This document shows, piece after piece, positions 1 to 64,000 of a stretch of 64,000 nucleotides of DNA. The position numbers were made by a program, and so were the translations under genes. The DNA lies in the NCBI RefSeq assembly GCF_900182615.1, contig NZ_FXTE01000001.1:62001-126000 (forward strand), written 5' to 3'. The first letter of the stretch is position 1. Each line of letters starts with the position of its first letter. This stretch comes from Ruegeria faecimaris (GTDB lineage Bacteria; Pseudomonadota; Alphaproteobacteria; Rhodobacterales; Rhodobacteraceae). The notes under the pieces are model-generated. The model was not told the origin of the DNA and ran no database searches. It saw only the letters and a list, made by a program, of their open reading frames with translations.

Positions 1-267
1 CCCTTGCCGAATTGCGAGGTTGTCGTGGCGCGCGGACCCTTTGCCGAGGCTGATGACCGGGCGTTGATGCAGCGCCACGGCACGCAGCTGGTGGTATCCA
101 AGAACGCGGGCGGCGCCGGCGCGCGCGCCAAGCTGGACGCCGCGCGGGCTCTGGACATACCGGTGTTGATGATCGACCGTCCAGCCCTGCCGCAGCGGCT
201 GGAACTGTCGAGCGTTCCGCAGGTTCTGGACTGGCTGGCTCATTCCGGGGTGAACCTCGGCGTATAG
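1..267 (+). CDS. cobK: Precorrin-6A reductase CobK, 3' part only
   Basis: Frame 1 is open from the window edge to a TAG at 265-267. The 88 visible codons match the C-terminal end of the CobK/CbiJ family: an ARGPF stretch, then a VVSKNAGG segment, then IPVLMIDRP. In this family they belong to the second Rossmann-like lobe. CobK reduces precorrin-6A with NADPH in the aerobic corrin pathway. The gene is convergent with cobJ, and the two 3' ends overlap by 28 bases. The start lies outside the window, so length and promoter cannot be judged. The identity rests on this C-terminal segment and on the cob gene neighbours. Confidence 0.85.
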   Translation, partial: PLPNCEVVVARGPFAEADDRALMQRHGTQLVVSKNAGGAGARAKLDAARALDIPVLMIDRPALPQRLELSSVPQVLDWLAHSGVNLGV

Positions 268-992
268 ACGATCGGGTCACCGGCGCGTTCTATCACGCGG
301 GTCAGCGATGAGCCGACGATGACAACGGTCTGCATATCGGCCATATCAGGCGTGGCCTCGACCAAGGTTGAAATCCGGATTGCCTCATCCGCCCGGCTGA
401 CAGCGCGGGCGAACAGGATCAGCCGCTCGGGTTCACATTCTTCGCGCAGGATTTCCAGCGTTTTGACAAAGCCTTCGGGGCGGGATTTCGAGCGGGGGTT
501 GTAAAACGCCATCGCGAAATCCGCTTGCGCGGCCAGACGCAGGCGCTTCTCAATCAGAGGCCAAGGTTTGAGGTTGTCACTCAGGTTGATGGTGCAGAAA
601 TCATGCCCCAGCGGGGCACCAGCGCGGGCGGAGGCCGCAAGCATCGCAGTGATCCCGGGCAGCACCTCAACCGGTAGGTCGCGCCATTCACGGGGGCCGT
701 TTTCCAGCGCTTCGAACACCGCTGCTGCCATGGCAAATACGCCCGGATCGCCCGAGGATACGACCACTACGCGCTTCCCTTCGGCCGCCATTTGCAACGC
801 ATGCTGAGAGCGGTCGATCTCAACCCGGTTGTCGCTGGCATGCAGAGTCAGGCCGGGGCGTTCGGCGATGCGCGCGACGTAAGGAATGTAGCCGACGACA
901 TCCGTCGCCTCAGCCAGCGCAGCGGTTACTTCGGGCGTCACCAAAGCCTCGTTTCCTGGCCCGAGTCCTGCTATCTTGACCCAACCGCTCAT
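240..992 (-). CDS. cobJ: Precorrin-3B C17-methyltransferase CobJ
   Basis: A 250-aa SAM-dependent tetrapyrrole methylase that methylates C-17 and contracts the corrin ring. The N-terminus has the family signature KIAGLGPGNEALVTPE, followed by the VVGYIPYV segment and then VVVVSSGDPGVFAMA, the SAM/substrate loop conserved in CobJ. A longer frame runs upstream, but the ATG at 992 is chosen because it places KIAGLGPG at the N-terminus and overlaps the cobI stop as ATGA (989-992). It is the last gene of the riboswitch-led cob operon. Length is normal for a CobJ without a fused domain. Confidence 0.95.
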   Translation of the reverse strand: MSGWVKIAGLGPGNEALVTPEVTAALAEATDVVGYIPYVARIAERPGLTLHASDNRVEIDRSQHALQMAAEGKRVVVVSSGDPGVFAMAAAVFEALENGPREWRDLPVEVLPGITAMLAASARAGAPLGHDFCTINLSDNLKPWPLIEKRLRLAAQADFAMAFYNPRSKSRPEGFVKTLEILREECEPERLILFARAVSRADEAIRISTLVEATPDMADMQTVVIVGSSLTRVIERAGDPIVYTPRFTPE

Positions 993-1717
993 GGCCGCCG
1001 CCCTTGTCCGTGAACGATGATGATCGAGAAATACGGAGTGATCCCTTCGCAATTTTCCGACAATTTGCACACGCGTTGATTGGGCATCTGAGCGTATTCC
1101 ACGATCCAAGCACGGTCATACAAACCGGCCGTCTTCAGGGCCCGCTTCACTTTGTCTATATTGCGCCCGATCTTCATCACTACCAGCGCGTCGGTTTGGG
1201 CCATTCGGTGGGCCAGATCGTCTTCGGGCAATGTGCCGACCAGCACGGTCAATACGTCGTCTCCCCAGGTGATGGGGTCGCCGGTTGCGGTCCACGCGCC
1301 GGACATACCGGTGATCGCAGGCACGACTTCAACTTCAGCTTCGCCGCGTAGTCGATTGTAAAGATGCATGAATGATCCGTAGAAGAACGGATCACCCTCG
1401 CACAGGACCACCACGTCTTCGCCCTGATCCGACAATGTCTTCAGATGCGCGGCACAATCTTCATAAAACGCCGAGAGCAGCTCATTGTACCGCGGATCAC
1501 TCAATGGAATTTCTGTGGTCACGGGGTATTCCATCGGGAATTCCACCGCGCCTTCGGGGATCATGCCATTGACGATCTTGCGCGCCTGACCACTGCGACC
1601 CGGTTTGCGGAAAAAGGCCACGTGACGGGCAGTGCGCAGTAGGCGGTCAGCCCGGACGCTCATAAGGTCCGGATCGCCTGGGCCGAGGCCCACGCCGTAT
1701 ATCTTGCCCGCGTTCAT
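989..1717 (-). CDS. cobI: Precorrin-2 C20-methyltransferase CobI
   Basis: A 242-aa SAM-dependent methylase that adds the C-20 methyl to precorrin-2, the entry step of the corrin branch. It starts with IYGVGLGPGDPDLMSVRA, the methylase glycine motif, and carries VVVLCEGDPFFYGSFMHLY, typical of CobI/CbiL. The longer upstream open frame lies in cobH coding sequence, so the ATG at 1717 is used; it overlaps the cobH stop as ATGA. Start and stop overlaps on both sides suggest translational coupling with cobH and cobJ. Confidence 0.95.
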   Translation of the reverse strand: MNAGKIYGVGLGPGDPDLMSVRADRLLRTARHVAFFRKPGRSGQARKIVNGMIPEGAVEFPMEYPVTTEIPLSDPRYNELLSAFYEDCAAHLKTLSDQGEDVVVLCEGDPFFYGSFMHLYNRLRGEAEVEVVPAITGMSGAWTATGDPITWGDDVLTVLVGTLPEDDLAHRMAQTDALVVMKIGRNIDKVKRALKTAGLYDRAWIVEYAQMPNQRVCKLSENCEGITPYFSIIIVHGQGRRP

Positions 1718-2343
1718 TCGGCGCGGCTCGCGATGGCGTTGATGGCTGCGACTGTGATGGCACTGCCGCCGAGGCGGCCCTTGACGATGCAGGACGGCAC
1801 AGGCTGCGCCTCCCACAGAGCGTCTTTAGATTCGACCGCACCGACAAAGCCCACCGGGCAGCCGATGATGGCCGCAGGGCGCGGGCAGTCGGGGTCTTCC
1901 AGCATGTTCAGCAGGTGGAACAGGGCGGTGGGCGCATTACCGATGGCCACCACGGCGCCTTGCAGATGCGGGCGCCACAACTCCAGCGCAGCGGCGGACC
2001 GGGTGTTGCTCATCTCTGCAGCCAGCAGACGCACACGTTCGTCGTGCAGGGTGCAGATCACCTCGTTATCGGCGGGCAGGCGGAACCGGGTCACACCCTC
2101 GCTGACCATGCGGGCGTCGCACAGGATCGGTGCTCCGTCTTCCAACGCGGCACGGGCCGAGGTCACAAAACCGGGTGAGAAATGCACGAACTCTTCCAGC
2201 CCCACCATACCTGCCGCGTGGATCATCCGGACGGCGACTTGTTCCTCATCGGCGTCGAACCGTGCCAGATCGGCCTCGGACCGGATGGTGGCAAAGCTTT
2301 GTTTGTAGATCGCCGCGCCGTCGGTTTCGTATTCATAGGGCAT
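1714..2343 (-). CDS. cobH: Precorrin-8X methylmutase CobH
   Basis: A 209-aa enzyme that moves the C-11 methyl to C-12 to give hydrogenobyrinate. Visible family features are the MPYEYETDGAAIY start, a RMIHAAGM segment containing the conserved histidine, an ILCDARMVSEGV segment and, near the C-terminus, PAAIIGCPVGFVGAVESK, one of the most conserved parts of CobH/CbiC. Its start codon overlaps the cobG stop by one base (TGATG), and its stop overlaps cobI as ATGA. Length is typical. Confidence 0.95.
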   Translation of the reverse strand: MPYEYETDGAAIYKQSFATIRSEADLARFDADEEQVAVRMIHAAGMVGLEEFVHFSPGFVTSARAALEDGAPILCDARMVSEGVTRFRLPADNEVICTLHDERVRLLAAEMSNTRSAAALELWRPHLQGAVVAIGNAPTALFHLLNMLEDPDCPRPAAIIGCPVGFVGAVESKDALWEAQPVPSCIVKGRLGGSAITVAAINAIASRAE

Positions 2344-3470
2344 CAGGTGAAGTCCATGGTCATAAGTGTTTCGGGGCTTAACGCGCGCAGGTTTGGCTCA
2401 TCTCCCGCGCGGCCTTGTTTGACAAGATCAATTCGACCATCGTGGCCGACCAGGGTGACATCAGCTGGTCCCATGCGTGCGCATCCTTTGGCACAGCCCG
2501 AGACATGCAAGTGGCCGGGAATACGCGAGGCAAGCGCGCGGGCGATATCGCGGGTCTCCACCTGCGCCTGCGGGCAGAGCGGGGCGCCGGGGCAGGCGTC
2601 AGTGGTCATCAGCGGGTCGGTGCCATCGGTGACGAACGCTGGGGCGGGTATCGCCGCCCCGCCTTCCATCAGGAACAGCCGCCAAGGGGTGACCCGCAGC
2701 GCAGAGGCACCGCAGGTCTCAATCAGCCCCGCAAGCCCGCGCGCTGGCAACTGACCGAACGCGGCTCCGTAAAACGCACCCAGTTCCACGATGCCCGGCT
2801 CAGGCAGAGCGCCAACATCACCCGGTGCGCTGCCTTGGCATTCTGACGGCAAATCCTGTGTCGCAACCACGCGGGCCATGCGCCGGGCCTCGGGCGTGTG
2901 GTGATCCGCGAACCATTCGGCCAGCGCGATCAGGTGGTCGATGGCGATTTTTTCGGTCACGCGACGCCCTGTTTCGGCCCCATCAGCGCGTAGGATCAGC
3001 CCCTCGGGGCCTGTCTCCAGCCGGATATCCGCGGAATCCCCGACCAACAGGCGATTTGGTCCGGTGTCGATGGCAAACCCAAACTTGGCTGGTAGCGACG
3101 GCAATTCGCCCAACCGGTCGATCAGTTCCTGCGTCAGTCGTGCGGTAAGATCGCCGGATTGGTAGAGCGGTGTCACCAGAATATTGCGCCGCACCTCGAT
3201 ACCCGGTTCCGCATCCAAAAGGTTCAGCGCAGCGAGTTCTTCCAGCAAAGGTTGGTGATCGGCCTCGGCCACACCGCGCAGTTGCAGATTGGCGCGGTTG
3301 GTCAGGTCAATGGTGCCATTGCCGAACCGGTCGGCAAGTTCGCACAGGCCTAACATCTGCGCTGCCTCAAGGCGCGCCAGCCGCGGCCGAACCCGCACGA
3401 CCAACCCGTCCCCCGACATCATCGGGCGATGGGCGCCGGGGCACCAGCCCTGAACGATCGGTGCACTCAT
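2343..3470 (-). CDS. cobG: Precorrin-3B synthase CobG
   Basis: A 375-aa protein of the nitrite/sulfite-reductase-like fold. CobG is the oxygen-dependent enzyme that makes precorrin-3B, so its presence marks the aerobic B12 route. The N-terminal half has LTNRANLQLRG, the ferredoxin-like/siroheme-family motif; the C-terminal half has Cys-rich segments including CPGAPLCPQA and HVSGCAKGCA, expected ligands of the iron-sulfur centre. A frame extends 16 codons upstream, but the ATG at 3470 overlaps the cobN stop as ATGA and is preferred. Confidence 0.93.
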   Translation of the reverse strand: MSAPIVQGWCPGAHRPMMSGDGLVVRVRPRLARLEAAQMLGLCELADRFGNGTIDLTNRANLQLRGVAEADHQPLLEELAALNLLDAEPGIEVRRNILVTPLYQSGDLTARLTQELIDRLGELPSLPAKFGFAIDTGPNRLLVGDSADIRLETGPEGLILRADGAETGRRVTEKIAIDHLIALAEWFADHHTPEARRMARVVATQDLPSECQGSAPGDVGALPEPGIVELGAFYGAAFGQLPARGLAGLIETCGASALRVTPWRLFLMEGGAAIPAPAFVTDGTDPLMTTDACPGAPLCPQAQVETRDIARALASRIPGHLHVSGCAKGCARMGPADVTLVGHDGRIDLVKQGRAGDEPNLRALSPETLMTMDFT

Positions 3471-6400
3471 CCCAACCCCTCCAGATCGGCTCGGATCGAG
3501 TTTCGGCGCGTGTTCCACAGGCCAGCCTCGAGCAGAGCACGGAACCGGTCCTGCATGGCCTGATGCGCCTGTGGGTTCTTCTCTTGCAGAAAGGCATCAA
3601 CCTCGGCGTTACCCAGTGTGGCATCGTGGTAGATGTCAAACAGATGCGGTGCAACGGTTCCCGACAGATGGGCAAAGCTTGCCATATGATCCAGCGTTGC
3701 CGCGATCTCGGCGGCGCCGCGAAATCCGTGCCGTTGCATTCCTGCGATCCAGTCAGGATTAGCCGCGCGCGCGTGGACAACGCGGCTGATTTCCTCAGAG
3801 AGGGTTCGGGCGCGGGGGGTGTCTGGGTTGGTATTGTCCAGATGGTACAGCTGCGCAGTACCGCCAGTGACTTTCTTGGCGGCGGCAAAACCGGCCTCAT
3901 GCGTGGCATAGTCATTGGCCAACAGCAGATCGGTTTCGGTCAGGTCCTGAAGGTGAACAAAGCTATCGGCGTGGGCAACGCGTTGGGTAATACCATCGAC
4001 ATCCCGTGCAATTTGCTCGCCCTCAAGCGCAAAGGAACTGGCATCCAGCCAAGCCTGACCGGCCTGTGCGCGCGCTTCGTCCGTATAGATTTCGGATAGC
4101 TGCGTCATGTTCAGGCCATAGCTGCCGGGGGCGGGGCCATAGACACGGGCGGCCGGTGCCTGCCCGGCATATGGGTTCCAGTCTGCTGCCTCGTCCCGTT
4201 CACACAATGCTCGCACTGCCTGGCCATACAGCGCAGAAAGCGTCGGGAATACATCGCGGAACAGGCCCGAGACACGCAAGGTCACGTCTAGCCGTGGACG
4301 GCTGAGATCAGTGATTGGCAGCACCTCGATACCGGAAACCCGCTCCGACCCCTTGTCCCAAACCGGTTTCACACCCAGTAGGTGAAGCGCCATGGCGAAT
4401 TCTTCACCCGCAGTGCGCATCGTGGCCGAGCCCCAGAGGTCGACAATCAGCCCCTTGGGGTAATCGCCTTCTTCCTGCAGATGCCGTCGCACTAGTTCCT
4501 CGGCCAGTTTGACACCTTGGGTATAGGCCGCGCGTGTTGGAACCGAACGCGGATCGGTGGTGTAAAGATTTCGCCCTGTCGGCAGCACGTCCGAGCGCCC
4601 GCGATAGGGTGAGCCAGACGGGCCAGCCTCGATCCGTTTCCCGGCCAGTGCGTCCAAAAGTGATTGACGTTCCGCATGCGCTGAAGGCGTGGCATCAAAA
4701 TTGCCGGTCACTTCGGGGACGCGGCCAAAGACGTGCAAGCCGTCGCCGAACTGGCTTTCTTTGATGTCGCAGACAAATCGGTCGATACGGGTGATCGCTT
4801 CGGCGGTACAGGTTGCCTGATCCAGACCCAGATCGCTTTCCAGACCAATGGCCTGCGCCTCATCCCGTATGTCTTCTTGTAGTCGGTCGCGGCGTTTGGG
4901 GTCCAGCCCGTCGGCGTTCGAGAATTCGTCAAGCAGGGATTCCAGCCGCACCATACGGTCCGGCGTGTCACTTGTTCGCATCGGGGGCGGGATATGGCCC
5001 AGTGTAACCGCCCCGATCCGGCGCTTGGCCTGTGCGGCCTCGCCGGGGTCATTCACGATAAAGGGGTAGATCACCGGCAGATCTCGGACCAACGCCTCAG
5101 GCCAGCAGTTTTGGGACAGGGCGACCGATTTGCCTGGCAGCCATTCCAACGTGCCATGCGCGCCGATATGGATCAGCGCGTCCGCGCCATGCCCCTTACG
5201 CAGCCAGAGATAGAAGGCAACATAGCTGTGGCGCGGGGTGCGCGAAAGATCGTGATAGTCGTCATCGCGCAGCTCGGGCGTGCCGCGTTCCGGTTGCAGC
5301 GCGATCAGTGTCTTGCCCCGGTTCAAGGCGGTAAAGTGGAACGCACCATCGGCAAAAACCGGGTCGTCCTCAGGCTTGCCCCAAATGGATTGCAGATCCG
5401 TTTGCAATTGTTCCGGCAAGTCTGCCAGCGCGGTCTTATAGGCCGCGAGCGGCCAAGCAAGTCGCGCATCCAAAAGCGTCTCGGCTATCGGTTCGCCGGG
5501 TGCTGTGTCATAGCCTTCAGCCTGCAGATCGGACAGCATCGCCTCGGCCGAGGCCAATGCATCCAGGCCAACCGCATGGGCCATCTGCCAGTCCTTGCCG
5601 GGATAAGTCGACAGCACCAACGCTGGGACCTGATCTGGCTTGGGTTTGTCGCTTAGGCGCAGCCAGCCGTCCACCCGATCAATGATCGCCTCAACCCGTT
5701 CCGGCTCGGGGCGGTGGGCAAAACGGGAATATTCCAGATACGGGTCGCGCTTGCCCGGTTCCTTGAACGAAGCGATGCCCGCCGAAATGCGGCCATCCAC
5801 CTCGGGCAGGACCACATGCATTGCGAGGTCGGCGGGGGACAGCCCGCGTTCCGCATCGACCCAAGCCTTGCGGCGTGCGGTGGACAAGGCGACCTGAAAT
5901 ACCGGCACATTGGCGGCGTCCAGCGGGGACGTTCCCGAGGCGCCTTTGCCCGAAAAGGAGGTGGCGTTGATGATTGCCGAGGGGGCCAGCGCTACGACCT
6001 GTTCGCGCAGCCAGTCAGCGGCGGTAGGGGCTTTGAGCGACGGCGCAAATAGGCCAACAGCCTGAAACCCACGCGCACGCAGACGGTGGATCAGGGCCGC
6101 GACCGGGGCAGTGTCTGCCGAGGTCAGATAGGCGCGATAGAAGGTCACGAGGATGCGCTTGGCATCACCGGCGAATGCGGTATCCGCCGGGATCACACCG
6201 CGATCCGGGCACCATACGCCACATTCCGGGATCGTCTTGGCCCCCATCACCGGGCCAGAATAAAGCCCCGCGGCCAGTGCCATTTGCGCCAGCGCAGCCT
6301 GCGCTGCGACCTCACCGCCTGTGTCGCAAAGATGCGCCAGCCGCCGCAGGGTTGAAACGGGCAGGGTAGAATAGTCATCCAGTCGCGTATCTTCACGTCC

Positions 6401-6760
6401 ATCCGCAGGCAGCACAGCAACGGCCATGCCCTTGGCGTGGGCCAGTGCCAGAACCTGCTGCAACCCGTAGGACCAGTAGGGCACGCCACCGATCAGGCGG
6501 ATCAGAATGCCTTTGGCGCCCTCCAGCGTCTGCTCGACATAGGTGTCGACAGAAAGCGGGTGCTTCAGCGCCGTCAGATTGGCCAGCCGCATGGTCGGCA
6601 TCCGACCTTCGGGTCCACCACCACGATGCCAGCCTGCCGCGAAAGCGCCAAGGTCACTGTCGGAAAAGGACAGCACCACCAGATCCGCCGGGCTCTGGCC
6701 CAGATCGGTTGGGGTCTCCGTTTCCTCTAACCCGTGGCTTTCGCGGAAGACGACGTGCAT
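3467..6760 (-). CDS. cobN: Aerobic cobaltochelatase large subunit CobN
   Basis: A 1097-aa protein, normal for CobN, the porphyrin-binding subunit of the ATP-dependent cobaltochelatase that inserts cobalt into hydrogenobyrinate a,c-diamide. Family landmarks include PVFQVALST in the first third, the HIGAHGTLEWLPGK segment with conserved histidines near the middle, GLIVDLWGSATMRTAGEEFA after it, and a conserved C-terminal end. CobN works with CobS and CobT, neither of which is in this window. The gene starts 3 bases after the cobW stop and overlaps cobG. Confidence 0.96.
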   Translation of the reverse strand: MHVVFRESHGLEETETPTDLGQSPADLVVLSFSDSDLGAFAAGWHRGGGPEGRMPTMRLANLTALKHPLSVDTYVEQTLEGAKGILIRLIGGVPYWSYGLQQVLALAHAKGMAVAVLPADGREDTRLDDYSTLPVSTLRRLAHLCDTGGEVAAQAALAQMALAAGLYSGPVMGAKTIPECGVWCPDRGVIPADTAFAGDAKRILVTFYRAYLTSADTAPVAALIHRLRARGFQAVGLFAPSLKAPTAADWLREQVVALAPSAIINATSFSGKGASGTSPLDAANVPVFQVALSTARRKAWVDAERGLSPADLAMHVVLPEVDGRISAGIASFKEPGKRDPYLEYSRFAHRPEPERVEAIIDRVDGWLRLSDKPKPDQVPALVLSTYPGKDWQMAHAVGLDALASAEAMLSDLQAEGYDTAPGEPIAETLLDARLAWPLAAYKTALADLPEQLQTDLQSIWGKPEDDPVFADGAFHFTALNRGKTLIALQPERGTPELRDDDYHDLSRTPRHSYVAFYLWLRKGHGADALIHIGAHGTLEWLPGKSVALSQNCWPEALVRDLPVIYPFIVNDPGEAAQAKRRIGAVTLGHIPPPMRTSDTPDRMVRLESLLDEFSNADGLDPKRRDRLQEDIRDEAQAIGLESDLGLDQATCTAEAITRIDRFVCDIKESQFGDGLHVFGRVPEVTGNFDATPSAHAERQSLLDALAGKRIEAGPSGSPYRGRSDVLPTGRNLYTTDPRSVPTRAAYTQGVKLAEELVRRHLQEEGDYPKGLIVDLWGSATMRTAGEEFAMALHLLGVKPVWDKGSERVSGIEVLPITDLSRPRLDVTLRVSGLFRDVFPTLSALYGQAVRALCERDEAADWNPYAGQAPAARVYGPAPGSYGLNMTQLSEIYTDEARAQAGQAWLDASSFALEGEQIARDVDGITQRVAHADSFVHLQDLTETDLLLANDYATHEAGFAAAKKVTGGTAQLYHLDNTNPDTPRARTLSEEISRVVHARAANPDWIAGMQRHGFRGAAEIAATLDHMASFAHLSGTVAPHLFDIYHDATLGNAEVDAFLQEKNPQAHQAMQDRFRALLEAGLWNTRRNSIRADLEGLG

Positions 6761-6763
6761 GGC

Positions 6764-7819
6764 TTACTCGGCGGCCTCGGTTACACCCACGAGGATTTCG
6801 CGGATTTCAGCCTCTTTGATGTCGTCATGCTCGGCGATGACCACCAGACGCGAGCGACGCTCTTCACCTGGCTCCCACGGGCGGTCGTACTGATGACGCA
6901 CACGGGCCCCGACGGCCTGCACCAAAAGGCGCATGGGTTTGCCGGTAACAGCGGCATAGCCTTTGACCCGCAGGATGTTCAGTTCATTCGCCAGACGTTC
7001 GATATTGGCGACCAGCTGGGCCGGATCGGTCTGTTCCGGCAGCTCGACAATGATGCTTTCGAAATCATCATGCTCGTGATCGTGGTGGCCATCGTGATGG
7101 CTGGGACGTGCCTCCATGTCATCTTCGGCAGCGGCCTCAAGCCCCAGCACAACACGTACATCCACAGCGCCTTCGGCCACTTCGACCACGGGCAGCGGGC
7201 GCGGAGCCTCTGCCGCGATGATTTCCTTGGCCTTGGCGACCCCCTCGGGGCCAGCAAGATCAGGCTTGGTCAGCAGAATGATGTCGGCGCAGGAGATCTG
7301 GTCCTCGAACACCTCGGATAGCGGCGTTTCGTGATCAATCGAGTCATCGGCCAGGCGCTGGGCATCCACCGCAGCGACATTCGGGGCAAAGCGACCGGCG
7401 GCCACAGCTTCGGCATCGGCCAGAGCAATTACGCCATCCACGGTGATTTTCGAGCGGATATCCGGCCAGTCGAACGCTTTCAGCAGCGGCTTGGGCAGGG
7501 CCAAGCCAGAGGTTTCGATCAGAATGTGATCGGGGCGCGGCTCTAGCGCCATCAGCGCCTCGATGGTCGGGATGAAATCATCTGCCACGGTGCAGCAGAT
7601 GCATCCATTGGCCAATTCCATGATGTTTTCCGCCGGGCAATCGGGGATCGCGCAGGATTTGAGGATATCGCCATCGACGCCAACATCTCCAAACTCGTTG
7701 ACCACAATGGCCAGGCGCTTGCCCTGCGGGTTCTGCATCAGATGACGCACCAGCGTGGTCTTTCCCGAGCCCAGAAAGCCGGTGATCACAGTGACGGGCA
7801 GTTTTTCGAGATTGCTCAT
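6764..7819 (-). CDS. cobW: CobW-family G3E GTPase, cobalt delivery
   Basis: A 351-aa G3E GTPase. Walker A is GFLGSGKT (residues 14-21), followed by the metal-binding GCICC motif (Cys73, Cys75, Cys76) and a TKPD nucleotide-specificity motif near residue 168. A His/Asp-rich stretch (HHDGHHDHEHDD, about residue 240) separates the GTPase domain from the CobW C-terminal domain, as is common in metal-handling members. CobW proteins are thought to hand cobalt to the chelatase; position directly before cobN fits that role. It follows the DUF1636 gene by two bases. Confidence 0.94.
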   Translation of the reverse strand: MSNLEKLPVTVITGFLGSGKTTLVRHLMQNPQGKRLAIVVNEFGDVGVDGDILKSCAIPDCPAENIMELANGCICCTVADDFIPTIEALMALEPRPDHILIETSGLALPKPLLKAFDWPDIRSKITVDGVIALADAEAVAAGRFAPNVAAVDAQRLADDSIDHETPLSEVFEDQISCADIILLTKPDLAGPEGVAKAKEIIAAEAPRPLPVVEVAEGAVDVRVVLGLEAAAEDDMEARPSHHDGHHDHEHDDFESIIVELPEQTDPAQLVANIERLANELNILRVKGYAAVTGKPMRLLVQAVGARVRHQYDRPWEPGEERRSRLVVIAEHDDIKEAEIREILVGVTEAAE

Positions 7820-7821
7820 AT

Positions 7822-8205
7822 CTAAGCTCCAATCGGGGGAATGCGGGCCGCACAGTTTTTGCGGAAATGTTCAGGACGTTCGCGCCATTTAACGAGGCCA
7901 TCTTGGGTCGCGAGATATTTGGTCGCGCCTTCAACAATGGTCTCGACATGATCGGTTTCATCGAGATGCTCATAGACAAAGGTCCAACGTTTGGGTCCGC
8001 CACGCAGCACAATCGAGCAGCCCTGATCGCAATTTGAAAGGCATTCTACTGCCTTCAAAGTGACGCCATCAGGAAGTTCTGCCTGCTCCAACGCCTTGTG
8101 CAGCAACGCCCCAGGACGATCTGCATCATTCTCGACGGGCAGGCCGCGGCGGCAGGTCGTGCACACCAGCAGTTCAACAGGTGTGGTCTCGGTCATGTCT
8201 CTCAT
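7822..8205 (-). CDS. DUF1636 thioredoxin-like iron-sulfur protein
   Basis: A 127-aa protein resembling the DUF1636 family, which often lies next to cobW/cobN in alphaproteobacteria. It has four cysteines arranged as in thioredoxin-fold [2Fe-2S] ferredoxins: CTTC near the N-terminus and CLSNCDQGC in the middle. A redox or metal-handling role in cobalt insertion is inferred from context only. The ATG at 8205 is chosen because AGAGGA (8215-8220) lies nine bases upstream; the ATG at 8196 is an alternative. It is the first gene after the cobalamin riboswitch. Confidence 0.85.
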   Translation of the reverse strand: MRDMTETTPVELLVCTTCRRGLPVENDADRPGALLHKALEQAELPDGVTLKAVECLSNCDQGCSIVLRGGPKRWTFVYEHLDETDHVETIVEGATKYLATQDGLVKWRERPEHFRKNCAARIPPIGA

Positions 8206-8288
8206 CCCCCCAAATCCTCTTCGCGGGGGACGGGGTTTCATGCGGGCCACGTATTGCGACATGGGCCCGACACCGGATCACCCCGTCC
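8206..8288 (-). promoter_or_regulatory. Probable riboswitch expression platform over the DUF1636 ribosome binding site
   Basis: On the transcript, GGACGGGG (8288-8281) can pair with CCCCGTCC (8235-8228). The adjacent CCCCC (8229-8225) can alternatively pair with the G-run (8210-8206) right before the start codon, placing AGAGGA in a 12-base loop. These two pairings compete. No T-run follows, so control of translation looks more likely than termination. The base complementarity is visible; the switching mechanism is inference. Confidence 0.5.
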
Positions 8289-8299
8289 GGTTTCAACTT

Positions 8300-8482
8300 C
8301 GGATGTTGGCAGGTCTCCCGGCTTGCGGATGTCAGAGGCTGGCCTCTGGCAGATGTCCCGCCTTCCCGGCCTGTCTGGCCAGTGGCTTTGGGCACCCTCT
8401 CCGGTCACGGTCGCGGGGGCGGCTGCGTTTGACGGATGACCGCTGACGCATTCCCTTTTCATCTGCATATGCAGACACCAAC
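8300..8482 (-). ncRNA. Cobalamin (AdoCbl-type) riboswitch
   Basis: Read on the minus strand, the 3' part contains a B12 box, GCCGGGAGACCTGCC (8322-8308). The conserved core GCCGCCCCCGCGACCGTGACCGGAGAG lies around 8425-8398, matching the family's CCCCGCAACUGU..CGGAGAG pattern. The 5' side starts near GGTGTCTGCATATG (8479-8466) followed by AAAGGGAATGCG. The element sits immediately upstream of the DUF1636-cobW-cobN operon, the expected place for B12 feedback repression. Exact ends are approximate. Confidence 0.93.
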
Positions 8483-8849
8483 GGATGGGACATGCGGCAC
8501 GGGCAGGGGGCTTGTCAAGCGCGGCAGACGCACGGAAATCATCGAGAAAGGAAAAGCGACCTGCCAATGCCTGTCAGCGGCATGTTTGGTCAGACACATG
8601 CAAAATGACAGCAGGCGAATTTGGGCTTTGCGCCTCGAAGATATCCAGACGAAAGGATTCGCGGGCCCGTTACTTCAAAGGGCATATCGCGTGGAATCGA
8701 TAGAGCGGTCAAATTTACCGGCCGAGCCAGTGAGTTCACCGCCTTCTGATCAATCCGGTGTCAAGCTTCACTCAGCAGAGCACTGCAGTGGCGAGACGGC
8801 GTGTCGCAGGCTCGAAAAAACCGAATGCGAAGCAACTGTTTGAAAGTAT
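8483..8849. other. Intergenic stretch between riboswitch and attL
   Basis: About 370 bases with no convincing gene. A plus-strand frame across it lacks recognisable protein features. It should hold the promoter for the minus-strand cob operon, though no clear -35/-10 pair was identified. It includes one copy of a short repeat also seen at two other intergenic sites (8631-8656). This is chromosomal sequence outside the integrated element. Confidence 0.5.
8631..8656 (+). repeat. Short intergenic repeat, diverged copy
   Basis: The sequence CCTCGAAGATATCCAGACG followed by AAAGG resembles the CCCGAGGTATTTCTGGCCAG..GAAG element at 57323-57351 and the copy near 33592-33625. All three lie between genes. 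Function unknown; the match is by eye and this is the weakest copy. Confidence 0.35.
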
Positions 8850-8866
8850 TGGAGGCGAGTACCGGA
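8850..8866 (+). repeat. attL of the tRNA-Cys island
   Basis: An exact 17-bp copy of the tRNA-Cys 3' terminus including the encoded CCA (read TCCGGTACTCGCCTCCA on the minus strand). No tRNA body is attached: the sequence diverges straight after the repeat. This is the expected tRNA-distal attachment site. Confidence 0.92.
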
Positions 8867-8927
8867 CCCGCTACCAGTTTTCTAAGCCATTGATTTGCCA
8901 GGGGTTATCGGGGTGAGGGTTGGCTTG

Positions 8928-8949
8928 TGTGTCTCACTTTGTGTCACAC
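8928..8949 (+). repeat. Subterminal repeat, left copy
   Basis: A 22-bp element, TGTGTCTCACTTTGTGTCAC plus AC, that recurs at 15986-16007 with one mismatch and in the same orientation. On the minus strand its core TTGTGTGACACAA is a perfect 6+1+6 palindrome. It lies 62 bp inside attL. It is a likely binding site for the integrase arm domain or an excision factor (inference). Confidence 0.7.
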
Positions 8950-9012
8950 AAGGTGCAAGTCGGTCTGATTGTTGTCAATGGCCGACCCTAACTCCCGGCA
9001 ATCCGGTAAACC

Positions 9013-9420
9013 TCACCACATAACGTCTATTACGCGGCCATCGCTGTGCTGACATACTCCCACGCCGCCCATAGACGTAAAGCCAGAACTGTCTGCGTAG
9101 TTCATGTCGCATCGCATAGTTGAGCCCTTGTCTCCAAACATCACTGCGACGAGGTTACCCGTGGTTGTTGACGTGAAGACGGGGACTGTTGTCCCATTGG
9201 CAAAGCCAACACCTGTACCGCTGCTTGCATTGGCGTAAACGGCCTGCCCTTTGAAGTGTTCACCATCAATGGTTGTTTCATAGTAGTCGCGATCCATGCC
9301 CTGCTCATATTGGAATTGAACACGGGTACCCTCGCCACGCACAACACCCTGCATCGTTCCCCCGCATGCTGCGAGCGTAGTGAGTGAGCAAATTCCTGCG
9401 ATCTTAGATAAGTACTTCAT
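9013..9420 (-). CDS. Small predicted lipoprotein (island cargo)
   Basis: A 135-aa protein with a short N-terminal signal and a lipobox (LTTLAACGG; Cys at about residue 19), so it should be lipidated in the cell envelope. The mature part is polar, rich in Gly, Thr and Ser, with two further cysteines (RCDMN and GVCQHSDG) near the C-terminus. I do not recognise the family. It is the leftmost gene of the island, alone on its strand. No functional link to the ABC operon can be seen. Confidence 0.72.
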   Translation of the reverse strand: MKYLSKIAGICSLTTLAACGGTMQGVVRGEGTRVQFQYEQGMDRDYYETTIDGEHFKGQAVYANASSGTGVGFANGTTVPVFTSTTTGNLVAVMFGDKGSTMRCDMNYADSSGFTSMGGVGVCQHSDGRVIDVMW

Positions 9421-9649
9421 AGTGCAGCCTGTTTTGATAGTTAATGCGTGTACTCTTACCCTTTAGGTCAAAGGTATCATAGTCGTACTTTGAATATTGC
9501 ATCAATGTGTTCAAAGCAGGGCTGGCTACTCGAAACTGGTAGGTCTAAGAAGACACAGAATACCCGCCTAAAGTGTGAAGGGGTACGGGGAAAGTGCATC
9601 CGAAAACGACAATAGATAGGCTTGCGCAAAAATTTATTGGAATTTTCTA

Positions 9650-10996
9650 ATGAACCAAAACCAACAGTTCTTAAAACACATACTGCAGGCAATTGAAGAG
9701 GCTGATATTCCCGACCAAGGCGCAGCACAGTCGTGGGCTTTCGAGCCGTATTTGAGACTTAACGATGAGCGGACACAGGTAAGGCTGGATGCCACGTTGC
9801 AGAGGCTTTGTTCCGAGTGGCAGTCCAGCTATGCGCGCAAACGCAATGCGCAAGAGCAACGCGAGTTCAGAGACTGCTCAGGCATAGTTCTCATCAATGT
9901 ACTGAGAGCGCATGTGAAGCGGCGTGGTATGTCCGTTGGCATAGGAAGACAGAAGCAACGCCTTGATCGTGAGAGCAGGTATAGACCTGCATTTATGACC
10001 ACTCATCGTTTCCGCATGGCACTTGATTGGTTGTTGAAGACAGACCTCATATGCATCACCGCTGGTGGGTACCAATACGGGGACAATGCGCAGCACACCC
10101 GCTTTGCAATGACACCAAAGGCGATAGCGGCACTGTACACCGAACAGTTGACCATGAAGGCCTTCGAGATAGTGGAACCAGATGAAGTGCTGATACTAAG
10201 AGATAGTGAAAAGCAGCCCATCAGATATCACGACACCGAACAGACCATCGCTATGAGAAATGCGTTGGTCTTGATTAATAATGTGAATGCGAACGCCGAT
10301 GTCACCTTATCACGGCCATTGAGGTACGAAGACCTAGGCGAAGAGTATGTAGACACTGCGATTTCAGTAACTGCAAAACACCTACGTCGCATCTTTAACA
10401 ACGGCACATTTGACCAAGGTGGTAGGTTCTATGGAGCATGGTGGCAGTGCGTGCGTAAGCACGTTAGGCGCATAATCAATATCAACGGCGAAGCAACAAT
10501 AGAGGCCGACTACAGAGGTTTTAATCCTGCCGTATTGTTAGCAAAGGCAAAGTTCACGATACCTGCCGACCCTTATTCAGTGATCAAAGGTGTTGCCGCC
10601 AGTAGCGAACTTCGGGATCACGCCAAATCCACACTCGCTGCGTTTCTCAATGCGCAAACCAGATACATCGCAGAGCCCAGAGGGTTCGATGCAAGTAAGC
10701 ACTGCATGACAGCAGCCGAATTTCGTCAAACCGTTCTTGATGCCTACCCAATGATTAACCAGATGATTGGGCAAGATGCAGGTCTTAAGCTGCAGCGAGA
10801 GGAGAGTAATTTGGCAGAGAAGATAATGCTGCACTTTGTCAGGCAAGGACACCCGATTTTGCCTGTTCATGATGCCTTTATTGTACAGGCACATCTTCGA
10901 GACGAACTGGTTTCAGTTATGAAAGATCAATTCAACGCCAAGTATGGTCAGGTTCCCGAAGTGGAAGTGAAGGATTCCTTGCCAACAACAGAATGA
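9650..10996 (+). CDS. Island protein resembling the T7/family-A polymerase palm
   Basis: A 448-aa protein. The C-terminal third has, in order: INGEATIEADYRGFNP (Asp287), like motif A of family-A polymerases and T7-type RNA polymerases; ELRDHAK (Arg322, Lys326), an R-x3-K spacing as in motif B; and PILPVHDAFIV (His407-Asp408), like motif C. GRFYGAWWQ precedes motif A. The N-terminal 200 residues are helical and charged; residues 110-160 could be a winged-helix DNA-binding part. Similar uncharacterised proteins occur in other integrative elements as far as I recall. Polymerase activity is unproven: it lacks most of a normal polymerase's length. It could serve element replication or be a degenerate domain. 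Confidence 0.7.
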   Translation: MNQNQQFLKHILQAIEEADIPDQGAAQSWAFEPYLRLNDERTQVRLDATLQRLCSEWQSSYARKRNAQEQREFRDCSGIVLINVLRAHVKRRGMSVGIGRQKQRLDRESRYRPAFMTTHRFRMALDWLLKTDLICITAGGYQYGDNAQHTRFAMTPKAIAALYTEQLTMKAFEIVEPDEVLILRDSEKQPIRYHDTEQTIAMRNALVLINNVNANADVTLSRPLRYEDLGEEYVDTAISVTAKHLRRIFNNGTFDQGGRFYGAWWQCVRKHVRRIININGEATIEADYRGFNPAVLLAKAKFTIPADPYSVIKGVAASSELRDHAKSTLAAFLNAQTRYIAEPRGFDASKHCMTAAEFRQTVLDAYPMINQMIGQDAGLKLQREESNLAEKIMLHFVRQGHPILPVHDAFIVQAHLRDELVSVMKDQFNAKYGQVPEVEVKDSLPTTE

Positions 10997-11058
10997 GTGC
11001 AGACTTCCCTTTCCATTGGTATCTCCCCATTACCGGGGCGAATAAGATGGATGAACTC

Positions 11059-12762
11059 CTACCTAGCATCCCCTATTTGGATACCCAGCAGTTTGTGCTC
11101 TGGCGCGTCGCCAAATAGTCTAACAATTACTGATTGTTCTGCCGTTTCTTTTTCGCTGTCGCCAAGCAATTTCAATGTCGAAGTGTAGTTTTCGGTATTG
11201 AGTGAGACAATGTACTGCTTTCCCGTACCTAGGAGAGCGTCCATAGTGAGGCTGAGCCACTTAGCTCGCTGCCTCGGGTCAATATGGTCAAAAAGACCGT
11301 TGTCATGCCACACGTGGCCCATTGTATGGTGTGACCCGTACATAAAGACTAACCAATCAAAACACATAATCCGAGCGGCATTGATGCCGTCGGAATCCTT
11401 GCCTTGCACATCTACCGAAAGGTCGTAACGGAGCTTATTTTCCTTTGTGTTGTTAAGCAAAACTATTCCAGCCGCTTCTTGTGGGTAAAGCTCCCCCACC
11501 AATGAGCGAAACTCTTCATCTGCCCACTCGATCGGGCGGGTTTTTAGATATTCTTCGGCTCTAGCGTCTTGCTCGGCCATCTCCTTGCGAACTTCGATCG
11601 TTTCATGTTGCAGTTCACTTTCACCTTGAATGAACGCTGAAAGCCGCTTCGAGTCCTGTTCCTTCGATGCCAGCTGGCGCACTACCACCTCGTAGTCTCC
11701 CAGAGCTTTCTTGCCTGAAAGATATCGCAGATTCTCATCCCTTTGGCTGGCAAGCTTTGAACGCTGAATGTCTGATACATTTTTCTTTGAAACGAGTGCT
11801 TCTCGATCACGGGTTAGGCGCTCCTGCCTTTTTTTCGCAAGCGAGTGATGGAAGGCCTCGACATCTTCAAAATGTTTCAAGGCTTCAGGTTTGAATACGT
11901 CGCTCATCCCTTCATAAAATGAAGATAACGCTGCACTGCTAATGTCGGGGCGTTGCTGTAGAGAAGCTTCGATTCCTCTAATTTGGTATTCTAGTACCGC
12001 TATTTCTGACTCTTTTTGGCGTAGTTCCAAAGTCAGGCGGTCTGCTTCTTCTTTTATTTTCTCATAATCGTCCGCAAGGTTCATTGTTTCAACGCTCGTG
12101 CGGAGACCATTTATCTCATTTTCAAGTCTCTTGAGGTGAGTCTCAGGTCGTACACCTCCCAAAAGAAGTTGCTGAAGCCTTTCGTCCCGTGACTTCAGTA
12201 GCTTTTTGACTTCCTGAATCTCGAGTTGCCGTGAACGCAATTCAACTTTTTTAGCTGACAAGCTGACATCGGTTCCGAGAAGATAGAGAGTGCGAGTTAG
12301 CGCTTGGTAGTCCTGTTCGCGAGCAAGCACGACAGGGTCGACACGATCTGCCCGATTGAGCCGCGCAAACCGTCCATACAACGATCGGAAGGATATCCCA
12401 TCCGATCCATCTTCTACATCAAATGGTCCAATTTCATTAAGCCATCTGCGGACTTTCGCCAGAGAAGTTTTACTACCATTTAGTTTGATTTCACTGCCAT
12501 CTCCTTGACGAGAAATAGTGTGTACTTTTCCATGCAACTCGAACTCCAAAGAGAAGACCCAGTCAGGTACACTTTTTTCTAAAACCCTATCTTTGTTAGC
12601 ACCTAGGCAATGGTGCACGAGTTTCAGAGTTAGTGTTTTTCCTACACCATTGGAGCTCGCATCATCTTTTGACGCATCTCCCACGATCAGAGAAATTCCT
12701 TCTCTGTTGAAGTATAGCGGTTTGAAAGATGACCTGTCGCATGTGAGGGAAACAAGAATCAT
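11059..12762 (-). CDS. SMC-like ABC ATPase, DUF2326 type (ABC three-component system)
   Basis: A 567-aa ABC ATPase of the SMC/RecN class. Walker A is SSNGVGKT (residues 36-43), in the long-loop form seen in DUF2326 proteins. Residues about 170-410 are a heptad-rich coiled coil. The C-terminal part has the IMCFDWLVF segment and HDNGLFDHIDPRQ, a hallmark of the DUF2326 ATPase end. Such ATPases are paired with a small middle component and a variable effector in predicted conflict systems. The gene overlaps the middle component as ATGA and ends 62 bp from the convergent polymerase-like gene. The antiviral role is from family knowledge, not from the sequence. Confidence 0.88.
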   Translation of the reverse strand: MILVSLTCDRSSFKPLYFNREGISLIVGDASKDDASSNGVGKTLTLKLVHHCLGANKDRVLEKSVPDWVFSLEFELHGKVHTISRQGDGSEIKLNGSKTSLAKVRRWLNEIGPFDVEDGSDGISFRSLYGRFARLNRADRVDPVVLAREQDYQALTRTLYLLGTDVSLSAKKVELRSRQLEIQEVKKLLKSRDERLQQLLLGGVRPETHLKRLENEINGLRTSVETMNLADDYEKIKEEADRLTLELRQKESEIAVLEYQIRGIEASLQQRPDISSAALSSFYEGMSDVFKPEALKHFEDVEAFHHSLAKKRQERLTRDREALVSKKNVSDIQRSKLASQRDENLRYLSGKKALGDYEVVVRQLASKEQDSKRLSAFIQGESELQHETIEVRKEMAEQDARAEEYLKTRPIEWADEEFRSLVGELYPQEAAGIVLLNNTKENKLRYDLSVDVQGKDSDGINAARIMCFDWLVFMYGSHHTMGHVWHDNGLFDHIDPRQRAKWLSLTMDALLGTGKQYIVSLNTENYTSTLKLLGDSEKETAEQSVIVRLFGDAPEHKLLGIQIGDAR

Positions 12763-13016
12763 TGAGAAGCTACAATACGGTCATTTTCTGCAGGAACAGC
12801 AGCGCCGATGGCGTACAAAAGTGTGACGGCGAGAGTGATTTTCTCAAAATCCACCTGCCCGGGCCAGCCACTGTCACTACGATTCAAGAAGCTCTGCAAC
12901 TCATCAATGGTTTTGGGTACTGTGATTAAGTCGCGAATTTTCCCAGCGAGTCCTACGACACTGTCGCAAAACCTCACATGATCATGCGGTGCGACTGCTA
13001 GTCTCAGGTTTGTCAT
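12759..13016 (-). CDS. Small middle component of the ABC three-component operon
   Basis: An 85-aa protein beginning MTNLRLAVAPHDHVRFCDS, with a following helical segment and a moderately hydrophobic C-terminal helix (ITLAVTLLYAIGAAV). Its position between effector and ATPase, with a 35-base overlap with the effector gene and an ATGA overlap with the ATPase gene, matches the middle component (MC) of ABC-3C systems. These are thought to couple ATPase state to effector. An in-frame ATG at 13034 would lengthen it by six residues. Family assignment relies mostly on context. Confidence 0.75.
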   Translation of the reverse strand: MTNLRLAVAPHDHVRFCDSVVGLAGKIRDLITVPKTIDELQSFLNRSDSGWPGQVDFEKITLAVTLLYAIGAAVPAENDRIVASQ

Positions 13017-13923
13017 AGACGTCACAAGCCTCAAAAAAGTGTGCTAGAATCACCTCTGCTGCGCCATGGAAAGCCTTAAACGAGTGCGGGTGTGCGTGAG
13101 CAGATTCGGGTATTACCTTTCCTACCATCCAGACATAGCGAAGGTCAGCAGCATCTTCTAGATCGATTATAGTGGATTTGCTTTCAGCATACAGATCGCG
13201 CAGTTCCTGAGCTATGCCTTCCGCTAACCATTGACCGCGGACGTTCAAGAAACCAGTAACATCAGCATCTTGGTAGCTGTTAGCTCGCAATCGGGCACCA
13301 ACTGCATCAGACAGGCCATTGAATTCAATCTTTTCGTCGAAGTCCGGAGCCAACCCCTTGGAACTCAACCCATTCGGCGACACCTTGTTTGCCAAGTGTT
13401 CTAGGAGTTCACCGATTTTCCGCTTGTCAATGAAAGTAGGCTGATGGCCCGGTACTCCACCGACAATCTCCATCATCTCAAACTCTTTCAAATCGGTAAA
13501 TCGGTCCGTTAACTGAGCGCAGGCAATCGAGTCCGCATCAACACCATACAATTTTTGAATATTCTGAAGCGATATTTCTACTGGACCGGGAACACCTTGG
13601 AAACGATCATTTAGAACAAAACTGTATCGATTCAGACCATTCCATTTATTCAATAGCTTTTGGAAGTCATCTTCCGATTTCTTCGCTGCTACGGCTGGCG
13701 ACCAATTGGAACCAGCTTTTGGTCCATAAACTTGAAGATAATGCCCGGATGACCGTACGTACCCGTCATTTCCTCCATCGCCTGCACTACCCCAAGGAGC
13801 AATTGACTGAAAATCATCAGCTCCACCTTGAAACACTGCATTGACCAAGTTTTGGAAGGCCATGCTGTCTGCCTCATGAAGGCGCAGGCGAAAAAGAAGC
13901 CTGTACCAAAATAAACTGCTCAT
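12982..13923 (-). CDS. Effector with nuclease-like N-terminus of the ABC three-component operon
   Basis: A 313-aa protein. The first 70 residues look like a PD-(D/E)xK restriction-endonuclease fold: a helix with FQNLVNAVF, then GDGGNDGY (Asp53) and YLQVYGPK (Gln64, Lys69), close to the Mrr-type D..(E/Q)xK arrangement, though with a variant third position. Residues about 150-313 form a second domain of mixed helices, as expected for the C-terminal domain shared by ABC-3C effectors. It is the first gene of the operon. Nuclease activity and target are inferred; a binding-only role is possible given the variant motif. Confidence 0.8.
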   Translation of the reverse strand: MSSLFWYRLLFRLRLHEADSMAFQNLVNAVFQGGADDFQSIAPWGSAGDGGNDGYVRSSGHYLQVYGPKAGSNWSPAVAAKKSEDDFQKLLNKWNGLNRYSFVLNDRFQGVPGPVEISLQNIQKLYGVDADSIACAQLTDRFTDLKEFEMMEIVGGVPGHQPTFIDKRKIGELLEHLANKVSPNGLSSKGLAPDFDEKIEFNGLSDAVGARLRANSYQDADVTGFLNVRGQWLAEGIAQELRDLYAESKSTIIDLEDAADLRYVWMVGKVIPESAHAHPHSFKAFHGAAEVILAHFFEACDVYDKPETSSRTA

Positions 13924-14383
13924 GATCTAGACGACTCCACAAAAAGAATATGGCAGCGGTAGGCGAGGCTAGGTATCACCAGAGCTGTTCTAATTTCATT
14001 GTTCACAACTTCTTAGGGTGAAGAGCCCTCGTCAAGAGGCTCTGTCGATTTGTCAGTGAATTTTCGGCCTCAAGTCCATCAGACAAGTAATATCAAACTT
14101 AAACAGATTGCGCCGTTAAATGTTAGACACGACTAAAGAGCCCTACGTTCTAAAACTCGTGAATTATGATCGAGAAAACGAGATCATTCGATTTTATGGT
14201 ACACCCCATGCTTGCGGTTCTGTTGATGCTAAGTGTGAGTAGTATCACTTAAGGAATTTCAAAGAAGATAGATGTGGGAACTCCGATTGAATATCTCATA
14301 GGTCCGCACTGTGGGAAAAGGTACGTCAATGCGCTGCCACGCTGTGGCGGTCGTACACGCGGCACTTAAGGTGTTGGACATCT
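13924..14383. other. A+T-rich intergenic stretch in the island
   Basis: 460 bases between the integrase stop and the effector start. It should hold the promoter of the ABC operon on its left side. A hairpin is visible (AGAGCC..GGCTCT, about 14023-14044). A 40-codon plus-strand frame at 14120-14242 (starting MLDTTKEPYVLKLVNYD) has protein-like composition but no clear ribosome binding site, so I do not call it as a gene. No direct repeats or tRNA-like sequence were noticed. Confidence 0.45.
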
Positions 14384-15979
14384 TCACTGTACGGAGAAGC
14401 TGTTTGTTCCAAATTTGTCTATTGCCTCTTTGAGTTGAGGTAGCGTGTAACCTTCTCTTAAATAGACTTCTTGAGTTACACCAGATCGAGCGTGACCGAC
14501 AATACACTGGACAATGGGCTCAGCTACTCCGGCTTGGCTCAGTCGTGTCACGACTGTGTGCCGGAAGCTGTGGAAAACCAAGCCCGGCTCTTTAATGCGC
14601 AGCTTTTTTAAGAAACTCTCGTTGCACCAGCGTCCTAGGTTGCGGCCATAACCCCCGTTTGCGTTGTAGCTGTATTCAGGGAATAGGCGTGTCCCTGACC
14701 GTCTGCTCTCTACAAAGCTCAAGAAACCTAAGCGTATCAATTCGGCATGTACGGGTACTTTGCGTCTTCCGGCATCAGATTTAATCCGCTGGTCCTCGCC
14801 CTCATCTGTAATGTTTAGATACCATACGCCACCTTCTTGTTGAACGTCATCGACCTCCAGTTGGCATATCTCGTTCAGGCGCGCACCTGTGAACATTCCT
14901 AGTAGCATACCCCACTTGTGGCATTCCTTGCGCACCAGCTCAGACGGGTTTTCTGTTAGTTCTTTGTAAATCAAGCGGGCGTGGTCGGGCTTGAAGGGCT
15001 TGCGTTCGGTGACGCTGTTTTTGGCCTTTGCCACTTTCATGCCGTCGAAGAGGCTATGTGGTGAGTATCCGTGTCGTTCAGCCCAATCAAAAAAACCTTT
15101 GAACATTTGTATGTGGCTATTGATCGTTTTGGGGGCGATCTTCTTCTGACCCGGCAGCTTGATGACTTCCATCAAAGGCATGTTTTTTAGTGCGGGCTTG
15201 GTGTTCCGACTAGATGGTAGGGCTTGAAGAACCTTTTTGACTTCGTTGGCATCCTGCTTCGTAATCGTGCTCAGTAACCGGTCTGGCCCGAAGTATTCGA
15301 TAAGTATGTTCAGGTACGCACGGTTCTGGCCGATTGTTTTTTCAGCCCACTGTCGCGAGTGTTCAGCGATGAAGTCATCAACCGCAGCTCCCAAAGCAGC
15401 GGACGTAGGCAGCGTCGGAGTTGGAGTAGTGCCAACGATGGCATGTGCGTCGTCGAAGGAATAGCGCTCAAGGCGCTCTGCGGCTTCTAAGACGCGCTGT
15501 AGTAGGTCCCTGCGGCCTTTCCTCAACTCAGTTGCGATCCTAGGCATACTGGCATCCCAGTCCGCGTCTGACACGCTCATCTTGCTCTTGAAGCGATCAA
15601 TTGGAAGCCACAAAGGGAAGGCACTATTGATTTCCATGAAACTTTCATGGTCTGCCAGTTCTTCCCGGGCGTGTAGTAGAGCGTTCTGAGATAGTCCACG
15701 GCGATCCAGCCATGCAAGGTACTGATCCAGTTGTGCTTTGAAGAAAGATTGGACCTTCGTCCTTATTTCATCCTGCCTAAGTCCGGCCAATGTCCCGCTG
15801 TCCCTTATTAGCTGCCCATAAGACGCGAGATAGCGAGCCAGTGTGCCTGCTCGATCTGGGCAGCGTGTTTTGAGTGAAATCCGAATTGTTCGCCGCTTTC
15901 CCTTTGTAGAGGGAGGGATAGGCCAGCGGAAGTAATAAACGCCATGTCTTGAGAGGGTTAGATAGGATGACAATTTCAT
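14384..15979 (-). CDS. int: Tyrosine site-specific recombinase (island integrase)
   Basis: A 531-aa phage-type integrase. The N-terminal part (KLSSYLTLSRHGVYYFRWPIP) is the short beta domain common in proteobacterial island integrases. A SAM-like core-binding domain lies around residues 190-330. The catalytic domain shows TGARLNEICQL (Arg), a Lys-bearing IKSDAGRRKVPV segment, HSFRHT (His-x-x-Arg), VGHARSG (His) and the nucleophile Tyr in EVYLREGY. The ATG at 15979 is chosen because the upstream 13 codons run into the subterminal repeat. It lies 67 bp from the tRNA-Cys att site, so it integrates into that gene. Confidence 0.95.
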   Translation of the reverse strand: MKLSSYLTLSRHGVYYFRWPIPPSTKGKRRTIRISLKTRCPDRAGTLARYLASYGQLIRDSGTLAGLRQDEIRTKVQSFFKAQLDQYLAWLDRRGLSQNALLHAREELADHESFMEINSAFPLWLPIDRFKSKMSVSDADWDASMPRIATELRKGRRDLLQRVLEAAERLERYSFDDAHAIVGTTPTPTLPTSAALGAAVDDFIAEHSRQWAEKTIGQNRAYLNILIEYFGPDRLLSTITKQDANEVKKVLQALPSSRNTKPALKNMPLMEVIKLPGQKKIAPKTINSHIQMFKGFFDWAERHGYSPHSLFDGMKVAKAKNSVTERKPFKPDHARLIYKELTENPSELVRKECHKWGMLLGMFTGARLNEICQLEVDDVQQEGGVWYLNITDEGEDQRIKSDAGRRKVPVHAELIRLGFLSFVESRRSGTRLFPEYSYNANGGYGRNLGRWCNESFLKKLRIKEPGLVFHSFRHTVVTRLSQAGVAEPIVQCIVGHARSGVTQEVYLREGYTLPQLKEAIDKFGTNSFSVQ

Positions 15980-15985
15980 TGTAGG

Positions 15986-16007
15986 TGTGTCCCACTTTGT
16001 GTCACAC
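15986..16007 (+). repeat. Subterminal repeat, right copy
   Basis: TGTGTCCCACTTTGTGTCAC plus AC, one mismatch from the left copy at 8928-8949. It sits seven bases upstream of the integrase ATG, where it would overlap the integrase promoter or ribosome binding region. It may therefore serve both recombination and autoregulation (inference). Confidence 0.7.
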
Positions 16008-16046
16008 CCGAGCACCACAGGGCTAAGTCAATGATTTAGAATAAAA

Positions 16047-16063
16047 TGGAGGCGAGTACCGGA
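16047..16063 (+). repeat. attR of the island, within tRNA-Cys 3' end
   Basis: The last 17 bases of tRNA-Cys including CCA, identical to attL at 8850-8866. Integration keeps the tRNA intact. Confidence 0.92.
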
Positions 16064-16120
16064 ATCGAACCGGTGTACACGGATTTGCAATCCGCTGCGT
16101 CACCACTCCGCCAACTCGCC
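16047..16120 (-). tRNA. tRNA-Cys (GCA), CCA encoded
   Basis: A 74-base tRNA on the minus strand. The acceptor stem GGCGAGT pairs with ACTCGCC, followed by discriminator T and an encoded CCA. The anticodon stem GCGGA/TCCGT encloses loop TTGCAAA with anticodon GCA. The T arm CCGGTTCGATTCCGG is complete. It is the integration target of the adjoining island and appears functional. Confidence 0.97.
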
Positions 16121-16336
16121 TTTTCAAGTAATATCAAATACTTGCCGTGGTGTGACAGGCGTTTTAGCAGCTTTAATCCGGGGCGTCCAGTGGGTTCGGT
16201 CTAAATTTGACGAACTGAAAATTGGATCACCCAATCGGATCACTCTAAAATCTTCACGACAGACGAAAGTTTCCGCTTGCGGGCCGTTGCTGGTTTGCCC
16301 GGGATGTGGCACAAGCCCAGCAACCTTGGGAAATGA

Positions 16337-17002
16337 ATGAGCGATCCAATGACAGATTTCGCAGCCCGCCGCCGCACCATGGTCGATACGCAGGTCCGGC
16401 CTTCGGACGTTACCAAGTTCCCGATCATTGATGCCATGCTGTCCGTCAAGCGCGAGAATTTTGTGCCAGACGCGCAACGCGAAGCCGCCTATGTCGAGGG
16501 TTTGATAGAACTTGAGGCTGGACGCTGCATTCTGGAACCGAGAACACTGGCCAAGATGCTGGATGTGCTGAACATTACCAATGATGAGGTTGTTCTGGAT
16601 ATTGCTCCGGCGCTGGGATATTCGACGGCTGTTGCAGCCCGTATGGCGCAGTTGGTCGTAGCGGTGGAAGCGGATGAAGCGCTAGCTGCCGAAGCGCAAA
16701 CGCTGCTGATGGAGGCTGACGCGGATAATGTGGTTGTTCACGTGGGGCCGCTGGATGAGGGCGCTGCCGAGCATGGGCCTTATGACGTGGTCATGATCCA
16801 GGGCGGTGTAGAAGAGGTTCCGTCTGCATTGATTGACCAGCTTAAGGATCATGGGCGTATCGCCTGCCTGTTCATGGAAGGTGATCTTGGGACCGTCCGT
16901 ATAGGCCACAAATCAGGCGATCGCGTTACCTGGCGCCAGGCATTCAACGCAAGTGCACCAGTTCTGAAGGCTTTCTCGGCCGAGAGTGCATTTTCGCTAT
17001 AG
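16337..17002 (+). CDS. Protein-L-isoaspartate methyltransferase-like protein, motifs degenerate
   Basis: A 221-aa protein of the PIMT family by overall pattern (DFAARRRTMVDTQVRPSDV start, FVPD, EPRTLAKML, then the SAM-fold core). Two motifs are altered. The substrate/SAM entry that normally reads G-Q-T-x-S-Q-P is GRCILEPRT, and the glycine-rich motif I, normally like IGTGSGY, is IAPALGY. It may bind SAM poorly or have a different role. Position just upstream of tolC is common in alphaproteobacteria. An internal ATG four codons downstream (MTDFAARR) is an alternative start. Confidence 0.82.
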   Translation: MSDPMTDFAARRRTMVDTQVRPSDVTKFPIIDAMLSVKRENFVPDAQREAAYVEGLIELEAGRCILEPRTLAKMLDVLNITNDEVVLDIAPALGYSTAVAARMAQLVVAVEADEALAAEAQTLLMEADADNVVVHVGPLDEGAAEHGPYDVVMIQGGVEEVPSALIDQLKDHGRIACLFMEGDLGTVRIGHKSGDRVTWRQAFNASAPVLKAFSAESAFSL

Positions 17003-17097
17003 TCGGCGGGCAGATATATCTGCTGCCTTGATTAGTTCAACACAAAGACGCAAACTGGCCTGAGGGCTGCGTTATTTTGATTTGAGAGGATTTCGCC

Positions 17098-18516
17098 ATG
17101 CGTTTTGCAGCAGGAGGAAAGCTGGTCAGGACTCTGGCAGTGACTGCAGGTATTGCTTTGGGCACGTTGCCTGGACGGGCGGTTTGGGCCGACAACCTGA
17201 CCGACGCGTTCATCGGAGCATATAATACTAGTGGTTTGCTGGAACAGAACCGGGCGTTGCTGCGGGCTGCGGATGAGGATGTGGCGATCGCGCTATCGGC
17301 TTTGCGCCCTATTATCAACTGGACCGTCGCGGTTAGCCAAGACTATACGCGCAGCAGAAACAGTGGTGTTACGAACAGTGTTGATCCTTCGAACTTCTTC
17401 TCGGGCCTGACGCTGAGCCAGCTGTTGTATGATGGCGGAGCCTCGATTCTAGGCAAGCAATCAGCGCAGGAAACGGTGCTGTCGACCCGGCAGGCGCTGA
17501 TCGATATCGAACAGCAGGTCCTGTTCCGCGCGGCGACCGCTTACCTGAGTGTTCTGCTGCAGGAAGAGACTGTATCGATTCGTCAAAACAACGTTGAACT
17601 GTCCGCAGAAGAGCTTCGCGCCTCGCAGGATCGTTTCGAAGTTGGGGAAGTTACCCGCACAGACGTCGCATTGTCTCAGGCTCAGCTTGCAAGCTCGCAG
17701 GCCGATCTGGCGAATGCGCGCGGCGATCTGAGCACTGCTCAGGCGGAATATGTGAACGCAGTTGGCAAACTGCCGGGCCGTACTGCTGGTCAGCCCAGCC
17801 TGCCAAACTTGCCCCGCTCCGAGGCCGAGGCTGTCAGCCTGGCCCAACGCAATCACCCATCCATTCTGTCCGCCCAGCATCAGGTGCGCGCCCTTGATCT
17901 GGTCGTGCAGCAGCAGCGCGCGGGCCTGGGTCCGAATGTCAGCCTGAACGCTGATGCGGGCGTCACCGAGAGCTATGATGACGACGATTATGTGAATGAT
18001 GCGAGTATCTCGCTGAACTTCAGCCAGCCGATCTATGCGGGTGGTCGACTCGCGGCAAGCGTGCGCCGCGCAATGGCCTCGCGGGATGGGTCACGTGCCA
18101 ATCTGCTGAATGTGCAAAAGAACATTACGCAGGGCGTGTCTGATGCCTATGTTCGGTTTCAAACTGCAAGCGCAAGCCTGAGGGCCTCTTCGGAACGTGT
18201 ACGCGCCTCGGAAGTTGCGTTTGATGGTATCCGCGAAGAGGCAACTTTGGGTGCGCGGACCACTCTAGACGTGCTGGCTGCTCAGCAGGATTTGCTGGAC
18301 GCGCAGCTTGCCGAAATTGCTTCCAGAACCGAGCGATCTCTGGCGGCTTATCAGTTGCTGCAGGCCCAAGGTTTGCTCACGGCCGAGCGTCTGGGCCTGG
18401 CGGTTCAGATTTACGATCCGACCCTTTACTATAATCTGGTGAAGAAAGCCCCCGCGCAGGTCAGCAAGCAGAGCAAAGATCTGGATCGGGTCCTGAAAGC
18501 ACTGCGTCGGGACTAA
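17098..18516 (+). CDS. tolC: TolC-family outer-membrane efflux protein
   Basis: A 472-aa protein with an N-terminal signal peptide (about 30 residues, ending near GRAVWA) and two tandem OEP repeats. NQPIYAGGR-type motifs are visible as LSQLLYDGGA in the first repeat and NFSQPIYAGGR in the second. Long Ala/Gln-rich alpha-barrel helices follow each. TolC is the outer channel for type I secretion and RND or ABC efflux. The gene has a good AGAGGA site eight bases before the ATG. It follows the PIMT-like gene and precedes the PopZ-like gene. Confidence 0.94.
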   Translation: MRFAAGGKLVRTLAVTAGIALGTLPGRAVWADNLTDAFIGAYNTSGLLEQNRALLRAADEDVAIALSALRPIINWTVAVSQDYTRSRNSGVTNSVDPSNFFSGLTLSQLLYDGGASILGKQSAQETVLSTRQALIDIEQQVLFRAATAYLSVLLQEETVSIRQNNVELSAEELRASQDRFEVGEVTRTDVALSQAQLASSQADLANARGDLSTAQAEYVNAVGKLPGRTAGQPSLPNLPRSEAEAVSLAQRNHPSILSAQHQVRALDLVVQQQRAGLGPNVSLNADAGVTESYDDDDYVNDASISLNFSQPIYAGGRLAASVRRAMASRDGSRANLLNVQKNITQGVSDAYVRFQTASASLRASSERVRASEVAFDGIREEATLGARTTLDVLAAQQDLLDAQLAEIASRTERSLAAYQLLQAQGLLTAERLGLAVQIYDPTLYYNLVKKAPAQVSKQSKDLDRVLKALRRD

Positions 18517-18591
18517 ACACCCAATACTGCCTGTTGTGAGGTCTGCATTGTTTGGCTACACTCGGACCTGAGGTTAGAGCGGTAGAAAACA

Positions 18592-19308
18592 ATGACAGAC
18601 AATGTCGTGAACTCCGGGATCGAAGACGTACTGTCATCGGTCAAGCGGCTGGTCAGCGAAGAAGGTCGAAAAGTTCCCGATCTGGTGCGTTCCAAGTCAG
18701 AGCGAAAGCCAGGGCGGCTTGTTCTGACTGATGCGCTCAGGGTTGGCGAGCAAACAGGTGTCGAGACGCAGCCTTTAAAGCTGGATGCTGAGTACAGCGC
18801 TGAAAAATCGGTGAAACCGATGCTTTTGCGCGCCTGCGATGTTGTTGCGGGTGATGAAGCGGAGTCGGCTACAGAGCATTCACCTGATCCAGTTGCAGAA
18901 GAGGGCATAGCCAAAAGTCTAAGTGCCAAAATTGAGGCGCTGGAAGCCGCGATCGCCAGGACCGAAGATCAGTGGGAGCCCGACGGTGACAGCGTAGATG
19001 CCTATTCAGGAACGCCAAATCAACCGTTGGAATGGCAACCCCAAGACGAAGCCCCAGATGCAGAGACTGAGACTGTTGAAAAGGCAGTGTTTGTACGGGA
19101 CCCAGAGGTATCGGCTGCCGCGGATACAACAGGTTCAGAAGCAGATGCTGCCATGTCCCGGCTTGATGACGATGGCTTGCGCTCTTTGATTGCGCAGGTT
19201 GTTCGTGAAGAACTGCAGGGCGTACTGGGTGAACGCATTACGCGGAACGTTCGAAAAATGGTTCGCCGCGAAATCTACCGTGCGTTGGCCGAGCAAAAAG
19301 CCGAGTAA
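18592..19308 (+). CDS. PopZ/DUF2497-like polar organising protein
   Basis: A 238-aa acidic protein. The N-terminus IEDVLSSVKRLVSEEG resembles the PopZ N-terminal helix (E-E-I-L-A-S-I-R-R-I-I in Caulobacter). The middle, about residues 60-185, is Pro/Glu/Asp-rich and low in complexity. The C-terminus (LRSLIAQVVREELQGVLG then ITRNVRKMVRREIYRAL) resembles the oligomerising helices of the DUF2497 family. In many alphaproteobacteria popZ lies after tolC and before valS; the tolC half of that order is kept. PopZ forms a polar condensate that anchors the chromosome origin. The match is by pattern only and the sequence is diverged. Confidence 0.65.
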   Translation: MTDNVVNSGIEDVLSSVKRLVSEEGRKVPDLVRSKSERKPGRLVLTDALRVGEQTGVETQPLKLDAEYSAEKSVKPMLLRACDVVAGDEAESATEHSPDPVAEEGIAKSLSAKIEALEAAIARTEDQWEPDGDSVDAYSGTPNQPLEWQPQDEAPDAETETVEKAVFVRDPEVSAAADTTGSEADAAMSRLDDDGLRSLIAQVVREELQGVLGERITRNVRKMVRREIYRALAEQKAE

Positions 19309-19311
19309 AAG

Positions 19312-20769
19312 TCAGCCTTTAATCGGCGTTTCAGCCAGTTCCAGCAAGCGGTCCAGATCCATATGTCGTTCCAGATGGTCGGCCAGACGATCAAGCGTAT
19401 CTTCGACACCGTCCTCATAGTGCAGGGTGGAAGAGACTCCCAAAAGCTGTAGGTAGTCGGCCCGAAATTGATCGGATGAGAATATACCGTGTAGGTAGCT
19501 TCCGCGTATCCGGCCAGTCCGATCGGCTGCGCCCTCCGGGCGGCCCTCGACCTCCAGCCAAGCGCGGGTGCAATCGTTGCCTTCGGTGCGGCCCATATGG
19601 ATCTCATATCCGGTTAGCGGTTGGTGCCCCGGCAGGGCGCGTGCAGTCCGCAGGGTCACCTTTTTCTCGCCGACCATAACGGTATCCACATCCAACAGCC
19701 CCAATCCATCGACTGTACCTGGCCGCCCGTCCACACCATCGGGATCAGCAATGGTGTTACCTAGCATTTGGTAGCCACCGCATAATCCCAACACGTGACC
19801 GCCACGTCGCACATGGGCATAAAGGTCGATATCCCAGCCCTGCGCACGAAAATAAGCCAAATCGCCAATGGTTGATTTGCTTCCGGGAAGCAGGACCAAA
19901 TCCGCATCGCCGGGCAGCGCGCGGCCAGCGGGCACGATCTCGACCGTGATGCCGGGTTCTGCCGATAGCGGATCAAGATCATCAAAATTGGCCATCCGTT
20001 CCAACTGAGGTACTGCAACCTTGCAGGAACCGCCACTGTGGGACCGGATGTCCATCATATCTTCGGCTGGCAGTTTCCATGCATCGTCGAACCAGGGCAC
20101 AACACCGATACAGGCCCAGCCTGTTCGAGCGGCGATGTCATCGCGACCTTCGTCGAATAGGGATACATCGCCCTTAAAGCGATTGATGGCAAAGCCTCGG
20201 ATCATTGCCAGATCGCCAGCATCCAGCACGGCCTGAGTCCCGACGATCTGAGCAATTACCCCACCTCGGTGAATATCGCCGACAAGTACGACCGGAACAC
20301 CCGCGGCGCAGGCGAAGCCCATATTGGCAATATCACTCTGACGCAGGTTGGTCTCGGCCGGGCTTCCGGCCCCTTCAACCAACACCAGATCAGCGTCGGT
20401 GCAGAGCCGGTCAAAACTCTGGCGCGCGGCTGTCATCAGCTTGGATTTATCCTTGCGGTAATCGCCAGCCTGCATCGTTCCGGCGCGTTTGCCCTGAATG
20501 ATGATCTGCGCGCCTGTATCTGTTTCAGGCTTCAAAAGGATCGGGTTCATATCCGTATGTGTGGCGCGTCGTGCCGCCAACGCCTGTAGGGCTTGCGCGC
20601 GCCCGATCTCGCCACCATTTTCGGTTACTGCGGCGTTATTCGACATGTTCTGCGGTTTGAACGGGGCAACCCGTAGGCCTCGGCGCGTATAGGCGCGTGC
20701 CAATCCGGCCACTAGAACCGATTTTCCAACATTGCTGCCTGTGCCCTGAATCATGATGGCGCGAACCAT
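19312..20769 (-). CDS. cobQ: Cobyric acid synthase CobQ
   Basis: A 485-aa enzyme that amidates four side chains of adenosylcobyrinate a,c-diamide using glutamine and ATP. The N-terminal ATPase domain has [14 protein letters not shown] (P-loop variant) and [11 protein letters not shown]. The C-terminal glutaminase domain has the nucleophile Cys in [12 protein letters not shown] and a late His in SYLHGIF. Length is standard. It ends three bases from the PopZ-like gene, tail to tail. It is 11 kb from the main cob operon and has no riboswitch immediately upstream in the visible 200 bp. Confidence 0.96.
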
Positions 20770-20923
20770 GCCGAGTCTCCTGTAAGCTAACGCGCAGATG
20801 ACCTGATTTAACGGTGAAGGGAAAGCCCCGGATGACGTGGCATTGTCATCATTTTTCAGTCATCGGGTGAGGGCGCAGTTTCGCACCGGAATTCATATTC
20901 GGGGTCTATGCAACAAAAAAACA

Positions 20924-20944
20924 CGCCTCCATCAATAGGAGGCG
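20924..20944 (-). terminator. Rho-independent terminator, usable in both directions
   Basis: Stem CGCCTCC/GGAGGCG with a 7-base loop, A-run on the left and T-run on the right of the plus strand. Read on the minus strand it ends the 106-aa gene at 20974 with a T-run after GTG. It also isolates cobQ. Confidence 0.85.
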
Positions 20945-20973
20945 CGTTTTTTCAAACAGACTCGTGTCTGTGA

Positions 20974-21294
20974 TCAGGCGGCTTCGGCCTGTTGGGCGGC
21001 GTTGCGGCGCTCGCTTTCTTCGCGCGAAAGAGCGACCGAAGTACGCACACCGCGACCAACGAAATCCATCAATCCGCTGACAACCCGTTCATTTGGGTCG
21101 ATACCCGCGCAAGACAGCACTTCGCGCCCATCGCGCGAGCGTGCCCAGCGGGCGATCTGTTCTGGGCCATTGCCATACTTTTTGTCGTCGGCAATAGCAT
21201 CATCCAGCGCAGCCAAAACGACAGCTGCGAAAAGTTTACGAGCACGGTTGCCTTGCTCATTGTTAAAGGCGGTGCCGTCAACGAAATCTCTCAT
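20974..21294 (-). CDS. Small conserved Rhodobacterales protein (DUF6280-like)
   Basis: A 106-aa soluble protein starting MRDFVDGTAFNNEQGNRARKLFAAVVLAALDDAI, with the later segment GREVLSCAGIDPNERV. I recognise it as a conserved small protein of roseobacters, with no known function; the DUF6280 label is from memory. It is transcribed alone and ends in a strong terminator. The C-terminal tail is Ala/Glu-rich and probably disordered. Confidence 0.75.
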   Translation of the reverse strand: MRDFVDGTAFNNEQGNRARKLFAAVVLAALDDAIADDKKYGNGPEQIARWARSRDGREVLSCAGIDPNERVVSGLMDFVGRGVRTSVALSREESERRNAAQQAEAA

Positions 21295-21512
21295 CTCGTC
21301 TTCCTTGTTGTTCTTGCTCTTGCATTTTCGGCGTGACGGTTCTTATGACCTATTAAGTGCGATTCGGATACACCTAATGTGCATAGTTGCGTTGCGTCAC
21401 GCGCATAGCTTGCTGCGGCTGCAGCACAAGGTGTCGTTGTCTTGTCAGGTGCGGCCACGCCAGATATAGGGTGCGCGACTGACGCATCAACCGTTTGTGA
21501 AGGATTTATGTA

Positions 21513-22076
21513 ATGCCCAAGATAAATGGGAACGAAATTCGCCCCGGCAATGTGCTTGAGCATAACGATGGGCTATGGGCCGCTGTCAAAGTTGATCATG
21601 TAAAGCCCGGTAAAGGCGGGGCTTTTGCACAGGTCGAGCTGCGCAATCTGCGCAATGGTTCCAAACTGAACGAACGTTTCCGCTCAGCTGACAAGGTCGA
21701 GCGTGTTCGCCTGGAACAGAAAGACCAGCAGTTTCTATACGAATCCGACGGCATGTTGGTGTTCATGGATTCCGAGACCTATGAGCAGATCGAACTGTCC
21801 GCTGATCTGTTGGGTGATCGCCGCCCGTTTCTGCAGGACGGCATGACTATCGTCGTAGAATTTTATGAAAGTGAGGCACTGAACGCCAAACTGCCACAGA
21901 AAGTGACGTGCAAGATCGTCGAGACCGAGCCTGTGGTCAAAGGTCAGACTGCTGCGAACTCGTTCAAACCGGCCGTCCTGGACAATGGTGTAAAAGTCAT
22001 GGTGCCACCGTTTGTGGGCCAAGATGAAATGATCGTGGTGAATACTGAAACCATGGACTATTCGGAACGCGCCTAA
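21513..22076 (+). CDS. efp: Elongation factor P
   Basis: A 187-aa protein with the three-domain EF-P layout. Domain I carries KPGKGGAF with Lys34 at the loop tip, the residue beta-lysylated in E. coli-type EF-P; whether EpmA/EpmB exist here cannot be seen. The C-terminal domain has [24 protein letters not shown] relieves ribosome stalling at polyproline stretches. It has its own terminator at 22101-22140. Confidence 0.97.
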
Positions 22077-22100
22077 CTGCACTTCTGCTTCAAGACACCG

Positions 22101-22140
22101 AGAACCGCGACAGCCTGCGCTGCGCGGTTCTTTTGTTTTC
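22101..22140 (+). terminator. Rho-independent terminator of efp
   Basis: Stem AGAACCGCG (22101-22109) with CGCGGTTCT (22123-22131), followed by TTTGTTTTC. The T-run overlaps the stop region of the convergent ABC membrane gene. Confidence 0.88.
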
Positions 22141-23080
22141 ACTCTTTGACGCGCCGGTATTTCTCGGGGTTCGGGCCAAATAGTTCGAGCATCAGTTCGA
22201 ATTTGATCCGATTTGCGCTGACCTGGCGATAATAGGCGATCAGAAAGGCCGTGGGGCCTTGAATACGGCTGAGCCCACTGGTGGCGGCAACAACTGTGCC
22301 GACATCGGTTCTGCCCTGAAGGACAAGCCAGCCACCCAGCATCAGAACCCCAACCGTCCCGGCGCCGTTGATCACGCTTAGAAGAAATTTGGCCGAGAGC
22401 TTCCAGATGAACATCTTTCGGCGAGTTTCGTAGATTTTGTCGAATTCCGCTTCGATCTCGTGCGCGGCCGCGTCAATCTTTTCTGCTGTCAAACTGTCGG
22501 TGGCACGGCGCAGGATACGAACGCGTTCGGCGACAAAGACGTTCACTTTGCGTTGCGAAACCAGAACGATGATGATCTGCGGCGCGACCATCGAAAAAGC
22601 GATCAAACCCAGCCCCGGCTGTGTAGACGAGATATAGCCAATCACGCTGATCAGAGTGCCGATTTGGACCACCGGGTCGGAAAAGGCACCGCCTGCGAAT
22701 TTACCCAGCTCTTCTGCTTCGGCAGAAATGGCGGTAGTCATGGTCCCCTTGCGCATGGTCTCGCCGGTTTCATCCAGATCGGCGGACCGGACCAGCAGCC
22801 TTTGCCGGATCAGGCGGATCATATCCTCGCCCAGTGTTCCCGCCCGATAGCCGAGCAGCCATTTCAGCCCCAGGCTCAGCAAGATAACCACCATCATGCC
22901 CGCACCAAGCAGGATCATCCGGTCCACAGATACATCGTCCGAGGTCAGGTGGTTGATGATATCGCGCTGAAACTCCAGCGGGACCGCTGCCAGAGCGGCA
23001 ACCGCAATAGACAGGATGATAAGGATGATCTGCCGGGCGGAACTGGCACGCCAAATTGCTTTATACAGACGAAACATCAA
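22139..23080 (-). CDS. Orphan ABC transporter transmembrane-domain protein
   Basis: A 313-aa protein with about six membrane helices arranged as in an ABC exporter transmembrane domain. There are paired helices at residues about 17-35, 58-75, 135-175 and 235-265, with charged cytoplasmic loops such as EMIRLIRQRLL-like DMIRLIRQRLLVRSADLDET. It has no nucleotide-binding domain and none is encoded next to it. The frame ends cleanly and no remnant is seen downstream, so it is not an obvious truncation. It might pair with a distant ATPase or act without one. Confidence 0.78.
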   Translation of the reverse strand: MMFRLYKAIWRASSARQIILIILSIAVAALAAVPLEFQRDIINHLTSDDVSVDRMILLGAGMMVVILLSLGLKWLLGYRAGTLGEDMIRLIRQRLLVRSADLDETGETMRKGTMTTAISAEAEELGKFAGGAFSDPVVQIGTLISVIGYISSTQPGLGLIAFSMVAPQIIIVLVSQRKVNVFVAERVRILRRATDSLTAEKIDAAAHEIEAEFDKIYETRRKMFIWKLSAKFLLSVINGAGTVGVLMLGGWLVLQGRTDVGTVVAATSGLSRIQGPTAFLIAYYRQVSANRIKFELMLELFGPNPEKYRRVKE

Positions 23081-23183
23081 CTCACCCGGATCACTGAACC
23101 AAACCTAGTTTGGCAGCCTGTGCTGGGCGGATCAAATGGTTCCGGGGCTGGCGGGGCCATGGCCAGGCTGTATTCGAGAAATT

Positions 23184-23921
23184 TCATTCCGTCAGGCGCA
23201 CGGTCGCGTCGCCCGCCTGCATATCGCTCTTGGCCCTGTCGAGCCTGAGATATGCGATCCCCTGGCCATCCGCTTGGGTAAACAGGCGCCCCACGGATTT
23301 CCCGTCAGCAGTTATTTCGGTTCCGACAGGCGTGGTGCCTGCGACAAGTACCGTGCGCAGCCCTTTACGCAGCTCGGTCTTGTGTTTCATGCGCGCGGTC
23401 ACTTCCTGACCGACATAACACCCTTTTTTGAAATCAACGCCGTTCAGCAACTCGAACCCTGATTCCAGAATATAACTGTCTTCGGTCAGTTCGATTCCGG
23501 TTTCGGGAATGCAATGGAGCACGCGGATCGCGTTCCAATCGGTTCCGTCCTCGCTTTCGGCATCTTCGGTATATGCGCGCCAGCCCATATCTGAATGGCG
23601 CGGATCGGGCAGGGCCCCATCGGGTGCCAGGCCAGTGCCGCGTTGCAGATTCAGGCCGCTGGCTTCGATCGTCAGGTCGGCGCGCAGCTTGTACATGCTC
23701 AGACGTTTGATCAACCCGTCGGCAATAACCTCGGCGACGTCCAGCAAGATATCGTCGCCCTCGCGTTTCAGAAAGAAATCGGCCAGATACTTGCCTTGTG
23801 GGGTCAGCAGCGCCGTATAGACCAGACCCCGATCAAGCCCGGCAATGTCATTGGTCACCAGCCCCTGCAAGAAGCTGTCAACGTCGGCACCGGTTAGGCG
23901 CAGAATGCGGCGATTGGGCAT
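23184..23921 (-). CDS. ygfZ: YgfZ/GcvT-domain folate-binding protein
   Basis: A 245-aa protein that in its family supports repair or assembly of iron-sulfur enzymes through folate. The signature KGCYVGQEVTARMKHK lies near residue 180. The N-terminus (LRLTGADVDSFLQGLVTNDI) matches the GcvT-like fold. A longer open frame exists upstream, but the ATG at 23921 gives the usual N-terminus. The gene is divergent from the glycosyltransferase. Confidence 0.9.
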   Translation of the reverse strand: MPNRRILRLTGADVDSFLQGLVTNDIAGLDRGLVYTALLTPQGKYLADFFLKREGDDILLDVAEVIADGLIKRLSMYKLRADLTIEASGLNLQRGTGLAPDGALPDPRHSDMGWRAYTEDAESEDGTDWNAIRVLHCIPETGIELTEDSYILESGFELLNGVDFKKGCYVGQEVTARMKHKTELRKGLRTVLVAGTTPVGTEITADGKSVGRLFTQADGQGIAYLRLDRAKSDMQAGDATVRLTE

Positions 23922-23994
23922 GGCAGAGTCCTCGTCTTTTCCATGGTGCTCGTGATATATGAGAAGTCGCTCATAAGACCAGAGGATATCCGAC

Positions 23995-24669
23995 GTGCCG
24001 GCACCGATCAGTATTGTAATTCCAACCCTGAACGCGGCCGAAACCTTGCCTGCGACACTTGGGGCGCTGATGGAGGGGCTGCGCGCAGGGTTGATCCACG
24101 AATTGATTGTGTCGGATGCAGGCTCTACCGACAAAACCCATGAATTCGCCGAGAATGCCGGGGCCAGGATCGTGACCGGAGAAGCCTCGCGCGGGGGGCA
24201 GCTGCGCCGTGGCTGTGCAGCCGCCAAAGCCGATTGGCTGTTGGTACTTCATGCGGATACGGTTTTGCAGGACGGGTGGAGCAATGTTGTGCGGGATCAT
24301 CTGCCCTCCGGGCGACCTGCGGCGTTCAGACTGGCCTTTGTGGCCGCGGGCTTTGCGCCATCCTGGGTTGCCGGATGGGCCAATCTTCGTAGCCGGATCT
24401 TTGGGTTGCCCTATGGTGACCAGGGCTTGCTAGTCCGGCGTTCTGAATATCAAGATGCAGGCGGTTTCCCGGACCAGCCCTTGATGGAAGACGTGGCGCT
24501 TGCCAAAAAGTTGCGCCGCATCACGCTGTTGTCCGCCCGCGCCTTTACGAGCGCGGACCGGTATGAACGGGCGGGGTGGTTGCGTCGAGGTGGTCGGAAT
24601 CTGTGGACTCTGACCCGCTATCTTCTGGGCGCTGATCCCGAGCGGTTGGCGCGGGCGTACCGGCAGTAA
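23995..24669 (+). CDS. Family 2 glycosyltransferase (TIGR04283-like)
   Basis: A 224-aa GT-A enzyme. It has ISIVIPTLNAAETLPATL at the start, ELIVSDAGSTDKT, and the catalytic-region LLVLHADTVL. The short length and RGGQLRRGCAAA segment match the TIGR04283 group. These are sometimes linked to arsenosugar synthesis, but no such neighbours are seen. Start is GTG at 23995 with AGAGGA upstream (23981-23986). Its last 125 bases overlap the convergent membrane-protein gene. Confidence 0.87.
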   Translation: MPAPISIVIPTLNAAETLPATLGALMEGLRAGLIHELIVSDAGSTDKTHEFAENAGARIVTGEASRGGQLRRGCAAAKADWLLVLHADTVLQDGWSNVVRDHLPSGRPAAFRLAFVAAGFAPSWVAGWANLRSRIFGLPYGDQGLLVRRSEYQDAGGFPDQPLMEDVALAKKLRRITLLSARAFTSADRYERAGWLRRGGRNLWTLTRYLLGADPERLARAYRQ

Positions 24670-25432
24670 GCGTCGTTCTGAGTTCGACAATGGATTTGCC
24701 CAGCCGGAACGGGGCGGCGAAACTGACAAGGCACAGTGCAATGATCTGAAGCACCAGAATATGCCCGTTTTCTCGCAAATACTCCCATTCATCCTTAAGC
24801 TTGCCGACCTGAGTGACAAGGTCATCGTAACTTTGGGCCAAGATCAAATAGTCGCCTGCGATTGCGGGAACTTTCCTGCGCAGATTGTCGATAGCTTCCT
24901 GTGTCGGGTCATCCAGCGTTGTGAACACCAGAAACTGGTCGACGTCGAATGAGTGCACTTTCGATGTCATCGCGCGCATGTCATCGCGCTCTTCCTGGGC
25001 CTGCCGTCCAAACAGGAATTGTAGCCCCCTCAGAGGGGCGACTTCGTTTGTTACGGCAATAAACAAGGGCAGGTCAGCGTTGCTTGCGGTTGAGGCTGAA
25101 AGGAACTCAACTTTTTCGCACAGCGCTCCGATATCCTTGTCATAGGCCGGGTCGCAGAACCGCAAACGAAACCGCGCGGCGTCGCGGTCAAAGGCAAGCG
25201 TTGCGGCATAGGCAACGTCAATCTGCCGGTCCAGACGGGAACTGTCCGCTGTATAAAGCCCGGCCATCACCGCAACCAATGCGCCGACCCCGCCCAGAAC
25301 CACCCAGACCAGATCAGCCAGTTTCCATGCGCGATGCCCGGCTGGTTTACGAAACAGGAATGCTGTGCCAACTGTGCCGATCAGAAAAAACAGAATCAGC
25401 AGCGGCAGCTGGTTTTCGGTAATAAATGTCAT
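24545..25432 (-). CDS. Membrane protein of unknown function
   Basis: A 295-aa protein with two N-terminal membrane helices (residues about 9-27 and 40-62), a periplasmic helical region of about 150 residues with two Cys (RFCDPAYD and ALCEKVEF) and a third helix near residue 230. The C-terminal 45 residues are Thr/Pro/Asp-rich and probably disordered, and this tail is the part encoded antisense to the glycosyltransferase 3' end. I do not recognise the family. Confidence 0.75.
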   Translation of the reverse strand: MTFITENQLPLLILFFLIGTVGTAFLFRKPAGHRAWKLADLVWVVLGGVGALVAVMAGLYTADSSRLDRQIDVAYAATLAFDRDAARFRLRFCDPAYDKDIGALCEKVEFLSASTASNADLPLFIAVTNEVAPLRGLQFLFGRQAQEERDDMRAMTSKVHSFDVDQFLVFTTLDDPTQEAIDNLRRKVPAIAGDYLILAQSYDDLVTQVGKLKDEWEYLRENGHILVLQIIALCLVSFAAPFRLGKSIVELRTTLTAGTPAPTARDQRPEDSGSESTDSDHLDATTPPVHTGPRS

Positions 25433-25507
25433 GGAAACAAAGTGACCAACCGCCGGTCAAGTGGCAACACTCCTCACGGGCAGTTGTAGTTTTGGAACAA
25501 TCCGAAG

Positions 25508-26377
25508 CTATGAGCCCGAACTTTGGCCGAATTTCCTAAACAGCTTGGTGCGATCAAAGGCCTGTTCCAGTTCGACCGTGCGATCTTTGACCGAATCCCA
25601 AAGCCGTTCCTGAACTTCGGCTATGGCGCATTCCATCAGGGTCAGTATCGCAGCCATCGAATCCCAGGCAGAAGGCACCGAGATGCGCGCCGCGAATGTG
25701 TGTTTGGCCAGCCGGTGGATTGGCGAGCGCCACTGATCGGTCAACAGCACGATTTCGGCCCCGCGCTCGTGGCAGAGCTGACCAATCAGCAGGCTCGCAT
25801 TCTCATAGCGCCGGACATCCAGCGCGATCAGCACATCCCCTTGACGCACGTCCAACAGATCATGGGTCCAGGATGCGGCGACCGGCAACAGGCGGACATC
25901 CGGTCGGATCATTTGCAGGTGCAGATACAGGTATTGCGCCAGTGTTCCGGTAATGCGGCCACCGGTGATGAAAATACGCCGGTTCTGATCGCTCAACAGG
26001 CTGCAGAAGCTATCGAATTCGTCGGGGTCGATCTCGTCGATTGTGCGCTTCTGGTTGGCCAGAGAACGCTGGGAATAGCGGTTGAGGATATGTTCTTCGG
26101 GCAGGTCATTCTGCCAGACATCACGTTTGGCTACTGGCCCCGAGATCATTTCTTTGACCTCACCACGCAGCGCGGCCTGAAATTGAGGATATCCGTCAAA
26201 ACCGGTCTTTTGCAGCATCCGTGCAACCGTAGTGGTCGAGACTGAGGCGGTACTGGCCAATTCGGTGATACTGCCCAGCCCGGCCATCGGGTAATCATCC
26301 AGCAGAACGCTGACCAGTTGCCGTTCAGACGGGGTCATCTTGTCCCGATGGGCCAGAAGCCTGTCTGTCACCCGCAC
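25508..26377 (-). CDS. RpiR/MurR-family transcriptional regulator
   Basis: A 289-aa regulator. The N-terminal helix-turn-helix is visible at about residues 37-62 (ITELASTASVSTTTVARMLQKTGFDGYPQFQ). The C-terminal SIS domain (RIFITGGRITGTLAQYL through VLIALDVRRYENASL) should bind a phosphorylated or small ligand. It is divergent from the amidohydrolase/TRAP genes with 96 bp between. That gap holds three TGRAA..TTYCA-type palindromes, so it is the probable local regulator. Confidence 0.9.
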   Translation of the reverse strand: MRVTDRLLAHRDKMTPSERQLVSVLLDDYPMAGLGSITELASTASVSTTTVARMLQKTGFDGYPQFQAALRGEVKEMISGPVAKRDVWQNDLPEEHILNRYSQRSLANQKRTIDEIDPDEFDSFCSLLSDQNRRIFITGGRITGTLAQYLYLHLQMIRPDVRLLPVAASWTHDLLDVRQGDVLIALDVRRYENASLLIGQLCHERGAEIVLLTDQWRSPIHRLAKHTFAARISVPSAWDSMAAILTLMECAIAEVQERLWDSVKDRTVELEQAFDRTKLFRKFGQSSGS

Positions 26378-26413
26378 TGGCGTGTCCTCCTATTATGCGA
26401 CCAGAACATAATG

Positions 26414-26502
26414 TGAATAATTTTTCAGCAAGATCAAGCTTGGAAAAATTTATACAGAAAAAATATTGACAGGATGATGTGGTCTGTGGAAATTTTTCCA
26501 CA
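26414..26502. promoter_or_regulatory. Cluster of candidate RpiR operators
   Basis: Three related A+T-rich palindromic sites: TGAATAATTTTTCA (26414-26427), TTGGAAAAATTTATACA (26440-26456) and TGTGGAAATTTTTCCACA (26485-26502). RpiR-family sites often have TGAA..TTCA arms, consistent with the first. A TTGACA (26466-26471) precedes the third site. The third site overlaps the annotated 5' end of the amidohydrolase, hinting that its true start is further downstream. Confidence 0.55.
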
Positions 26503-27289
26503 ATGTCTCATTTTGGAATCGCAGGACGGTAGATTGGACTTCGGCAAAGTTGTTCATACGGATTTGGCGGGCAATGCGCCTGTGGTCGTACTGGTGTGCG
26601 AACATGCGTCTAATCGTATCCCGGCTTTTCTGGGTGATATGGGGTTAAGCGCTGAAGCACGCGAAAGTCATATTGCCTGGGATCCAGGCGCACTGGCCGT
26701 GGCGCAGGCTATGGCCAAGCGCATGTCAGCACCTTTGGTCCATGGCGGGGTGTCTCGGCTGGTCTATGACTGCAATCGCCCGCCCGAGGCGGCGGGTGCA
26801 ATGCCGATCCGCAGCGAGGATTACGAAATCCCGGCGAACATCAACATGTCGCCCGAGCAGCGAGTGGCCAGAATCGAAAACGTGTATCAGCCGTTTTGCG
26901 CCGCTCTGTCGGATTTGATCGATCAGCACAGCGCTTCACTTAGGCTGATGGTGACAATCCACAGTTTCACGCCGATCTATCTGGGGCAGAAACGGCAGGT
27001 CGAACTGGGTATTCTGCACGGTGTGGACAACCAGTTTGCCACAGCGATGATGGCTGACGAAGCTATCGGCAGCCCCTTTATCATCAGGCTGAATGAGCCT
27101 TATTCTGCGGCGGATGGAGTAGCTCATACCCTGGATACCCAGGCGCTGCCTCACCGCTTGCTGAACGTGATGATCGAGATCCGCAATGACTTGATCCGCA
27201 CGCCTAAGCAGCAGGCAGAGATGGCCGATTGCCTGGTGCCCTGGATTGCGCGTGTTCTGTCCGGTTTTCAAGAAGGGGCGTCAGCGTGA
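26474..27289 (+). CDS. N-formylglutamate amidohydrolase-family hydrolase
   Basis: A protein of up to 271 aa in the FGase family, zinc amidohydrolases that cut N-acyl groups from glutamate. Signatures are VLVCEHASNRIP, HIAWDPGALAVAQAMA, LVHGGVSRLVYDCNRPP and VTIHSFTPIYLG. The start is uncertain: the ATG at 26474 puts an operator-like palindrome inside the coding region. A TTG at 26534 with AGGACGG upstream gives a more usual N-terminus. No hut genes adjoin it. Instead it heads a TRAP/ligase/dehydrogenase locus, so the substrate may be a gamma-glutamyl or N-acyl intermediate (inference). Confidence 0.88.
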   Translation: MMWSVEIFPQCLILESQDGRLDFGKVVHTDLAGNAPVVVLVCEHASNRIPAFLGDMGLSAEARESHIAWDPGALAVAQAMAKRMSAPLVHGGVSRLVYDCNRPPEAAGAMPIRSEDYEIPANINMSPEQRVARIENVYQPFCAALSDLIDQHSASLRLMVTIHSFTPIYLGQKRQVELGILHGVDNQFATAMMADEAIGSPFIIRLNEPYSAADGVAHTLDTQALPHRLLNVMIEIRNDLIRTPKQQAEMADCLVPWIARVLSGFQEGASA

Positions 27290-27870
27290 TCAAAGCGATG
27301 AGCGCATATGTCCGTATCGTGGATGCGATCAACTATCGGATCGGGCGGGTCATGATGTGGGGCCTGTTTGTCATGATGGGCATCCTGCTGTGGTCTTCGA
27401 TATCAAAGACCTTCTTCCTACCGTCGCTCTGGACACTTGAAATGGCACAGTTTGCGATGGTGACCTATTACATCATGGGTGGGCCATATTCGATCCAGCT
27501 AGGGTCGAATGTGCGCATGGACCTGTTTTATCACAACTGGAGCCCCCAACGAAAAGCGTGGTTCGATGCATTTACCGTGCTTTTGCTGATCCTCTATCTG
27601 GGTGTGCTTTTCTATGGCGGGTTGGGATCGACGGCGTATAGCCTTGGTTATTGGGGCGACGAACCCGTTTCCTACTTCACCGGACTGCTGACCGGCAGTG
27701 AAGAGATCGGTCGGCTTGAACGTTCGTCGACTGCGTGGCGACCGTATATCTGGCCGGTCAAATCCATCATGGTTTTCGGCTTCTTCCTGATGTTGCTGCA
27801 GGCAGTCTCGGAATTTTTCAAAGACATTGCGCGGATCAACGGGCAGGAAATCGGGGTACAGCGGGCATGA
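27286..27870 (+). CDS. TRAP transporter small permease (DctQ type)
   Basis: A 194-aa membrane protein with four predicted helices (residues about 17-40, 55-75, 97-120, 160-185), the DctQ layout. A GTG at 27286 overlaps the amidohydrolase TGA and has AAGGGG seven bases upstream; ATG at 27298 is an alternative. Together with the next two genes it forms a sodium-driven solute importer. The overlap ties its expression to the amidohydrolase. Confidence 0.88.
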   Translation: MIKAMSAYVRIVDAINYRIGRVMMWGLFVMMGILLWSSISKTFFLPSLWTLEMAQFAMVTYYIMGGPYSIQLGSNVRMDLFYHNWSPQRKAWFDAFTVLLLILYLGVLFYGGLGSTAYSLGYWGDEPVSYFTGLLTGSEEIGRLERSSTAWRPYIWPVKSIMVFGFFLMLLQAVSEFFKDIARINGQEIGVQRA

Positions 27871-29186
27871 GCCAGGAATATATCGCCATCTTCATGTTCG
27901 CGTTGATGATGCTGATGCTGTTCACCGGTCAGCGCGTTTTTGGTGCGATCGGTGCGGTTGCGACGATCGCGGCGCTTTCATTGTGGGGAACCGGAGGGCA
28001 GGACATCACGTTTTCAGCCGCGATGAAGCTGATGAAGTGGTATCCGCTGCTGACCCTGCCAATGTTCATTTTCATGGGCTATGTGCTCAGCGAAAGCAGG
28101 CTGGCGGATGACCTGTATCGCATGTTCCATGTCTGGATGGGGCCGGTGAATGGCGGGCTTGCCATCGGGACGATTGGTTTGATGGTCTTGGTTTCTGCCA
28201 TGAATGGCCTCAGCGTGGCCGGGATGGCCATTGGAGCCACGATTGCTTTGCCTGAACTGTTGAGACGCGGGTACGACAAAACCATGGTGACCGGTGTCAT
28301 TCAGGCCGGGTCCAGTCTGGGTATCCTTGTACCGCCTTCGGTGGTTCTGGTGCTGTATGCGATGATCGCCCGTCAACCTGTGGGACAGTTATGGCTGGCG
28401 GGGATCGTGCCCGGCCTGATGATGGCTGGTATGTTCATCCTTTACATCTGGATCCGCTGCCGCATTCAGCCCGAGCTCGGCCCAGCGATGAAAGACGCGC
28501 ATGAGGTCCCGCGGGCCGAGAAGATCCGTTTGCTCGCCGCTGGAGCGCTGCCGCTGATAATCTTTGCGTCGATGATGGTCCCATTCGTGAACGGGTGGAC
28601 GTCACTGGTTGAAAGTTCGGCCATCGGAGCGCTGGCGGCATTGGTGGTTTCGGTGGCCAAACGTCGAATGACCTGGGCGATTTTTGAAACCTGTACCAAG
28701 CATACGCTGGCGATATCGTGCATGTTCATGTGGATCATCCTTGCAGCACTTGGTTTTGGCGCGGTTTTCGACGGGCTTGGTGCGGTGAAGGCAATCGACA
28801 ACTTGTTCACCGACCAGTTGGGCCTGTCACCCTGGATGATCCTGATCTTGATGCAGCTCAGCTTTATTGTCATGGGCACGTTTCTGGACGACACCGCGAT
28901 GCTGGTGATTGTGGCACCGCTTTATGTACCGCTGGTTGGTGCGCTGGGCTTTGACTTGATTTGGTACGGGGTTCTGTACACGATCACCACACAGATCGCC
29001 TATATGACACCGCCTTTCGGCTATAACCTATTTCTGATGCGCGCGATGGCACCGCCAGAAATCACGCTGAGGGATATCTATGGCTCGATCTTTCCGTTCG
29101 TCGCCGTGATGGTTCTGGCGCTTACGATTATCATGATCTTCCCGGAACTGGCTCTTTGGCTGCCCGGCTATGTCTATGGAAATTAA
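27867..29186 (+). CDS. TRAP transporter large permease (DctM type)
   Basis: A 439-aa membrane protein with about 12 helices, the ion-coupled elevator subunit. Family segments include LPMFIFMGYVLSESRLADDLYR, GVIQAGSSLGILVPPSVVLVLYAM and PPFGYNLFLMRAMAP. The ATG at 27867 overlaps the DctQ stop as ATGA; upstream in-frame codons are within dctQ. Confidence 0.93.
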   Translation: MSQEYIAIFMFALMMLMLFTGQRVFGAIGAVATIAALSLWGTGGQDITFSAAMKLMKWYPLLTLPMFIFMGYVLSESRLADDLYRMFHVWMGPVNGGLAIGTIGLMVLVSAMNGLSVAGMAIGATIALPELLRRGYDKTMVTGVIQAGSSLGILVPPSVVLVLYAMIARQPVGQLWLAGIVPGLMMAGMFILYIWIRCRIQPELGPAMKDAHEVPRAEKIRLLAAGALPLIIFASMMVPFVNGWTSLVESSAIGALAALVVSVAKRRMTWAIFETCTKHTLAISCMFMWIILAALGFGAVFDGLGAVKAIDNLFTDQLGLSPWMILILMQLSFIVMGTFLDDTAMLVIVAPLYVPLVGALGFDLIWYGVLYTITTQIAYMTPPFGYNLFLMRAMAPPEITLRDIYGSIFPFVAVMVLALTIIMIFPELALWLPGYVYGN

Positions 29187-29238
29187 CAAGAATGCCTTTC
29201 GAAGAGGCACGAAGAACTTCAACAGAGAGGAAATTGAC

Positions 29239-30273
29239 ATGACGACAAGACGTAAGTTTCTGAAAACCGCCGGGGTAGGGGTCGCAGCCGCACCTCTGGC
29301 CGCACCGGCGCTGGCTCAAAGCACGATCACGTGGCGCATGCAGACCTATGCCGGTCCTGCGCTGGCGGCGCATGTGATCGACCCGGCAATCGAGATGTTC
29401 AACAAGATTGCCGGTGACCGGATGCAGATCGAGCTGTTCTATGCTGACCAGCTTGTTCCGACAGGCGAACTGTTCCGTGCCATGCAGAAAGGTACCATTG
29501 ATGCGGTACAGTCCGATGATGACTCGATGGCGTCGCCCACCGATGTCACAGTGTTCGGCGGCTATTTCCCGTTTGCCTCGCGCTATTCCCTGGATGTACC
29601 GGTTCTGTTCAATCAGTACGGTCTGAACGAAATCTGGGACGAAGAATACTCGAAAGTCGGGGTCAAGCACATCTCGGCGGGCGCCTGGGACCCGTGCCAT
29701 TTCGCCACCAAGGATCCAATCAACAGCCTGGCGGACCTGCAAGGCAAACGTGTCTTCACTTTCCCTACAGCGGGTCGCTTCCTCAGCCAGTTCGGTGTGG
29801 TACCAGTTACACTGCCATGGGAAGATATCGAGGTCGCCGTACAGACCGGCGAGTTGGACGGCATCGCATGGTCGGGCATCACCGAGGATTACACTGTCGG
29901 CTGGGCGGATGTGACCAACTACTTCCTGACCAACAACATCTCAGGCGCCTGGGCCGGGTCTTTCTTTGCCAACATGGATCGCTGGAACGAGTTGCCGGAA
30001 GATCTGCAAACCCTGTTCCGTGTTTGCTGTGATCAGTCGCATTACTACCGCCAGTGGTGGTACTGGGGCGGCGAGGCCAGCTTGCGGGTCAATGGCGACA
30101 AGATGCAGCTGACCACGATCCCGGATGAGGAATGGGCACAGGTCGAAGGCGCGGCAATCGCATTCTGGGATGAGATTGCGGCAGAATCTGAGATCAAGGC
30201 GAGGGTTGTTGAGATATTCAAGCAATACAACGCCGACATGCTCAAGGCCGGACGGCCTTATCGTTACGGATAA
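29239..30273 (+). CDS. TRAP solute-binding protein (DctP type), Tat signal
   Basis: A 344-aa periplasmic binding protein. The N-terminus TTRRKFLKTAGVG is a twin-arginine signal, ending near APALAQ. The mature part has the usual DctP core, with Arg in ATKDPINSLADLQGKRV and the GELDGIAWSG segment that shapes the ligand pocket. Most DctP proteins bind carboxylates, so the solute may be acidic. The start at 29239 follows AGAGAGG. A frame further upstream lies in dctM. Confidence 0.92.
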   Translation: MTTRRKFLKTAGVGVAAAPLAAPALAQSTITWRMQTYAGPALAAHVIDPAIEMFNKIAGDRMQIELFYADQLVPTGELFRAMQKGTIDAVQSDDDSMASPTDVTVFGGYFPFASRYSLDVPVLFNQYGLNEIWDEEYSKVGVKHISAGAWDPCHFATKDPINSLADLQGKRVFTFPTAGRFLSQFGVVPVTLPWEDIEVAVQTGELDGIAWSGITEDYTVGWADVTNYFLTNNISGAWAGSFFANMDRWNELPEDLQTLFRVCCDQSHYYRQWWYWGGEASLRVNGDKMQLTTIPDEEWAQVEGAAIAFWDEIAAESEIKARVVEIFKQYNADMLKAGRPYRYG

Positions 30274-30283
30274 TAAGCAACTT

Positions 30284-30313
30284 CCCGACGCGGGTAACTC
30301 CTCTCGCGTCGGG
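30284..30313 (+). other. Stable hairpin after the TRAP genes
   Basis: Stem CCCGACGCG/CGCGTCGGG with a 12-base loop, 10 bases after the dctP stop. No T-run follows. It may protect the TRAP message 3' end or attenuate read-through into the next genes. Confidence 0.6.
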
Positions 30314-30419
30314 ATTGGACATCACCTGGCGACACCTCTTATGTTCATATCAATCCCAATAACAGAGATGCGAAACCGGATGCACAGTGCTGCTCACCGG
30401 TCGGACGGGGTATGAACAC

Positions 30420-32105
30420 ATGGCCATCGCTGGTTTTCTGATCGAGATTTTTGCCGCAACCATGTTGCTGCTTTTCGCCGTTCGCTTGGTTCGTACGGGG
30501 ATTGAGCGGCGATTTGGCGCGCTATTTCAATCGCTTTTGACCCGACATTCAAACAGTTTTGTCGCCGGTGGCGCGGGTATGGTTCTGGCCACGATCCTGC
30601 AAAGTTCAGCCGCCGTGGCGGTTTTGCTGACAGGGTTTGCGGCGGCCGGAATGGTCAGTTTTGGCATTGCCCTGGCGGGGGTTTTGGGGGCAGATCTGGG
30701 ATCGGCTCTGGTCATTCAGATACTGTCTTATGATTTGGGATGGTTGCAGCCGGTGTTGCTGGCGCTGGGCGGGTGGCTCTACCTCAAATCCGATCGGGCA
30801 AATGTTCGCCTGATGGGGCGGATTGTTCTGGGTGTGGCCTTCATTTTGGTATCACTGCAATTTTTGCGCGATGCTGTCGATCCGATCCGCGAAAGCGCCT
30901 TTTTGCCGGCCATCGCGGGCTATCTTGAAAGCGACTATTTCAGTGCCTTCATCGTTGGAGCTGTGCTTGCCTTTGTCATGCACAGCTCGGTTGCGACAAT
31001 CCTGATGTGCGTGACGCTGGTACAGATCGGGGCAATCCCATTCGCGGCGGGTTTGTCGTTGGTATTGGGGGCAAATTTGGGCTCGGCCTTTATTCCGATC
31101 TGGCTGACGCGGGACCAGATCGTCTCGGCCCGCCGGATACCGATAGCTAACCTGTTGCTGCGCGGCAGCGCGGCGCTTGTGATGCTGTTTGCTGTCAACG
31201 TCACCGGGACCCATGCCGCATTGATGATCAGCGGACCGGGGCAATCGTTGATCTTTGCCCATATCGGTTTCAACCTAGTGGTGTTTCTGCTGGCAACCGG
31301 ATTCGTCACCCGGATGGAAGCGCCGATGGCTTTGCTCATGCCCGAGACCGACCCTGAATCTGGTGTGGCAGATCAGTTCTCGGGTGCTCTTAATCCGCTA
31401 GGCGACCCCAGTGCCACAGGCCCTGATGTTGCGATGTCCTCGGTGCGCCACGAATTGTTGCAGATGGTCACGCAGGTCGAACGCATGTTCCGCCCGGTGC
31501 TGGATATCTATGAGCGTGACGACATTGATACCATTGCTGCCCTGTCGCAGCAGGATGAAATGGTAAACGCCCAGTTGACGGAAATCCGACGCTTTGTCGC
31601 GCGGTTGCCGCGGCAGAATATGAGCAAGTCTCAGATCAAAGCCGCCCGTGGTCTGGTGGAATACGCTATTCGGCTTGAGGCCGCTGGAGATGTCGTGTCG
31701 AACAGAATGACGCGTTCAGCAAAGATTAAACACATGGAAAGGGCCGAGTTTTCCGCCCAGGGGTGGAAAGAACTCAAGGATTTACACGCCACCATTCAGG
31801 AAAGTTTTTCGCTGGCGCGACACGTTTTGTTGGTGGATGACGTCGACTGTGCCCGCCGTCTTGTTCTGGACAAGGCCGAGATCAAAAGGATGTCCCGCGA
31901 CAGCCGCAAGGCGCATCTAAAGCGGCTGGAGCGTGGTCAAACGGAAAGTTTCCAGTCCAGCGATCTGCATCTGGAGGCACTGCGCGCTATGCGCGATCTG
32001 CACGGCCATATCGCGGCCATCGCCTATCCGATCCTCTACAAAAGCGGACAGGTTCTGGAAACGCGGTTGGTTATGGAAATGGAGAAAGAAGCGGCCGAAG
32101 ACTAA
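30420..32105 (+). CDS. Na+/Pi cotransporter-family protein with PhoU-like domain
   Basis: A 561-aa protein. The first half has eight or more helices and the twin NptA-type motifs LQSSAAVAVL (about residue 60) and MHSSVATILM (about residue 190). After residue about 330 a soluble PhoU-like helical bundle follows, ending in a Lys/Arg-rich region. Family members move phosphate with sodium, but many of this subgroup lack proof. Reason for its place inside the catabolic locus is unclear. The ATG at 30420 is chosen so the first helix begins at once. Confidence 0.85.
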   Translation: MAIAGFLIEIFAATMLLLFAVRLVRTGIERRFGALFQSLLTRHSNSFVAGGAGMVLATILQSSAAVAVLLTGFAAAGMVSFGIALAGVLGADLGSALVIQILSYDLGWLQPVLLALGGWLYLKSDRANVRLMGRIVLGVAFILVSLQFLRDAVDPIRESAFLPAIAGYLESDYFSAFIVGAVLAFVMHSSVATILMCVTLVQIGAIPFAAGLSLVLGANLGSAFIPIWLTRDQIVSARRIPIANLLLRGSAALVMLFAVNVTGTHAALMISGPGQSLIFAHIGFNLVVFLLATGFVTRMEAPMALLMPETDPESGVADQFSGALNPLGDPSATGPDVAMSSVRHELLQMVTQVERMFRPVLDIYERDDIDTIAALSQQDEMVNAQLTEIRRFVARLPRQNMSKSQIKAARGLVEYAIRLEAAGDVVSNRMTRSAKIKHMERAEFSAQGWKELKDLHATIQESFSLARHVLLVDDVDCARRLVLDKAEIKRMSRDSRKAHLKRLERGQTESFQSSDLHLEALRAMRDLHGHIAAIAYPILYKSGQVLETRLVMEMEKEAAED

Positions 32106-32159
32106 CGGCCGTCGATGGGAACAGGGGCGCGGTGGGCCCGATTGTGATGAAGGATGAAC

Positions 32160-33524
32160 ATGATGGGTCATGAAGTTGTGTTGGCGGACCTCAAAACCAA
32201 GGTTGAAGCAGGTGAAGTAGACACCGTTCTTGTTTGCATGGTGGACATGCAGGGGCGGCTGATGGGCAAACGGTTTCATGCCGGTCACTTTGTGGCAGGC
32301 GCTTGGCAAGAGACCCATTGCTGCAATTATCTGTTGGCGACAGATCTGGAAATGGGCACGCCTGACGGATATGCCTCGACCAGCTGGGAGCGGGGCTATG
32401 GCGATTACGTCATGAAACCTGATCTCAGCACTTTGCGCCCGGTGCCGTGGCTTGAGGGCACGGTGATGGTGATGTGCGATGTTTTGGATCACCACACGCA
32501 TGAAGAGGTCCCGCACGCGCCCCGGTCGATCCTGAAGAAACAGGTCAAACGCCTGAAAGCCATGGGTTACGACGCGATGTGCGCCACCGAGTTGGAGTTC
32601 TTTTTGTTTGAGAAGAGCTTTGACCAAATCCGCAAGGAAGGGTTTCGCGATCTGGCGCCGATCTCGGGCTATAATGAGGACTATCATATCCTGCAGACCA
32701 CCAAGGAAGAGCATGTGATGCGTCCCATCCGCAATCACTTGTGGAACGCGGGCATCCCGGTCGAGAATACGAAGGGCGAGGCCGAGACTGGTCAAGAAGA
32801 GTTGAACATCAAATACGCCGCCGCCATGGAAACGGCCGAGTATCACTCGATCGCCAAGAATGCGGTGAAGGAAATCGCCTGGCAGCGCGGGCATGCGGCC
32901 ACGTTCCTGCCGAAATGGCATCATGACAAGGTTGGTAGTTCATCCCATGTGCATCAGTCGCTGTGGTCTGAGGGAAGGCCAATCTTTTTCGACGAAAAAG
33001 ATCCGCTCGGCATGTCGGCCGTAATGAAAAGCTATATGGCCGGGTTGTTGAAATACGCTGCCGATTATACGTGTTTCATGGCCCCCTACATCAACAGCTA
33101 CAAGCGTTTCCAAAAAGGAAGTTTTGCGCCGACGCGGATCATCTGGTCGGTCGACAACCGCACCGCCGGTTTCCGACTGTGTGGTGATGGAACCAAATCG
33201 GTTCGCGTGGAATGCCGTATTCCGGGCTCGGATATGAACCCGTATCTGGCGATTGCTGGTATGTTGGCGGCGGGTATCGCGGGCATCAAGGAGGGGTTGG
33301 AGCTTGAGCCACCAACCAAAGGCGATGCGTATCAGAGCGAGTCCGGCATGATCCCCGGGAACCTGCCCGCTGCGCGGGATGCCCTGCTTGGCTCAACCAT
33401 GTTGCGGGCCGCTATGGGGGACGAAGTTGTTGATCACTATGCGCGCGCCGCCGAGGTGGAAATCGAGGAATTCGAAAGCGTGGTTACTGATTGGGAAATT
33501 GCCCGCGGGTTCGAAAGGGCCTGA
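32160..33524 (+). CDS. Glutamine-synthetase-family gamma-glutamyl ligase
   Basis: A 454-aa protein of the GS fold. The beta-grasp N-domain has VDMQGRLMGKRF, and the catalytic domain has ATELEFFLFE, EAETGQEELNIKY, ATFLPKWHHDKVGSSSHVHQSL, the NSYKRFQKGSFAPTRI segment and RVECRIPGSDMNPYL. It lacks the adenylylation tyrosine region of housekeeping GlnA and is in the group that ligates glutamate to amines (PuuA, IpuC, GlnA4-like). Neighbouring aldehyde and alcohol dehydrogenases and an FGase-like hydrolase suggest an amine-utilisation role. Substrate is not readable from sequence. ATG at 32160 follows AAGGA by five bases; 32154 and 32163 are alternatives. Confidence 0.9.
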   Translation: MMGHEVVLADLKTKVEAGEVDTVLVCMVDMQGRLMGKRFHAGHFVAGAWQETHCCNYLLATDLEMGTPDGYASTSWERGYGDYVMKPDLSTLRPVPWLEGTVMVMCDVLDHHTHEEVPHAPRSILKKQVKRLKAMGYDAMCATELEFFLFEKSFDQIRKEGFRDLAPISGYNEDYHILQTTKEEHVMRPIRNHLWNAGIPVENTKGEAETGQEELNIKYAAAMETAEYHSIAKNAVKEIAWQRGHAATFLPKWHHDKVGSSSHVHQSLWSEGRPIFFDEKDPLGMSAVMKSYMAGLLKYAADYTCFMAPYINSYKRFQKGSFAPTRIIWSVDNRTAGFRLCGDGTKSVRVECRIPGSDMNPYLAIAGMLAAGIAGIKEGLELEPPTKGDAYQSESGMIPGNLPAARDALLGSTMLRAAMGDEVVDHYARAAEVEIEEFESVVTDWEIARGFERA

Positions 33525-33591
33525 GGGTGGACGAAGCTGGGGGCCCTGCCTGCCGCTATTGGTGCTTGAGCCAATGGCGCATCAATGACGG

Positions 33592-33625
33592 CCCCCGAGG
33601 TTTGTGTTGGCCAGATAAAGCAGGA
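33592..33625 (+). repeat. Short intergenic repeat copy
   Basis: CCCCGAGGTTTGTGTTGGCC followed by AGATAAAG, close to CCCCGAGGTATTTCTGGCCAGATGAAG at 57323-57351. It sits between the ligase and aldehyde dehydrogenase genes, where it separates otherwise tightly packed coding regions. Confidence 0.5.
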
Positions 33626-33654
33626 GATTCTGCTTTTTAGAGGATGGAGTGGAG

Positions 33655-35037
33655 ATGGGGCAGATGTTGAAATGCATCTCGCCGATCGATGGATCGGTTT
33701 ATGCTGAGCGCGAAACCTTATCGCGCGAAGCAGCGTTTGAGGTGGCCGCGCGGGCCAGGGAAGCGCAAACAGCCTGGGCAGCACGCCCATTACAAGAGCG
33801 AATTGATCTTGTGATGGCGGGTGTCGCCGCTGTTGGTGCGATGAATGACGAAATCGTGCCCGAGTTGGCCCATATGATGGGGCGCCCAGTGCGCTACGGC
33901 GGAGAGTTCGGCGGGTTCAACGAGCGCGCCGGCCATATGGCCGAGATCGCGCAGGGTGCACTGGCCGATATTTCGGTGGGCGAGGATGAGATCTTCAGGC
34001 GCTATATCAAACGCATTCCGCATGGGGTTGTCTTTGTCGTGGCGCCCTGGAACTACCCGTACATGACTGCGATCAATACGGTGGCCCCGGCGTTGATTGC
34101 GGGCAATACCGTGGTGCTGAAACACGCGACCCAGACATTGTTGGTGGGTGAGCGGATGGCGCAGGCTTTCCATTCGGCAGGTGTTCCTGAGGATGTGTTC
34201 CAGAATGAGTTCCTGAGTCATGATGTGACTAACGATTTGATCGCTGGAAATGCGTTTGATTTCGTGAACTTCACTGGCTCGGTCGGTGGTGGTCAGGCGA
34301 TGGAACGTGCGGCGGCGGGCACATTCACCGGGGTCGGTACCGAGTTGGGCGGCAAGGATCCAGGCTATGTCATGGACGACGCCGATCTGGACGCAGCTGT
34401 TGATACGCTGATCGACGGTGCGATGTTCAACGCGGGCCAGTGCTGCTGCGGGATTGAGCGGATTTATGTGCACGAAAGCATGTATGATGCGTTCGTTGCC
34501 AAAGCGGTTGAGATTGTTCAGGGCTATAAGCTGGGCAATCCGCTGGATGCAGAGACGACGATTGGACCGATGGCCAATAAACGCTTTGCCGATGAGGTCC
34601 GCGCGCAGATTGCCGAGGCAGTTGCGGATGGCGCAGTTACCCATATCGACACTTTCCCCGAGGATGATGGGGGGGCATATCTGACCCCGCAAATCCTGAC
34701 CAATGTCACACACGACATGCGGGTGATGCGGGATGAGAGTTTCGGCCCCGTAGTTGGTATCATGAAAGTGTCGTCGGATGACGAAGCCATCGCGCTGATG
34801 AATGACAGCGAATTTGGCCTGACCGCCAGCCTCTGGACCCGCGACGTGGACCGGGCCGCGCAGGTCGGTGACCAGATTGAAACTGGCACCGTCTTCATGA
34901 ACCGCGCCGATTATCTGGATCCGGGCCTGTGTTGGACCGGTTGCAAGAATACCGGGCGTGGCGGTGGTCTTTCTGTCATCGGCTATCACAACCTTACCCG
35001 CCCCAAATCCTACCATCTGAAGAAGGTGACATCATGA
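33655..35037 (+). CDS. NAD(P)-dependent aldehyde dehydrogenase family protein
   Basis: A 460-aa ALDH. NAD-fold and catalytic landmarks are VVAPWNYPYMTAINTVAPALIAGN, FTGSVGGG, ELGGKDPGYV (catalytic Glu) and FNAGQCCCGIERI with the nucleophile Cys in a three-Cys run. Its stop overlaps the next start as ATGA. Several in-frame starts exist (GTG 33649, ATG 33655, ATG 33664); 33655 has the best spacing from AGAGGA. It would oxidise the aldehyde formed by the adjoining alcohol dehydrogenase. Confidence 0.92.
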   Translation: MGQMLKCISPIDGSVYAERETLSREAAFEVAARAREAQTAWAARPLQERIDLVMAGVAAVGAMNDEIVPELAHMMGRPVRYGGEFGGFNERAGHMAEIAQGALADISVGEDEIFRRYIKRIPHGVVFVVAPWNYPYMTAINTVAPALIAGNTVVLKHATQTLLVGERMAQAFHSAGVPEDVFQNEFLSHDVTNDLIAGNAFDFVNFTGSVGGGQAMERAAAGTFTGVGTELGGKDPGYVMDDADLDAAVDTLIDGAMFNAGQCCCGIERIYVHESMYDAFVAKAVEIVQGYKLGNPLDAETTIGPMANKRFADEVRAQIAEAVADGAVTHIDTFPEDDGGAYLTPQILTNVTHDMRVMRDESFGPVVGIMKVSSDDEAIALMNDSEFGLTASLWTRDVDRAAQVGDQIETGTVFMNRADYLDPGLCWTGCKNTGRGGGLSVIGYHNLTRPKSYHLKKVTS

Positions 35038-36179
35038 GCCTGTCTGGAAACTGGTCCTATCCGACCGCGATCAAATTCGGCGCTGGCCGCATCAAGGAAC
35101 TGCCCGAAGCCTGCGCTGCCGCCGGAATGAAACGCCCTCTGCTGGTCACGGACAAAGGGTTGGCTGATCTGCCGATCACCTCGGCGACGCTGGATATTCT
35201 TGAGGCTGCGGGTCTGGAGCGTGGCCTGTTTAGCGAAGTGGATCCGAACCCCAATGAGAAGAACCTTGAGGCCGGCGTTGCGGCGTATCGGGCAGGCGAC
35301 CATGACGGGGTAATCGCATTTGGCGGTGGCTCGGGGCTGGATCTGGGTAAGATGGTGGCTTTCATGGCCGGGCAGACGCGCCCGGTCTGGGATTTCGAAG
35401 ATATTGGCGACTGGTGGACCCGCGCTGATGCCGATGCCATTGCTCCGATCATTGCGGTTCCGACCACCGCTGGCACCGGGTCCGAGGTCGGGCGCGCCAG
35501 CGTCATCACCAATTCGGAAACCCACGCGAAAAAGATCATCTTTCACCCTAAGGTACTGCCAACTGTGGTGATCTGTGACCCGGAACTGACCGTGGGAATG
35601 CCGAAATTTATCACCGCCGGCACCGGTCTGGACGCATTTGCCCATTGTGTCGAGGCGTTCTCCAGCCCGCATTACCACCCTATGTCACACGGCATCGCGC
35701 TGGAGGGGATGCGGCTGGTCAAGGACTACCTGCCGCGCGCCTATGCCGACGGCACCGATATCGAAGCGCGGGCGCAAATGATGAGCGCGGCAGCGATGGG
35801 CGCGACCGCCTTCCAGAAGGGCCTCGGTGCGATCCACGCGATGAGCCACCCGATTGGCGCGGTATTCAACACCCATCACGGGACGACCAACGCGGTCTGT
35901 ATGCCCGCGGTGCTAGAGTTCAACGCCCCCGCCATCGCCGACCGGTTCCAGCAGGCCGCGGCCTATCTGGGCATCGATGGAGGCTTTGACGGGTTCCGCG
36001 CCTTTGTGCAGGAGTTTAATGACTCGCTGGGTATCCCCCGCAAACTCTCGGATATGAAAGTGACCGATGCGGCAATCCCCGAACTGGTCAAGGGGGCGAT
36101 CATCGATCCCTCTTGCGGCGGCAACCCGGTTGAACTGACCGAGGACAACCTGACGGCGCTGTTCAAAGCGGCGCTGTAA
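35034..36179 (+). CDS. Iron-containing (group III) alcohol dehydrogenase
   Basis: A 381-aa enzyme. It has the GGGSGLDLGKMVAFM nucleotide loop, PTTAGTGSEVGRASVI, and metal ligands in GLDAFAHCVEAF, HAMSHPIGAVFNTHHG. Group III members use NAD and Fe2+ or Zn2+ on primary alcohols. The ATG at 35034 overlaps the ALDH stop, so the two are co-translated. It likely provides the aldehyde for the upstream enzyme. Confidence 0.93.
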   Translation: MSLSGNWSYPTAIKFGAGRIKELPEACAAAGMKRPLLVTDKGLADLPITSATLDILEAAGLERGLFSEVDPNPNEKNLEAGVAAYRAGDHDGVIAFGGGSGLDLGKMVAFMAGQTRPVWDFEDIGDWWTRADADAIAPIIAVPTTAGTGSEVGRASVITNSETHAKKIIFHPKVLPTVVICDPELTVGMPKFITAGTGLDAFAHCVEAFSSPHYHPMSHGIALEGMRLVKDYLPRAYADGTDIEARAQMMSAAAMGATAFQKGLGAIHAMSHPIGAVFNTHHGTTNAVCMPAVLEFNAPAIADRFQQAAAYLGIDGGFDGFRAFVQEFNDSLGIPRKLSDMKVTDAAIPELVKGAIIDPSCGGNPVELTEDNLTALFKAAL

Positions 36180-36238
36180 GCCTCTTGCCGATCCGCTCCC
36201 TCATCTCTCATAGTGATGGCAGGTGAGGGGGCGTTTCC

Positions 36239-37009
36239 ATGACCAAAGAGATTGTTCTGATCCACGGAGCCTTTGCCGGACCGTGGTGTATGGCCGATTA
36301 CGCGGGGTTCTTCCGCGACCGGGGCTGGACCGTGCACACGCCCGCTCTGCGGTACCATGACGGCGACCCCAAGGCCGAACCCGATCCGGGGCTGACCGAC
36401 ACCAGCGTCACCGACTATGCCAACGACATTGCAGAGTTCGTGCAGGGGCTGGACGGCAAGCCGGTGCTGCTGGGCCATGCCATCGCGGGGGTTGTGGCGC
36501 AGCAGGTGGCGGCGCGCGGGTTGGCCAGCGCCATTGTTCTGATCAACCCGAACGCGCCATGGGGCACGTTGCCCGAAACCGACGACGAACGCGCCGTGCC
36601 GCGCGCGCTGATGGAGGGCGGGGCGTTCTGGAAACAGCCCATGCGGGTTGAGTTCGATCTGATGGCCCCCTTTGCATTGAACAAGATGCCCGAGGCGCAG
36701 CAGCACGCGGTGTTCGACCAGCTGGGTGCCGAAAGCGGGCGGGTGATGTTCGAGATGTTCTTTTGGATGTTCGACGATCACCACGCGATGAAGGTGGATA
36801 TCGACAAGGTCGACTGTCCGGTTCTGATCGTGTCCGGCACCGAGGACCGGGCCGTGAACCCCAACACCTGCCGTGCGTTGGCGAAGCTCTACGGAGACCG
36901 CGCGACGTTTCTGCCGGTCGAGAACCACGCGCATTTTCTGTTCATGGAGCCGGGGTGGGAGGGGCCAGCGGGGCAGATTGCGGAGTGGTTGGAGGGGAAT
37001 TCTGGGTAG
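36239..37009 (+). CDS. Alpha/beta-hydrolase-fold protein with Ala at the nucleophile position
   Basis: A 256-aa protein with the fold's oxyanion-side motif VLIHGAFAG, and acid and base region VLIVSGTEDRA and ENHAHFLF. The nucleophile elbow reads GHAIAG, where most relatives have GHSxG; the codon at that place is GCC. It may be inactive as a serine hydrolase, or be a cofactor-free type that does not need Ser. It follows the Fe-ADH by 59 bases and reads in the same direction, so it may belong to the same operon. Confidence 0.85.
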   Translation: MTKEIVLIHGAFAGPWCMADYAGFFRDRGWTVHTPALRYHDGDPKAEPDPGLTDTSVTDYANDIAEFVQGLDGKPVLLGHAIAGVVAQQVAARGLASAIVLINPNAPWGTLPETDDERAVPRALMEGGAFWKQPMRVEFDLMAPFALNKMPEAQQHAVFDQLGAESGRVMFEMFFWMFDDHHAMKVDIDKVDCPVLIVSGTEDRAVNPNTCRALAKLYGDRATFLPVENHAHFLFMEPGWEGPAGQIAEWLEGNSG

Positions 37010-37071
37010 GATAGGTGTCTACACCCACCAGGCAGCCCAATAGAAGCGGGCGAGCATCTGCTCAATGCTCG

Positions 37072-38046
37072 CTAAACCCAGTTGATCTTTTTGGCGTGAA
37101 GAAAGCCGATGCCGCGCTTGAGCTCTTCTAAATCGGATTCATCGTTCTGTTTGTGGATCACGCGATGACAAGTCGGACAAAGTACTAAGAAATCGTCCGG
37201 AATTTTGTACCTACGGCTTTCACCTTCCGAGAGCTCCCTGATTGGCTTTGCGTGGTGAACATCGAGTGGAATGCTTTTTATCGGGCCTTCGTATCGATAG
37301 TGTTCGATCGGTGATAGACCGCATCCTTCGCATTTTAGTCCACGTCGCTCCAAAACACGTACCCGCACATTTTTTGCACGCTCGATTCTTCGTGAAAGCA
37401 CATATTTCCTTGTTTCAATGATGTCAGTCGACTCTGCTTCCTCCATCATAGTGTCGACCGGAGTTCTGCCACCGCGATCGACAAGTGCTTTATAGGCTCC
37501 GAGCATCATTTCCAGATCTTCATTAAATAGGTCTGGGTCAAGCGAACCTGCGTGATAGACTCTACCGAAAGAGTGTCCCGCCACATACCCCGCTGGAAGT
37601 TTTTCGTTCGACCCGAGATCGATTGAACTCCTGTCAAATCTTTCGGAAAATTCGGGAACCCTTTCCGCTATGTCCACGGCTCGCCGAGCTAGGATTTCTC
37701 GCCCTTTTTCAGTCTCTCCGAACTCACGATAGACTTCGGTAGTACCCTGATTCATAGACAGAACGATTTCTTCTGTCTGGGCGTTAATTAAGTAGACTAC
37801 ATAGTACCCACGGGTGGCTGTATCTGTGACTAGTGGGTCGAAGAATGCTAACCATGGAACCGCTGCCCAACGAGATTGACCAACGCTCGCTTTGACTTCG
37901 AGTTCGTATGGTAGAAATACCAGGCGCTTTTTGGCTTCTAGTGCAACGTCGTGCCGAACAAAGTTACCGAAATTGCTTCCCGAGAAGTTTTTAGCTCGTT
38001 CATAGACGTAGTCGCGCGCAAGTCGTGACAAATACTCATGAAGCAT
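37072..38046 (-). CDS. McrB-N (DUF3578)-HNH endonuclease
   Basis: A 324-aa protein. The N-terminal 190 residues resemble the MrcB/DUF3578 domain that reads modified bases (SRWAAVPWLAFFDPLVTDTATRGYYVVYL). The C-terminal domain is HNH: a zinc pair CEGCG, LDVHHAKPIRELSEG (His-His), then DDFLVLCPTCHRVIH. The domain order matches single-chain modification-dependent restriction enzymes. It starts nine bases after the parE stop on the same strand and is visibly lower in GC than its neighbours, suggesting an acquired defence gene read through from parE. Confidence 0.88.
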   Translation of the reverse strand: MLHEYLSRLARDYVYERAKNFSGSNFGNFVRHDVALEAKKRLVFLPYELEVKASVGQSRWAAVPWLAFFDPLVTDTATRGYYVVYLINAQTEEIVLSMNQGTTEVYREFGETEKGREILARRAVDIAERVPEFSERFDRSSIDLGSNEKLPAGYVAGHSFGRVYHAGSLDPDLFNEDLEMMLGAYKALVDRGGRTPVDTMMEEAESTDIIETRKYVLSRRIERAKNVRVRVLERRGLKCEGCGLSPIEHYRYEGPIKSIPLDVHHAKPIRELSEGESRRYKIPDDFLVLCPTCHRVIHKQNDESDLEELKRGIGFLHAKKINWV

Positions 38047-38055
38047 CTCGATTAC

Positions 38056-40014
38056 TCAAACATCCAACTCCTCCACAAACCGCGCGTTTTCCTGAATGTA
38101 TTGGAACCGCAGTTCGGGTTTTTTGCCCATCAGGCGCTCGACAAGGTCGCCGGTTTCGCCGGGTTCGTCCTCATCAATCGTGACGCGGATCAGTTTGCGC
38201 GAGGCCGGGTCCATCGTGGTTTCTTTCAGGTCTTTGGCGTCCATTTCGCCCAGACCCTTAAAGCGGGACACGTCGATCTTGCCCTTGCCGCCCAGACCTT
38301 TCTCCATCCACTCGTCGCGCTCGGCCTCGTCCAGACAATAGACGCGTTTGGCGCCTTGCGTCAGGCGATACAGCGGCGGGCAGGCGAGGTAGAGGTGGCC
38401 CGCGTCGATCATGGGCCGCATCTGGGTAAAGAAGAACGTCATTAGCAGCGCTGCGATATGCGCGCCGTCGACATCCGCGTCGGTCATGATGATGATCTTG
38501 TCATAGCGCAGGTCGTCGACATTGAAACGGGTGCCAAGCCCGACACCCAGCGCCTGGGTCAGATCGTTGATCTCGGCATTGGTGCCCAGCTTGGAACTGG
38601 CCGCGCCCAACACGTTCAGGATTTTACCGCGCAGGGGCAGCAGCGCCTGTGTTTTGCGGTTGCGACCCATCTTGGCTGAGCCGCCCGCCGAGTCGCCCTC
38701 GACGATGAACAATTCGGTGCCGTCCCGTGTTGAACTGGAACAGTCCACCAGCTTGCCGGGAAGACGAAGTTTCTTAGTGGCGGACTTGCGCTGTGTTTCC
38801 TTCTCGGCTCGCCGGCGCAGGCGTTCCTCGGACCTTAGAATGAGGAAGTCGAGGATCGCTCCGGCGGATTTGTTATCCGCGGCCAGCCAGTTGTCGAAAT
38901 GGTCACGGACCGAGTTTTCGACTAGCCGCTGTGCTTCGACCGTGGCGAGGCGGTCTTTGGTTTGGCCAACGAATTCAGGCTCGCTGATAAAGCAGGACAC
39001 CAGGGCGCAGCCGCCGGTGACCAGGTCGTCGCGGGTGATCTGCGCGGCCTTTTTGTTGTTGATCAGCTCGCCGTAAGCTTTGATGCCCTTGAGGACAGCG
39101 GCCCAGAAGCCTGCCACATGGGTGCCGCCTTCGGGCGTGGGGACGGTGTTACAGTAGGATTGGATGAACCCGTCGCGCGAGGGCGTCCAGTTGATCGCCC
39201 ATTCGACCTTGCCCGGCGCGTTGAACTTTTCGCGAAAGTCCACGGTTCCGGCAAAGGGCTGATCGGCATAGGTGGACGAGCCGTTCATCGTTTCCTTCAG
39301 GTAATCCGACAACCCGCCGGGAAAGTGGAACGTCGCCTCGGTCGGGGTTTCGCCGTCGTCGATGGCGGTTTTCCAGCGGATTTCGACGCCCGAGAACAGA
39401 TAGGCCTTGGAGCGGATGGATTTGAACAGCCGCGCGGGTTTGAATTTGTGGTGGCCAAAGATGTCGGGATCGGCGTGGAAGGTCACCGTGGTGCCGCGCC
39501 GGTTGGGCGCTGCGCCAACCTTTTCAACTGGTCCCTGAGGTACTCCGCGCGAGAAGCGTTGTTCGAACAGCTGTTTGTCGCGGGCCACCTGAACAACCAT
39601 GGAATCCGACAAAGCATTGACCACAGATGCACCAACCCCATGCAGACCGCCCGAGGTCTGATACGCCTTACCCGAGAACTTGCCGCCCGCGTGCAATGTG
39701 CACAGGATGACCTCAAGCGCGGATTTGTCGGGGAATTTCGGGTGCGGATCGATCGGAATGCCGCGCCCATTGTCGCGCACGGTCAGGGCGTAATCTGCGT
39801 GCAGTTCGACCTCGATCCGGTTGGCATGGCCTGCCACCGCTTCGTCCATCGAGTTGTCGAGGATTTCAGCGACCATATGGTGCAGTGCACGCTCATCCGT
39901 GCCGCCGATATACATGCCGGGGCGTTTGCGAACTGGTTCAAGACCTTCGAGCACCTCAATGGATGAGGCGTCATAGGTATTGGTCGCTTCGGGCGTCAAC
40001 AGATCGTCGGGCAT
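38056..40014 (-). CDS. parE: DNA topoisomerase IV subunit B
   Basis: A 652-aa type IIA topoisomerase B subunit. The GHKL ATPase has EILDNSMDEAVAGHA, VRDNGRGIP and QTSGGLHGVGASVVNALS. The TOPRIM domain has FIVEGDSAGGSAKMGRN, LRGKILNVLGA and MTDADVDGAHI. The length, KLGTNAEINDLTQALGVG segment and short C-terminus ENARFVEELDV favour ParE over GyrB. It decatenates daughter chromosomes with ParC. Confidence 0.95.
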   Translation of the reverse strand: MPDDLLTPEATNTYDASSIEVLEGLEPVRKRPGMYIGGTDERALHHMVAEILDNSMDEAVAGHANRIEVELHADYALTVRDNGRGIPIDPHPKFPDKSALEVILCTLHAGGKFSGKAYQTSGGLHGVGASVVNALSDSMVVQVARDKQLFEQRFSRGVPQGPVEKVGAAPNRRGTTVTFHADPDIFGHHKFKPARLFKSIRSKAYLFSGVEIRWKTAIDDGETPTEATFHFPGGLSDYLKETMNGSSTYADQPFAGTVDFREKFNAPGKVEWAINWTPSRDGFIQSYCNTVPTPEGGTHVAGFWAAVLKGIKAYGELINNKKAAQITRDDLVTGGCALVSCFISEPEFVGQTKDRLATVEAQRLVENSVRDHFDNWLAADNKSAGAILDFLILRSEERLRRRAEKETQRKSATKKLRLPGKLVDCSSSTRDGTELFIVEGDSAGGSAKMGRNRKTQALLPLRGKILNVLGAASSKLGTNAEINDLTQALGVGLGTRFNVDDLRYDKIIIMTDADVDGAHIAALLMTFFFTQMRPMIDAGHLYLACPPLYRLTQGAKRVYCLDEAERDEWMEKGLGGKGKIDVSRFKGLGEMDAKDLKETTMDPASRKLIRVTIDEDEPGETGDLVERLMGKKPELRFQYIQENARFVEELDV

Positions 40015-40228
40015 ATGGGCTGCTCTTGTTTTTGAGTTTCCCCCATTATGGCAGGTGATGTGGTCCGGGGGAAGAGGGACGCGAGGTGTTGTGGATGGTT
40101 TGGGTCTTGGAAGCGCGAGGAGTAGGAGCGATGCTTTGGAATTGGACGTTCTGTGGTGTCTGTCTTTAGCTAAGTACAGACATACAAGCGAATACGTCAG
40201 GCAAAGCTACCCGCAAATTGGTGAGGTA

Positions 40229-40789
40229 TCAAAGGGACAACCAAAGCATTCCGTCCTTGTAACCGCCGCGTATTGGTTTTCTGTCGTTTAGAACATCTTG
40301 GTAGTCATCAGCCCAATCGCGGAATCGGTCATTCGTAACGATGCTGGCTTGATAATCCCTGGCGGCTTGCAAGACTAATGGGTCTGCTGGTGTTCCTTTT
40401 GGAGCGACCATAACGCGATCTCTCGGTAGCCTAAGCTTGGACGCCAGATATTTGTCACTCATGTATCGATCAGAAATTTTGTATCCCACATTCGCATCAA
40501 AGACCACTCCGGGCGTTAGCCCTGCTTTGGTCAGTGCGATCGTGACCTCGCGAACGGTCTCGATACTTGGAACATCGTCCTTCCAGTGCATGACGTTTGA
40601 TCCGTCAACGACGGCCCACTTTCTTGCTTTTTGAAAGCGCTTCAGCCAGTTTTTGAGTAGCAATACCACACTTGCCAATGAGCAGGGCCCAGCCAGCAAT
40701 ACCCAATCGGTGAGCCCGGGTTGCGTCAATGCGACGACGGTGCCTATCCCGGAGAGCACGAAGACAGTACAGAGTATGCGCAATTCCAA
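40229..40789 (-). CDS. Membrane-anchored NYN/PIN (Zc3h12a-like) ribonuclease-domain protein
   Basis: A 186-aa protein with two N-terminal membrane helices (residues about 6-22 and 28-46) and a cytoplasmic PIN-like domain. Acidic residues expected for metal binding are seen in AVVDGSNVMHW (Asp), GVVFDANVGYK (Asp), GTPADPLVL (Asp) and SIVTNDRFRDW (Asp). The pattern resembles RNase_Zc3h12a/NYN domains. Neighbours give no clue: it lies upstream of parE on the same strand with a 214-bp gap. RNA cleavage and its target are inferred. Confidence 0.78.
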   Translation of the reverse strand: MELRILCTVFVLSGIGTVVALTQPGLTDWVLLAGPCSLASVVLLLKNWLKRFQKARKWAVVDGSNVMHWKDDVPSIETVREVTIALTKAGLTPGVVFDANVGYKISDRYMSDKYLASKLRLPRDRVMVAPKGTPADPLVLQAARDYQASIVTNDRFRDWADDYQDVLNDRKPIRGGYKDGMLWLSL

Positions 40790-40960
40790 AATCTCTTTCG
40801 CAAAATTGATAGTCTATGTAACTGAAGCGAATAAAACACCGAAATGAAAATTGTGATATAGTGGGGCCCGGGGCGACGTGGTGTTGGGTTTGGCGCTATG
40901 TGCACCCCAAAACGTTGTATAATAATCCCGAACCTTGTGTATCTATCTGGTTCGATGCCC

Positions 40961-40991
40961 CGAGGTACTAAAAGCTCTGCTTTTTACCTCG
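40961..40991. other. Long hairpin in the 40.8-41.05 kb gap
   Basis: Arms CGAGGTA-CT-AAAAGC and GCTTTTTACCTCG fold with a 3-base loop and a 2-base bulge (13 paired bases). No T-run follows on either side. It lies between the NYN gene and the CMD-like gene; the rest of this 265-bp gap shows nothing recognisable. Confidence 0.55.
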
Positions 40992-41054
40992 CAACGCTCA
41001 GTTTTCGCTTCTAGTCTTTTCGCGAAGCTGAACAACAGTAACAAGGCATGCTAA

Positions 41055-41663
41055 ATGAGCTGGATCAAAACCATTCCTTTCGAACAAGCTACGGGCAAGC
41101 TGCGCAAGCTGTATGAGCGGGTTACCGGCCCCGACAACAATGTCGACAACATCATGATGGCGCATTCCTTGCGGCCGCATTCGATGGAAGGACATATGGC
41201 GTTGTACAAGAATGTGCTGCACCATTCGGCCAATCAGATTCCCAAGTGGTTTCTCGAAACTCTGGGTGTCTGGGTCAGTTCCCTGAACCACTGCGGGTAC
41301 TGTGTCGAGCATCATTTCAACGGGCTGCAAAGGCTGTTAGGCGACGAAGTGCGCGGTAATGCAATCCGTGCCGCGATCGAATCTGGGACACCTGAAAGCG
41401 CACCATTGGAGGCTGCTCAGGTTGCGGCCATGCTGTATGCGCGCAAGCTGACGCAGGCCCCTGCAGAATTGGTGGAAGGTGACATCGCCGCCCTACGCAA
41501 GGCGGGGTGGGATGATGGAGAAATCCTCGAGATCAATCAGGTCTGCGCCTATTTCGCCTATGCTAACCGCACCGTTCTGGGGCTGGGATGTTCTACCGAT
41601 GGTGACATTCTGGGGCTGTCCCCCAATAACTCGGCTGATCCTGCCGATTGGGGGCATAAATAG
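41055..41663 (+). CDS. Carboxymuconolactone decarboxylase/AhpD-like peroxidase-related protein
   Basis: A 202-aa all-helical protein of the CMD/AhpD group. The active-site motif is NHCGYCVEHH (Cys-x-x-Cys followed by His), with an upstream acid expected in the proton relay. In AhpD-type enzymes these cysteines carry alkyl hydroperoxide reduction. It ends three bases from the convergent hydrolase, tail to tail. Substrate unknown. Confidence 0.88.
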   Translation: MSWIKTIPFEQATGKLRKLYERVTGPDNNVDNIMMAHSLRPHSMEGHMALYKNVLHHSANQIPKWFLETLGVWVSSLNHCGYCVEHHFNGLQRLLGDEVRGNAIRAAIESGTPESAPLEAAQVAAMLYARKLTQAPAELVEGDIAALRKAGWDDGEILEINQVCAYFAYANRTVLGLGCSTDGDILGLSPNNSADPADWGHK

Positions 41664-41666
41664 GCC

Positions 41667-42542
41667 TCAGCCGTCTGTCCACTCAATGATTGCCTGTGCC
41701 ATTGCTTCGGGCTTCTGGTGGTGTAACCAGTGATCCGTGCCCGGAATATCGACTCGTGTGAGGTCGGGCGCGAAATCTTCCAGACCGTCTGTCGCCTCGG
41801 GCAGCAGCGCTTTGTCATCGGAGCCCCATAGCAAAAGATGTGGGCAACGAACCATCAGCCGCTCGACCGGAAGCCGGGGCAGGTCTGTGCAGGGCTCGCC
41901 CGGTTTCGCCACAACCAGCGGAGAGGCCCGATACCAGTTCAGCATGGCATTCAGACGACCGGGACGGGCCCATTCAGTTCGATAGTCCTCCATTCGGGCA
42001 TCGGACAGCCAGTCCAAGCCCATCCCGTGGCGAAAGAAACTTTCCAAGCGGGTAAAATTGTTCGCGGCAAAGTGTGTTGCGGCATCAGGGGCCCGTAGCG
42101 CGTTAATATATTGAGAGGCCGCGGATTGTGGGCCGCCCGATGCCATAGCCCGTTGGAAGGGCACCGGGTGAACGCCGTTTGCGATAATCAGACGACCGAC
42201 GAGATCTGGGCGGAACATGGCCAGGCCATAGGCGACCGCGGCGCCCCAGTCATGGCCCAGAACGCTGATTGGCGTATCCAGACCTTCGACAAGTGCGATC
42301 ATATCCGAGACTAGCTCGGACGTAGCATATTGGCCGACACCTTCTGGTGCCCAGCTTTGGCCGTAACCGCGTTGATCAGGGGCAATGCAATGGAAATGAG
42401 ATGCCAGATGTGGCGCCAGATCGGCCCATGCCCCACCATATTCCGGAAAGCCGTGCAGCATCAGCAAGGGTGGCAGGTCGGATGACCCCCAACGGCGAAT
42501 ATGAAACCTCTGGCCATTCAGGATCTGAAATCGGGTTTCCAT
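41667..42542 (-). CDS. Epoxide-hydrolase-like alpha/beta hydrolase
   Basis: A 291-aa hydrolase. LLMLHGFPEYGGAW (HGxP oxyanion motif) and GHDWGAAVAY (Asp nucleophile) place it with epoxide hydrolases and haloalkane dehalogenases rather than esterases. The late His is in GTDHWLHHQ. ATG at 42542 is used; the upstream extension has no family features. Cap-domain tyrosines for epoxide opening cannot be assigned with certainty. Confidence 0.88.
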   Translation of the reverse strand: METRFQILNGQRFHIRRWGSSDLPPLLMLHGFPEYGGAWADLAPHLASHFHCIAPDQRGYGQSWAPEGVGQYATSELVSDMIALVEGLDTPISVLGHDWGAAVAYGLAMFRPDLVGRLIIANGVHPVPFQRAMASGGPQSAASQYINALRAPDAATHFAANNFTRLESFFRHGMGLDWLSDARMEDYRTEWARPGRLNAMLNWYRASPLVVAKPGEPCTDLPRLPVERLMVRCPHLLLWGSDDKALLPEATDGLEDFAPDLTRVDIPGTDHWLHHQKPEAMAQAIIEWTDG

Positions 42543-42653
42543 GTTTCTTGGCCTTTTCGCCGTATAAGTGAATTTGGTTTGACCCCAATCAAAGCGCGAA
42601 AGCTTCGGTTCTGCTAGCCGTTTTTTCGAACAGTGAAAAAAAGGAGAATATGT

Positions 42654-43580
42654 ATGGATGCAGCTGCGCAACCCGAGCAAAATCTACCACGCGTGAATGA
42701 CGAAACACCTGTTGCAGGTGCTGTTTCCGAGCCAAGCCCGGAAAAGATCCGCAAGGCATTCGAAAGCGGAAGATATCCCTATCATCGCAAGATGCCCCGG
42801 CGGGTCTATGAGGCCGAGAAGGCCAAACTGCAGGCTGAGTTGCTTAAGGTTCAGCTGTGGGCGCAGGAAACCGGTCAACGGTTCGTATTGCTGTTTGAAG
42901 GGCGCGATGCGGCTGGTAAAGGCGGTACAATCAAACGGTTTATGGAACACCTGAACCCCCGTCAGGCGCGCGTGGTCGCCCTTAACAAACCCACCTGGGA
43001 AGAAAAGGGCCAATGGTACTATCAGCGCTATGTGCACGAGCTTCCCACCGTTGGTGAAATGGTGTTCTACGACCGCTCTTGGTACAACCGCGCCGGGGTC
43101 GAGAGGGTGATGGGGTTTTGTTCTCCGAACGAGTACCTAGAGTTTATGCGCCAGACGCCAGAGCTTGAACGGATGTTGGTGAGGTCGGGAATTCAGCTTT
43201 ACAAATACTGGTTTTCGGTCACGCAACCCGAACAACAGCGGCGGTTTCAAAGCCGTGAGACCGATCCGTTGAAGCAATGGAAACTATCTCCGATCGACAA
43301 GGCAAGCCTTGGCAAATGGGATGACTATACCGAGGCGAAAGAGGCGATGTTCTTTTATACAGACACCGCTGATGCACCCTGGACCATCGTGAAATCGAAT
43401 GACAAAAAACGCGCTCGTCTGAACTGTATGCGCCACTTTCTGTCGACACTTGATTACCCGGACAAGGATCACGGCATTGTTGGCGAGCCCGATCCTTTGA
43501 TCGTGGGTCAGGCGCATCATGTGATCCACCGATCCGAGCATATTCTGGGCAACGCGCTGCATCCTGACGCCCGCTGCTAG
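42654..43580 (+). CDS. ppk2: Polyphosphate kinase 2 (class I-like)
   Basis: A 308-aa kinase that moves phosphate between polyphosphate and nucleotides. Walker A is FEGRDAAGKGGTIKRF, the lid has LNKPTWEEKGQWYYQRY, and Walker B is VFYDRSWYNRAGVERVMGF. Length and single-domain form fit class I PPK2. The start at 42654 has AAGGAGAA nine bases upstream. The N-terminal 40 residues are low in complexity and probably disordered. Confidence 0.94.
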   Translation: MDAAAQPEQNLPRVNDETPVAGAVSEPSPEKIRKAFESGRYPYHRKMPRRVYEAEKAKLQAELLKVQLWAQETGQRFVLLFEGRDAAGKGGTIKRFMEHLNPRQARVVALNKPTWEEKGQWYYQRYVHELPTVGEMVFYDRSWYNRAGVERVMGFCSPNEYLEFMRQTPELERMLVRSGIQLYKYWFSVTQPEQQRRFQSRETDPLKQWKLSPIDKASLGKWDDYTEAKEAMFFYTDTADAPWTIVKSNDKKRARLNCMRHFLSTLDYPDKDHGIVGEPDPLIVGQAHHVIHRSEHILGNALHPDARC

Positions 43581-43684
43581 GCCTAAGGTTCGGGGCAGGG
43601 CACCTGTCCCGGATCCATGTCTCACTCTGAAATTTCTCTGTTCCGGTCTTGTCCCGGCCTTTCGCCGGGCCTATGGCTGGTGGA

Positions 43685-45049
43685 ATGAATAAGGTGATGA
43701 CATATCAAGGCCATTTCCGTGCCATTGCCGTCTTGGGCCTGCCATTGGTTGGCGGGCATCTGGCGCAGTTCGCAATCGGTCTGACGGACACGATCATGCT
43801 TGGCTGGTACGGGGTCGAAGCTCTGGCGGCGGTCACGTTGGCCAGCAGCTTTTACTTTGTCCTGTTCCTGTTCGGGGGCGGGTTCGGTCTGGCCGTTATG
43901 CCAATGGTGGCAACAGCCGCTGCCGAAGACGATGAAACCAGCATTCGCCGTTCGACCCGCATGGGGCTCTGGTTGTCGTTGCTATATGCAACAGTGGTCA
44001 TGCCATTGCTGTGGTGGTCATACCCGATCTTGATCGCCACAGATCAGGATCCACAGGTGGCGGAAACTGCATCGGAATACCTGCGGGTTGCAGGCTGGGG
44101 TCTGTTCCCCGCTCTGGTGGTAATGGTCTTGAAGTCCTACCTTGCGGCGTTGGAGCGAACCCAGGTTGTTTTGTGGATCACTGTTGCTGCTGCGGTGGTG
44201 AACGGTCTGACCAACTATGCTTTGATCTTTGGCAACTGGGGTGCGCCTGAACTGGGCGTGATGGGCGCCGCTATCGCTTCGGTCGTGACGCAGACCGTGT
44301 CGTTGATTGCGGTTATCATCTATGCTGTAAAAGTTCTGCCCGAGCATAGCCTGTTCCAAAGGTTTTGGCGGCCCGACTGGGAGATGCTGCTGAGCGTTCT
44401 GAAGCTAGGCATACCCATCGGGCTGACCCTGCTGGCCGAAGTGTCTCTGTTCGCGATGTCGGCCTTTATGATGGGCTGGATCGGTCAGGTGCCGCTGGCG
44501 GCGCATGGGATCGCTCTGAACCTCGCCTCGGCGACATTCATGGTGCATCTGGGCCTGTCCAACGCTGCCACGATCCGGGCGGGCAATGCGCTTGGCCGCA
44601 AGGACCGCGCGCATCTGGAAAAAGGTGCCGTCGCCGTGACAGGGATGTCCCTTGTGGTGTCTATCCTGACAATCATCCTGTTCCTGACCTGCGCCGAGCC
44701 TCTGATTTCCGTATTTGTGGAACCGCAGGATCCGAAACGCCCCGAGATTCTGGCCATAGGTACCGGGTTGCTGGCCATGGCTGCGTTGTTCCAGCTGGTG
44801 GACGGTGCACAGGTGATCGCGCTGGGCCTATTGCGCGGATTGCAGGATGCCAAGGTGCCAATGGTCATGGCGGGGCTAAGCTATTGGGTCGTCGGAATTC
44901 CGGCGTCCTACTATTTTGGGTTCATCCGCGGCATGGAGGGCGTCGGTGTCTGGTTGGGCCTTGTGCTGGGTCTTGCCTGTGCCGCCGTACTGTTGATGGC
45001 GCGCTTCTGGTTGCGATCAGTGCGTATAATCGCTGAACCGGCAGCGTGA
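43685..45049 (+). CDS. MATE-family multidrug efflux transporter
   Basis: A 454-aa membrane protein with about 12 helices and the MATE two-bundle layout. Landmarks are LGLPLVGGHLAQFAIGLTDTIMLGWYG and, in the second half, AHGIALNLASATFMVHLGLSNAATIRAGNALGR. MATE pumps expel cationic drugs using Na+ or H+. The start is uncertain: ATG 43685 is preferred over 43649 (longer) and 43697 (shorter). Confidence 0.92.
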   Translation: MNKVMTYQGHFRAIAVLGLPLVGGHLAQFAIGLTDTIMLGWYGVEALAAVTLASSFYFVLFLFGGGFGLAVMPMVATAAAEDDETSIRRSTRMGLWLSLLYATVVMPLLWWSYPILIATDQDPQVAETASEYLRVAGWGLFPALVVMVLKSYLAALERTQVVLWITVAAAVVNGLTNYALIFGNWGAPELGVMGAAIASVVTQTVSLIAVIIYAVKVLPEHSLFQRFWRPDWEMLLSVLKLGIPIGLTLLAEVSLFAMSAFMMGWIGQVPLAAHGIALNLASATFMVHLGLSNAATIRAGNALGRKDRAHLEKGAVAVTGMSLVVSILTIILFLTCAEPLISVFVEPQDPKRPEILAIGTGLLAMAALFQLVDGAQVIALGLLRGLQDAKVPMVMAGLSYWVVGIPASYYFGFIRGMEGVGVWLGLVLGLACAAVLLMARFWLRSVRIIAEPAA

Positions 45050-45056
45050 AGGCAAA

Positions 45057-45458
45057 TTAGCCATTGTTCAGCCGGTCGGCTTTCTTCCGAACCAATACGC
45101 TGCGCAGATCATGCATCGCCAGTAGTAGCCGGTCCGTAACGTCCTCGAGCTGTTGGTCAGTCGCTTTGGACTGGGCCCACTGTGTGGTTAGGTTCAGATA
45201 GTCCACCGCGCGGTGAATATCGTCGATATCGCGCTGCGCCAGAAGATCTCTACGTTCTGCCATCCAGCGCTCGATTTCGGCCTGATCCGCCACAGTCAGA
45301 GCGCGCTGACCCTGCGGCTTCACCTCTCCATTGCGGATGTTGATGACCGCGATCTGGTTCATTTCAATCCGACGTTGGCGGTTTTCCGTGTCGATCCGGA
45401 AAACCGCGGCACCGTTTTCGCGTATGCGGAAATAGTACTCAGGCAATTCGGCAGTCAT
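45057..45458 (-). CDS. Conserved hypothetical protein
   Basis: A 133-aa soluble protein. The first 50 residues look beta-rich (YYFRIRENGAAVFRIDTENRQRRIEMNQIAVINI), the rest helical with many charges, ending in Lys/Arg. I do not recognise the family. It starts 11 bases after the aminotransferase stop on the same strand, suggesting one operon. No membrane or signal segments. Confidence 0.75.
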   Translation of the reverse strand: MTAELPEYYFRIRENGAAVFRIDTENRQRRIEMNQIAVINIRNGEVKPQGQRALTVADQAEIERWMAERRDLLAQRDIDDIHRAVDYLNLTTQWAQSKATDQQLEDVTDRLLLAMHDLRSVLVRKKADRLNNG

Positions 45459-45469
45459 AAGGTCTCCGA

Positions 45470-46693
<1,224 letters not shown>

Positions 46694-46764
46694 TTAGCCT
46701 GACTGTCATAGGGTGCGCCCGAACGACGATCAAGCGATATAAAACAAGAGATTTGGAGACCCCG

Positions 46765-47154
46765 ATGAACGACGAAAATGACTGGTACGGACCCGACGCG
46801 GCGACATTCGGAGACCGGCTGGCAGGGGCGCGTGAAGCAGCGGGGATGACGCAGGCACATCTGGCCCGCAGGCTGGGTGTCAAGAAGTCTACGATTGCCG
46901 CCTGGGAAAATGATCTGTCTGAGCCCCGGGCCAACCGACTGTCGATGATGGCAGGCATGATCAACGTTTCGATCATGTGGCTTCTCACCGGCGAGGGCGA
47001 CGGGATGGACGCCCCTGTCGAGGCTGGAGAAAACGCACCTGACCTGGCCGGAATCGTATCCGAGCTTCGTTCAATCCGAGGCGAGATGCGCGCCAGCGCC
47101 GAGCGGGCTGCAAGGCTGGAGAAACGTGTGCGTATGATGCTGGAGGCGGAATAA
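46765..47154 (+). CDS. XRE-family helix-turn-helix regulator
   Basis: A 129-aa protein. The Cro/CI-type HTH spans about residues 16-70 (FGDRLAGAREAAGMTQAHLARRLGVKKSTIAAWEND). The C-terminal 40 residues form a short coiled coil (ELRSIRGEMRASAERAARLEKRVRMML) for dimerisation. The ATG at 46765 follows GGAG by seven bases. Its TAA overlaps the sdhE ATG by one base, so the two genes are coupled. Confidence 0.9.
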   Translation: MNDENDWYGPDAATFGDRLAGAREAAGMTQAHLARRLGVKKSTIAAWENDLSEPRANRLSMMAGMINVSIMWLLTGEGDGMDAPVEAGENAPDLAGIVSELRSIRGEMRASAERAARLEKRVRMMLEAE

Positions 47155-47411
47155 TGGCCGAACCGCGCAATGTCAGGATCAAACGGATGAAAATGCGGTC
47201 CATGCGACGCGGCATCAAAGAGATGGATCTGATTCTGGCTGCCTATGCAGACCGCAATCTGGACTCCATGGATGCAACAGGGCTGGATGTTTACGACGCC
47301 CTGTTGCACGAGAATGATCAGGACCTGTATCAATGGGTCACCGGTCAGGTCCTGCCACCTACCCAATTCTCGGATCTTGTTTCCGAAATCGCACAAACCT
47401 TTCAAAAATAA
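47154..47411 (+). CDS. sdhE: Succinate dehydrogenase assembly factor SdhE
   Basis: An 85-aa protein. The conserved RRGIKEMDLIL motif (RGxxE) and DQDLYQWVTG segment identify the SdhE/YgfY/Sdh5 family, which promotes FAD attachment to SdhA. It shares one base with the XRE regulator gene. No sdh genes are in the window. Confidence 0.92.
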   Translation: MAEPRNVRIKRMKMRSMRRGIKEMDLILAAYADRNLDSMDATGLDVYDALLHENDQDLYQWVTGQVLPPTQFSDLVSEIAQTFQK

Positions 47412-47488
47412 AGATTATCCGGCTTAACTGATTTTTCGGCTTTTCGCTTCATTCTGCCTGAAACTGCGCGAATGAATCGGAGGATCGT

Positions 47489-47986
47489 ATGAGTTTGGAA
47501 ATGCAGGTCTCCGCGCCGGGGGTCAAAGGCTTCATGACCAGCTATCTTGAGGCACTTGCTCTAGTTGAGCGGCTTCATCGTTTGTTGTTGGACGTTATCA
47601 AAGATGAGTTTGAACGGGTCGGTGTTCTTGAGATCAACGCGGTTCAAGCGTTGCTTTTGTTCAATATCGGAGATCATGAGGTTACCGCTGGTGAATTGAA
47701 AAGCCGCGGTTACTATCAAGGCAGCAATGTCAGCTACAACCTCAAAAAAATGGTCGAGATGGGGTATATGCACCACCAGCGTTGCGAAATAGACCGCCGT
47801 TCGGTGCGTGTCCGGTTGACGCCACAGGGCCGGGAAATCCGCGATATCGTCTCCGAGCTGTTTTCGAGACATGCCGAAGGTCTACAATCGCGCGGCGTGC
47901 TTGGACAGGAAGGGATCGAAGACATTACCGGAGCATTGCGGCGGGTAGAACGGTATTGGACGGACCAGATCCGCTATATCTATTGA
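47489..47986 (+). CDS. ldtR: MarR-family regulator, LdtR type
   Basis: A 165-aa winged-helix regulator. LEINAVQALLLFNIGDHEVTAGELKSRGYYQGSNVSYNLKKMVEMGYMHHQRCEIDRRSVRVRLT covers recognition helix and wing. The sequence matches LdtR of alphaproteobacteria, which controls L,D-transpeptidase and stress genes. Its 3' end overlaps the convergent DUF1194 gene by seven bases. Confidence 0.88.
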   Translation: MSLEMQVSAPGVKGFMTSYLEALALVERLHRLLLDVIKDEFERVGVLEINAVQALLLFNIGDHEVTAGELKSRGYYQGSNVSYNLKKMVEMGYMHHQRCEIDRRSVRVRLTPQGREIRDIVSELFSRHAEGLQSRGVLGQEGIEDITGALRRVERYWTDQIRYIY

Positions 47987-48708
47987 TGCTTGGTCGGCCT
48001 CTGTCCCGCATCCGATAGGGTCAGGCCTTCAAGTTCGCGGATCAGTTTACGGGTCATTGCTTCTTCGTAATCGTCAAAGCCCAGGGCAACCTCAACAAAG
48101 GCGCCGGGGCCAAGGATGACCCATGCTTTGAAATAGGCCAGCAGCTCTCCGACCTGAACATAGCGGGTGCTACCGATGTCAGGGTCGTCGGCACCGATGA
48201 CCAGTCCATTGATCGTGATACCGTCGTCAGAGAGCGTCTGTTTCGCATTTCTTGGGTGCAGGCCGATATTGTGCTTTCCGTCCCCCGACAGATCCAATGT
48301 CCGCTTCCAGCAATCGGGTTTCTGGCCCAAAAGTTCGGCACCGAACAGCATGGCGGACCCGACGGCGGTTCCTTGCGGAGCGCCGCTGCGTTTCACATGG
48401 TCGAGCAGGGTGGCTATGCGCTCCAGATCGAGGTCCGATTGTACTGCGGTCCAGCCCAATAACAGGCGTTGGTGGCCGGGTTCGCTCCATTCATAAATCG
48501 CGATTTGTACCGGGTTTGCTGTGTTTGAAAGAAAGAGTTGCTTAATCTCGGGCCTGCGGAAAGCACCTGCCAAGCCGCCAAGCTGCAACCGGTATTCCGA
48601 GCTGTCGACTGATCCCGACACATCCAGGCCCAAAGCCAAAGCATGGCGGCATTCTGATGCCGCAGAGGTGGCCAATATGCTGACTATCGTTGCAAGCGCA
48701 CGTATCAT
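47980..48708 (-). CDS. DUF1194 secreted VWA-domain protein (copy 2)
   Basis: A 242-aa protein with a signal peptide of about 18 residues and a von Willebrand A fold. The metal site (MIDAS) shows LGLDVSGSVDSSEY and later TLDLSGDGKHNIG. It has the same layout as the next upstream gene, so the pair probably arose by duplication. ATGA overlap at 48705-48708 couples them. Function is not known. Confidence 0.88.
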   Translation of the reverse strand: MIRALATIVSILATSAASECRHALALGLDVSGSVDSSEYRLQLGGLAGAFRRPEIKQLFLSNTANPVQIAIYEWSEPGHQRLLLGWTAVQSDLDLERIATLLDHVKRSGAPQGTAVGSAMLFGAELLGQKPDCWKRTLDLSGDGKHNIGLHPRNAKQTLSDDGITINGLVIGADDPDIGSTRYVQVGELLAYFKAWVILGPGAFVEVALGFDDYEEAMTRKLIRELEGLTLSDAGQRPTKHQ

Positions 48709-49409
48709 CGCTGGCCGGGGTCCGACAATGCGCCGATCTGCATACCTTTTAGTTCGCGTTCAAGTTTGCGCCGCATGGCGCGTTCGAAATCCTGGAACCC
48801 GTCGGCGATTTCCAGGAACGCGCCGGGGCCGTACAGGACATTGTTTTCAAAAAAGGGAATCAGATACAGCTCGCCTTCGAAGTCGGCGGCATTAATGACC
48901 AGGCCATTCACAATCGTATTCTCAAAGGGAAAATGCCGATAGGCGGAATCCGGGCCATATCCATCGTTGTTCGAACCGTCACCTGACAGATCAATGGTTT
49001 GAAAAAGACATGTCGGGGCCTGCTGCATCAGCGTCGCCCCAAAGGCCAGCGCATACCCCATCGCCGTGGCCGAGTCGCTGTCTGATCGGACCGATTGCTG
49101 TATCGTGGTCGCTGCCACCAGCAAATCGGTCTGCGTGTTGATCATCGTCCAGCCCAGTATGATATGCTGAACGTCCCGGCCGCTCCATTCATAAACAGCC
49201 AGCGCGACCGGCATCGGCGAGGAAAAGAAGGCCTCGGTCACCTCGGGGGCAACCAACGCTGCGGCAAGGCCCTGCCTTTGCAGCGCGTCCTCTTCTGCGC
49301 TTACCGATGTTGAAATGTCCATTGCCAGCGCAAGCGCAAGGCGACAGGGCTCGGCCCGCAGAGGGCTGGCTAAAAAGGCTAGGCCCAGTGTGATCAACCA
49401 GCGGATCAC
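48705..49409 (-). CDS. DUF1194 secreted VWA-domain protein (copy 1)
   Basis: A 234-aa protein with a signal peptide (ends near LRAEP) and VWA fold. MIDAS residues are in LALAMDISTSVSAEED and TIDLSGDGSNNDG. The first motif is DISTS rather than the usual DxSGS. It shares YEWSGRD, ILGWT and GPGAFLEIADGF with copy 2. It overlaps the gloA stop as ATGA, giving a coupled three-gene set. Confidence 0.88.
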   Translation of the reverse strand: MIRWLITLGLAFLASPLRAEPCRLALALAMDISTSVSAEEDALQRQGLAAALVAPEVTEAFFSSPMPVALAVYEWSGRDVQHIILGWTMINTQTDLLVAATTIQQSVRSDSDSATAMGYALAFGATLMQQAPTCLFQTIDLSGDGSNNDGYGPDSAYRHFPFENTIVNGLVINAADFEGELYLIPFFENNVLYGPGAFLEIADGFQDFERAMRRKLERELKGMQIGALSDPGQR

Positions 49410-49834
49410 CAGTGCCCGGTGCTTTCCATGCTGGCCCAGGGTTCGGCCGGTTCCAGCGCATCACCGTTTTGTAGCAACTCTACCGAGATATTGTCGGGTG
49501 ACCTGACAAACGCCATTCGGCCGTCGCGCGGTGGCCGGTTGATCACGACTCCATTGTCCTGCAGGTGCTGGCAGGTTTCATAAATATTGTCGACTCCATA
49601 GGCGAGATGGCCGAAATGGCGGCTGTCGTTGGGCAGATCGTCATCCCCATCCCAGTTATAGGTCAACTCGATTGGTCGATCCTCTTGCCCAGCAGGAGCC
49701 ATGAAGATCAGGGAAAACCGCCCCTGTTCGCTGTCATAGCGGCGAGTTTCCTTAAGGCCCAGCAACTTGTAAAACGCCATGGATTTGTCCAGGTCCTTCA
49801 CGCGAACCATGGTGTGGAGGTAAGTGAGCCCCAT
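49406..49834 (-). CDS. gloA: Lactoylglutathione lyase (glyoxalase I)
   Basis: A 142-aa VOC-fold enzyme that isomerises the methylglyoxal-glutathione adduct. It shows YLHTMVRVKDLDKSMAFYKLLGL, IELTYNWDGDD, HFGHLAYGVDNIYETC and SVELLQ, holding the expected His and Glu metal ligands. It is the first gene of the set with two DUF1194 genes. Confidence 0.93.
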   Translation of the reverse strand: MGLTYLHTMVRVKDLDKSMAFYKLLGLKETRRYDSEQGRFSLIFMAPAGQEDRPIELTYNWDGDDDLPNDSRHFGHLAYGVDNIYETCQHLQDNGVVINRPPRDGRMAFVRSPDNISVELLQNGDALEPAEPWASMESTGHW

Positions 49835-50009
49835 TGCGGGTTCCTTTCTGTTCCGGTGATGCCCTGCACCTTAGCGCGCGTACATCACGTGTCGAGAGGC
49901 CGCACGGACACAATTCTGAAAATGCAAATGTGGGCGCACATATCGCGGTTCCTGTCTTTTGATTGGCGATATATAGTGGCAGGCGACTCATTGCTGGAAA
50001 GGAAATTTC

Positions 50010-50921
50010 ATGCCGCTGTCCTCTGACCAACTGGGCGAGATCGAAGCGCAACGGGCGCAATCGCATCCAACACGCCGTGTTGTAGCTGCGGGGATGGAGG
50101 AACACCTGTACACGGCGCATCAGGTTCTGGACCACGGTTTTGTGCGCGTGATCGACTATATGGGTGATGACGCTGCGATTTGTCAGGCCGCACGCGTGTC
50201 CTATGGCAAGGGCACCAAATCAGTGCAAAATGACGAAGGGTTGATCCGCTATCTGATGCGGCACTGGCACTCGACCCCGTTTGAGATGTGCGAGATAAAG
50301 TTGCACGTCAAGTTACCGGTTTTTGTCGCGCGACAGTGGATTCGGCACCGGACAGCGAATGTGAATGAATATTCGGCGCGCTATTCGATTTTGGACCGTG
50401 AATTCTATATCCCGGCACCCGAGCACGTGTCCGCGCAGTCCGAGATCAACAATCAGGGTCGCGGCGATACGTTGCAGGGCGAAGAAGCCGCGCGCGTCCT
50501 TGAGATTTTGAAAGCTGACAGCGCGCGTTGTTATGACAATTACGAGGCGATGATGGGTCAGGACGGGCAGCAAGGGCTTGCGCGTGAACTGGCGCGGATG
50601 AACCTTCCGGCGAATATCTACACGCAATGGTACTGGAAGGTTGACCTGCACAACCTGTTCCACTTCCTGCGTTTGCGCGCGGATCCTCATGCCCAATACG
50701 AAATTCGTGTTTACGCCGATGCCATGTGCAAGATCGTCGCTGATTGGGTGCCGGCCGCCTATAAGGCGTTTGAAGATTACCGCCTGGGTGCGGTCAATCT
50801 TTCCGCGCAGATGGTCGACAGCCTGCGTCGGATGTTGGCCGGAGAGACGGTCACTCAGGAAAACTCGGGCATGACCGGGCGGGAATGGCGTGAGTTCGAG
50901 GCGATCATCAAGGAAAGTTGA
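50010..50921 (+). CDS. thyX: FAD-dependent thymidylate synthase ThyX
   Basis: A 303-aa flavoprotein making dTMP from dUMP with methylene-tetrahydrofolate. The ThyX motif [15 protein letters not shown] is complete, with FVARQWIRH before it. The C-terminal [11 protein letters not shown] segment is typical of the alphaproteobacterial type. AAAGGAAA lies seven bases before ATG 50010. Confidence 0.96.
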
Positions 50922-51356
50922 GTGCGCTTGCGGTCTGTCTATACGGGGCGTCATGAAATGGTTGCGATCGTTTCATGACACTTTCAGTTTTGATCAAAAC
51001 CGGTTGTCTGACCCTGTTCCTGCCTCGCGTGGCACAGGCCGAGTCCCCCCATCGTCGATGGTGATTTGCGAACCCACGGCTACATGCACCAAAAACTTGC
51101 GCTCCAGTTCACCTCTGAGCGGGCAAGAGCCGGGATGTGCGATCCTGAACAACTGATGGAAGTGTGGACTAGATAATCCCGCAACTGGACGATGGTGGTC
51201 ACCTGTGCGACCAGTACGTCCTGAATCGTGCCATGTGGAAAAATTGAACCACGCGCCCCGAAAGCAGCAGGGAGCAAGAATAGGCACATCACTTTCGATG
51301 GCCAACGGCCTGAAATTGGCCGTTGTCCTGATTTTCGTACCCGCAGTAACGGGATT
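50922..51356. other. Intergenic stretch between thyX and csp
   Basis: 435 bases with no gene I can support. A 103-codon minus-strand frame contains a CYTH-like ELERKFLV string but nothing else of that family. Near the csp end there is a hairpin with stem CAACGGCC/GGCCGTTG (about 51303-51325) and a smaller one (CCCG/CGGG) close to the csp stop, which may end the csp transcript. Confidence 0.5.
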
Positions 51357-51563
51357 TTACAGTGGCTTCAAATCTGAAGCCATTTGTCGGCCGTCACGTC
51401 CGTCTTCCAGTTCGTAAGCGACCTTCTGATTGTCAGCGAGTCCGGTAAGACCAGATCTTTCAACGGCCGAGATGTGAACAAATACGTCCTTGCCGCCTTC
51501 ATCAGGGGCAATAAACCCATAGCCTTTGGTGGTATTGAACCATTTCACGGTGCCAGTTGGCAT
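51357..51563 (-). CDS. csp: Cold-shock-domain protein
   Basis: A 68-aa OB-fold protein. RNP1 is KGYGFIAP, RNP2 is VFVHISA; it starts MPTGTVKWFNTTKGYG. These proteins bind single-stranded RNA and DNA and melt mRNA structure. The 216-bp gap upstream to the divergent ArsC-like gene leaves room for the long leader usual for csp mRNA. Confidence 0.95.
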   Translation of the reverse strand: MPTGTVKWFNTTKGYGFIAPDEGGKDVFVHISAVERSGLTGLADNQKVAYELEDGRDGRQMASDLKPL

Positions 51564-51779
51564 TTCCCGTGTCTCCTTCTACTTGCACGTTGTCCCACAA
51601 AATTGGTGGGGGTAGCGATTGACGTAACCGCAACACATCACCGTCTCGTCCACACGACACGGCCCGAATTACGTGTTTCGTCTTTTTCAACATTGCACGG
51701 TGAAGTAAAAAATCAAGAAATACCGGAATACACTGGCGAATTTGCCCATTATCAAGATCGAAACAGGAGCAGCCCGAAA

Positions 51780-52097
51780 ATGCGCGTATATGGATTGAAG
51801 ACTTGCGATACTTGCCGTAAGGCTCTGAAATCGCTTGAGGGTTCGGATTTTATCGATGTTCGCGCGCAAGGTGTGCCGGATGCGGTACTGGCGCAGGCCC
51901 TAAAACGTTTCGGCGAGGCTTTGCTCAATACCAGGTCGACAACGTGGCGCGGGTTGGATGCAGAGCAGCGCAAAAAAGAGCCGCTGGAACTCTTGCAGGA
52001 ACACCCAACCTTAATGAAGCGACCGCTTGTTGAGAAAGACGGTGCACTTTATCTGGGCTGGACGGCTGAAACGCAGGCAGCCCTTGGCGTTGGCTGA
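51780..52097 (+). CDS. ArsC/Spx-family protein
   Basis: A 105-aa thioredoxin-fold protein. CDTCRKAL near residue 9 is the CxxC/ArsC catalytic site, and RPLVEKDGALYLGW is the conserved late segment. The family includes arsenate reductases and YffB-like proteins; with no ars neighbours it is probably the YffB type. ATG at 51780 is chosen because the longer upstream frame lies in noncoding sequence antisense to csp. Confidence 0.88.
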   Translation: MRVYGLKTCDTCRKALKSLEGSDFIDVRAQGVPDAVLAQALKRFGEALLNTRSTTWRGLDAEQRKKEPLELLQEHPTLMKRPLVEKDGALYLGWTAETQAALGVG

Positions 52098-52138
52098 GTG
52101 GGTACTTATGTGGTTGGTCGCAAGCTAGAGGGTTCTAA

Positions 52139-52507
52139 ATGCGTAACGCAGCGATGATTTTAGGGGTAGTTGCCGGTCTGATCGGCATGTTGGTCGGGTT
52201 TGTTGGCTATGGATATGTCGAGTTGATCGACAGGTTTGGCGAAATCGACGGGATTGCCGAGCAGGTGGACAATGCGCAGTTGATCCGAACCGCGGCGATC
52301 CTTGCGCCTTTATTGGCTATTGCGGGCGGGGCGATGGCACATGCCCGCGCTCTGATTGGTGGCGTGTTGCTGCTGATTTCTGCGGCTGGGATGTATTATG
52401 CGTTCGGGTTCAATGTGTTCACCATGTTCCCGGTCGCCTTTGCCGCCGTGGCGGGTCTCCTTGGGCTGGCCGCGGGTAAACCGGACGAGCCCAAGGCACA
52501 TTTCTGA
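52139..52507 (+). CDS. Small integral membrane protein
   Basis: A 122-aa protein with four predicted helices (residues about 5-27, 52-68, 70-86, 92-113) and a charged C-terminal tail. I do not recognise a family. It follows the ArsC-like gene by 41 bases and is tail to tail with the DoxX gene, one base apart. Confidence 0.75.
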   Translation: MRNAAMILGVVAGLIGMLVGFVGYGYVELIDRFGEIDGIAEQVDNAQLIRTAAILAPLLAIAGGAMAHARALIGGVLLLISAAGMYYAFGFNVFTMFPVAFAAVAGLLGLAAGKPDEPKAHF

Positions 52508-52508
52508 G

Positions 52509-53027
52509 TTACTTCAGGCGCAGGATGCGATCGATCGAGATCGGGCCTGCGCCGTTTATCGCGATGATCAGAAACAGGAAAGTCCACATCACGCGCTGAT
52601 CCATCAAAGTAAGTGCGTTGTCGAACAGGCCTCCCAATTTGACGCCATGACCGGTCACGTCGACAATGGTCTGTATCCAAACAAACCCAATCATCCCAAG
52701 GGCTGCCACCCGGGTCAGCAAGCCGACCAGCAACAAGGCTGGCAGGACAAATTCGGCGACTGTTCCCAGAAAGATTACGACGCGTTGGAAAAAAGTCATC
52801 TGGGTTACGTCATAAAGTACGGCCTCTGCCGCTTTGGGGAAAATCTGCCCAAACGCCCCCGCTGACGGAGAGAAAATCGACCCGTCGATTTTCAGGGTGG
52901 CTGAATTCCAGTAGTAGACAAGCAACACGGCAACAAAGACAAGACGCGCCAGGGTTGGTGTCAGCCAGTTGGCCGATCTGTCGATCCGTCCCAGGACGTT
53001 GTTATGAAGAGAGATCAGGGCAGTCAT
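52509..53027 (-). CDS. DoxX-family membrane protein of the bufferin operon
   Basis: A 172-aa protein with four or five membrane helices and the DoxX pattern (LARLVFVAVLLVYYWNSA, EFVLPALLLVGLLTRVAALGMIGF, QRVMWTFLFLIIAINGAGPISID). DoxX proteins occur as the fourth gene of buf operons. Here it overlaps the DUF2063 gene as ATGA and closes the operon. Its role, perhaps in redox or precursor handling at the membrane, is unproven. Confidence 0.87.
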   Translation of the reverse strand: MTALISLHNNVLGRIDRSANWLTPTLARLVFVAVLLVYYWNSATLKIDGSIFSPSAGAFGQIFPKAAEAVLYDVTQMTFFQRVVIFLGTVAEFVLPALLLVGLLTRVAALGMIGFVWIQTIVDVTGHGVKLGGLFDNALTLMDQRVMWTFLFLIIAINGAGPISIDRILRLK

Positions 53028-53785
53028 GTTGCCAGCCTTTCAATAGTCACAGAAGTGATGGCGCCGCCCTGTAACAGCAGCGCCAGAGTGGCCCCAAGAT
53101 CAAAATCCGGGGTGGTTTCGGTAGTGTTTTCAAATGCCTGTCCGATTGTGTTTCCGGCCTTCATCGCGGCGATCCAACCCGCCCCGCCTTGCGGCAGGGC
53201 CTGAGGAACAGGATCATATTCGCGGCGCGTGATCAGGGTATCTTCAGCACCAGCTTGGGGTTTCGGTGCGCCGTCTTCGGTATTGAACCGCCATATCGAA
53301 AAGATGGGCCAGTCCGAGCGCAAGATTTGCATCGAAGGTGCGAATTCCAATCGGGCCCGGAACAGATCTTCGGGTGGCACGGCTAACGCGTCGTCCGACG
53401 CTGGCACGCTGTCCGCCGCGTGGTAAGATCGGCGAAGGGCCAGCTCCAGTTGCGCCACATCGGGCAGGTATCCGATATGCGACAGCTGATCCATCCCGGC
53501 CAGGAAATCCGGAAACGCTTCGCCATAGAACATCATCAACGGCGAGGTTGGTGGGTGGCTGCGCAGAAAAAGCCCGGCCAACCCGTCCATGTTTTGCGAA
53601 CCCAGCAACTTGGCGATAACCGGGAAGGCTTGATGCATGGCTTCGGTCAGCGAAACGGCAACATTGTTGCGATAGACACTGAAACGCCGTCCCGCCGGCT
53701 GATCCGACGCGTCTACAAGGCCCTCAGGCACCGACATGGCTGGATCCAGCAAAGCCAGGTGAAACTCTTCTTGCGACACGCTCAT
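53024..53785 (-). CDS. bufC: DUF2063 partner protein (BufC/HvfC type)
   Basis: A 253-aa protein with an N-terminal DUF2063 helical domain (FHLALLDPAMSVPEGL, RFSVYRNNVAVSLTEAMHQAFPVIAKLLG) and a C-terminal beta-rich domain. DUF2063 proteins pair with MNIO enzymes and are thought to bring the precursor peptide to the active site. The ATG at 53785 overlaps the MNIO stop as ATGA. Confidence 0.9.
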   Translation of the reverse strand: MSVSQEEFHLALLDPAMSVPEGLVDASDQPAGRRFSVYRNNVAVSLTEAMHQAFPVIAKLLGSQNMDGLAGLFLRSHPPTSPLMMFYGEAFPDFLAGMDQLSHIGYLPDVAQLELALRRSYHAADSVPASDDALAVPPEDLFRARLEFAPSMQILRSDWPIFSIWRFNTEDGAPKPQAGAEDTLITRREYDPVPQALPQGGAGWIAAMKAGNTIGQAFENTTETTPDFDLGATLALLLQGGAITSVTIERLAT

Positions 53786-54639
53786 GCTGGGATGCGGTCC
53801 AGTGCCGCTTGGGCGCGATCGGCTTCGGCACGCAAGACAGGCCAATCAGGGACGTCGGTATCCCATTCCACCAGAACAGGTTTTGGTCCCGATTGTTCAA
53901 GCACATAGTTCAGAAGCGCCCAAACCGGATCAACCACTTCTCGCCCGTGGCTATCGATCAACAAGGGAAGCCCGTGGTCGTCTTCATCCTCATCATGCCC
54001 GCCAAGGTGGATCTCCCCGACCTTGTCCAGCGGATAGGCGTCGATATAGCTCTGCGGTGAGAAGTCGAGATTTGTCGCCGATACGAAAACGTTGTTCACA
54101 TCCAGCAAGAGCCCGCATCCGGTGCGGCCCGAAATTTCGCGCAGGAAGTCTGGTTCGGACCACGTACTTTCATCAAATGCTAGATAGCTTGACGGGTTTT
54201 CAAGCAGCATCTGTCGCCCAACGACATTCTGAACTTGGTCGATGTGATCGCAAATCCGTGCAAGGGCTGCGTCGGTATAGGGCAGGGGCAACAGATCATT
54301 CAGGAAGTGGCTGTCATGTGTCGACCAGGCCAGATGTTCGGAAAAGCTGGCGGGGTTGAGCCAGCCGACGAGGTGTTTCAAGCGGGCCAAGTGGTCTGTA
54401 TCCAGCGGGCCTTCTCCGCCGATGGACAGGCCAACGCCGTGGACGGAAATCGGGAAGTGTTCCGACAAGTGCCGCAGCTGTGCCAGCGGTCGGCCACCAT
54501 CGCCCATGTAGTTCTCGGCGTGGATTTCCAGCCATGCGACCGGTTGCGGGTGATCCAGAATCTGCTGGAAATGCTGAGGCTTATAGCCGACGCCTGGTGC
54601 CGCAGGCAGCCTGTTCGATCGGATTGTGCTGTCCAGCAT
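53782..54639 (-). CDS. bufB: MNIO (DUF692) multinuclear iron oxidative enzyme, BufB type
   Basis: A 285-aa TIM-barrel enzyme of the DUF692 family, which uses two or three iron ions to modify Cys residues in precursor peptides. Metal-ligand segments are visible: WLEIHAENYMGDGG, SVHGVGLSIGG, SEHLAWS, LLENPSSYL, LLLDVNNVFVSA, EIHLGGHDEDEDD. It lies 74 bases after the precursor gene, past a terminator. With the DUF2282 precursor and DUF2063 partner it fits the bufferin copper-binding RiPP pathway. Confidence 0.93.
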   Translation of the reverse strand: MLDSTIRSNRLPAAPGVGYKPQHFQQILDHPQPVAWLEIHAENYMGDGGRPLAQLRHLSEHFPISVHGVGLSIGGEGPLDTDHLARLKHLVGWLNPASFSEHLAWSTHDSHFLNDLLPLPYTDAALARICDHIDQVQNVVGRQMLLENPSSYLAFDESTWSEPDFLREISGRTGCGLLLDVNNVFVSATNLDFSPQSYIDAYPLDKVGEIHLGGHDEDEDDHGLPLLIDSHGREVVDPVWALLNYVLEQSGPKPVLVEWDTDVPDWPVLRAEADRAQAALDRIPA

Positions 54640-54666
54640 CTGGTAACCTCGCGGTCTTGAAAAAAG

Positions 54667-54693
54667 AGGCGGGCGATTCTTGCCCGCCCCTCA
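54667..54693 (-). terminator. Terminator between bufferin precursor and MNIO genes
   Basis: On the minus strand, stem GGCGGGC (54689-54683) and GCCCGCC (54675-54669), extended by a GAGG/CCTC pairing with one bulged base, is followed by TTTTTT (54666-54661). It has all parts of an intrinsic terminator and lies 20 bases after the precursor stop. It probably lets more precursor than enzyme be made. Confidence 0.85.
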
Positions 54694-54713
54694 GATTTGG
54701 CAAAAACTCAGGC

Positions 54714-55016
54714 TTATGCCGGCAGGTCACGCTCCAGCGGCTCGAGCGATCCCTTGCGGGCAGCGCCGTCAGCTGACTGAGGCAGGTCGATATCGGCGCA
54801 GGTGCCGGCATCTACCAGCGTCCAGGCATTGCCCTGATAATCAACAGTCGAGGTGCCCGCGCACGTGGTGCCGGGACCGGCGGCACAATCGTTCTGACCG
54901 GCCAGAGAAACGCCATAGCACTTTTCTTTGGCTTGTGCGGATGCGGTTGTGGCCATGCCTGAAACGGCTGCGGCTACGGCGCTTGCGATGACAAGGGATT
55001 TAGCGGTGTTCGACAT
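54714..55016 (-). CDS. bufA: Bufferin-type precursor peptide (DUF2282)
   Basis: A 100-aa secreted precursor. A Sec signal of about 28 residues ends near TTASAQA. The core [20 protein letters not shown] followed by [16 protein letters not shown] and DAGTC holds four cysteines (33, 44, 52, 73). This is the DUF2282/BufA1 pattern, where the MNIO enzyme converts some Cys to thiooxazoles and the product sequesters copper in the periplasm. First gene of the operon. Modification is inferred from family knowledge. Confidence 0.93.
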
Positions 55017-55187
55017 CTCGGTTATCCTTTTGATGACTGCGTATGTCTGTGTTCGACAATGACAAAGGTAATGGGTTGCAGGTCACAGTTGAATTCACGA
55101 GCCTGTGTCTCACGAGCCCGTCAATGACTGTCATGACATCTTGCAAACTAATAGTTTGTTTTAGAAGAGATAAAACGCAAATGTTTC

Positions 55188-55215
55188 AATCCGGCCCCTC
55201 AGGGGGGGCCGGATT
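55188..55215 (-). terminator. Likely terminator hairpin of thrS
   Basis: An 11-bp stem AATCCGGCCCC/GGGGCCGGATT with a 6-base loop, 22 bases beyond the thrS stop. The following T-run on the minus strand is weak (TTGAAAC), so it may be Rho-assisted. The rest of the gap up to bufA (55017-55187) should carry the bufA promoter. Confidence 0.6.
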
Positions 55216-55237
55216 TTGTGCAATTTGCCGCTGATTG

Positions 55238-57196
55238 TTACAGCAGGTCGGGCGGCGTAGCGGCCCGCGACAGTTCATTTGTTACAGCCTCAAGCGGCTG
55301 CACTTGTGTCTGTTTCTCACCAAGACGACGGACACTGACCGTGCGGTCCTCAACCTCACGGTGACCGACGGCCAGAATGACCGGAACTTTGCCGACCGAG
55401 TGTTCTCGAACCTTATAGTTGATCTTTTCGTTGCGGATATCCGCCTCGGCTCGGACACCTGCGGCCTTGAGTGTCTCAACCACTTCCTGCACGTAACCGT
55501 CAGCCTCGGAGGTGATCGAAGCGACCACGACCTGACGCGGGGCCAGCCAGAAGGGCAATTTGCCCGCGTGTTCTTCGATCAGGATGCCGATGAACCGTTC
55601 GAACGAACCCAGCGTTGCACGATGCAGCATGAAGGGGCGGTGCTTCGATCCGTCCGCGCCAATGAAATTGGCGTCCAGCCGCTCGGGCAGGTTGGGGTCC
55701 ACCTGAAGGGTGCCGCATTGCCAGGTACGGCCGATCGCGTCGGTCAGGGTGAATTCAAGCTTGGGTCCGTAGAAGGCGCCTTCGCCTTCGAGAAGCTCAT
55801 AGTCGTATCCTGCGGCCTTGCAGGCGTCACCCAGGGCTTTTTCGACCAGATCCCAGCTTTCATCCGACCCGATGCGTTTTTCCGGGCGCGTCGAGAGCTT
55901 GATGGTCCAATCATGGAAACCGAGATCGGCATAGACCTTCGACAGAAACGCGATGAATTTTGCGGTTTCAGATTCGATCTGATCTTCGGCGCAGAAAATA
56001 TGCCCATCGTCCTGGGTAAAGCCGCGCACCCGCATGATACCATGCAGCGCGCCAGAGGGTTCGTACCGCGCGCAAGACCCGAACTCGGCCATGCGCAGAG
56101 GCAGATCGCGATAGGATTTCAGACCCTGATTGAACACCTGCACGTGGCAGGGACAATTCATCGGCTTCAGGGCGTTCACGGCCTTTTCACGGGCATGTTC
56201 CTCGTCGACTTCGACGATGAACATGTTTTCCTGATACTTGTCCCAGTGGCCCGAGGCTTCCCACAATTTGCGGTCAACAACCTGCGGTGTGTTGACTTCG
56301 ACATAGCCGTCACGTTCCTGCATGCGGCGCATATAGTCCTGCAGGGTGGTATAGATCTTCCAGCCATTCGGATGCCAGAAGATCTGGCCCGGAGCCTCTT
56401 CCTGCATGTGGAACAGGTTCATTTCGCGGCCCAGCTTGCGGTGGTCACGCTTGGCAGCCTCTTCCAGCATGTGCAGGTGCGCTTTCAGCTTTTCCTTGCC
56501 GGTAAAAGCCACGCCATAGATGCGTTGCAGCATCGCACGGTCGCTGTCACCGCGCCAATAGGCGCCGGCGATGGACATCAGCTTGAACGCATCGCCCGGA
56601 ACCTGGCCGGTATGCTGAAGATGCGGGCCACGGCACAGGTCCTGCCAGTCGCCATGCCAGTACATGCGCAATGGCTCGTCGCCCGGTATGGCGTCGATCA
56701 GTTCGACCTTATAGGGCTCGTTGTTTTCGGTGTAGAAATCAATCGCGCGCTGACGGTCCCAGACCTCGGTGGTCACGGTGTCGCGTTTGTTGATGATTTC
56801 CTTCATCTTTTTCTCAATCGCGCCGAGGTCTTCGGGCGTAAATGGCTCGGCCCGGTCGAAATCGTAGTACCAGCCGTTTTCGATGACGGGGCCGATGGTG
56901 ACTTTGGTATCGGGCCAGATCTCCTGCACGGCGCGGGCCATGATATGAGCCAGGTCGTGGCGGATCAGTTCGTTTGCCTGATCTTCATCTTTCATGGTGT
57001 GCAGGGCGATTTCGGCATCAGATTCAATGGGCCATTGCAGATCCCAATGCTGGCCATTCACCGTGGCTGAGATGGCCTTTTTGGCCAGTGAGGTCGAGAT
57101 GTCGGCGGCCACCTGCGCAGGGGTTACACCCACGTCATAGGATCGTGCATTGCCGTCAGGAAAAGTGAGAGAGATTGACTGTGCGTCCAAGGCCAT
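55238..57196 (-). CDS. thrS: Threonyl-tRNA synthetase
   Basis: A 652-aa class II synthetase. TGS domain at residues 1-65, then the SAD editing domain (residues about 75-225, [10 protein letters not shown] with zinc-binding His), catalytic core with [43 protein letters not shown], and the anticodon-binding C-terminus. The ATG at 57196 gives the usual [15 protein letters not shown] start; a frame 23 codons longer has no family match. Confidence 0.97.
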
Positions 57197-57299
57197 GGCT
57201 GGCTCTCCTCGTCGGTTTGGCGCCCACTGAACGCCCGGTTGCGGGTTATGTTGTGTTCGCTTCATTTGTCAGGTGGTGGTGGACCTGTCAAGGGCCGGC

Positions 57300-57351
57300 G
57301 CGAGGGGCCAGCCCCTCGCGCTCCCCGAGGTATTTCTGGCCAGATGAAGGG
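57300..57351 (+). repeat. Palindrome plus short intergenic repeat
   Basis: A perfect 9-bp inverted repeat, GCGAGGGGC-CA-GCCCCTCGC (57300-57319), is followed by CCCCGAGGTATTTCTGGCCA and GATGAAGGG. The second part matches the element near 33592. It lies in the gap between thrS and the divergent hydrolase, where both promoters would be. Confidence 0.6.
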
Positions 57352-57414
57352 GGATCTGGGAATTGCACTTGGGGGTGGGGCGTGCATGATATCGGAAAAA
57401 GAAAAGAGGGTGTC

Positions 57415-58164
57415 ATGGCAGCGACGAATTTTCTGGAAACGGCGCAGGGACGGCGGCTGGCCTATCATAAAAGCGAGGGCACCGGGCCGACCATCGTGTT
57501 TCTGGGCGGGCTCAAATCCGATATGGAGGGCACCAAGGCGGTGCATTTGGAGGCCTGGGCGAAGGGGCGTGGCCATTCATTTCTGCGGTTCGACTATTCA
57601 GGTCACGGTGAAAGCGGGGGCACGTTCGAAGAAGGATGCATTGGTGACTGGCATGAGGATACGCTGGCCGCGATCACGGAATTGACGGATGGACCGCTGA
57701 TTGTTGTTGGCTCGTCCATGGGGGGGTGGCAGGCGCTGCTGTTGGCCAAAGCGCTGCCAGATCGGATTCAGGGAATGGTGACCATCGCTGCTGCGCCGGA
57801 TTTTACCGAGGACGGGTATTGGGCTTCATTCTCGGAAAACCAGAAACAGGCACTGGAATCTGTTGGCCATGTAGAGCTGCCTTCGGACTATATGGAGCCT
57901 TACATCGTGACCAAACGGATGATCGAAGATGGTCGCCAACATTTGGTCCTGCGCAAGCCTCTGCATCTGCCTTTTCCTGTGCGGTTTTTGCAAGGTACCG
58001 AAGACACAGCGGTTTCAACCGGAACAGCAGTGCGCCTGATTGAACATGCGTTCGGGCCCGATATGCGCCTGTCATTGATCAAGCACGCCGATCATCGCTT
58101 TTCGGATGGCCCATGCCTGGGGTTGATCGAACAAGCCGTTCTCGATGTGATGGCAGCCCAATAA
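57415..58164 (+). CDS. Alpha/beta hydrolase
   Basis: A 249-aa hydrolase. VFLGGLKSDMEGTKA replaces the usual HG motif, GSSMGGWQALLLA is the nucleophile elbow, and HADHRFSD has the late His. The layout resembles ABHD10-type serine hydrolases. It is coupled to the next gene (TAATG). The start at 57415 follows AGAGGG; a frame open further upstream overlaps thrS. Confidence 0.85.
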   Translation: MAATNFLETAQGRRLAYHKSEGTGPTIVFLGGLKSDMEGTKAVHLEAWAKGRGHSFLRFDYSGHGESGGTFEEGCIGDWHEDTLAAITELTDGPLIVVGSSMGGWQALLLAKALPDRIQGMVTIAAAPDFTEDGYWASFSENQKQALESVGHVELPSDYMEPYIVTKRMIEDGRQHLVLRKPLHLPFPVRFLQGTEDTAVSTGTAVRLIEHAFGPDMRLSLIKHADHRFSDGPCLGLIEQAVLDVMAAQ

Positions 58165-59144
58165 TGCGGATATTGGGTCGCGTTTTTCTGACATTGATCG
58201 TTGCGTTTGGCCTGATCTATTGGTTTGGCCCGCGTGAGAAGGTTGATCTGGCCCCAACATTTGACGCGCGCAAATTCGGTGAAGGGGTGCAGGTCTATTT
58301 CGAAAGTGTGGAATCTGCATTCGCCGACATCATTCCGGGGGTCGAAAAGCGAGTTATTTGGCAAGAGGGCTATAAAGAGCAGCGAACACCTGTTTCGATT
58401 CTGTATCTGCACGGGTTTTCTGCATCATCCGAAGAGATCCGACCGGTTCCCGATCTGCTCGCCGAAACGTTGGGCGCCAATCTGGTCTACACGCGGTTGC
58501 AGGGTCATGGTCGCGGGGGGGATGCAATGGGTGAGGCGACGGCCTCGGGTTGGATGCAGGATCTTGCCGAAGGGCTGGCTGCCGCACGGGCGGTTGGGGA
58601 TAAGGTCGTGGTGATTTCGACATCAACCGGCGGCACGTTGGCAGCTGCGGCCGCACTGAATGAAGAACTGAGCCAAAACGTTGCAGGGATCGTATTTGTT
58701 TCTCCGAATTTCGGCGTTAAAGCGGCCGGAGCATGGATACCCGGATTGCCTTGGGCGCGCATTTGGTTGCCCCTGATTATGGGTGAAACCCGGGGCGTCG
58801 CAGGGGTGAACCCGGAAATGAACAAATTCTGGTCGGCGGTCTACCCTTGGCAGGCTGTGGTGCCGATGACAGTGCTGGTGGATGTGGTCTATGCGCTGGA
58901 TTTTTCAGACGCAAAGGTTCCCGCGTTGTTCTGGTTCTCGAATGAAGATCAGGTCGTGCGTGCCGACCTGACCCACGAGATTGCCAAGGTATGGGGCGCC
59001 CCTGCGTCGGTTGAGCTGGTAACAATGGGGCCCGGGGACGATCCTAATTCCCATGTGATCGCCGGGCGGTTGATGTCTCCGGGGCAGACCGACGATGTGG
59101 TGGCTGGTATTCTGAGATGGCTGAATACCTTGGGGATCGAGTGA
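58164..59144 (+). CDS. Membrane-anchored alpha/beta hydrolase
   Basis: A 326-aa protein. One N-terminal helix (residues about 5-22) anchors or exports it; there is no lipobox. Hydrolase motifs are LYLHGFSASSEE, ISTSTGGTLA (nucleophile in a TSTGG form) and a late His in NSHVI. It begins on the last base of the preceding stop, so both hydrolases are co-translated. Confidence 0.82.
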   Translation: MRILGRVFLTLIVAFGLIYWFGPREKVDLAPTFDARKFGEGVQVYFESVESAFADIIPGVEKRVIWQEGYKEQRTPVSILYLHGFSASSEEIRPVPDLLAETLGANLVYTRLQGHGRGGDAMGEATASGWMQDLAEGLAAARAVGDKVVVISTSTGGTLAAAAALNEELSQNVAGIVFVSPNFGVKAAGAWIPGLPWARIWLPLIMGETRGVAGVNPEMNKFWSAVYPWQAVVPMTVLVDVVYALDFSDAKVPALFWFSNEDQVVRADLTHEIAKVWGAPASVELVTMGPGDDPNSHVIAGRLMSPGQTDDVVAGILRWLNTLGIE

Positions 59145-59154
59145 GGAAGAAACA

Positions 59155-59787
59155 ATGCGCAGACCAGGCAGTATGTGGAGCCTTGAAACCCTCGGTCGTG
59201 TGCGTCTGTCCCGCCATTTTTTCATGCGCGATTTTCTGTATTCGGAAATAGGAAATTTTCACGAAAAGCAGAATTTTCCTGACGATCCCGACCTTGCCAT
59301 CGAAACCGGAAAGGCGCTTTGCGAAACCCTGCTGGACCCGCTTGAGGAGACCTTTGGCCGGATTGCCGTACGATCCGGCTATCGCTCGGCATCATTGAAC
59401 CGTTTCGGCAATGAAAACCGGCTGAATTGCGCGCGAAATGATAACCCGCTGGAATGTCACATCTGGGATCGCGCGGTGGGTGATGATCGGATTGCCGGTG
59501 CATCGATCGTGATCCCATGGTTTGCGGATCAATATGAGGCGGGGCGGGATTGGCGGGATTTGGCGTGGTGGATGCACGACCATCTGGAATATTCCGAAAT
59601 CTGGTTCTTTCCAAAACTCTGTGCTTTCAATCTGGTCTGGAGGCCTGTGCCTCATAAGCGCATCGACAGCTATATTGCGCCGCGGGGCTGCCTTCTGCAC
59701 CCAGGAGGCGCGCCTGGCGAGGGTGACCTTGAGCGGCAAAGACGATATGCGGACTTCCCCGCTTTTCGCGGTATCCGCTACCCCTGA
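59155..59787 (+). CDS. Unrecognised protein with a possible M15-peptidase-like core
   Basis: A 210-aa soluble protein. VRSGYRSASLNR and, 30 residues later, CHIWDRAV are reminiscent of the Arg and H..D elements of D,D-carboxypeptidase (M15) folds, in shortened form. WDRAVG replaces the usual SxHxxGxAxD. No signal peptide. It lies ten bases after the anchored hydrolase, probably in the same operon. The enzyme class is a guess. Confidence 0.65.
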   Translation: MRRPGSMWSLETLGRVRLSRHFFMRDFLYSEIGNFHEKQNFPDDPDLAIETGKALCETLLDPLEETFGRIAVRSGYRSASLNRFGNENRLNCARNDNPLECHIWDRAVGDDRIAGASIVIPWFADQYEAGRDWRDLAWWMHDHLEYSEIWFFPKLCAFNLVWRPVPHKRIDSYIAPRGCLLHPGGAPGEGDLERQRRYADFPAFRGIRYP

Positions 59788-59871
59788 ACTTTAACTTGCC
59801 GAACCATACAAAACCTCTCATCCTGAAACTAATGACGACGATTTGAGTGACTTTTCCAAAGGAGGCGTTGT

Positions 59872-60588
59872 TTGATCGAGCCGTTGGTTCTTTTACCCGG
59901 TTTGATGTGTGATGCGCGGGTATTTGAGCATCAGATGCGCGCCCTGTCACGTGATCGCGCCGTGACGGTCGCTTCGGTTTCGACTGCTGAACGGATTGAA
60001 GAGATCGCGCGGGGCCTATTGGTTCAGTTGCCACAACGCTTTGCATTGGCGGGCCTAAGCCTGGGCGCCGTAGTCGCTTTGGAAATTGTCCGATATGCAC
60101 CCGAGAGGGTGTCGCGCTTGTGTCTGATGGCTTCGGATGCGCATTCGGAATCGCCCCAGACCGCAGCCGCGCGGGAGGAGCTGTTGGTCGCCGCCAAGAT
60201 GGGTCGGTTAGAGGAAGTGATGCGTCGGCTGATTGGATCGGATTCGCTGGCCCCGGGGCCTCGACGTATTCCCATTCTTGCTGATGTCATCTCGATGGCG
60301 TTAGATTTGGGCCCGCAGGTGTTCGAGCGTCAGATTCGCGCGCTGCAGCGTCGCCCGGATCAGCAGGGCAACCTGCGCCGGATCACGGCCCCGACTTTGG
60401 TGCTATGTGGGGCGCATGACACGGTTGTTCCGGTGCGAAGGCATGCGTTCATGGCGGACCTGATCCCAAATGCAGAACTGCACGTCATCAAGGATGCAGG
60501 ACATTTGCCTACGTTGGAATCGCCTGAAAATGTCACCGAGGCGCTGAAGACCTGGCTCAGCGTGAAGCCGGCGCTGGATTACGCGTAG
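59872..60588 (+). CDS. Alpha/beta hydrolase
   Basis: A 238-aa serine hydrolase-like protein. LVLLPGLMCDARVFEHQ, GLSLGAVVALEIV (elbow with G-x-S-x-G) and DAGHLPTLESPENV (late His) are all present. Start is TTG at 59872, with GGAGG seven bases upstream. It overlaps the convergent DUF6151 gene by ten bases. Confidence 0.87.
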   Translation: MIEPLVLLPGLMCDARVFEHQMRALSRDRAVTVASVSTAERIEEIARGLLVQLPQRFALAGLSLGAVVALEIVRYAPERVSRLCLMASDAHSESPQTAAAREELLVAAKMGRLEEVMRRLIGSDSLAPGPRRIPILADVISMALDLGPQVFERQIRALQRRPDQQGNLRRITAPTLVLCGAHDTVVPVRRHAFMADLIPNAELHVIKDAGHLPTLESPENVTEALKTWLSVKPALDYA

Positions 60589-61163
60589 AGCGCTTTACGC
60601 TGTTCTTTGCTTAGAATGACCGGGGTTGATATCGTCTGGCCCGTATGCTGATCAAAGAACGGGGTGTCCCTCCAGCTGCCAGAAAGCCGGGATTTTAGTA
60701 CCCGCGTGACAATCCCGGCGACAGCGTAACCCAGTCGCTTGTGTTTGTGTTTTCCATCGGCCTGCGGAATGAACCCTTGGGTCGTAACCGGCCCTAAACA
60801 GTCCGGATCGGAAACTCGTTTCACATCAAAGCCCGCAAACGGAAATTTTGGAGTATTTGATGTCGTCGCCAGCGGCGCATTGCAGCAGCTGGCATACCAG
60901 CGCAGCATCCCCTTGGGGCCAAGGCGCATCGCGGCCAGGTGTTCTATGCCGCCGTCGATCCTTATTTCTTCAGGGGCCATTTGGAAAATGTCCACCGGTT
61001 CCGGCGCAGGGTTCGGTTGCCCGAAATATATCTGCGCGGCCCGGCAATCACGGCAAAAGCAGACTACATGCGTTCCGTACTGAACGCCTCTGGCTGTAAT
61101 GCTGCCAAAGAGTTTTCCACAGTTGCAGGCGAAAGCCGTCTGTTTGGCGACTTTCTTTCCCAT
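60579..61163 (-). CDS. DUF6151 (GFA-like) protein
   Basis: A 194-aa protein. CNCGKLFGSI and CFCRDCRAAQIYF give a zinc-binding Cys arrangement like glutathione-dependent formaldehyde-activating (GFA) proteins, with a later ASCCNAPLATT. The ATG at 61163 gives MGKKVAKQ and is five bases before the phaZ stop region. No activity can be assigned. Confidence 0.78.
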   Translation of the reverse strand: MGKKVAKQTAFACNCGKLFGSITARGVQYGTHVVCFCRDCRAAQIYFGQPNPAPEPVDIFQMAPEEIRIDGGIEHLAAMRLGPKGMLRWYASCCNAPLATTSNTPKFPFAGFDVKRVSDPDCLGPVTTQGFIPQADGKHKHKRLGYAVAGIVTRVLKSRLSGSWRDTPFFDQHTGQTISTPVILSKEQRKALYA

Positions 61164-61168
61164 CGGCG

Positions 61169-62440
61169 TTAGGCCACTTTGTTGCGGTTGGCCGCTTTGC
61201 GCGAGGGTTTGCGGGCGTTGGCGTTCATAAATTCGATCACCAATGGGCGGATATTGTCGCGCCAGCTGCGGCCGGCGAAGATGCCATAATGACCTGCGCC
61301 AGGTTCGACATGGCTGGCTTTTTTCGAATCCGGCAGCCCTGTACACAGCTCGAGCGCAGCAATGCACTGGCCAGGGGCCGAGATGTCGTCATTCGCACCT
61401 TCGACTGTTTTGACAGCAACGTTTGTAATTTTGCCGATATCCACCTTGTGCCCTGCAACAACGAACTCGTTGCGCGCGATTTCGCGGTTTTTGAAGACGC
61501 GTTCGACGGTCGAAAGGTAGAACTCGGCGGTCATGTCCATGACGGCGAGGTATTCATCGTAGAATCTGTTATGGGCATCGTGATCCGAAGCCTCGTCCCG
61601 CATAACCCTCTGGATCTGCTCGGAAAACGCCTGAGAATGCCGGTCCGAATTCATCGACATGAACGAGGCCAACTGCAGCAGGCCGGGATACACCATGCGC
61701 CCGACGCCCTTATACTTGAAGCCGACGCGCTGAATCATGGTTTCTTCCAGCTGCCCCATTGTCACGCGGCGGCCAAAATCAGTCACGTCGGTAGGTGTGG
61801 CATCCGGGTCAACAGGTCCGCCGATCAATGTCAGCGTGCTGGGTTGGGCTTTGGGTTCGACCTCGGCCAGATAGGCTGTGGCGGCCAGAGTCAGCGGCGC
61901 CGGTTGGCAGACGGCTACAACGTGGGTGTCCGGTCCCAATTCTTTCATGAAATCGACAAGGTAAAGTGTATAATCCTCTACATCAAACTTACCTTCGGAC
62001 ACGGGGATATCGCGCGCATTATGCCAGTCTGTGATATAAACTTCGCAATTCACCAAGAGGCTTTTTACGGTGGACCGAAGCAAAGTGGCGTAATGTCCAG
62101 ACATCGGGGCGACCAACAGCACCTTGCGGGGCTGTTCGGCGCGGCCATTGACACGTATATGTATCAAATCACCAAAAGGGCGTTCGATCACCGGGACAAT
62201 ATCGACCAGATGATCCTTGCCGTCTGCGCAAGTGAATGTACGGATTCCCCAGTCGGGTTTTACAACCATGCGCTGGAACGTCCGCTCAGTCACCTCGCCC
62301 CAGGCGGCCATCATGCTGAACGCAGGGTTGGGCACCATCGAAAACAGCGGATAAGAAGCCATGGCACTTGCCGTAGCACCCATCCACTGATTGGTGTTGC
62401 GCAGCGTTTCCATAAGATCGTAGGTCATCATGTAGCGCAT
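61169..62440 (-). CDS. phaZ: Intracellular polyhydroxyalkanoate depolymerase
   Basis: A 423-aa enzyme that breaks down stored PHB. HVVAVCQPAPLTLA holds the Cys nucleophile used by intracellular depolymerases in place of Ser. Other landmarks are VLLVAPMSGHYATLLR, YITDWHNARD, GGPVDPDATPT and VEPGAGHYGIFAGRSWR. The ATG at 62440 (MRYMMTYDL) is the usual start. The gene is divergent from phaC, across 111 bp. Confidence 0.94.
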   Translation of the reverse strand: MRYMMTYDLMETLRNTNQWMGATASAMASYPLFSMVPNPAFSMMAAWGEVTERTFQRMVVKPDWGIRTFTCADGKDHLVDIVPVIERPFGDLIHIRVNGRAEQPRKVLLVAPMSGHYATLLRSTVKSLLVNCEVYITDWHNARDIPVSEGKFDVEDYTLYLVDFMKELGPDTHVVAVCQPAPLTLAATAYLAEVEPKAQPSTLTLIGGPVDPDATPTDVTDFGRRVTMGQLEETMIQRVGFKYKGVGRMVYPGLLQLASFMSMNSDRHSQAFSEQIQRVMRDEASDHDAHNRFYDEYLAVMDMTAEFYLSTVERVFKNREIARNEFVVAGHKVDIGKITNVAVKTVEGANDDISAPGQCIAALELCTGLPDSKKASHVEPGAGHYGIFAGRSWRDNIRPLVIEFMNANARKPSRKAANRNKVA

Positions 62441-62551
62441 GAAATGGGCCTCCTGAGTGTCAGCCTGATAATTCGGACCATTCGTCGCTTTGCCCCCCGA
62501 CGCCCACGACGTTATTCTGCATAGCAGCGAGGTTAGGGTGGAATTGTTAAA

Positions 62552-64000
62552 ATGACAACAAGTGAAGATAACGCGCCAGAGCTGTCCGAGGAACACCTTG
62601 AACGGATTAGAGAAAATATGACGAAAGTCGAAGAATTGTCGAAAAGGCTGATCGATGTGATGGCTGGCAAAGAGGCGCACACTCCCGCTTTGGACGGTCC
62701 GAATCAAGATCTTTTCGCAAGAGCAGCAACTTCGTATTTCGCTGAAGCGTGGCAGAATCCCGCCAAGCTTCTGGAACATCAGGTCGCCTTCTGGGGACAA
62801 TCCGTTATGAACTTTGCTGAGGCTCAGCAGGCGCTGGCCGCCGGCGGGGTCGAGGACAGCGAACCCGGACCCAAGGATAAACGGTTCTCAAACCCTCTTT
62901 GGGACACCAATCCCTATTTCCGGTTTATTCGCCAGCAGTATCAGACAAACGCCGATGCAATCGCGCAGGCGGTTGCTTCGGTCGACGATCTGGACGGCAA
63001 GGACAAGCAGAGGCTGCATTTCTTTTCGCAACAGATCATTGACTTGATGTCTCCGACGAATTTTCTGGCCTCCAATCCCGACGCGCTGGAAAAGGCGGTC
63101 GAGACGGAAGGGCAATCGCTGATCAAAGGGCTAGAGAATCTAGTTGCGGACCTAGAAGCCAATAATGGTGAAATGGTTGTCAGACTGGCGGATGAATCCG
63201 CGTTCAAGCTTGGCGAGAATATCGCGACAACTCCGGGCGACGTGGTCTATCGCAACAGGCTTATGGAGTTGATCCAGTACAAACCCACGACCGAGACCGT
63301 ACACGAGACCCCGATCGTTCTGTTTCCGCCCTGGATCAACAAATACTATATTCTGGACCTTAAGGCGCAGAACAGCCTCATCAAATGGGTGACCGAGCAA
63401 GGCTATACCCTGTTTGTTGTAAGTTGGGTTAATGCGGATGCTTCTCATGCCGAGGTCGGTATGGGCGACTATGTCGAAGAGGGATTTCTGACCGCCATCG
63501 AGACCGTCAAGTCGATCTGTAAGGTCAAGCAGGTCAATGCGGTGGGATATTGCATTGCCGGCACCACGTTGAGCTTGACGCTGTCCCTGATGAAACAGCG
63601 TGGCGACAAATCCATCAAATCGGCGACCTTCTTCACAACCTTGACCGATTTCGGTGAACAGGGAGAATTCACGCCGTTCCTACAGAATGACTTTGTCGAT
63701 GGCATTCAAGAACAAGTGACAAAAGACGGTATCCTAAAAGCATGGGTCATAGGTCGTACCATGTCGTTCCTGCGATCGAATGACCTGATCTACGGCCCTG
63801 CCATTCGAAGCTATATGATGGGCGAGACCCCTCCGGCGTTTGATTTGCTCTACTGGAACGGGGATGGCGCAAATCTTCCGGGCAAAATGGCAATCGAGTA
63901 TTTGCGGGGGCTTTGCCAGAGAAATCAATTTGTGACCGACGGTTTCGATTTGCTTGGGCACAAACTGCATATCCGCGACGTTGATGTTCCTTTGATGGCC
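62552..64000 (+). CDS. phaC: Class I PHA synthase PhaC, 5' part
   Basis: Open from ATG 62552 to the window edge (483 codons). PhaC polymerises hydroxyacyl-CoA into PHB granules. The N-domain has FWGQSVMNFAEAQ and NPYFRFIRQQY. PPWINKYYILDL and NAVGYCIAGTTLSL follow, the latter with the catalytic Cys at residue 334. FFTTLTDFGEQGEF and YGPAIRSYMMGETPPAFDLLYWNGD complete the visible part. The C-terminal Asp/His are beyond the edge. Confidence 0.96.
   Translation, partial: MTTSEDNAPELSEEHLERIRENMTKVEELSKRLIDVMAGKEAHTPALDGPNQDLFARAATSYFAEAWQNPAKLLEHQVAFWGQSVMNFAEAQQALAAGGVEDSEPGPKDKRFSNPLWDTNPYFRFIRQQYQTNADAIAQAVASVDDLDGKDKQRLHFFSQQIIDLMSPTNFLASNPDALEKAVETEGQSLIKGLENLVADLEANNGEMVVRLADESAFKLGENIATTPGDVVYRNRLMELIQYKPTTETVHETPIVLFPPWINKYYILDLKAQNSLIKWVTEQGYTLFVVSWVNADASHAEVGMGDYVEEGFLTAIETVKSICKVKQVNAVGYCIAGTTLSLTLSLMKQRGDKSIKSATFFTTLTDFGEQGEFTPFLQNDFVDGIQEQVTKDGILKAWVIGRTMSFLRSNDLIYGPAIRSYMMGETPPAFDLLYWNGDGANLPGKMAIEYLRGLCQRNQFVTDGFDLLGHKLHIRDVDVPLMA

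Follow-up and report, generated by a model that had tools for sequence, protein, structure and literature searches.

P0001, a 448-amino-acid protein from Ruegeria faecimaris, fits into the TV-Pol family by its features, and we consider it probable that this compact family-A-type polymerase core, joined to a winged-helix-like N-terminus, replicates the small integrative element that carries it. The family is already known: TV-Pols were defined in 2008 by Iyer, Abhiman and Aravind, who proposed that they have primase-polymerase activity (PMC2579912), and the phage branch divPolA2 followed in 2024. P0001 adds one more member. The new details are the winged-helix-like N-terminus (weak matches), an element with defined ends at a tRNA-Cys gene, and ten sister elements that share its ends, polymerase family, and integrase but carry other cargo.

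We analyzed a window of 64,000 nucleotides (forward-strand positions 62,001 to 126,000 of contig NZ_FXTE01000001.1), and the coordinates of its features are positions within that stretch. Conservation is given for A3, an alignment of P0001 with 81 relatives from genome and viral-contig loci (397–582 amino acids). Relatives were included in A3 if they had at least 395 amino acids and were not identical after residue 50, and they are 19–45% identical to P0001. The features of the element are:

8850..16063, no strand: integrated element with 17-bp exact direct repeats (7,197 bp, measured between the starts of attL and attR)
8850..8866, + strand: attL, 17 bp identical to the tRNA-Cys 3' end
8927..8949, + strand: left 23-bp subterminal repeat, 77 bp after the start of attL
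9013..9420, - strand: small ORF with a lipoprotein-like signal, no Pfam match
9650..10996, + strand: TV-Pol-type polymerase P0001, 448 amino acids
9650..10234, + strand: N-terminal region of P0001, residues 1–195, with winged-helix-like topology at residues 67–154 (weak matches)
10418..10447, + strand: GGRFYGAWWQ hairpin segment, residues 257–266, with invariant Arg259
10508..10510, + strand: motif A, Asp287 (82/82 in A3)
10613..10627, + strand: motif B, Arg322-x3-Lys326 (82/82 in A3)
10868..10873, + strand: motif C, His407-Asp408 (82/82 in A3)
11059..12762, - strand: ABC-3C ATPase (DUF2326; PADLOC PDC-M68B), cargo
12759..13034, - strand: ABC-3C middle component MC6, cargo
12982..13923, - strand: ABC-3C CTD10 protein (PADLOC PDC-M68A), cargo
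14384..16018, - strand: tyrosine integrase, adjoining the tRNA gene
15985..16007, + strand: right 23-bp subterminal repeat, 62 bp before the start of attR
16047..16120, - strand: tRNA-Cys(gca), the target gene; attR is 16047–16063

An earlier note on this DNA had described the 448-residue reading frame at 9650–10996 as encoding an island protein. Both the reading frame and the island are borne out: the element has exact 17-bp tRNA-Cys repeats at its ends, a tyrosine integrase beside the tRNA gene, and a shifted G+C content (0.485 inside, versus 0.617 over 8.8 kb of left flank and 0.562 over 8 kb of right flank). The 17-mer occurs just twice in the window, counting both strands. The true start of the integrase may be an internal ATG near 15979. 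The ABC-3C genes at 11059–13923 (PADLOC PDC-M68) form a candidate anti-phage cluster, and the signal in the small ORF at 9013–9420 is presumably a lipobox. On the strand of the polymerase gene and 3' of it, there is a 63-amino-acid ORF at 10997–11188 and others of at most 102 amino acids, most of them antisense to the cargo or integrase genes; an SSB-like partner was not evident near the polymerase.

When we compared P0001 to PHROGs, there was a single strong match, to phrog_4756 (E = 1e-39), whose function is unknown. All 82 members of A3 match this family as well. Pfam, NCBIfam, PADLOC, and PDB-sequence searches with P0001 gave nothing useful, and a profile search of PDB sequences with the P0001 family found nothing. 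No nuclease domain was found in P0001 with Pfam, NCBIfam, or PHROGs (E ≤ 1). Among the 13 Pfam families that are matched by any member of A3 (E ≤ 0.1), DNA polymerase I (PF00476) does not appear.

Using tblastn, we found relatives of P0001 in 178 of 50,697 phage records, every one at below 60% identity and mainly in phages of Rheinheimera (114), Vibrio (45), and Aeromonas (14). Of 72,556 plasmid records, 4 contained a relative. A match was also present in 9 of 61 genomes close to the host, a set that includes the host's own genome. With an alignment-based scan of a collection of species genomes, 245 of 287 candidate stretches were confirmed, and we kept the best 80 of these. A single-sequence search with P0001 found no relative in the viral contigs (viral_contigs); an alignment-based search found 5 among 135 candidates. 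Within the host's family, the TV-Pol profile matched 43 of the 295 sampled genomes (43 of 294 genera). At a few loci, the TV-Pol gene is doubled or accompanied by a shorter copy (L081, 9395–11071 and 15191–16936; L026, 3089–4396 and 7818–8834; L013, 7401–9257 and 2824–3423), and several phage records likewise have two TV-Pol places.

The family is highly conserved at the putative catalytic residues. Asn210, Gly258, Arg259, Gly262, Arg273, Asp287, Tyr309, Arg322, Lys326, His407, and Asp408 are present in 82 of the 82 sequences, and Asp307 of the fingers is kept in 80. In a separate alignment of 13 sequences that includes phage and plasmid homologs, the residues that are invariant in A3 are again fixed, except for Gly262. 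We considered a chance motif match for P0001, and the 82/82 conservation rules it out. The divPolA2 representative AUR84708 (L174, 25469–26761, - strand) belongs to the same family (PHROG 4756, E = 1.8e-91; A3 profile, E = 1.3e-34), and four other phage proteins also match PHROG 4756. By automatic alignment, AUR84708 keeps Gly258, Arg259, Asp287, Asp307, Tyr309, Arg322, Lys326, and Asp408 and has phenylalanine at the position of His407, which is thus not fully invariant.

Other active-site positions are more variable. In Pol I, a glutamate acts as a steric gate. By profile alignment, this glutamate corresponds to residue 292, which is histidine in 67 of the 82 sequences, asparagine in 10 (P0001 included), and glutamine in 5. 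The tyrosine of Pol I's motif B corresponds, by the same alignment, to residue 334, which is asparagine in 78 sequences, glutamine in 2, phenylalanine in 1, and threonine in 1. AUR84708 has glutamate at 292 and glutamine at 334 (automatic alignment). Because residues 292, 334, and 407 differ between A3 and AUR84708, the choice of substrate cannot be read from the sequence, and the glutamate and phenylalanine of AUR84708 imply more variation in the phage branch than one would expect from A3. The spacing between the aspartates of motifs A and C is also short, with a median of 122 in A3 (range 113–150) versus 174 in this genome's own Pol I.

An AlphaFold model of P0001, built with A3, has a mean pLDDT of 93.5 and a pTM of 0.88. 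In the model, the hairpin strands are at 246–249 and 257–261, with Arg259 in the second, and they are followed by a strand (281–288), helices at 319–334 and 377–397, two strands that flank Asp408 (404–406 and 409–413), a helix at 414–432, and a strand at 438–442. The predicted order of strand, fingers, helix, hairpin, helix, and strand is the topology of a family-A palm. Ahead of the hairpin, the model has one long helix (197–215), with further helices closer to the N-terminus. We used Foldseek to compare the model to the PDB and obtained 56 matches with E ≤ 0.001. All of the best 50 of these 56 are family-A DNA polymerases, and the matches listed include Taq, Bst, apicoplast, mycobacterial Pol1, theta, and nu polymerases. 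Whole-chain TM-scores are low (0.23–0.34 by query length), as would be expected for a correspondence limited to the palm and fingers; the fold match is therefore based on the probability given by Foldseek and on the agreement among all listed matches. The fold of P0001 also matched a replication protein of the virophage Zamilon (E = 5.2e-4), which we take to be a TV-Pol.

We also used hhalign to compare the family with 12 Pol I sequences from the host's class. The matches are weak in absolute terms, with a probability of 1.9% and E = 0.026 for the whole protein and 2.6% and E = 0.018 for the core (E values for a single comparison). In the core alignment, the GR hairpin, a QNIP-like segment, and motifs A, B, and C are in register, and its score of 25.6 exceeds those of 100 column shuffles (mean 15.6, standard deviation 2.2, maximum 21.9) and of a reversed control (14.8). 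When the family profile was set against a single T7-type RNA polymerase from a phage, which we confirmed with PF00940, only the region of motif C aligned (P = 0.071). The earlier note had picked out Asp287, Arg322-x3-Lys326, and His407-Asp408 as motifs of the T7/family-A superfamily, and these lie at just those positions. It had named structure prediction and profile comparisons as checks of this reading and a fold without a palm as one way to refute it: the palm appears in the model and the motifs line up with those of PolA, while for RNA polymerase, as represented by one phage enzyme, the alignment is confined to motif C. The fold, the profile alignment, and the conserved motifs support the assignment to the superfamily. 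The suggestion of a new polymerase is not supported, given TV-Pol in 2008 and divPolA2 in 2024.

When residues 1–195 were folded alone, the model had a pLDDT of 91.5, and residues 67–154 showed the order helix-strand-helix-helix-strand-strand. The fold matches listed in the PDB are mostly winged-helix regulators (including MarR, PadR, Fur, GntR, and SSV1 F-93), each of them weak (best E = 0.057, none at 0.001). The N-terminal domain is likely a winged helix, judging from this predicted structure.

We examined the genes around 91 loci after dropping two duplicates; 80 of these loci come from genomes, 8 from phages or plasmids, and 3 are viral. Genes were clustered by blastp linkage, and one member of each cluster was named with Pfam. 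Within 8 kb of the polymerase, 63 of the 91 loci have a gene from an integrase cluster, 27 have one from a resolvase cluster, and 65 have either, with many of the loci cut by contig ends. If only the 48 loci that extend 6 kb or more in each direction are counted, the corresponding numbers are 42, 20, and 43. The integrase count omits a Thioclava plasmid (L012) whose annotated integrase is at the edge of the fetched stretch.

We also searched for replication partners. PF08706 places in 11 of 45 genomes gave 12 seed proteins for D5-type helicases, and with an HMM and blastp from these seeds, no ORF matched in 103 loci; leave-one-out runs recovered 12/12 seeds. Repeated 9-mers are more frequent upstream of the polymerase gene (mean of 0.94, versus 0.42 after block shuffling; 86 loci) and downstream of it (1.03 versus 0.38; 91 loci), with 2 upstream and 0 downstream in the window. 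This crude test of repeats beside the polymerase gene gave no clear origin. With no D5 helicase and no evident SSB-like partner, the remaining replication machinery would have to be the host's.

The ends of the element recur elsewhere. We scanned the 91 context loci and 15 stretches from relatives' genomes for the 23-bp repeat, allowing up to 4 mismatches. A tRNA-Cys gene is present in 22 of the scanned loci, of which 11 have two copies of the repeat, 2 have one, and 9 have none. All of the two-repeat loci (L019, L027, L028, L031, L039, L043, L044, L045, L047, L049, and L117) also have two att copies. Ten of these eleven sister elements contain a full-length TV-Pol and an integrase and are 6,147–12,827 bp long; the other, L117, has decayed to 2,660 bp and retains fragments of both genes. 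In the eleven, the left repeat is 76 bp after the start of attL (77 bp in the window) and the right repeat is 62 bp before attR, as in the window. The two one-copy loci, L036 and L121, may be cut off by the ends of contigs or fetched stretches.

In the ten sisters with intact genes and L036, the integrases are 67–78% identical to the window's, and the polymerases are 30–46% identical and form two groups (30–33% and 42–46%). The cargo of nine of the ten sisters is of the restriction-modification type (type III, type I, or ISP), and that of L047 is unnamed; the name of each cargo cluster comes from one example tested against Pfam and PADLOC. At L121 (G063; 4317–5417 and 5747–7363), where a relative has an element at the same tRNA-Cys, the integrase is 72% identical but the TV-Pol is 31% identical, a difference suggesting that the polymerase module has been exchanged or changes fast.

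Nine tRNA-Cys loci lack the repeat, and eight of them come from further genomes in the host's genus. Two of these eight contain another stretch between exact att copies (L127, 2680 and 15608; L128, 1010 and 18579) and have neither the 23-bp repeat nor a TV-Pol match, so this tRNA-Cys site looks like an integration hot spot. In L123, the second att copy has one mismatch and there is no 23-bp repeat.

More broadly, 20 of 295 genomes contain the 23-bp pattern with at most 2 mismatches, and the reversed control had no match in the rows listed. TV-Pol is present in 9 of these 20 genomes versus 34 of the 275 others (P = 0.0007, Fisher's exact test), and in all nine it shares a contig with a repeat that lies no more than about 9 kb away. 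TV-Pol was not detected in the other 11, some of which have the pattern near contig ends or with two mismatches. Because of these 11 genomes, the repeat is no proof of a target for the polymerase. It is probably an arm-type or end site of the integrase, and the ends of the element may serve the integrase alone.

TV-Pols have been proposed to be the minimal form, and perhaps the ancestral one, of the superfamily that comprises Pol I and T7 RNA polymerase, and a subset with an extra N-terminal domain adjoins genes for lambda-type integrases, gamma-delta resolvases, or transposases (PMC2579912). Their neighborhoods are rich in restriction-modification operons, and the published alignment includes Rhodobacterales (PMC2579912). 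P0001 resembles these proteins in having a minimal family-A core with the hairpin arginine, the aspartate pair of the palm, and the aspartate and RxxxK of the fingers, with no nuclease, and its family is likewise carried by mobile elements and viruses. The TV-Pol thumb consists of two antiparallel helices (PMC2579912); in our model, the long helix before the hairpin and the helices N-terminal to it lie in this part of the chain. There are also differences. The extra N-terminal domain was predicted to be all-helical (PMC2579912), while that of P0001 is modeled as winged-helix-like with strands; and the family was found via the neighborhoods of D5 helicases (PMC2579912), which we did not find beside the gene in the loci here. 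An A3 profile search of Microcystis phage Ma-LMM01, used as a reference for the family of 2008 (one record, E up to 10), gave no match, an empty answer that is uninformative.

The divPolA2 proteins of Caudoviricetes belong to the same PHROG family as P0001, but they are encoded by phages that also have a regular DNA polymerase, whereas P0001 is on a chromosomal element that carries an integrase. In the sections of the divPolA2 paper that we draw on, these proteins are described as coexisting with a regular PolB in variable neighborhoods, as lacking a thumb that is homologous to others, and as having an N-terminal domain with no known similarity (PMC11348598). The main text of that paper names TV-Pol once, in the background (PMC11348598). 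In the literature on TV-Pol, divPolA2, and Roseobacter islands, we found no paper that joins divPolA2 with integrase-borne islands, and among the matches listed for Roseobacter islands, no title names these elements.

Family-A polymerases of other mobile elements have been proposed to prime and copy those elements, according to the parts of the sources used here (PMC7581432, PMC10061031), which is a likeness to P0001. CCPol of SCCmec, which Iyer and colleagues placed in TV-Pol, extends primers and can prime when joined by MP, and it was, to the knowledge of Bebel et al. in 2020, the sole TV-Pol to have been characterized biochemically (PMC7581432, in the portion cited). CCPol is regarded by its authors as derived from Pol I and may be only a distant relative. 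The PolA-SSB pairs of Bacillota are treated by Rice (2023) as derived from Pol I; as far as the cited portion goes, nearly all have an OB-fold partner, a nearby helicase, and mostly large serine recombinases, and their core is close to Pol I (PMC10061031). Beside P0001, in contrast, there is no such helicase hit and no evident partner. Pol I itself shares motifs A, B, and C and a QNIP-like segment with the P0001 family, but P0001 lacks exonuclease domains, its spacing between motifs A and C is shorter, and the steric-gate glutamate and the motif B tyrosine are not kept in A3.

The earlier note had offered a replication factor of the element as one option, and we infer that this is the most likely role. 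The tyrosine integrase would excise the island at the 17-bp att repeats of tRNA-Cys; the putative winged helix would bind the element's DNA; the polymerase core would copy the circle, possibly making its own primer; and a copy would then re-integrate. For this to work, the enzyme would be active, its product would be DNA, and the N-terminal domain would recognize an origin. In favor are the homology and predicted palm, the conserved motifs, the linkage to an integrase and to fixed element ends, and the varied defense-type cargo of the sisters. Against it weigh the differences from Pol I at the sugar-recognition positions 292 and 334, the weak absolute profile scores and low TM-scores, the absence of D5-type helicase hits in 103 loci and of a clear origin, the phage relatives that coexist with PolB, and the 11 of 20 genomes with the 23-bp pattern in which no TV-Pol was detected.

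T7-type RNA polymerases have a GRxY hairpin and an HDSF-type motif C. P0001 shares both, so it could instead be a small single-subunit RNA polymerase that transcribes the element's genes or lays RNA primers. Weak matches to T7-type RNA polymerase (PF00940) in 5 of the 82 A3 members (best E = 0.0061; none for P0001) and matches to PHROG 414, "RNA polymerase," in 2 of the 82 also fit this idea, as does residue 292 being histidine, asparagine, or glutamine instead of glutamate and residue 334 being asparagine in 78 sequences. The divPolA2 authors considered an RNA polymerase possible, in the sections drawn on here (PMC11348598). Yet the best 50 fold matches are all to DNA polymerases, P0001 is about half the size of a T7-type enzyme and aligned with the one phage representative only around motif C, AUR84708 has the steric-gate glutamate, and divPolA2 is reported to have an N-terminal domain with no relationship to its counterparts in RNA polymerases (PMC11348598). 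We think an RNA polymerase is unlikely. An accessory DNA polymerase for repair or gap filling, which might finish integration instead of replicating the element, also seems rather improbable to us. Phage relatives coexist with PolB and lie in variable neighborhoods; the divPolA2 authors suggested repair and did not think it the replicase there (PMC11348598, the sections cited); the lack of a D5 helicase in 103 loci and of a clear origin nearby is compatible with that role. In bacteria, however, the polymerase travels with an integrase in small elements, and its winged-helix-like N-terminus (weak matches) would suit sequence-specific binding.

The company that P0001 keeps might suggest a polymerase-type effector that acts with its neighbors in defense, since ABC-3C or restriction-modification-type genes are found in the window's element and in nine of the ten bounded sisters. 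But the type of cargo changes while the polymerase stays, P0001 has no PADLOC match, and phages carry TV-Pol relatives too, so defense cargo is a very improbable explanation. Finally, the earlier note had allowed for a co-opted inactive domain. A palm that has become a DNA-binding regulator would make sense of the winged-helix-like N-terminus (weak matches), but the metal-binding pair Asp287 and Asp408, Arg322 and Lys326 of motif B, and Arg259 of the hairpin are kept in all 82 sequences, which argues against an inactive relic, as do the predicted fold and the profile alignment. We find it hard to believe that P0001 is inactive.

Returning to P0001 as a replication protein, a bolder version is that one chain of 448 amino acids, a winged helix joined to a minimal family-A core whose sugar pocket is non-standard, is origin binder, primase, and polymerase together; that an integrative defense element of 6–13 kb replicates without a helicase, primase, or SSB of its own; and that divPolA2 and the TV-Pols of bacterial elements are one family that serves as a portable replication module for small defense islands. 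We view this as doubtful but conceivable. The branch of P0001 is common in the host's family and compact, and the elements that carry it have precise ends. Its ability to prime and the nature of its product, DNA or RNA, are therefore open to testing on a small, well-bounded element. Also, an unexplained family of phage proteins (PHROG 4756, divPolA2) is now connected with integrase-borne islands that carry defense-type genes.
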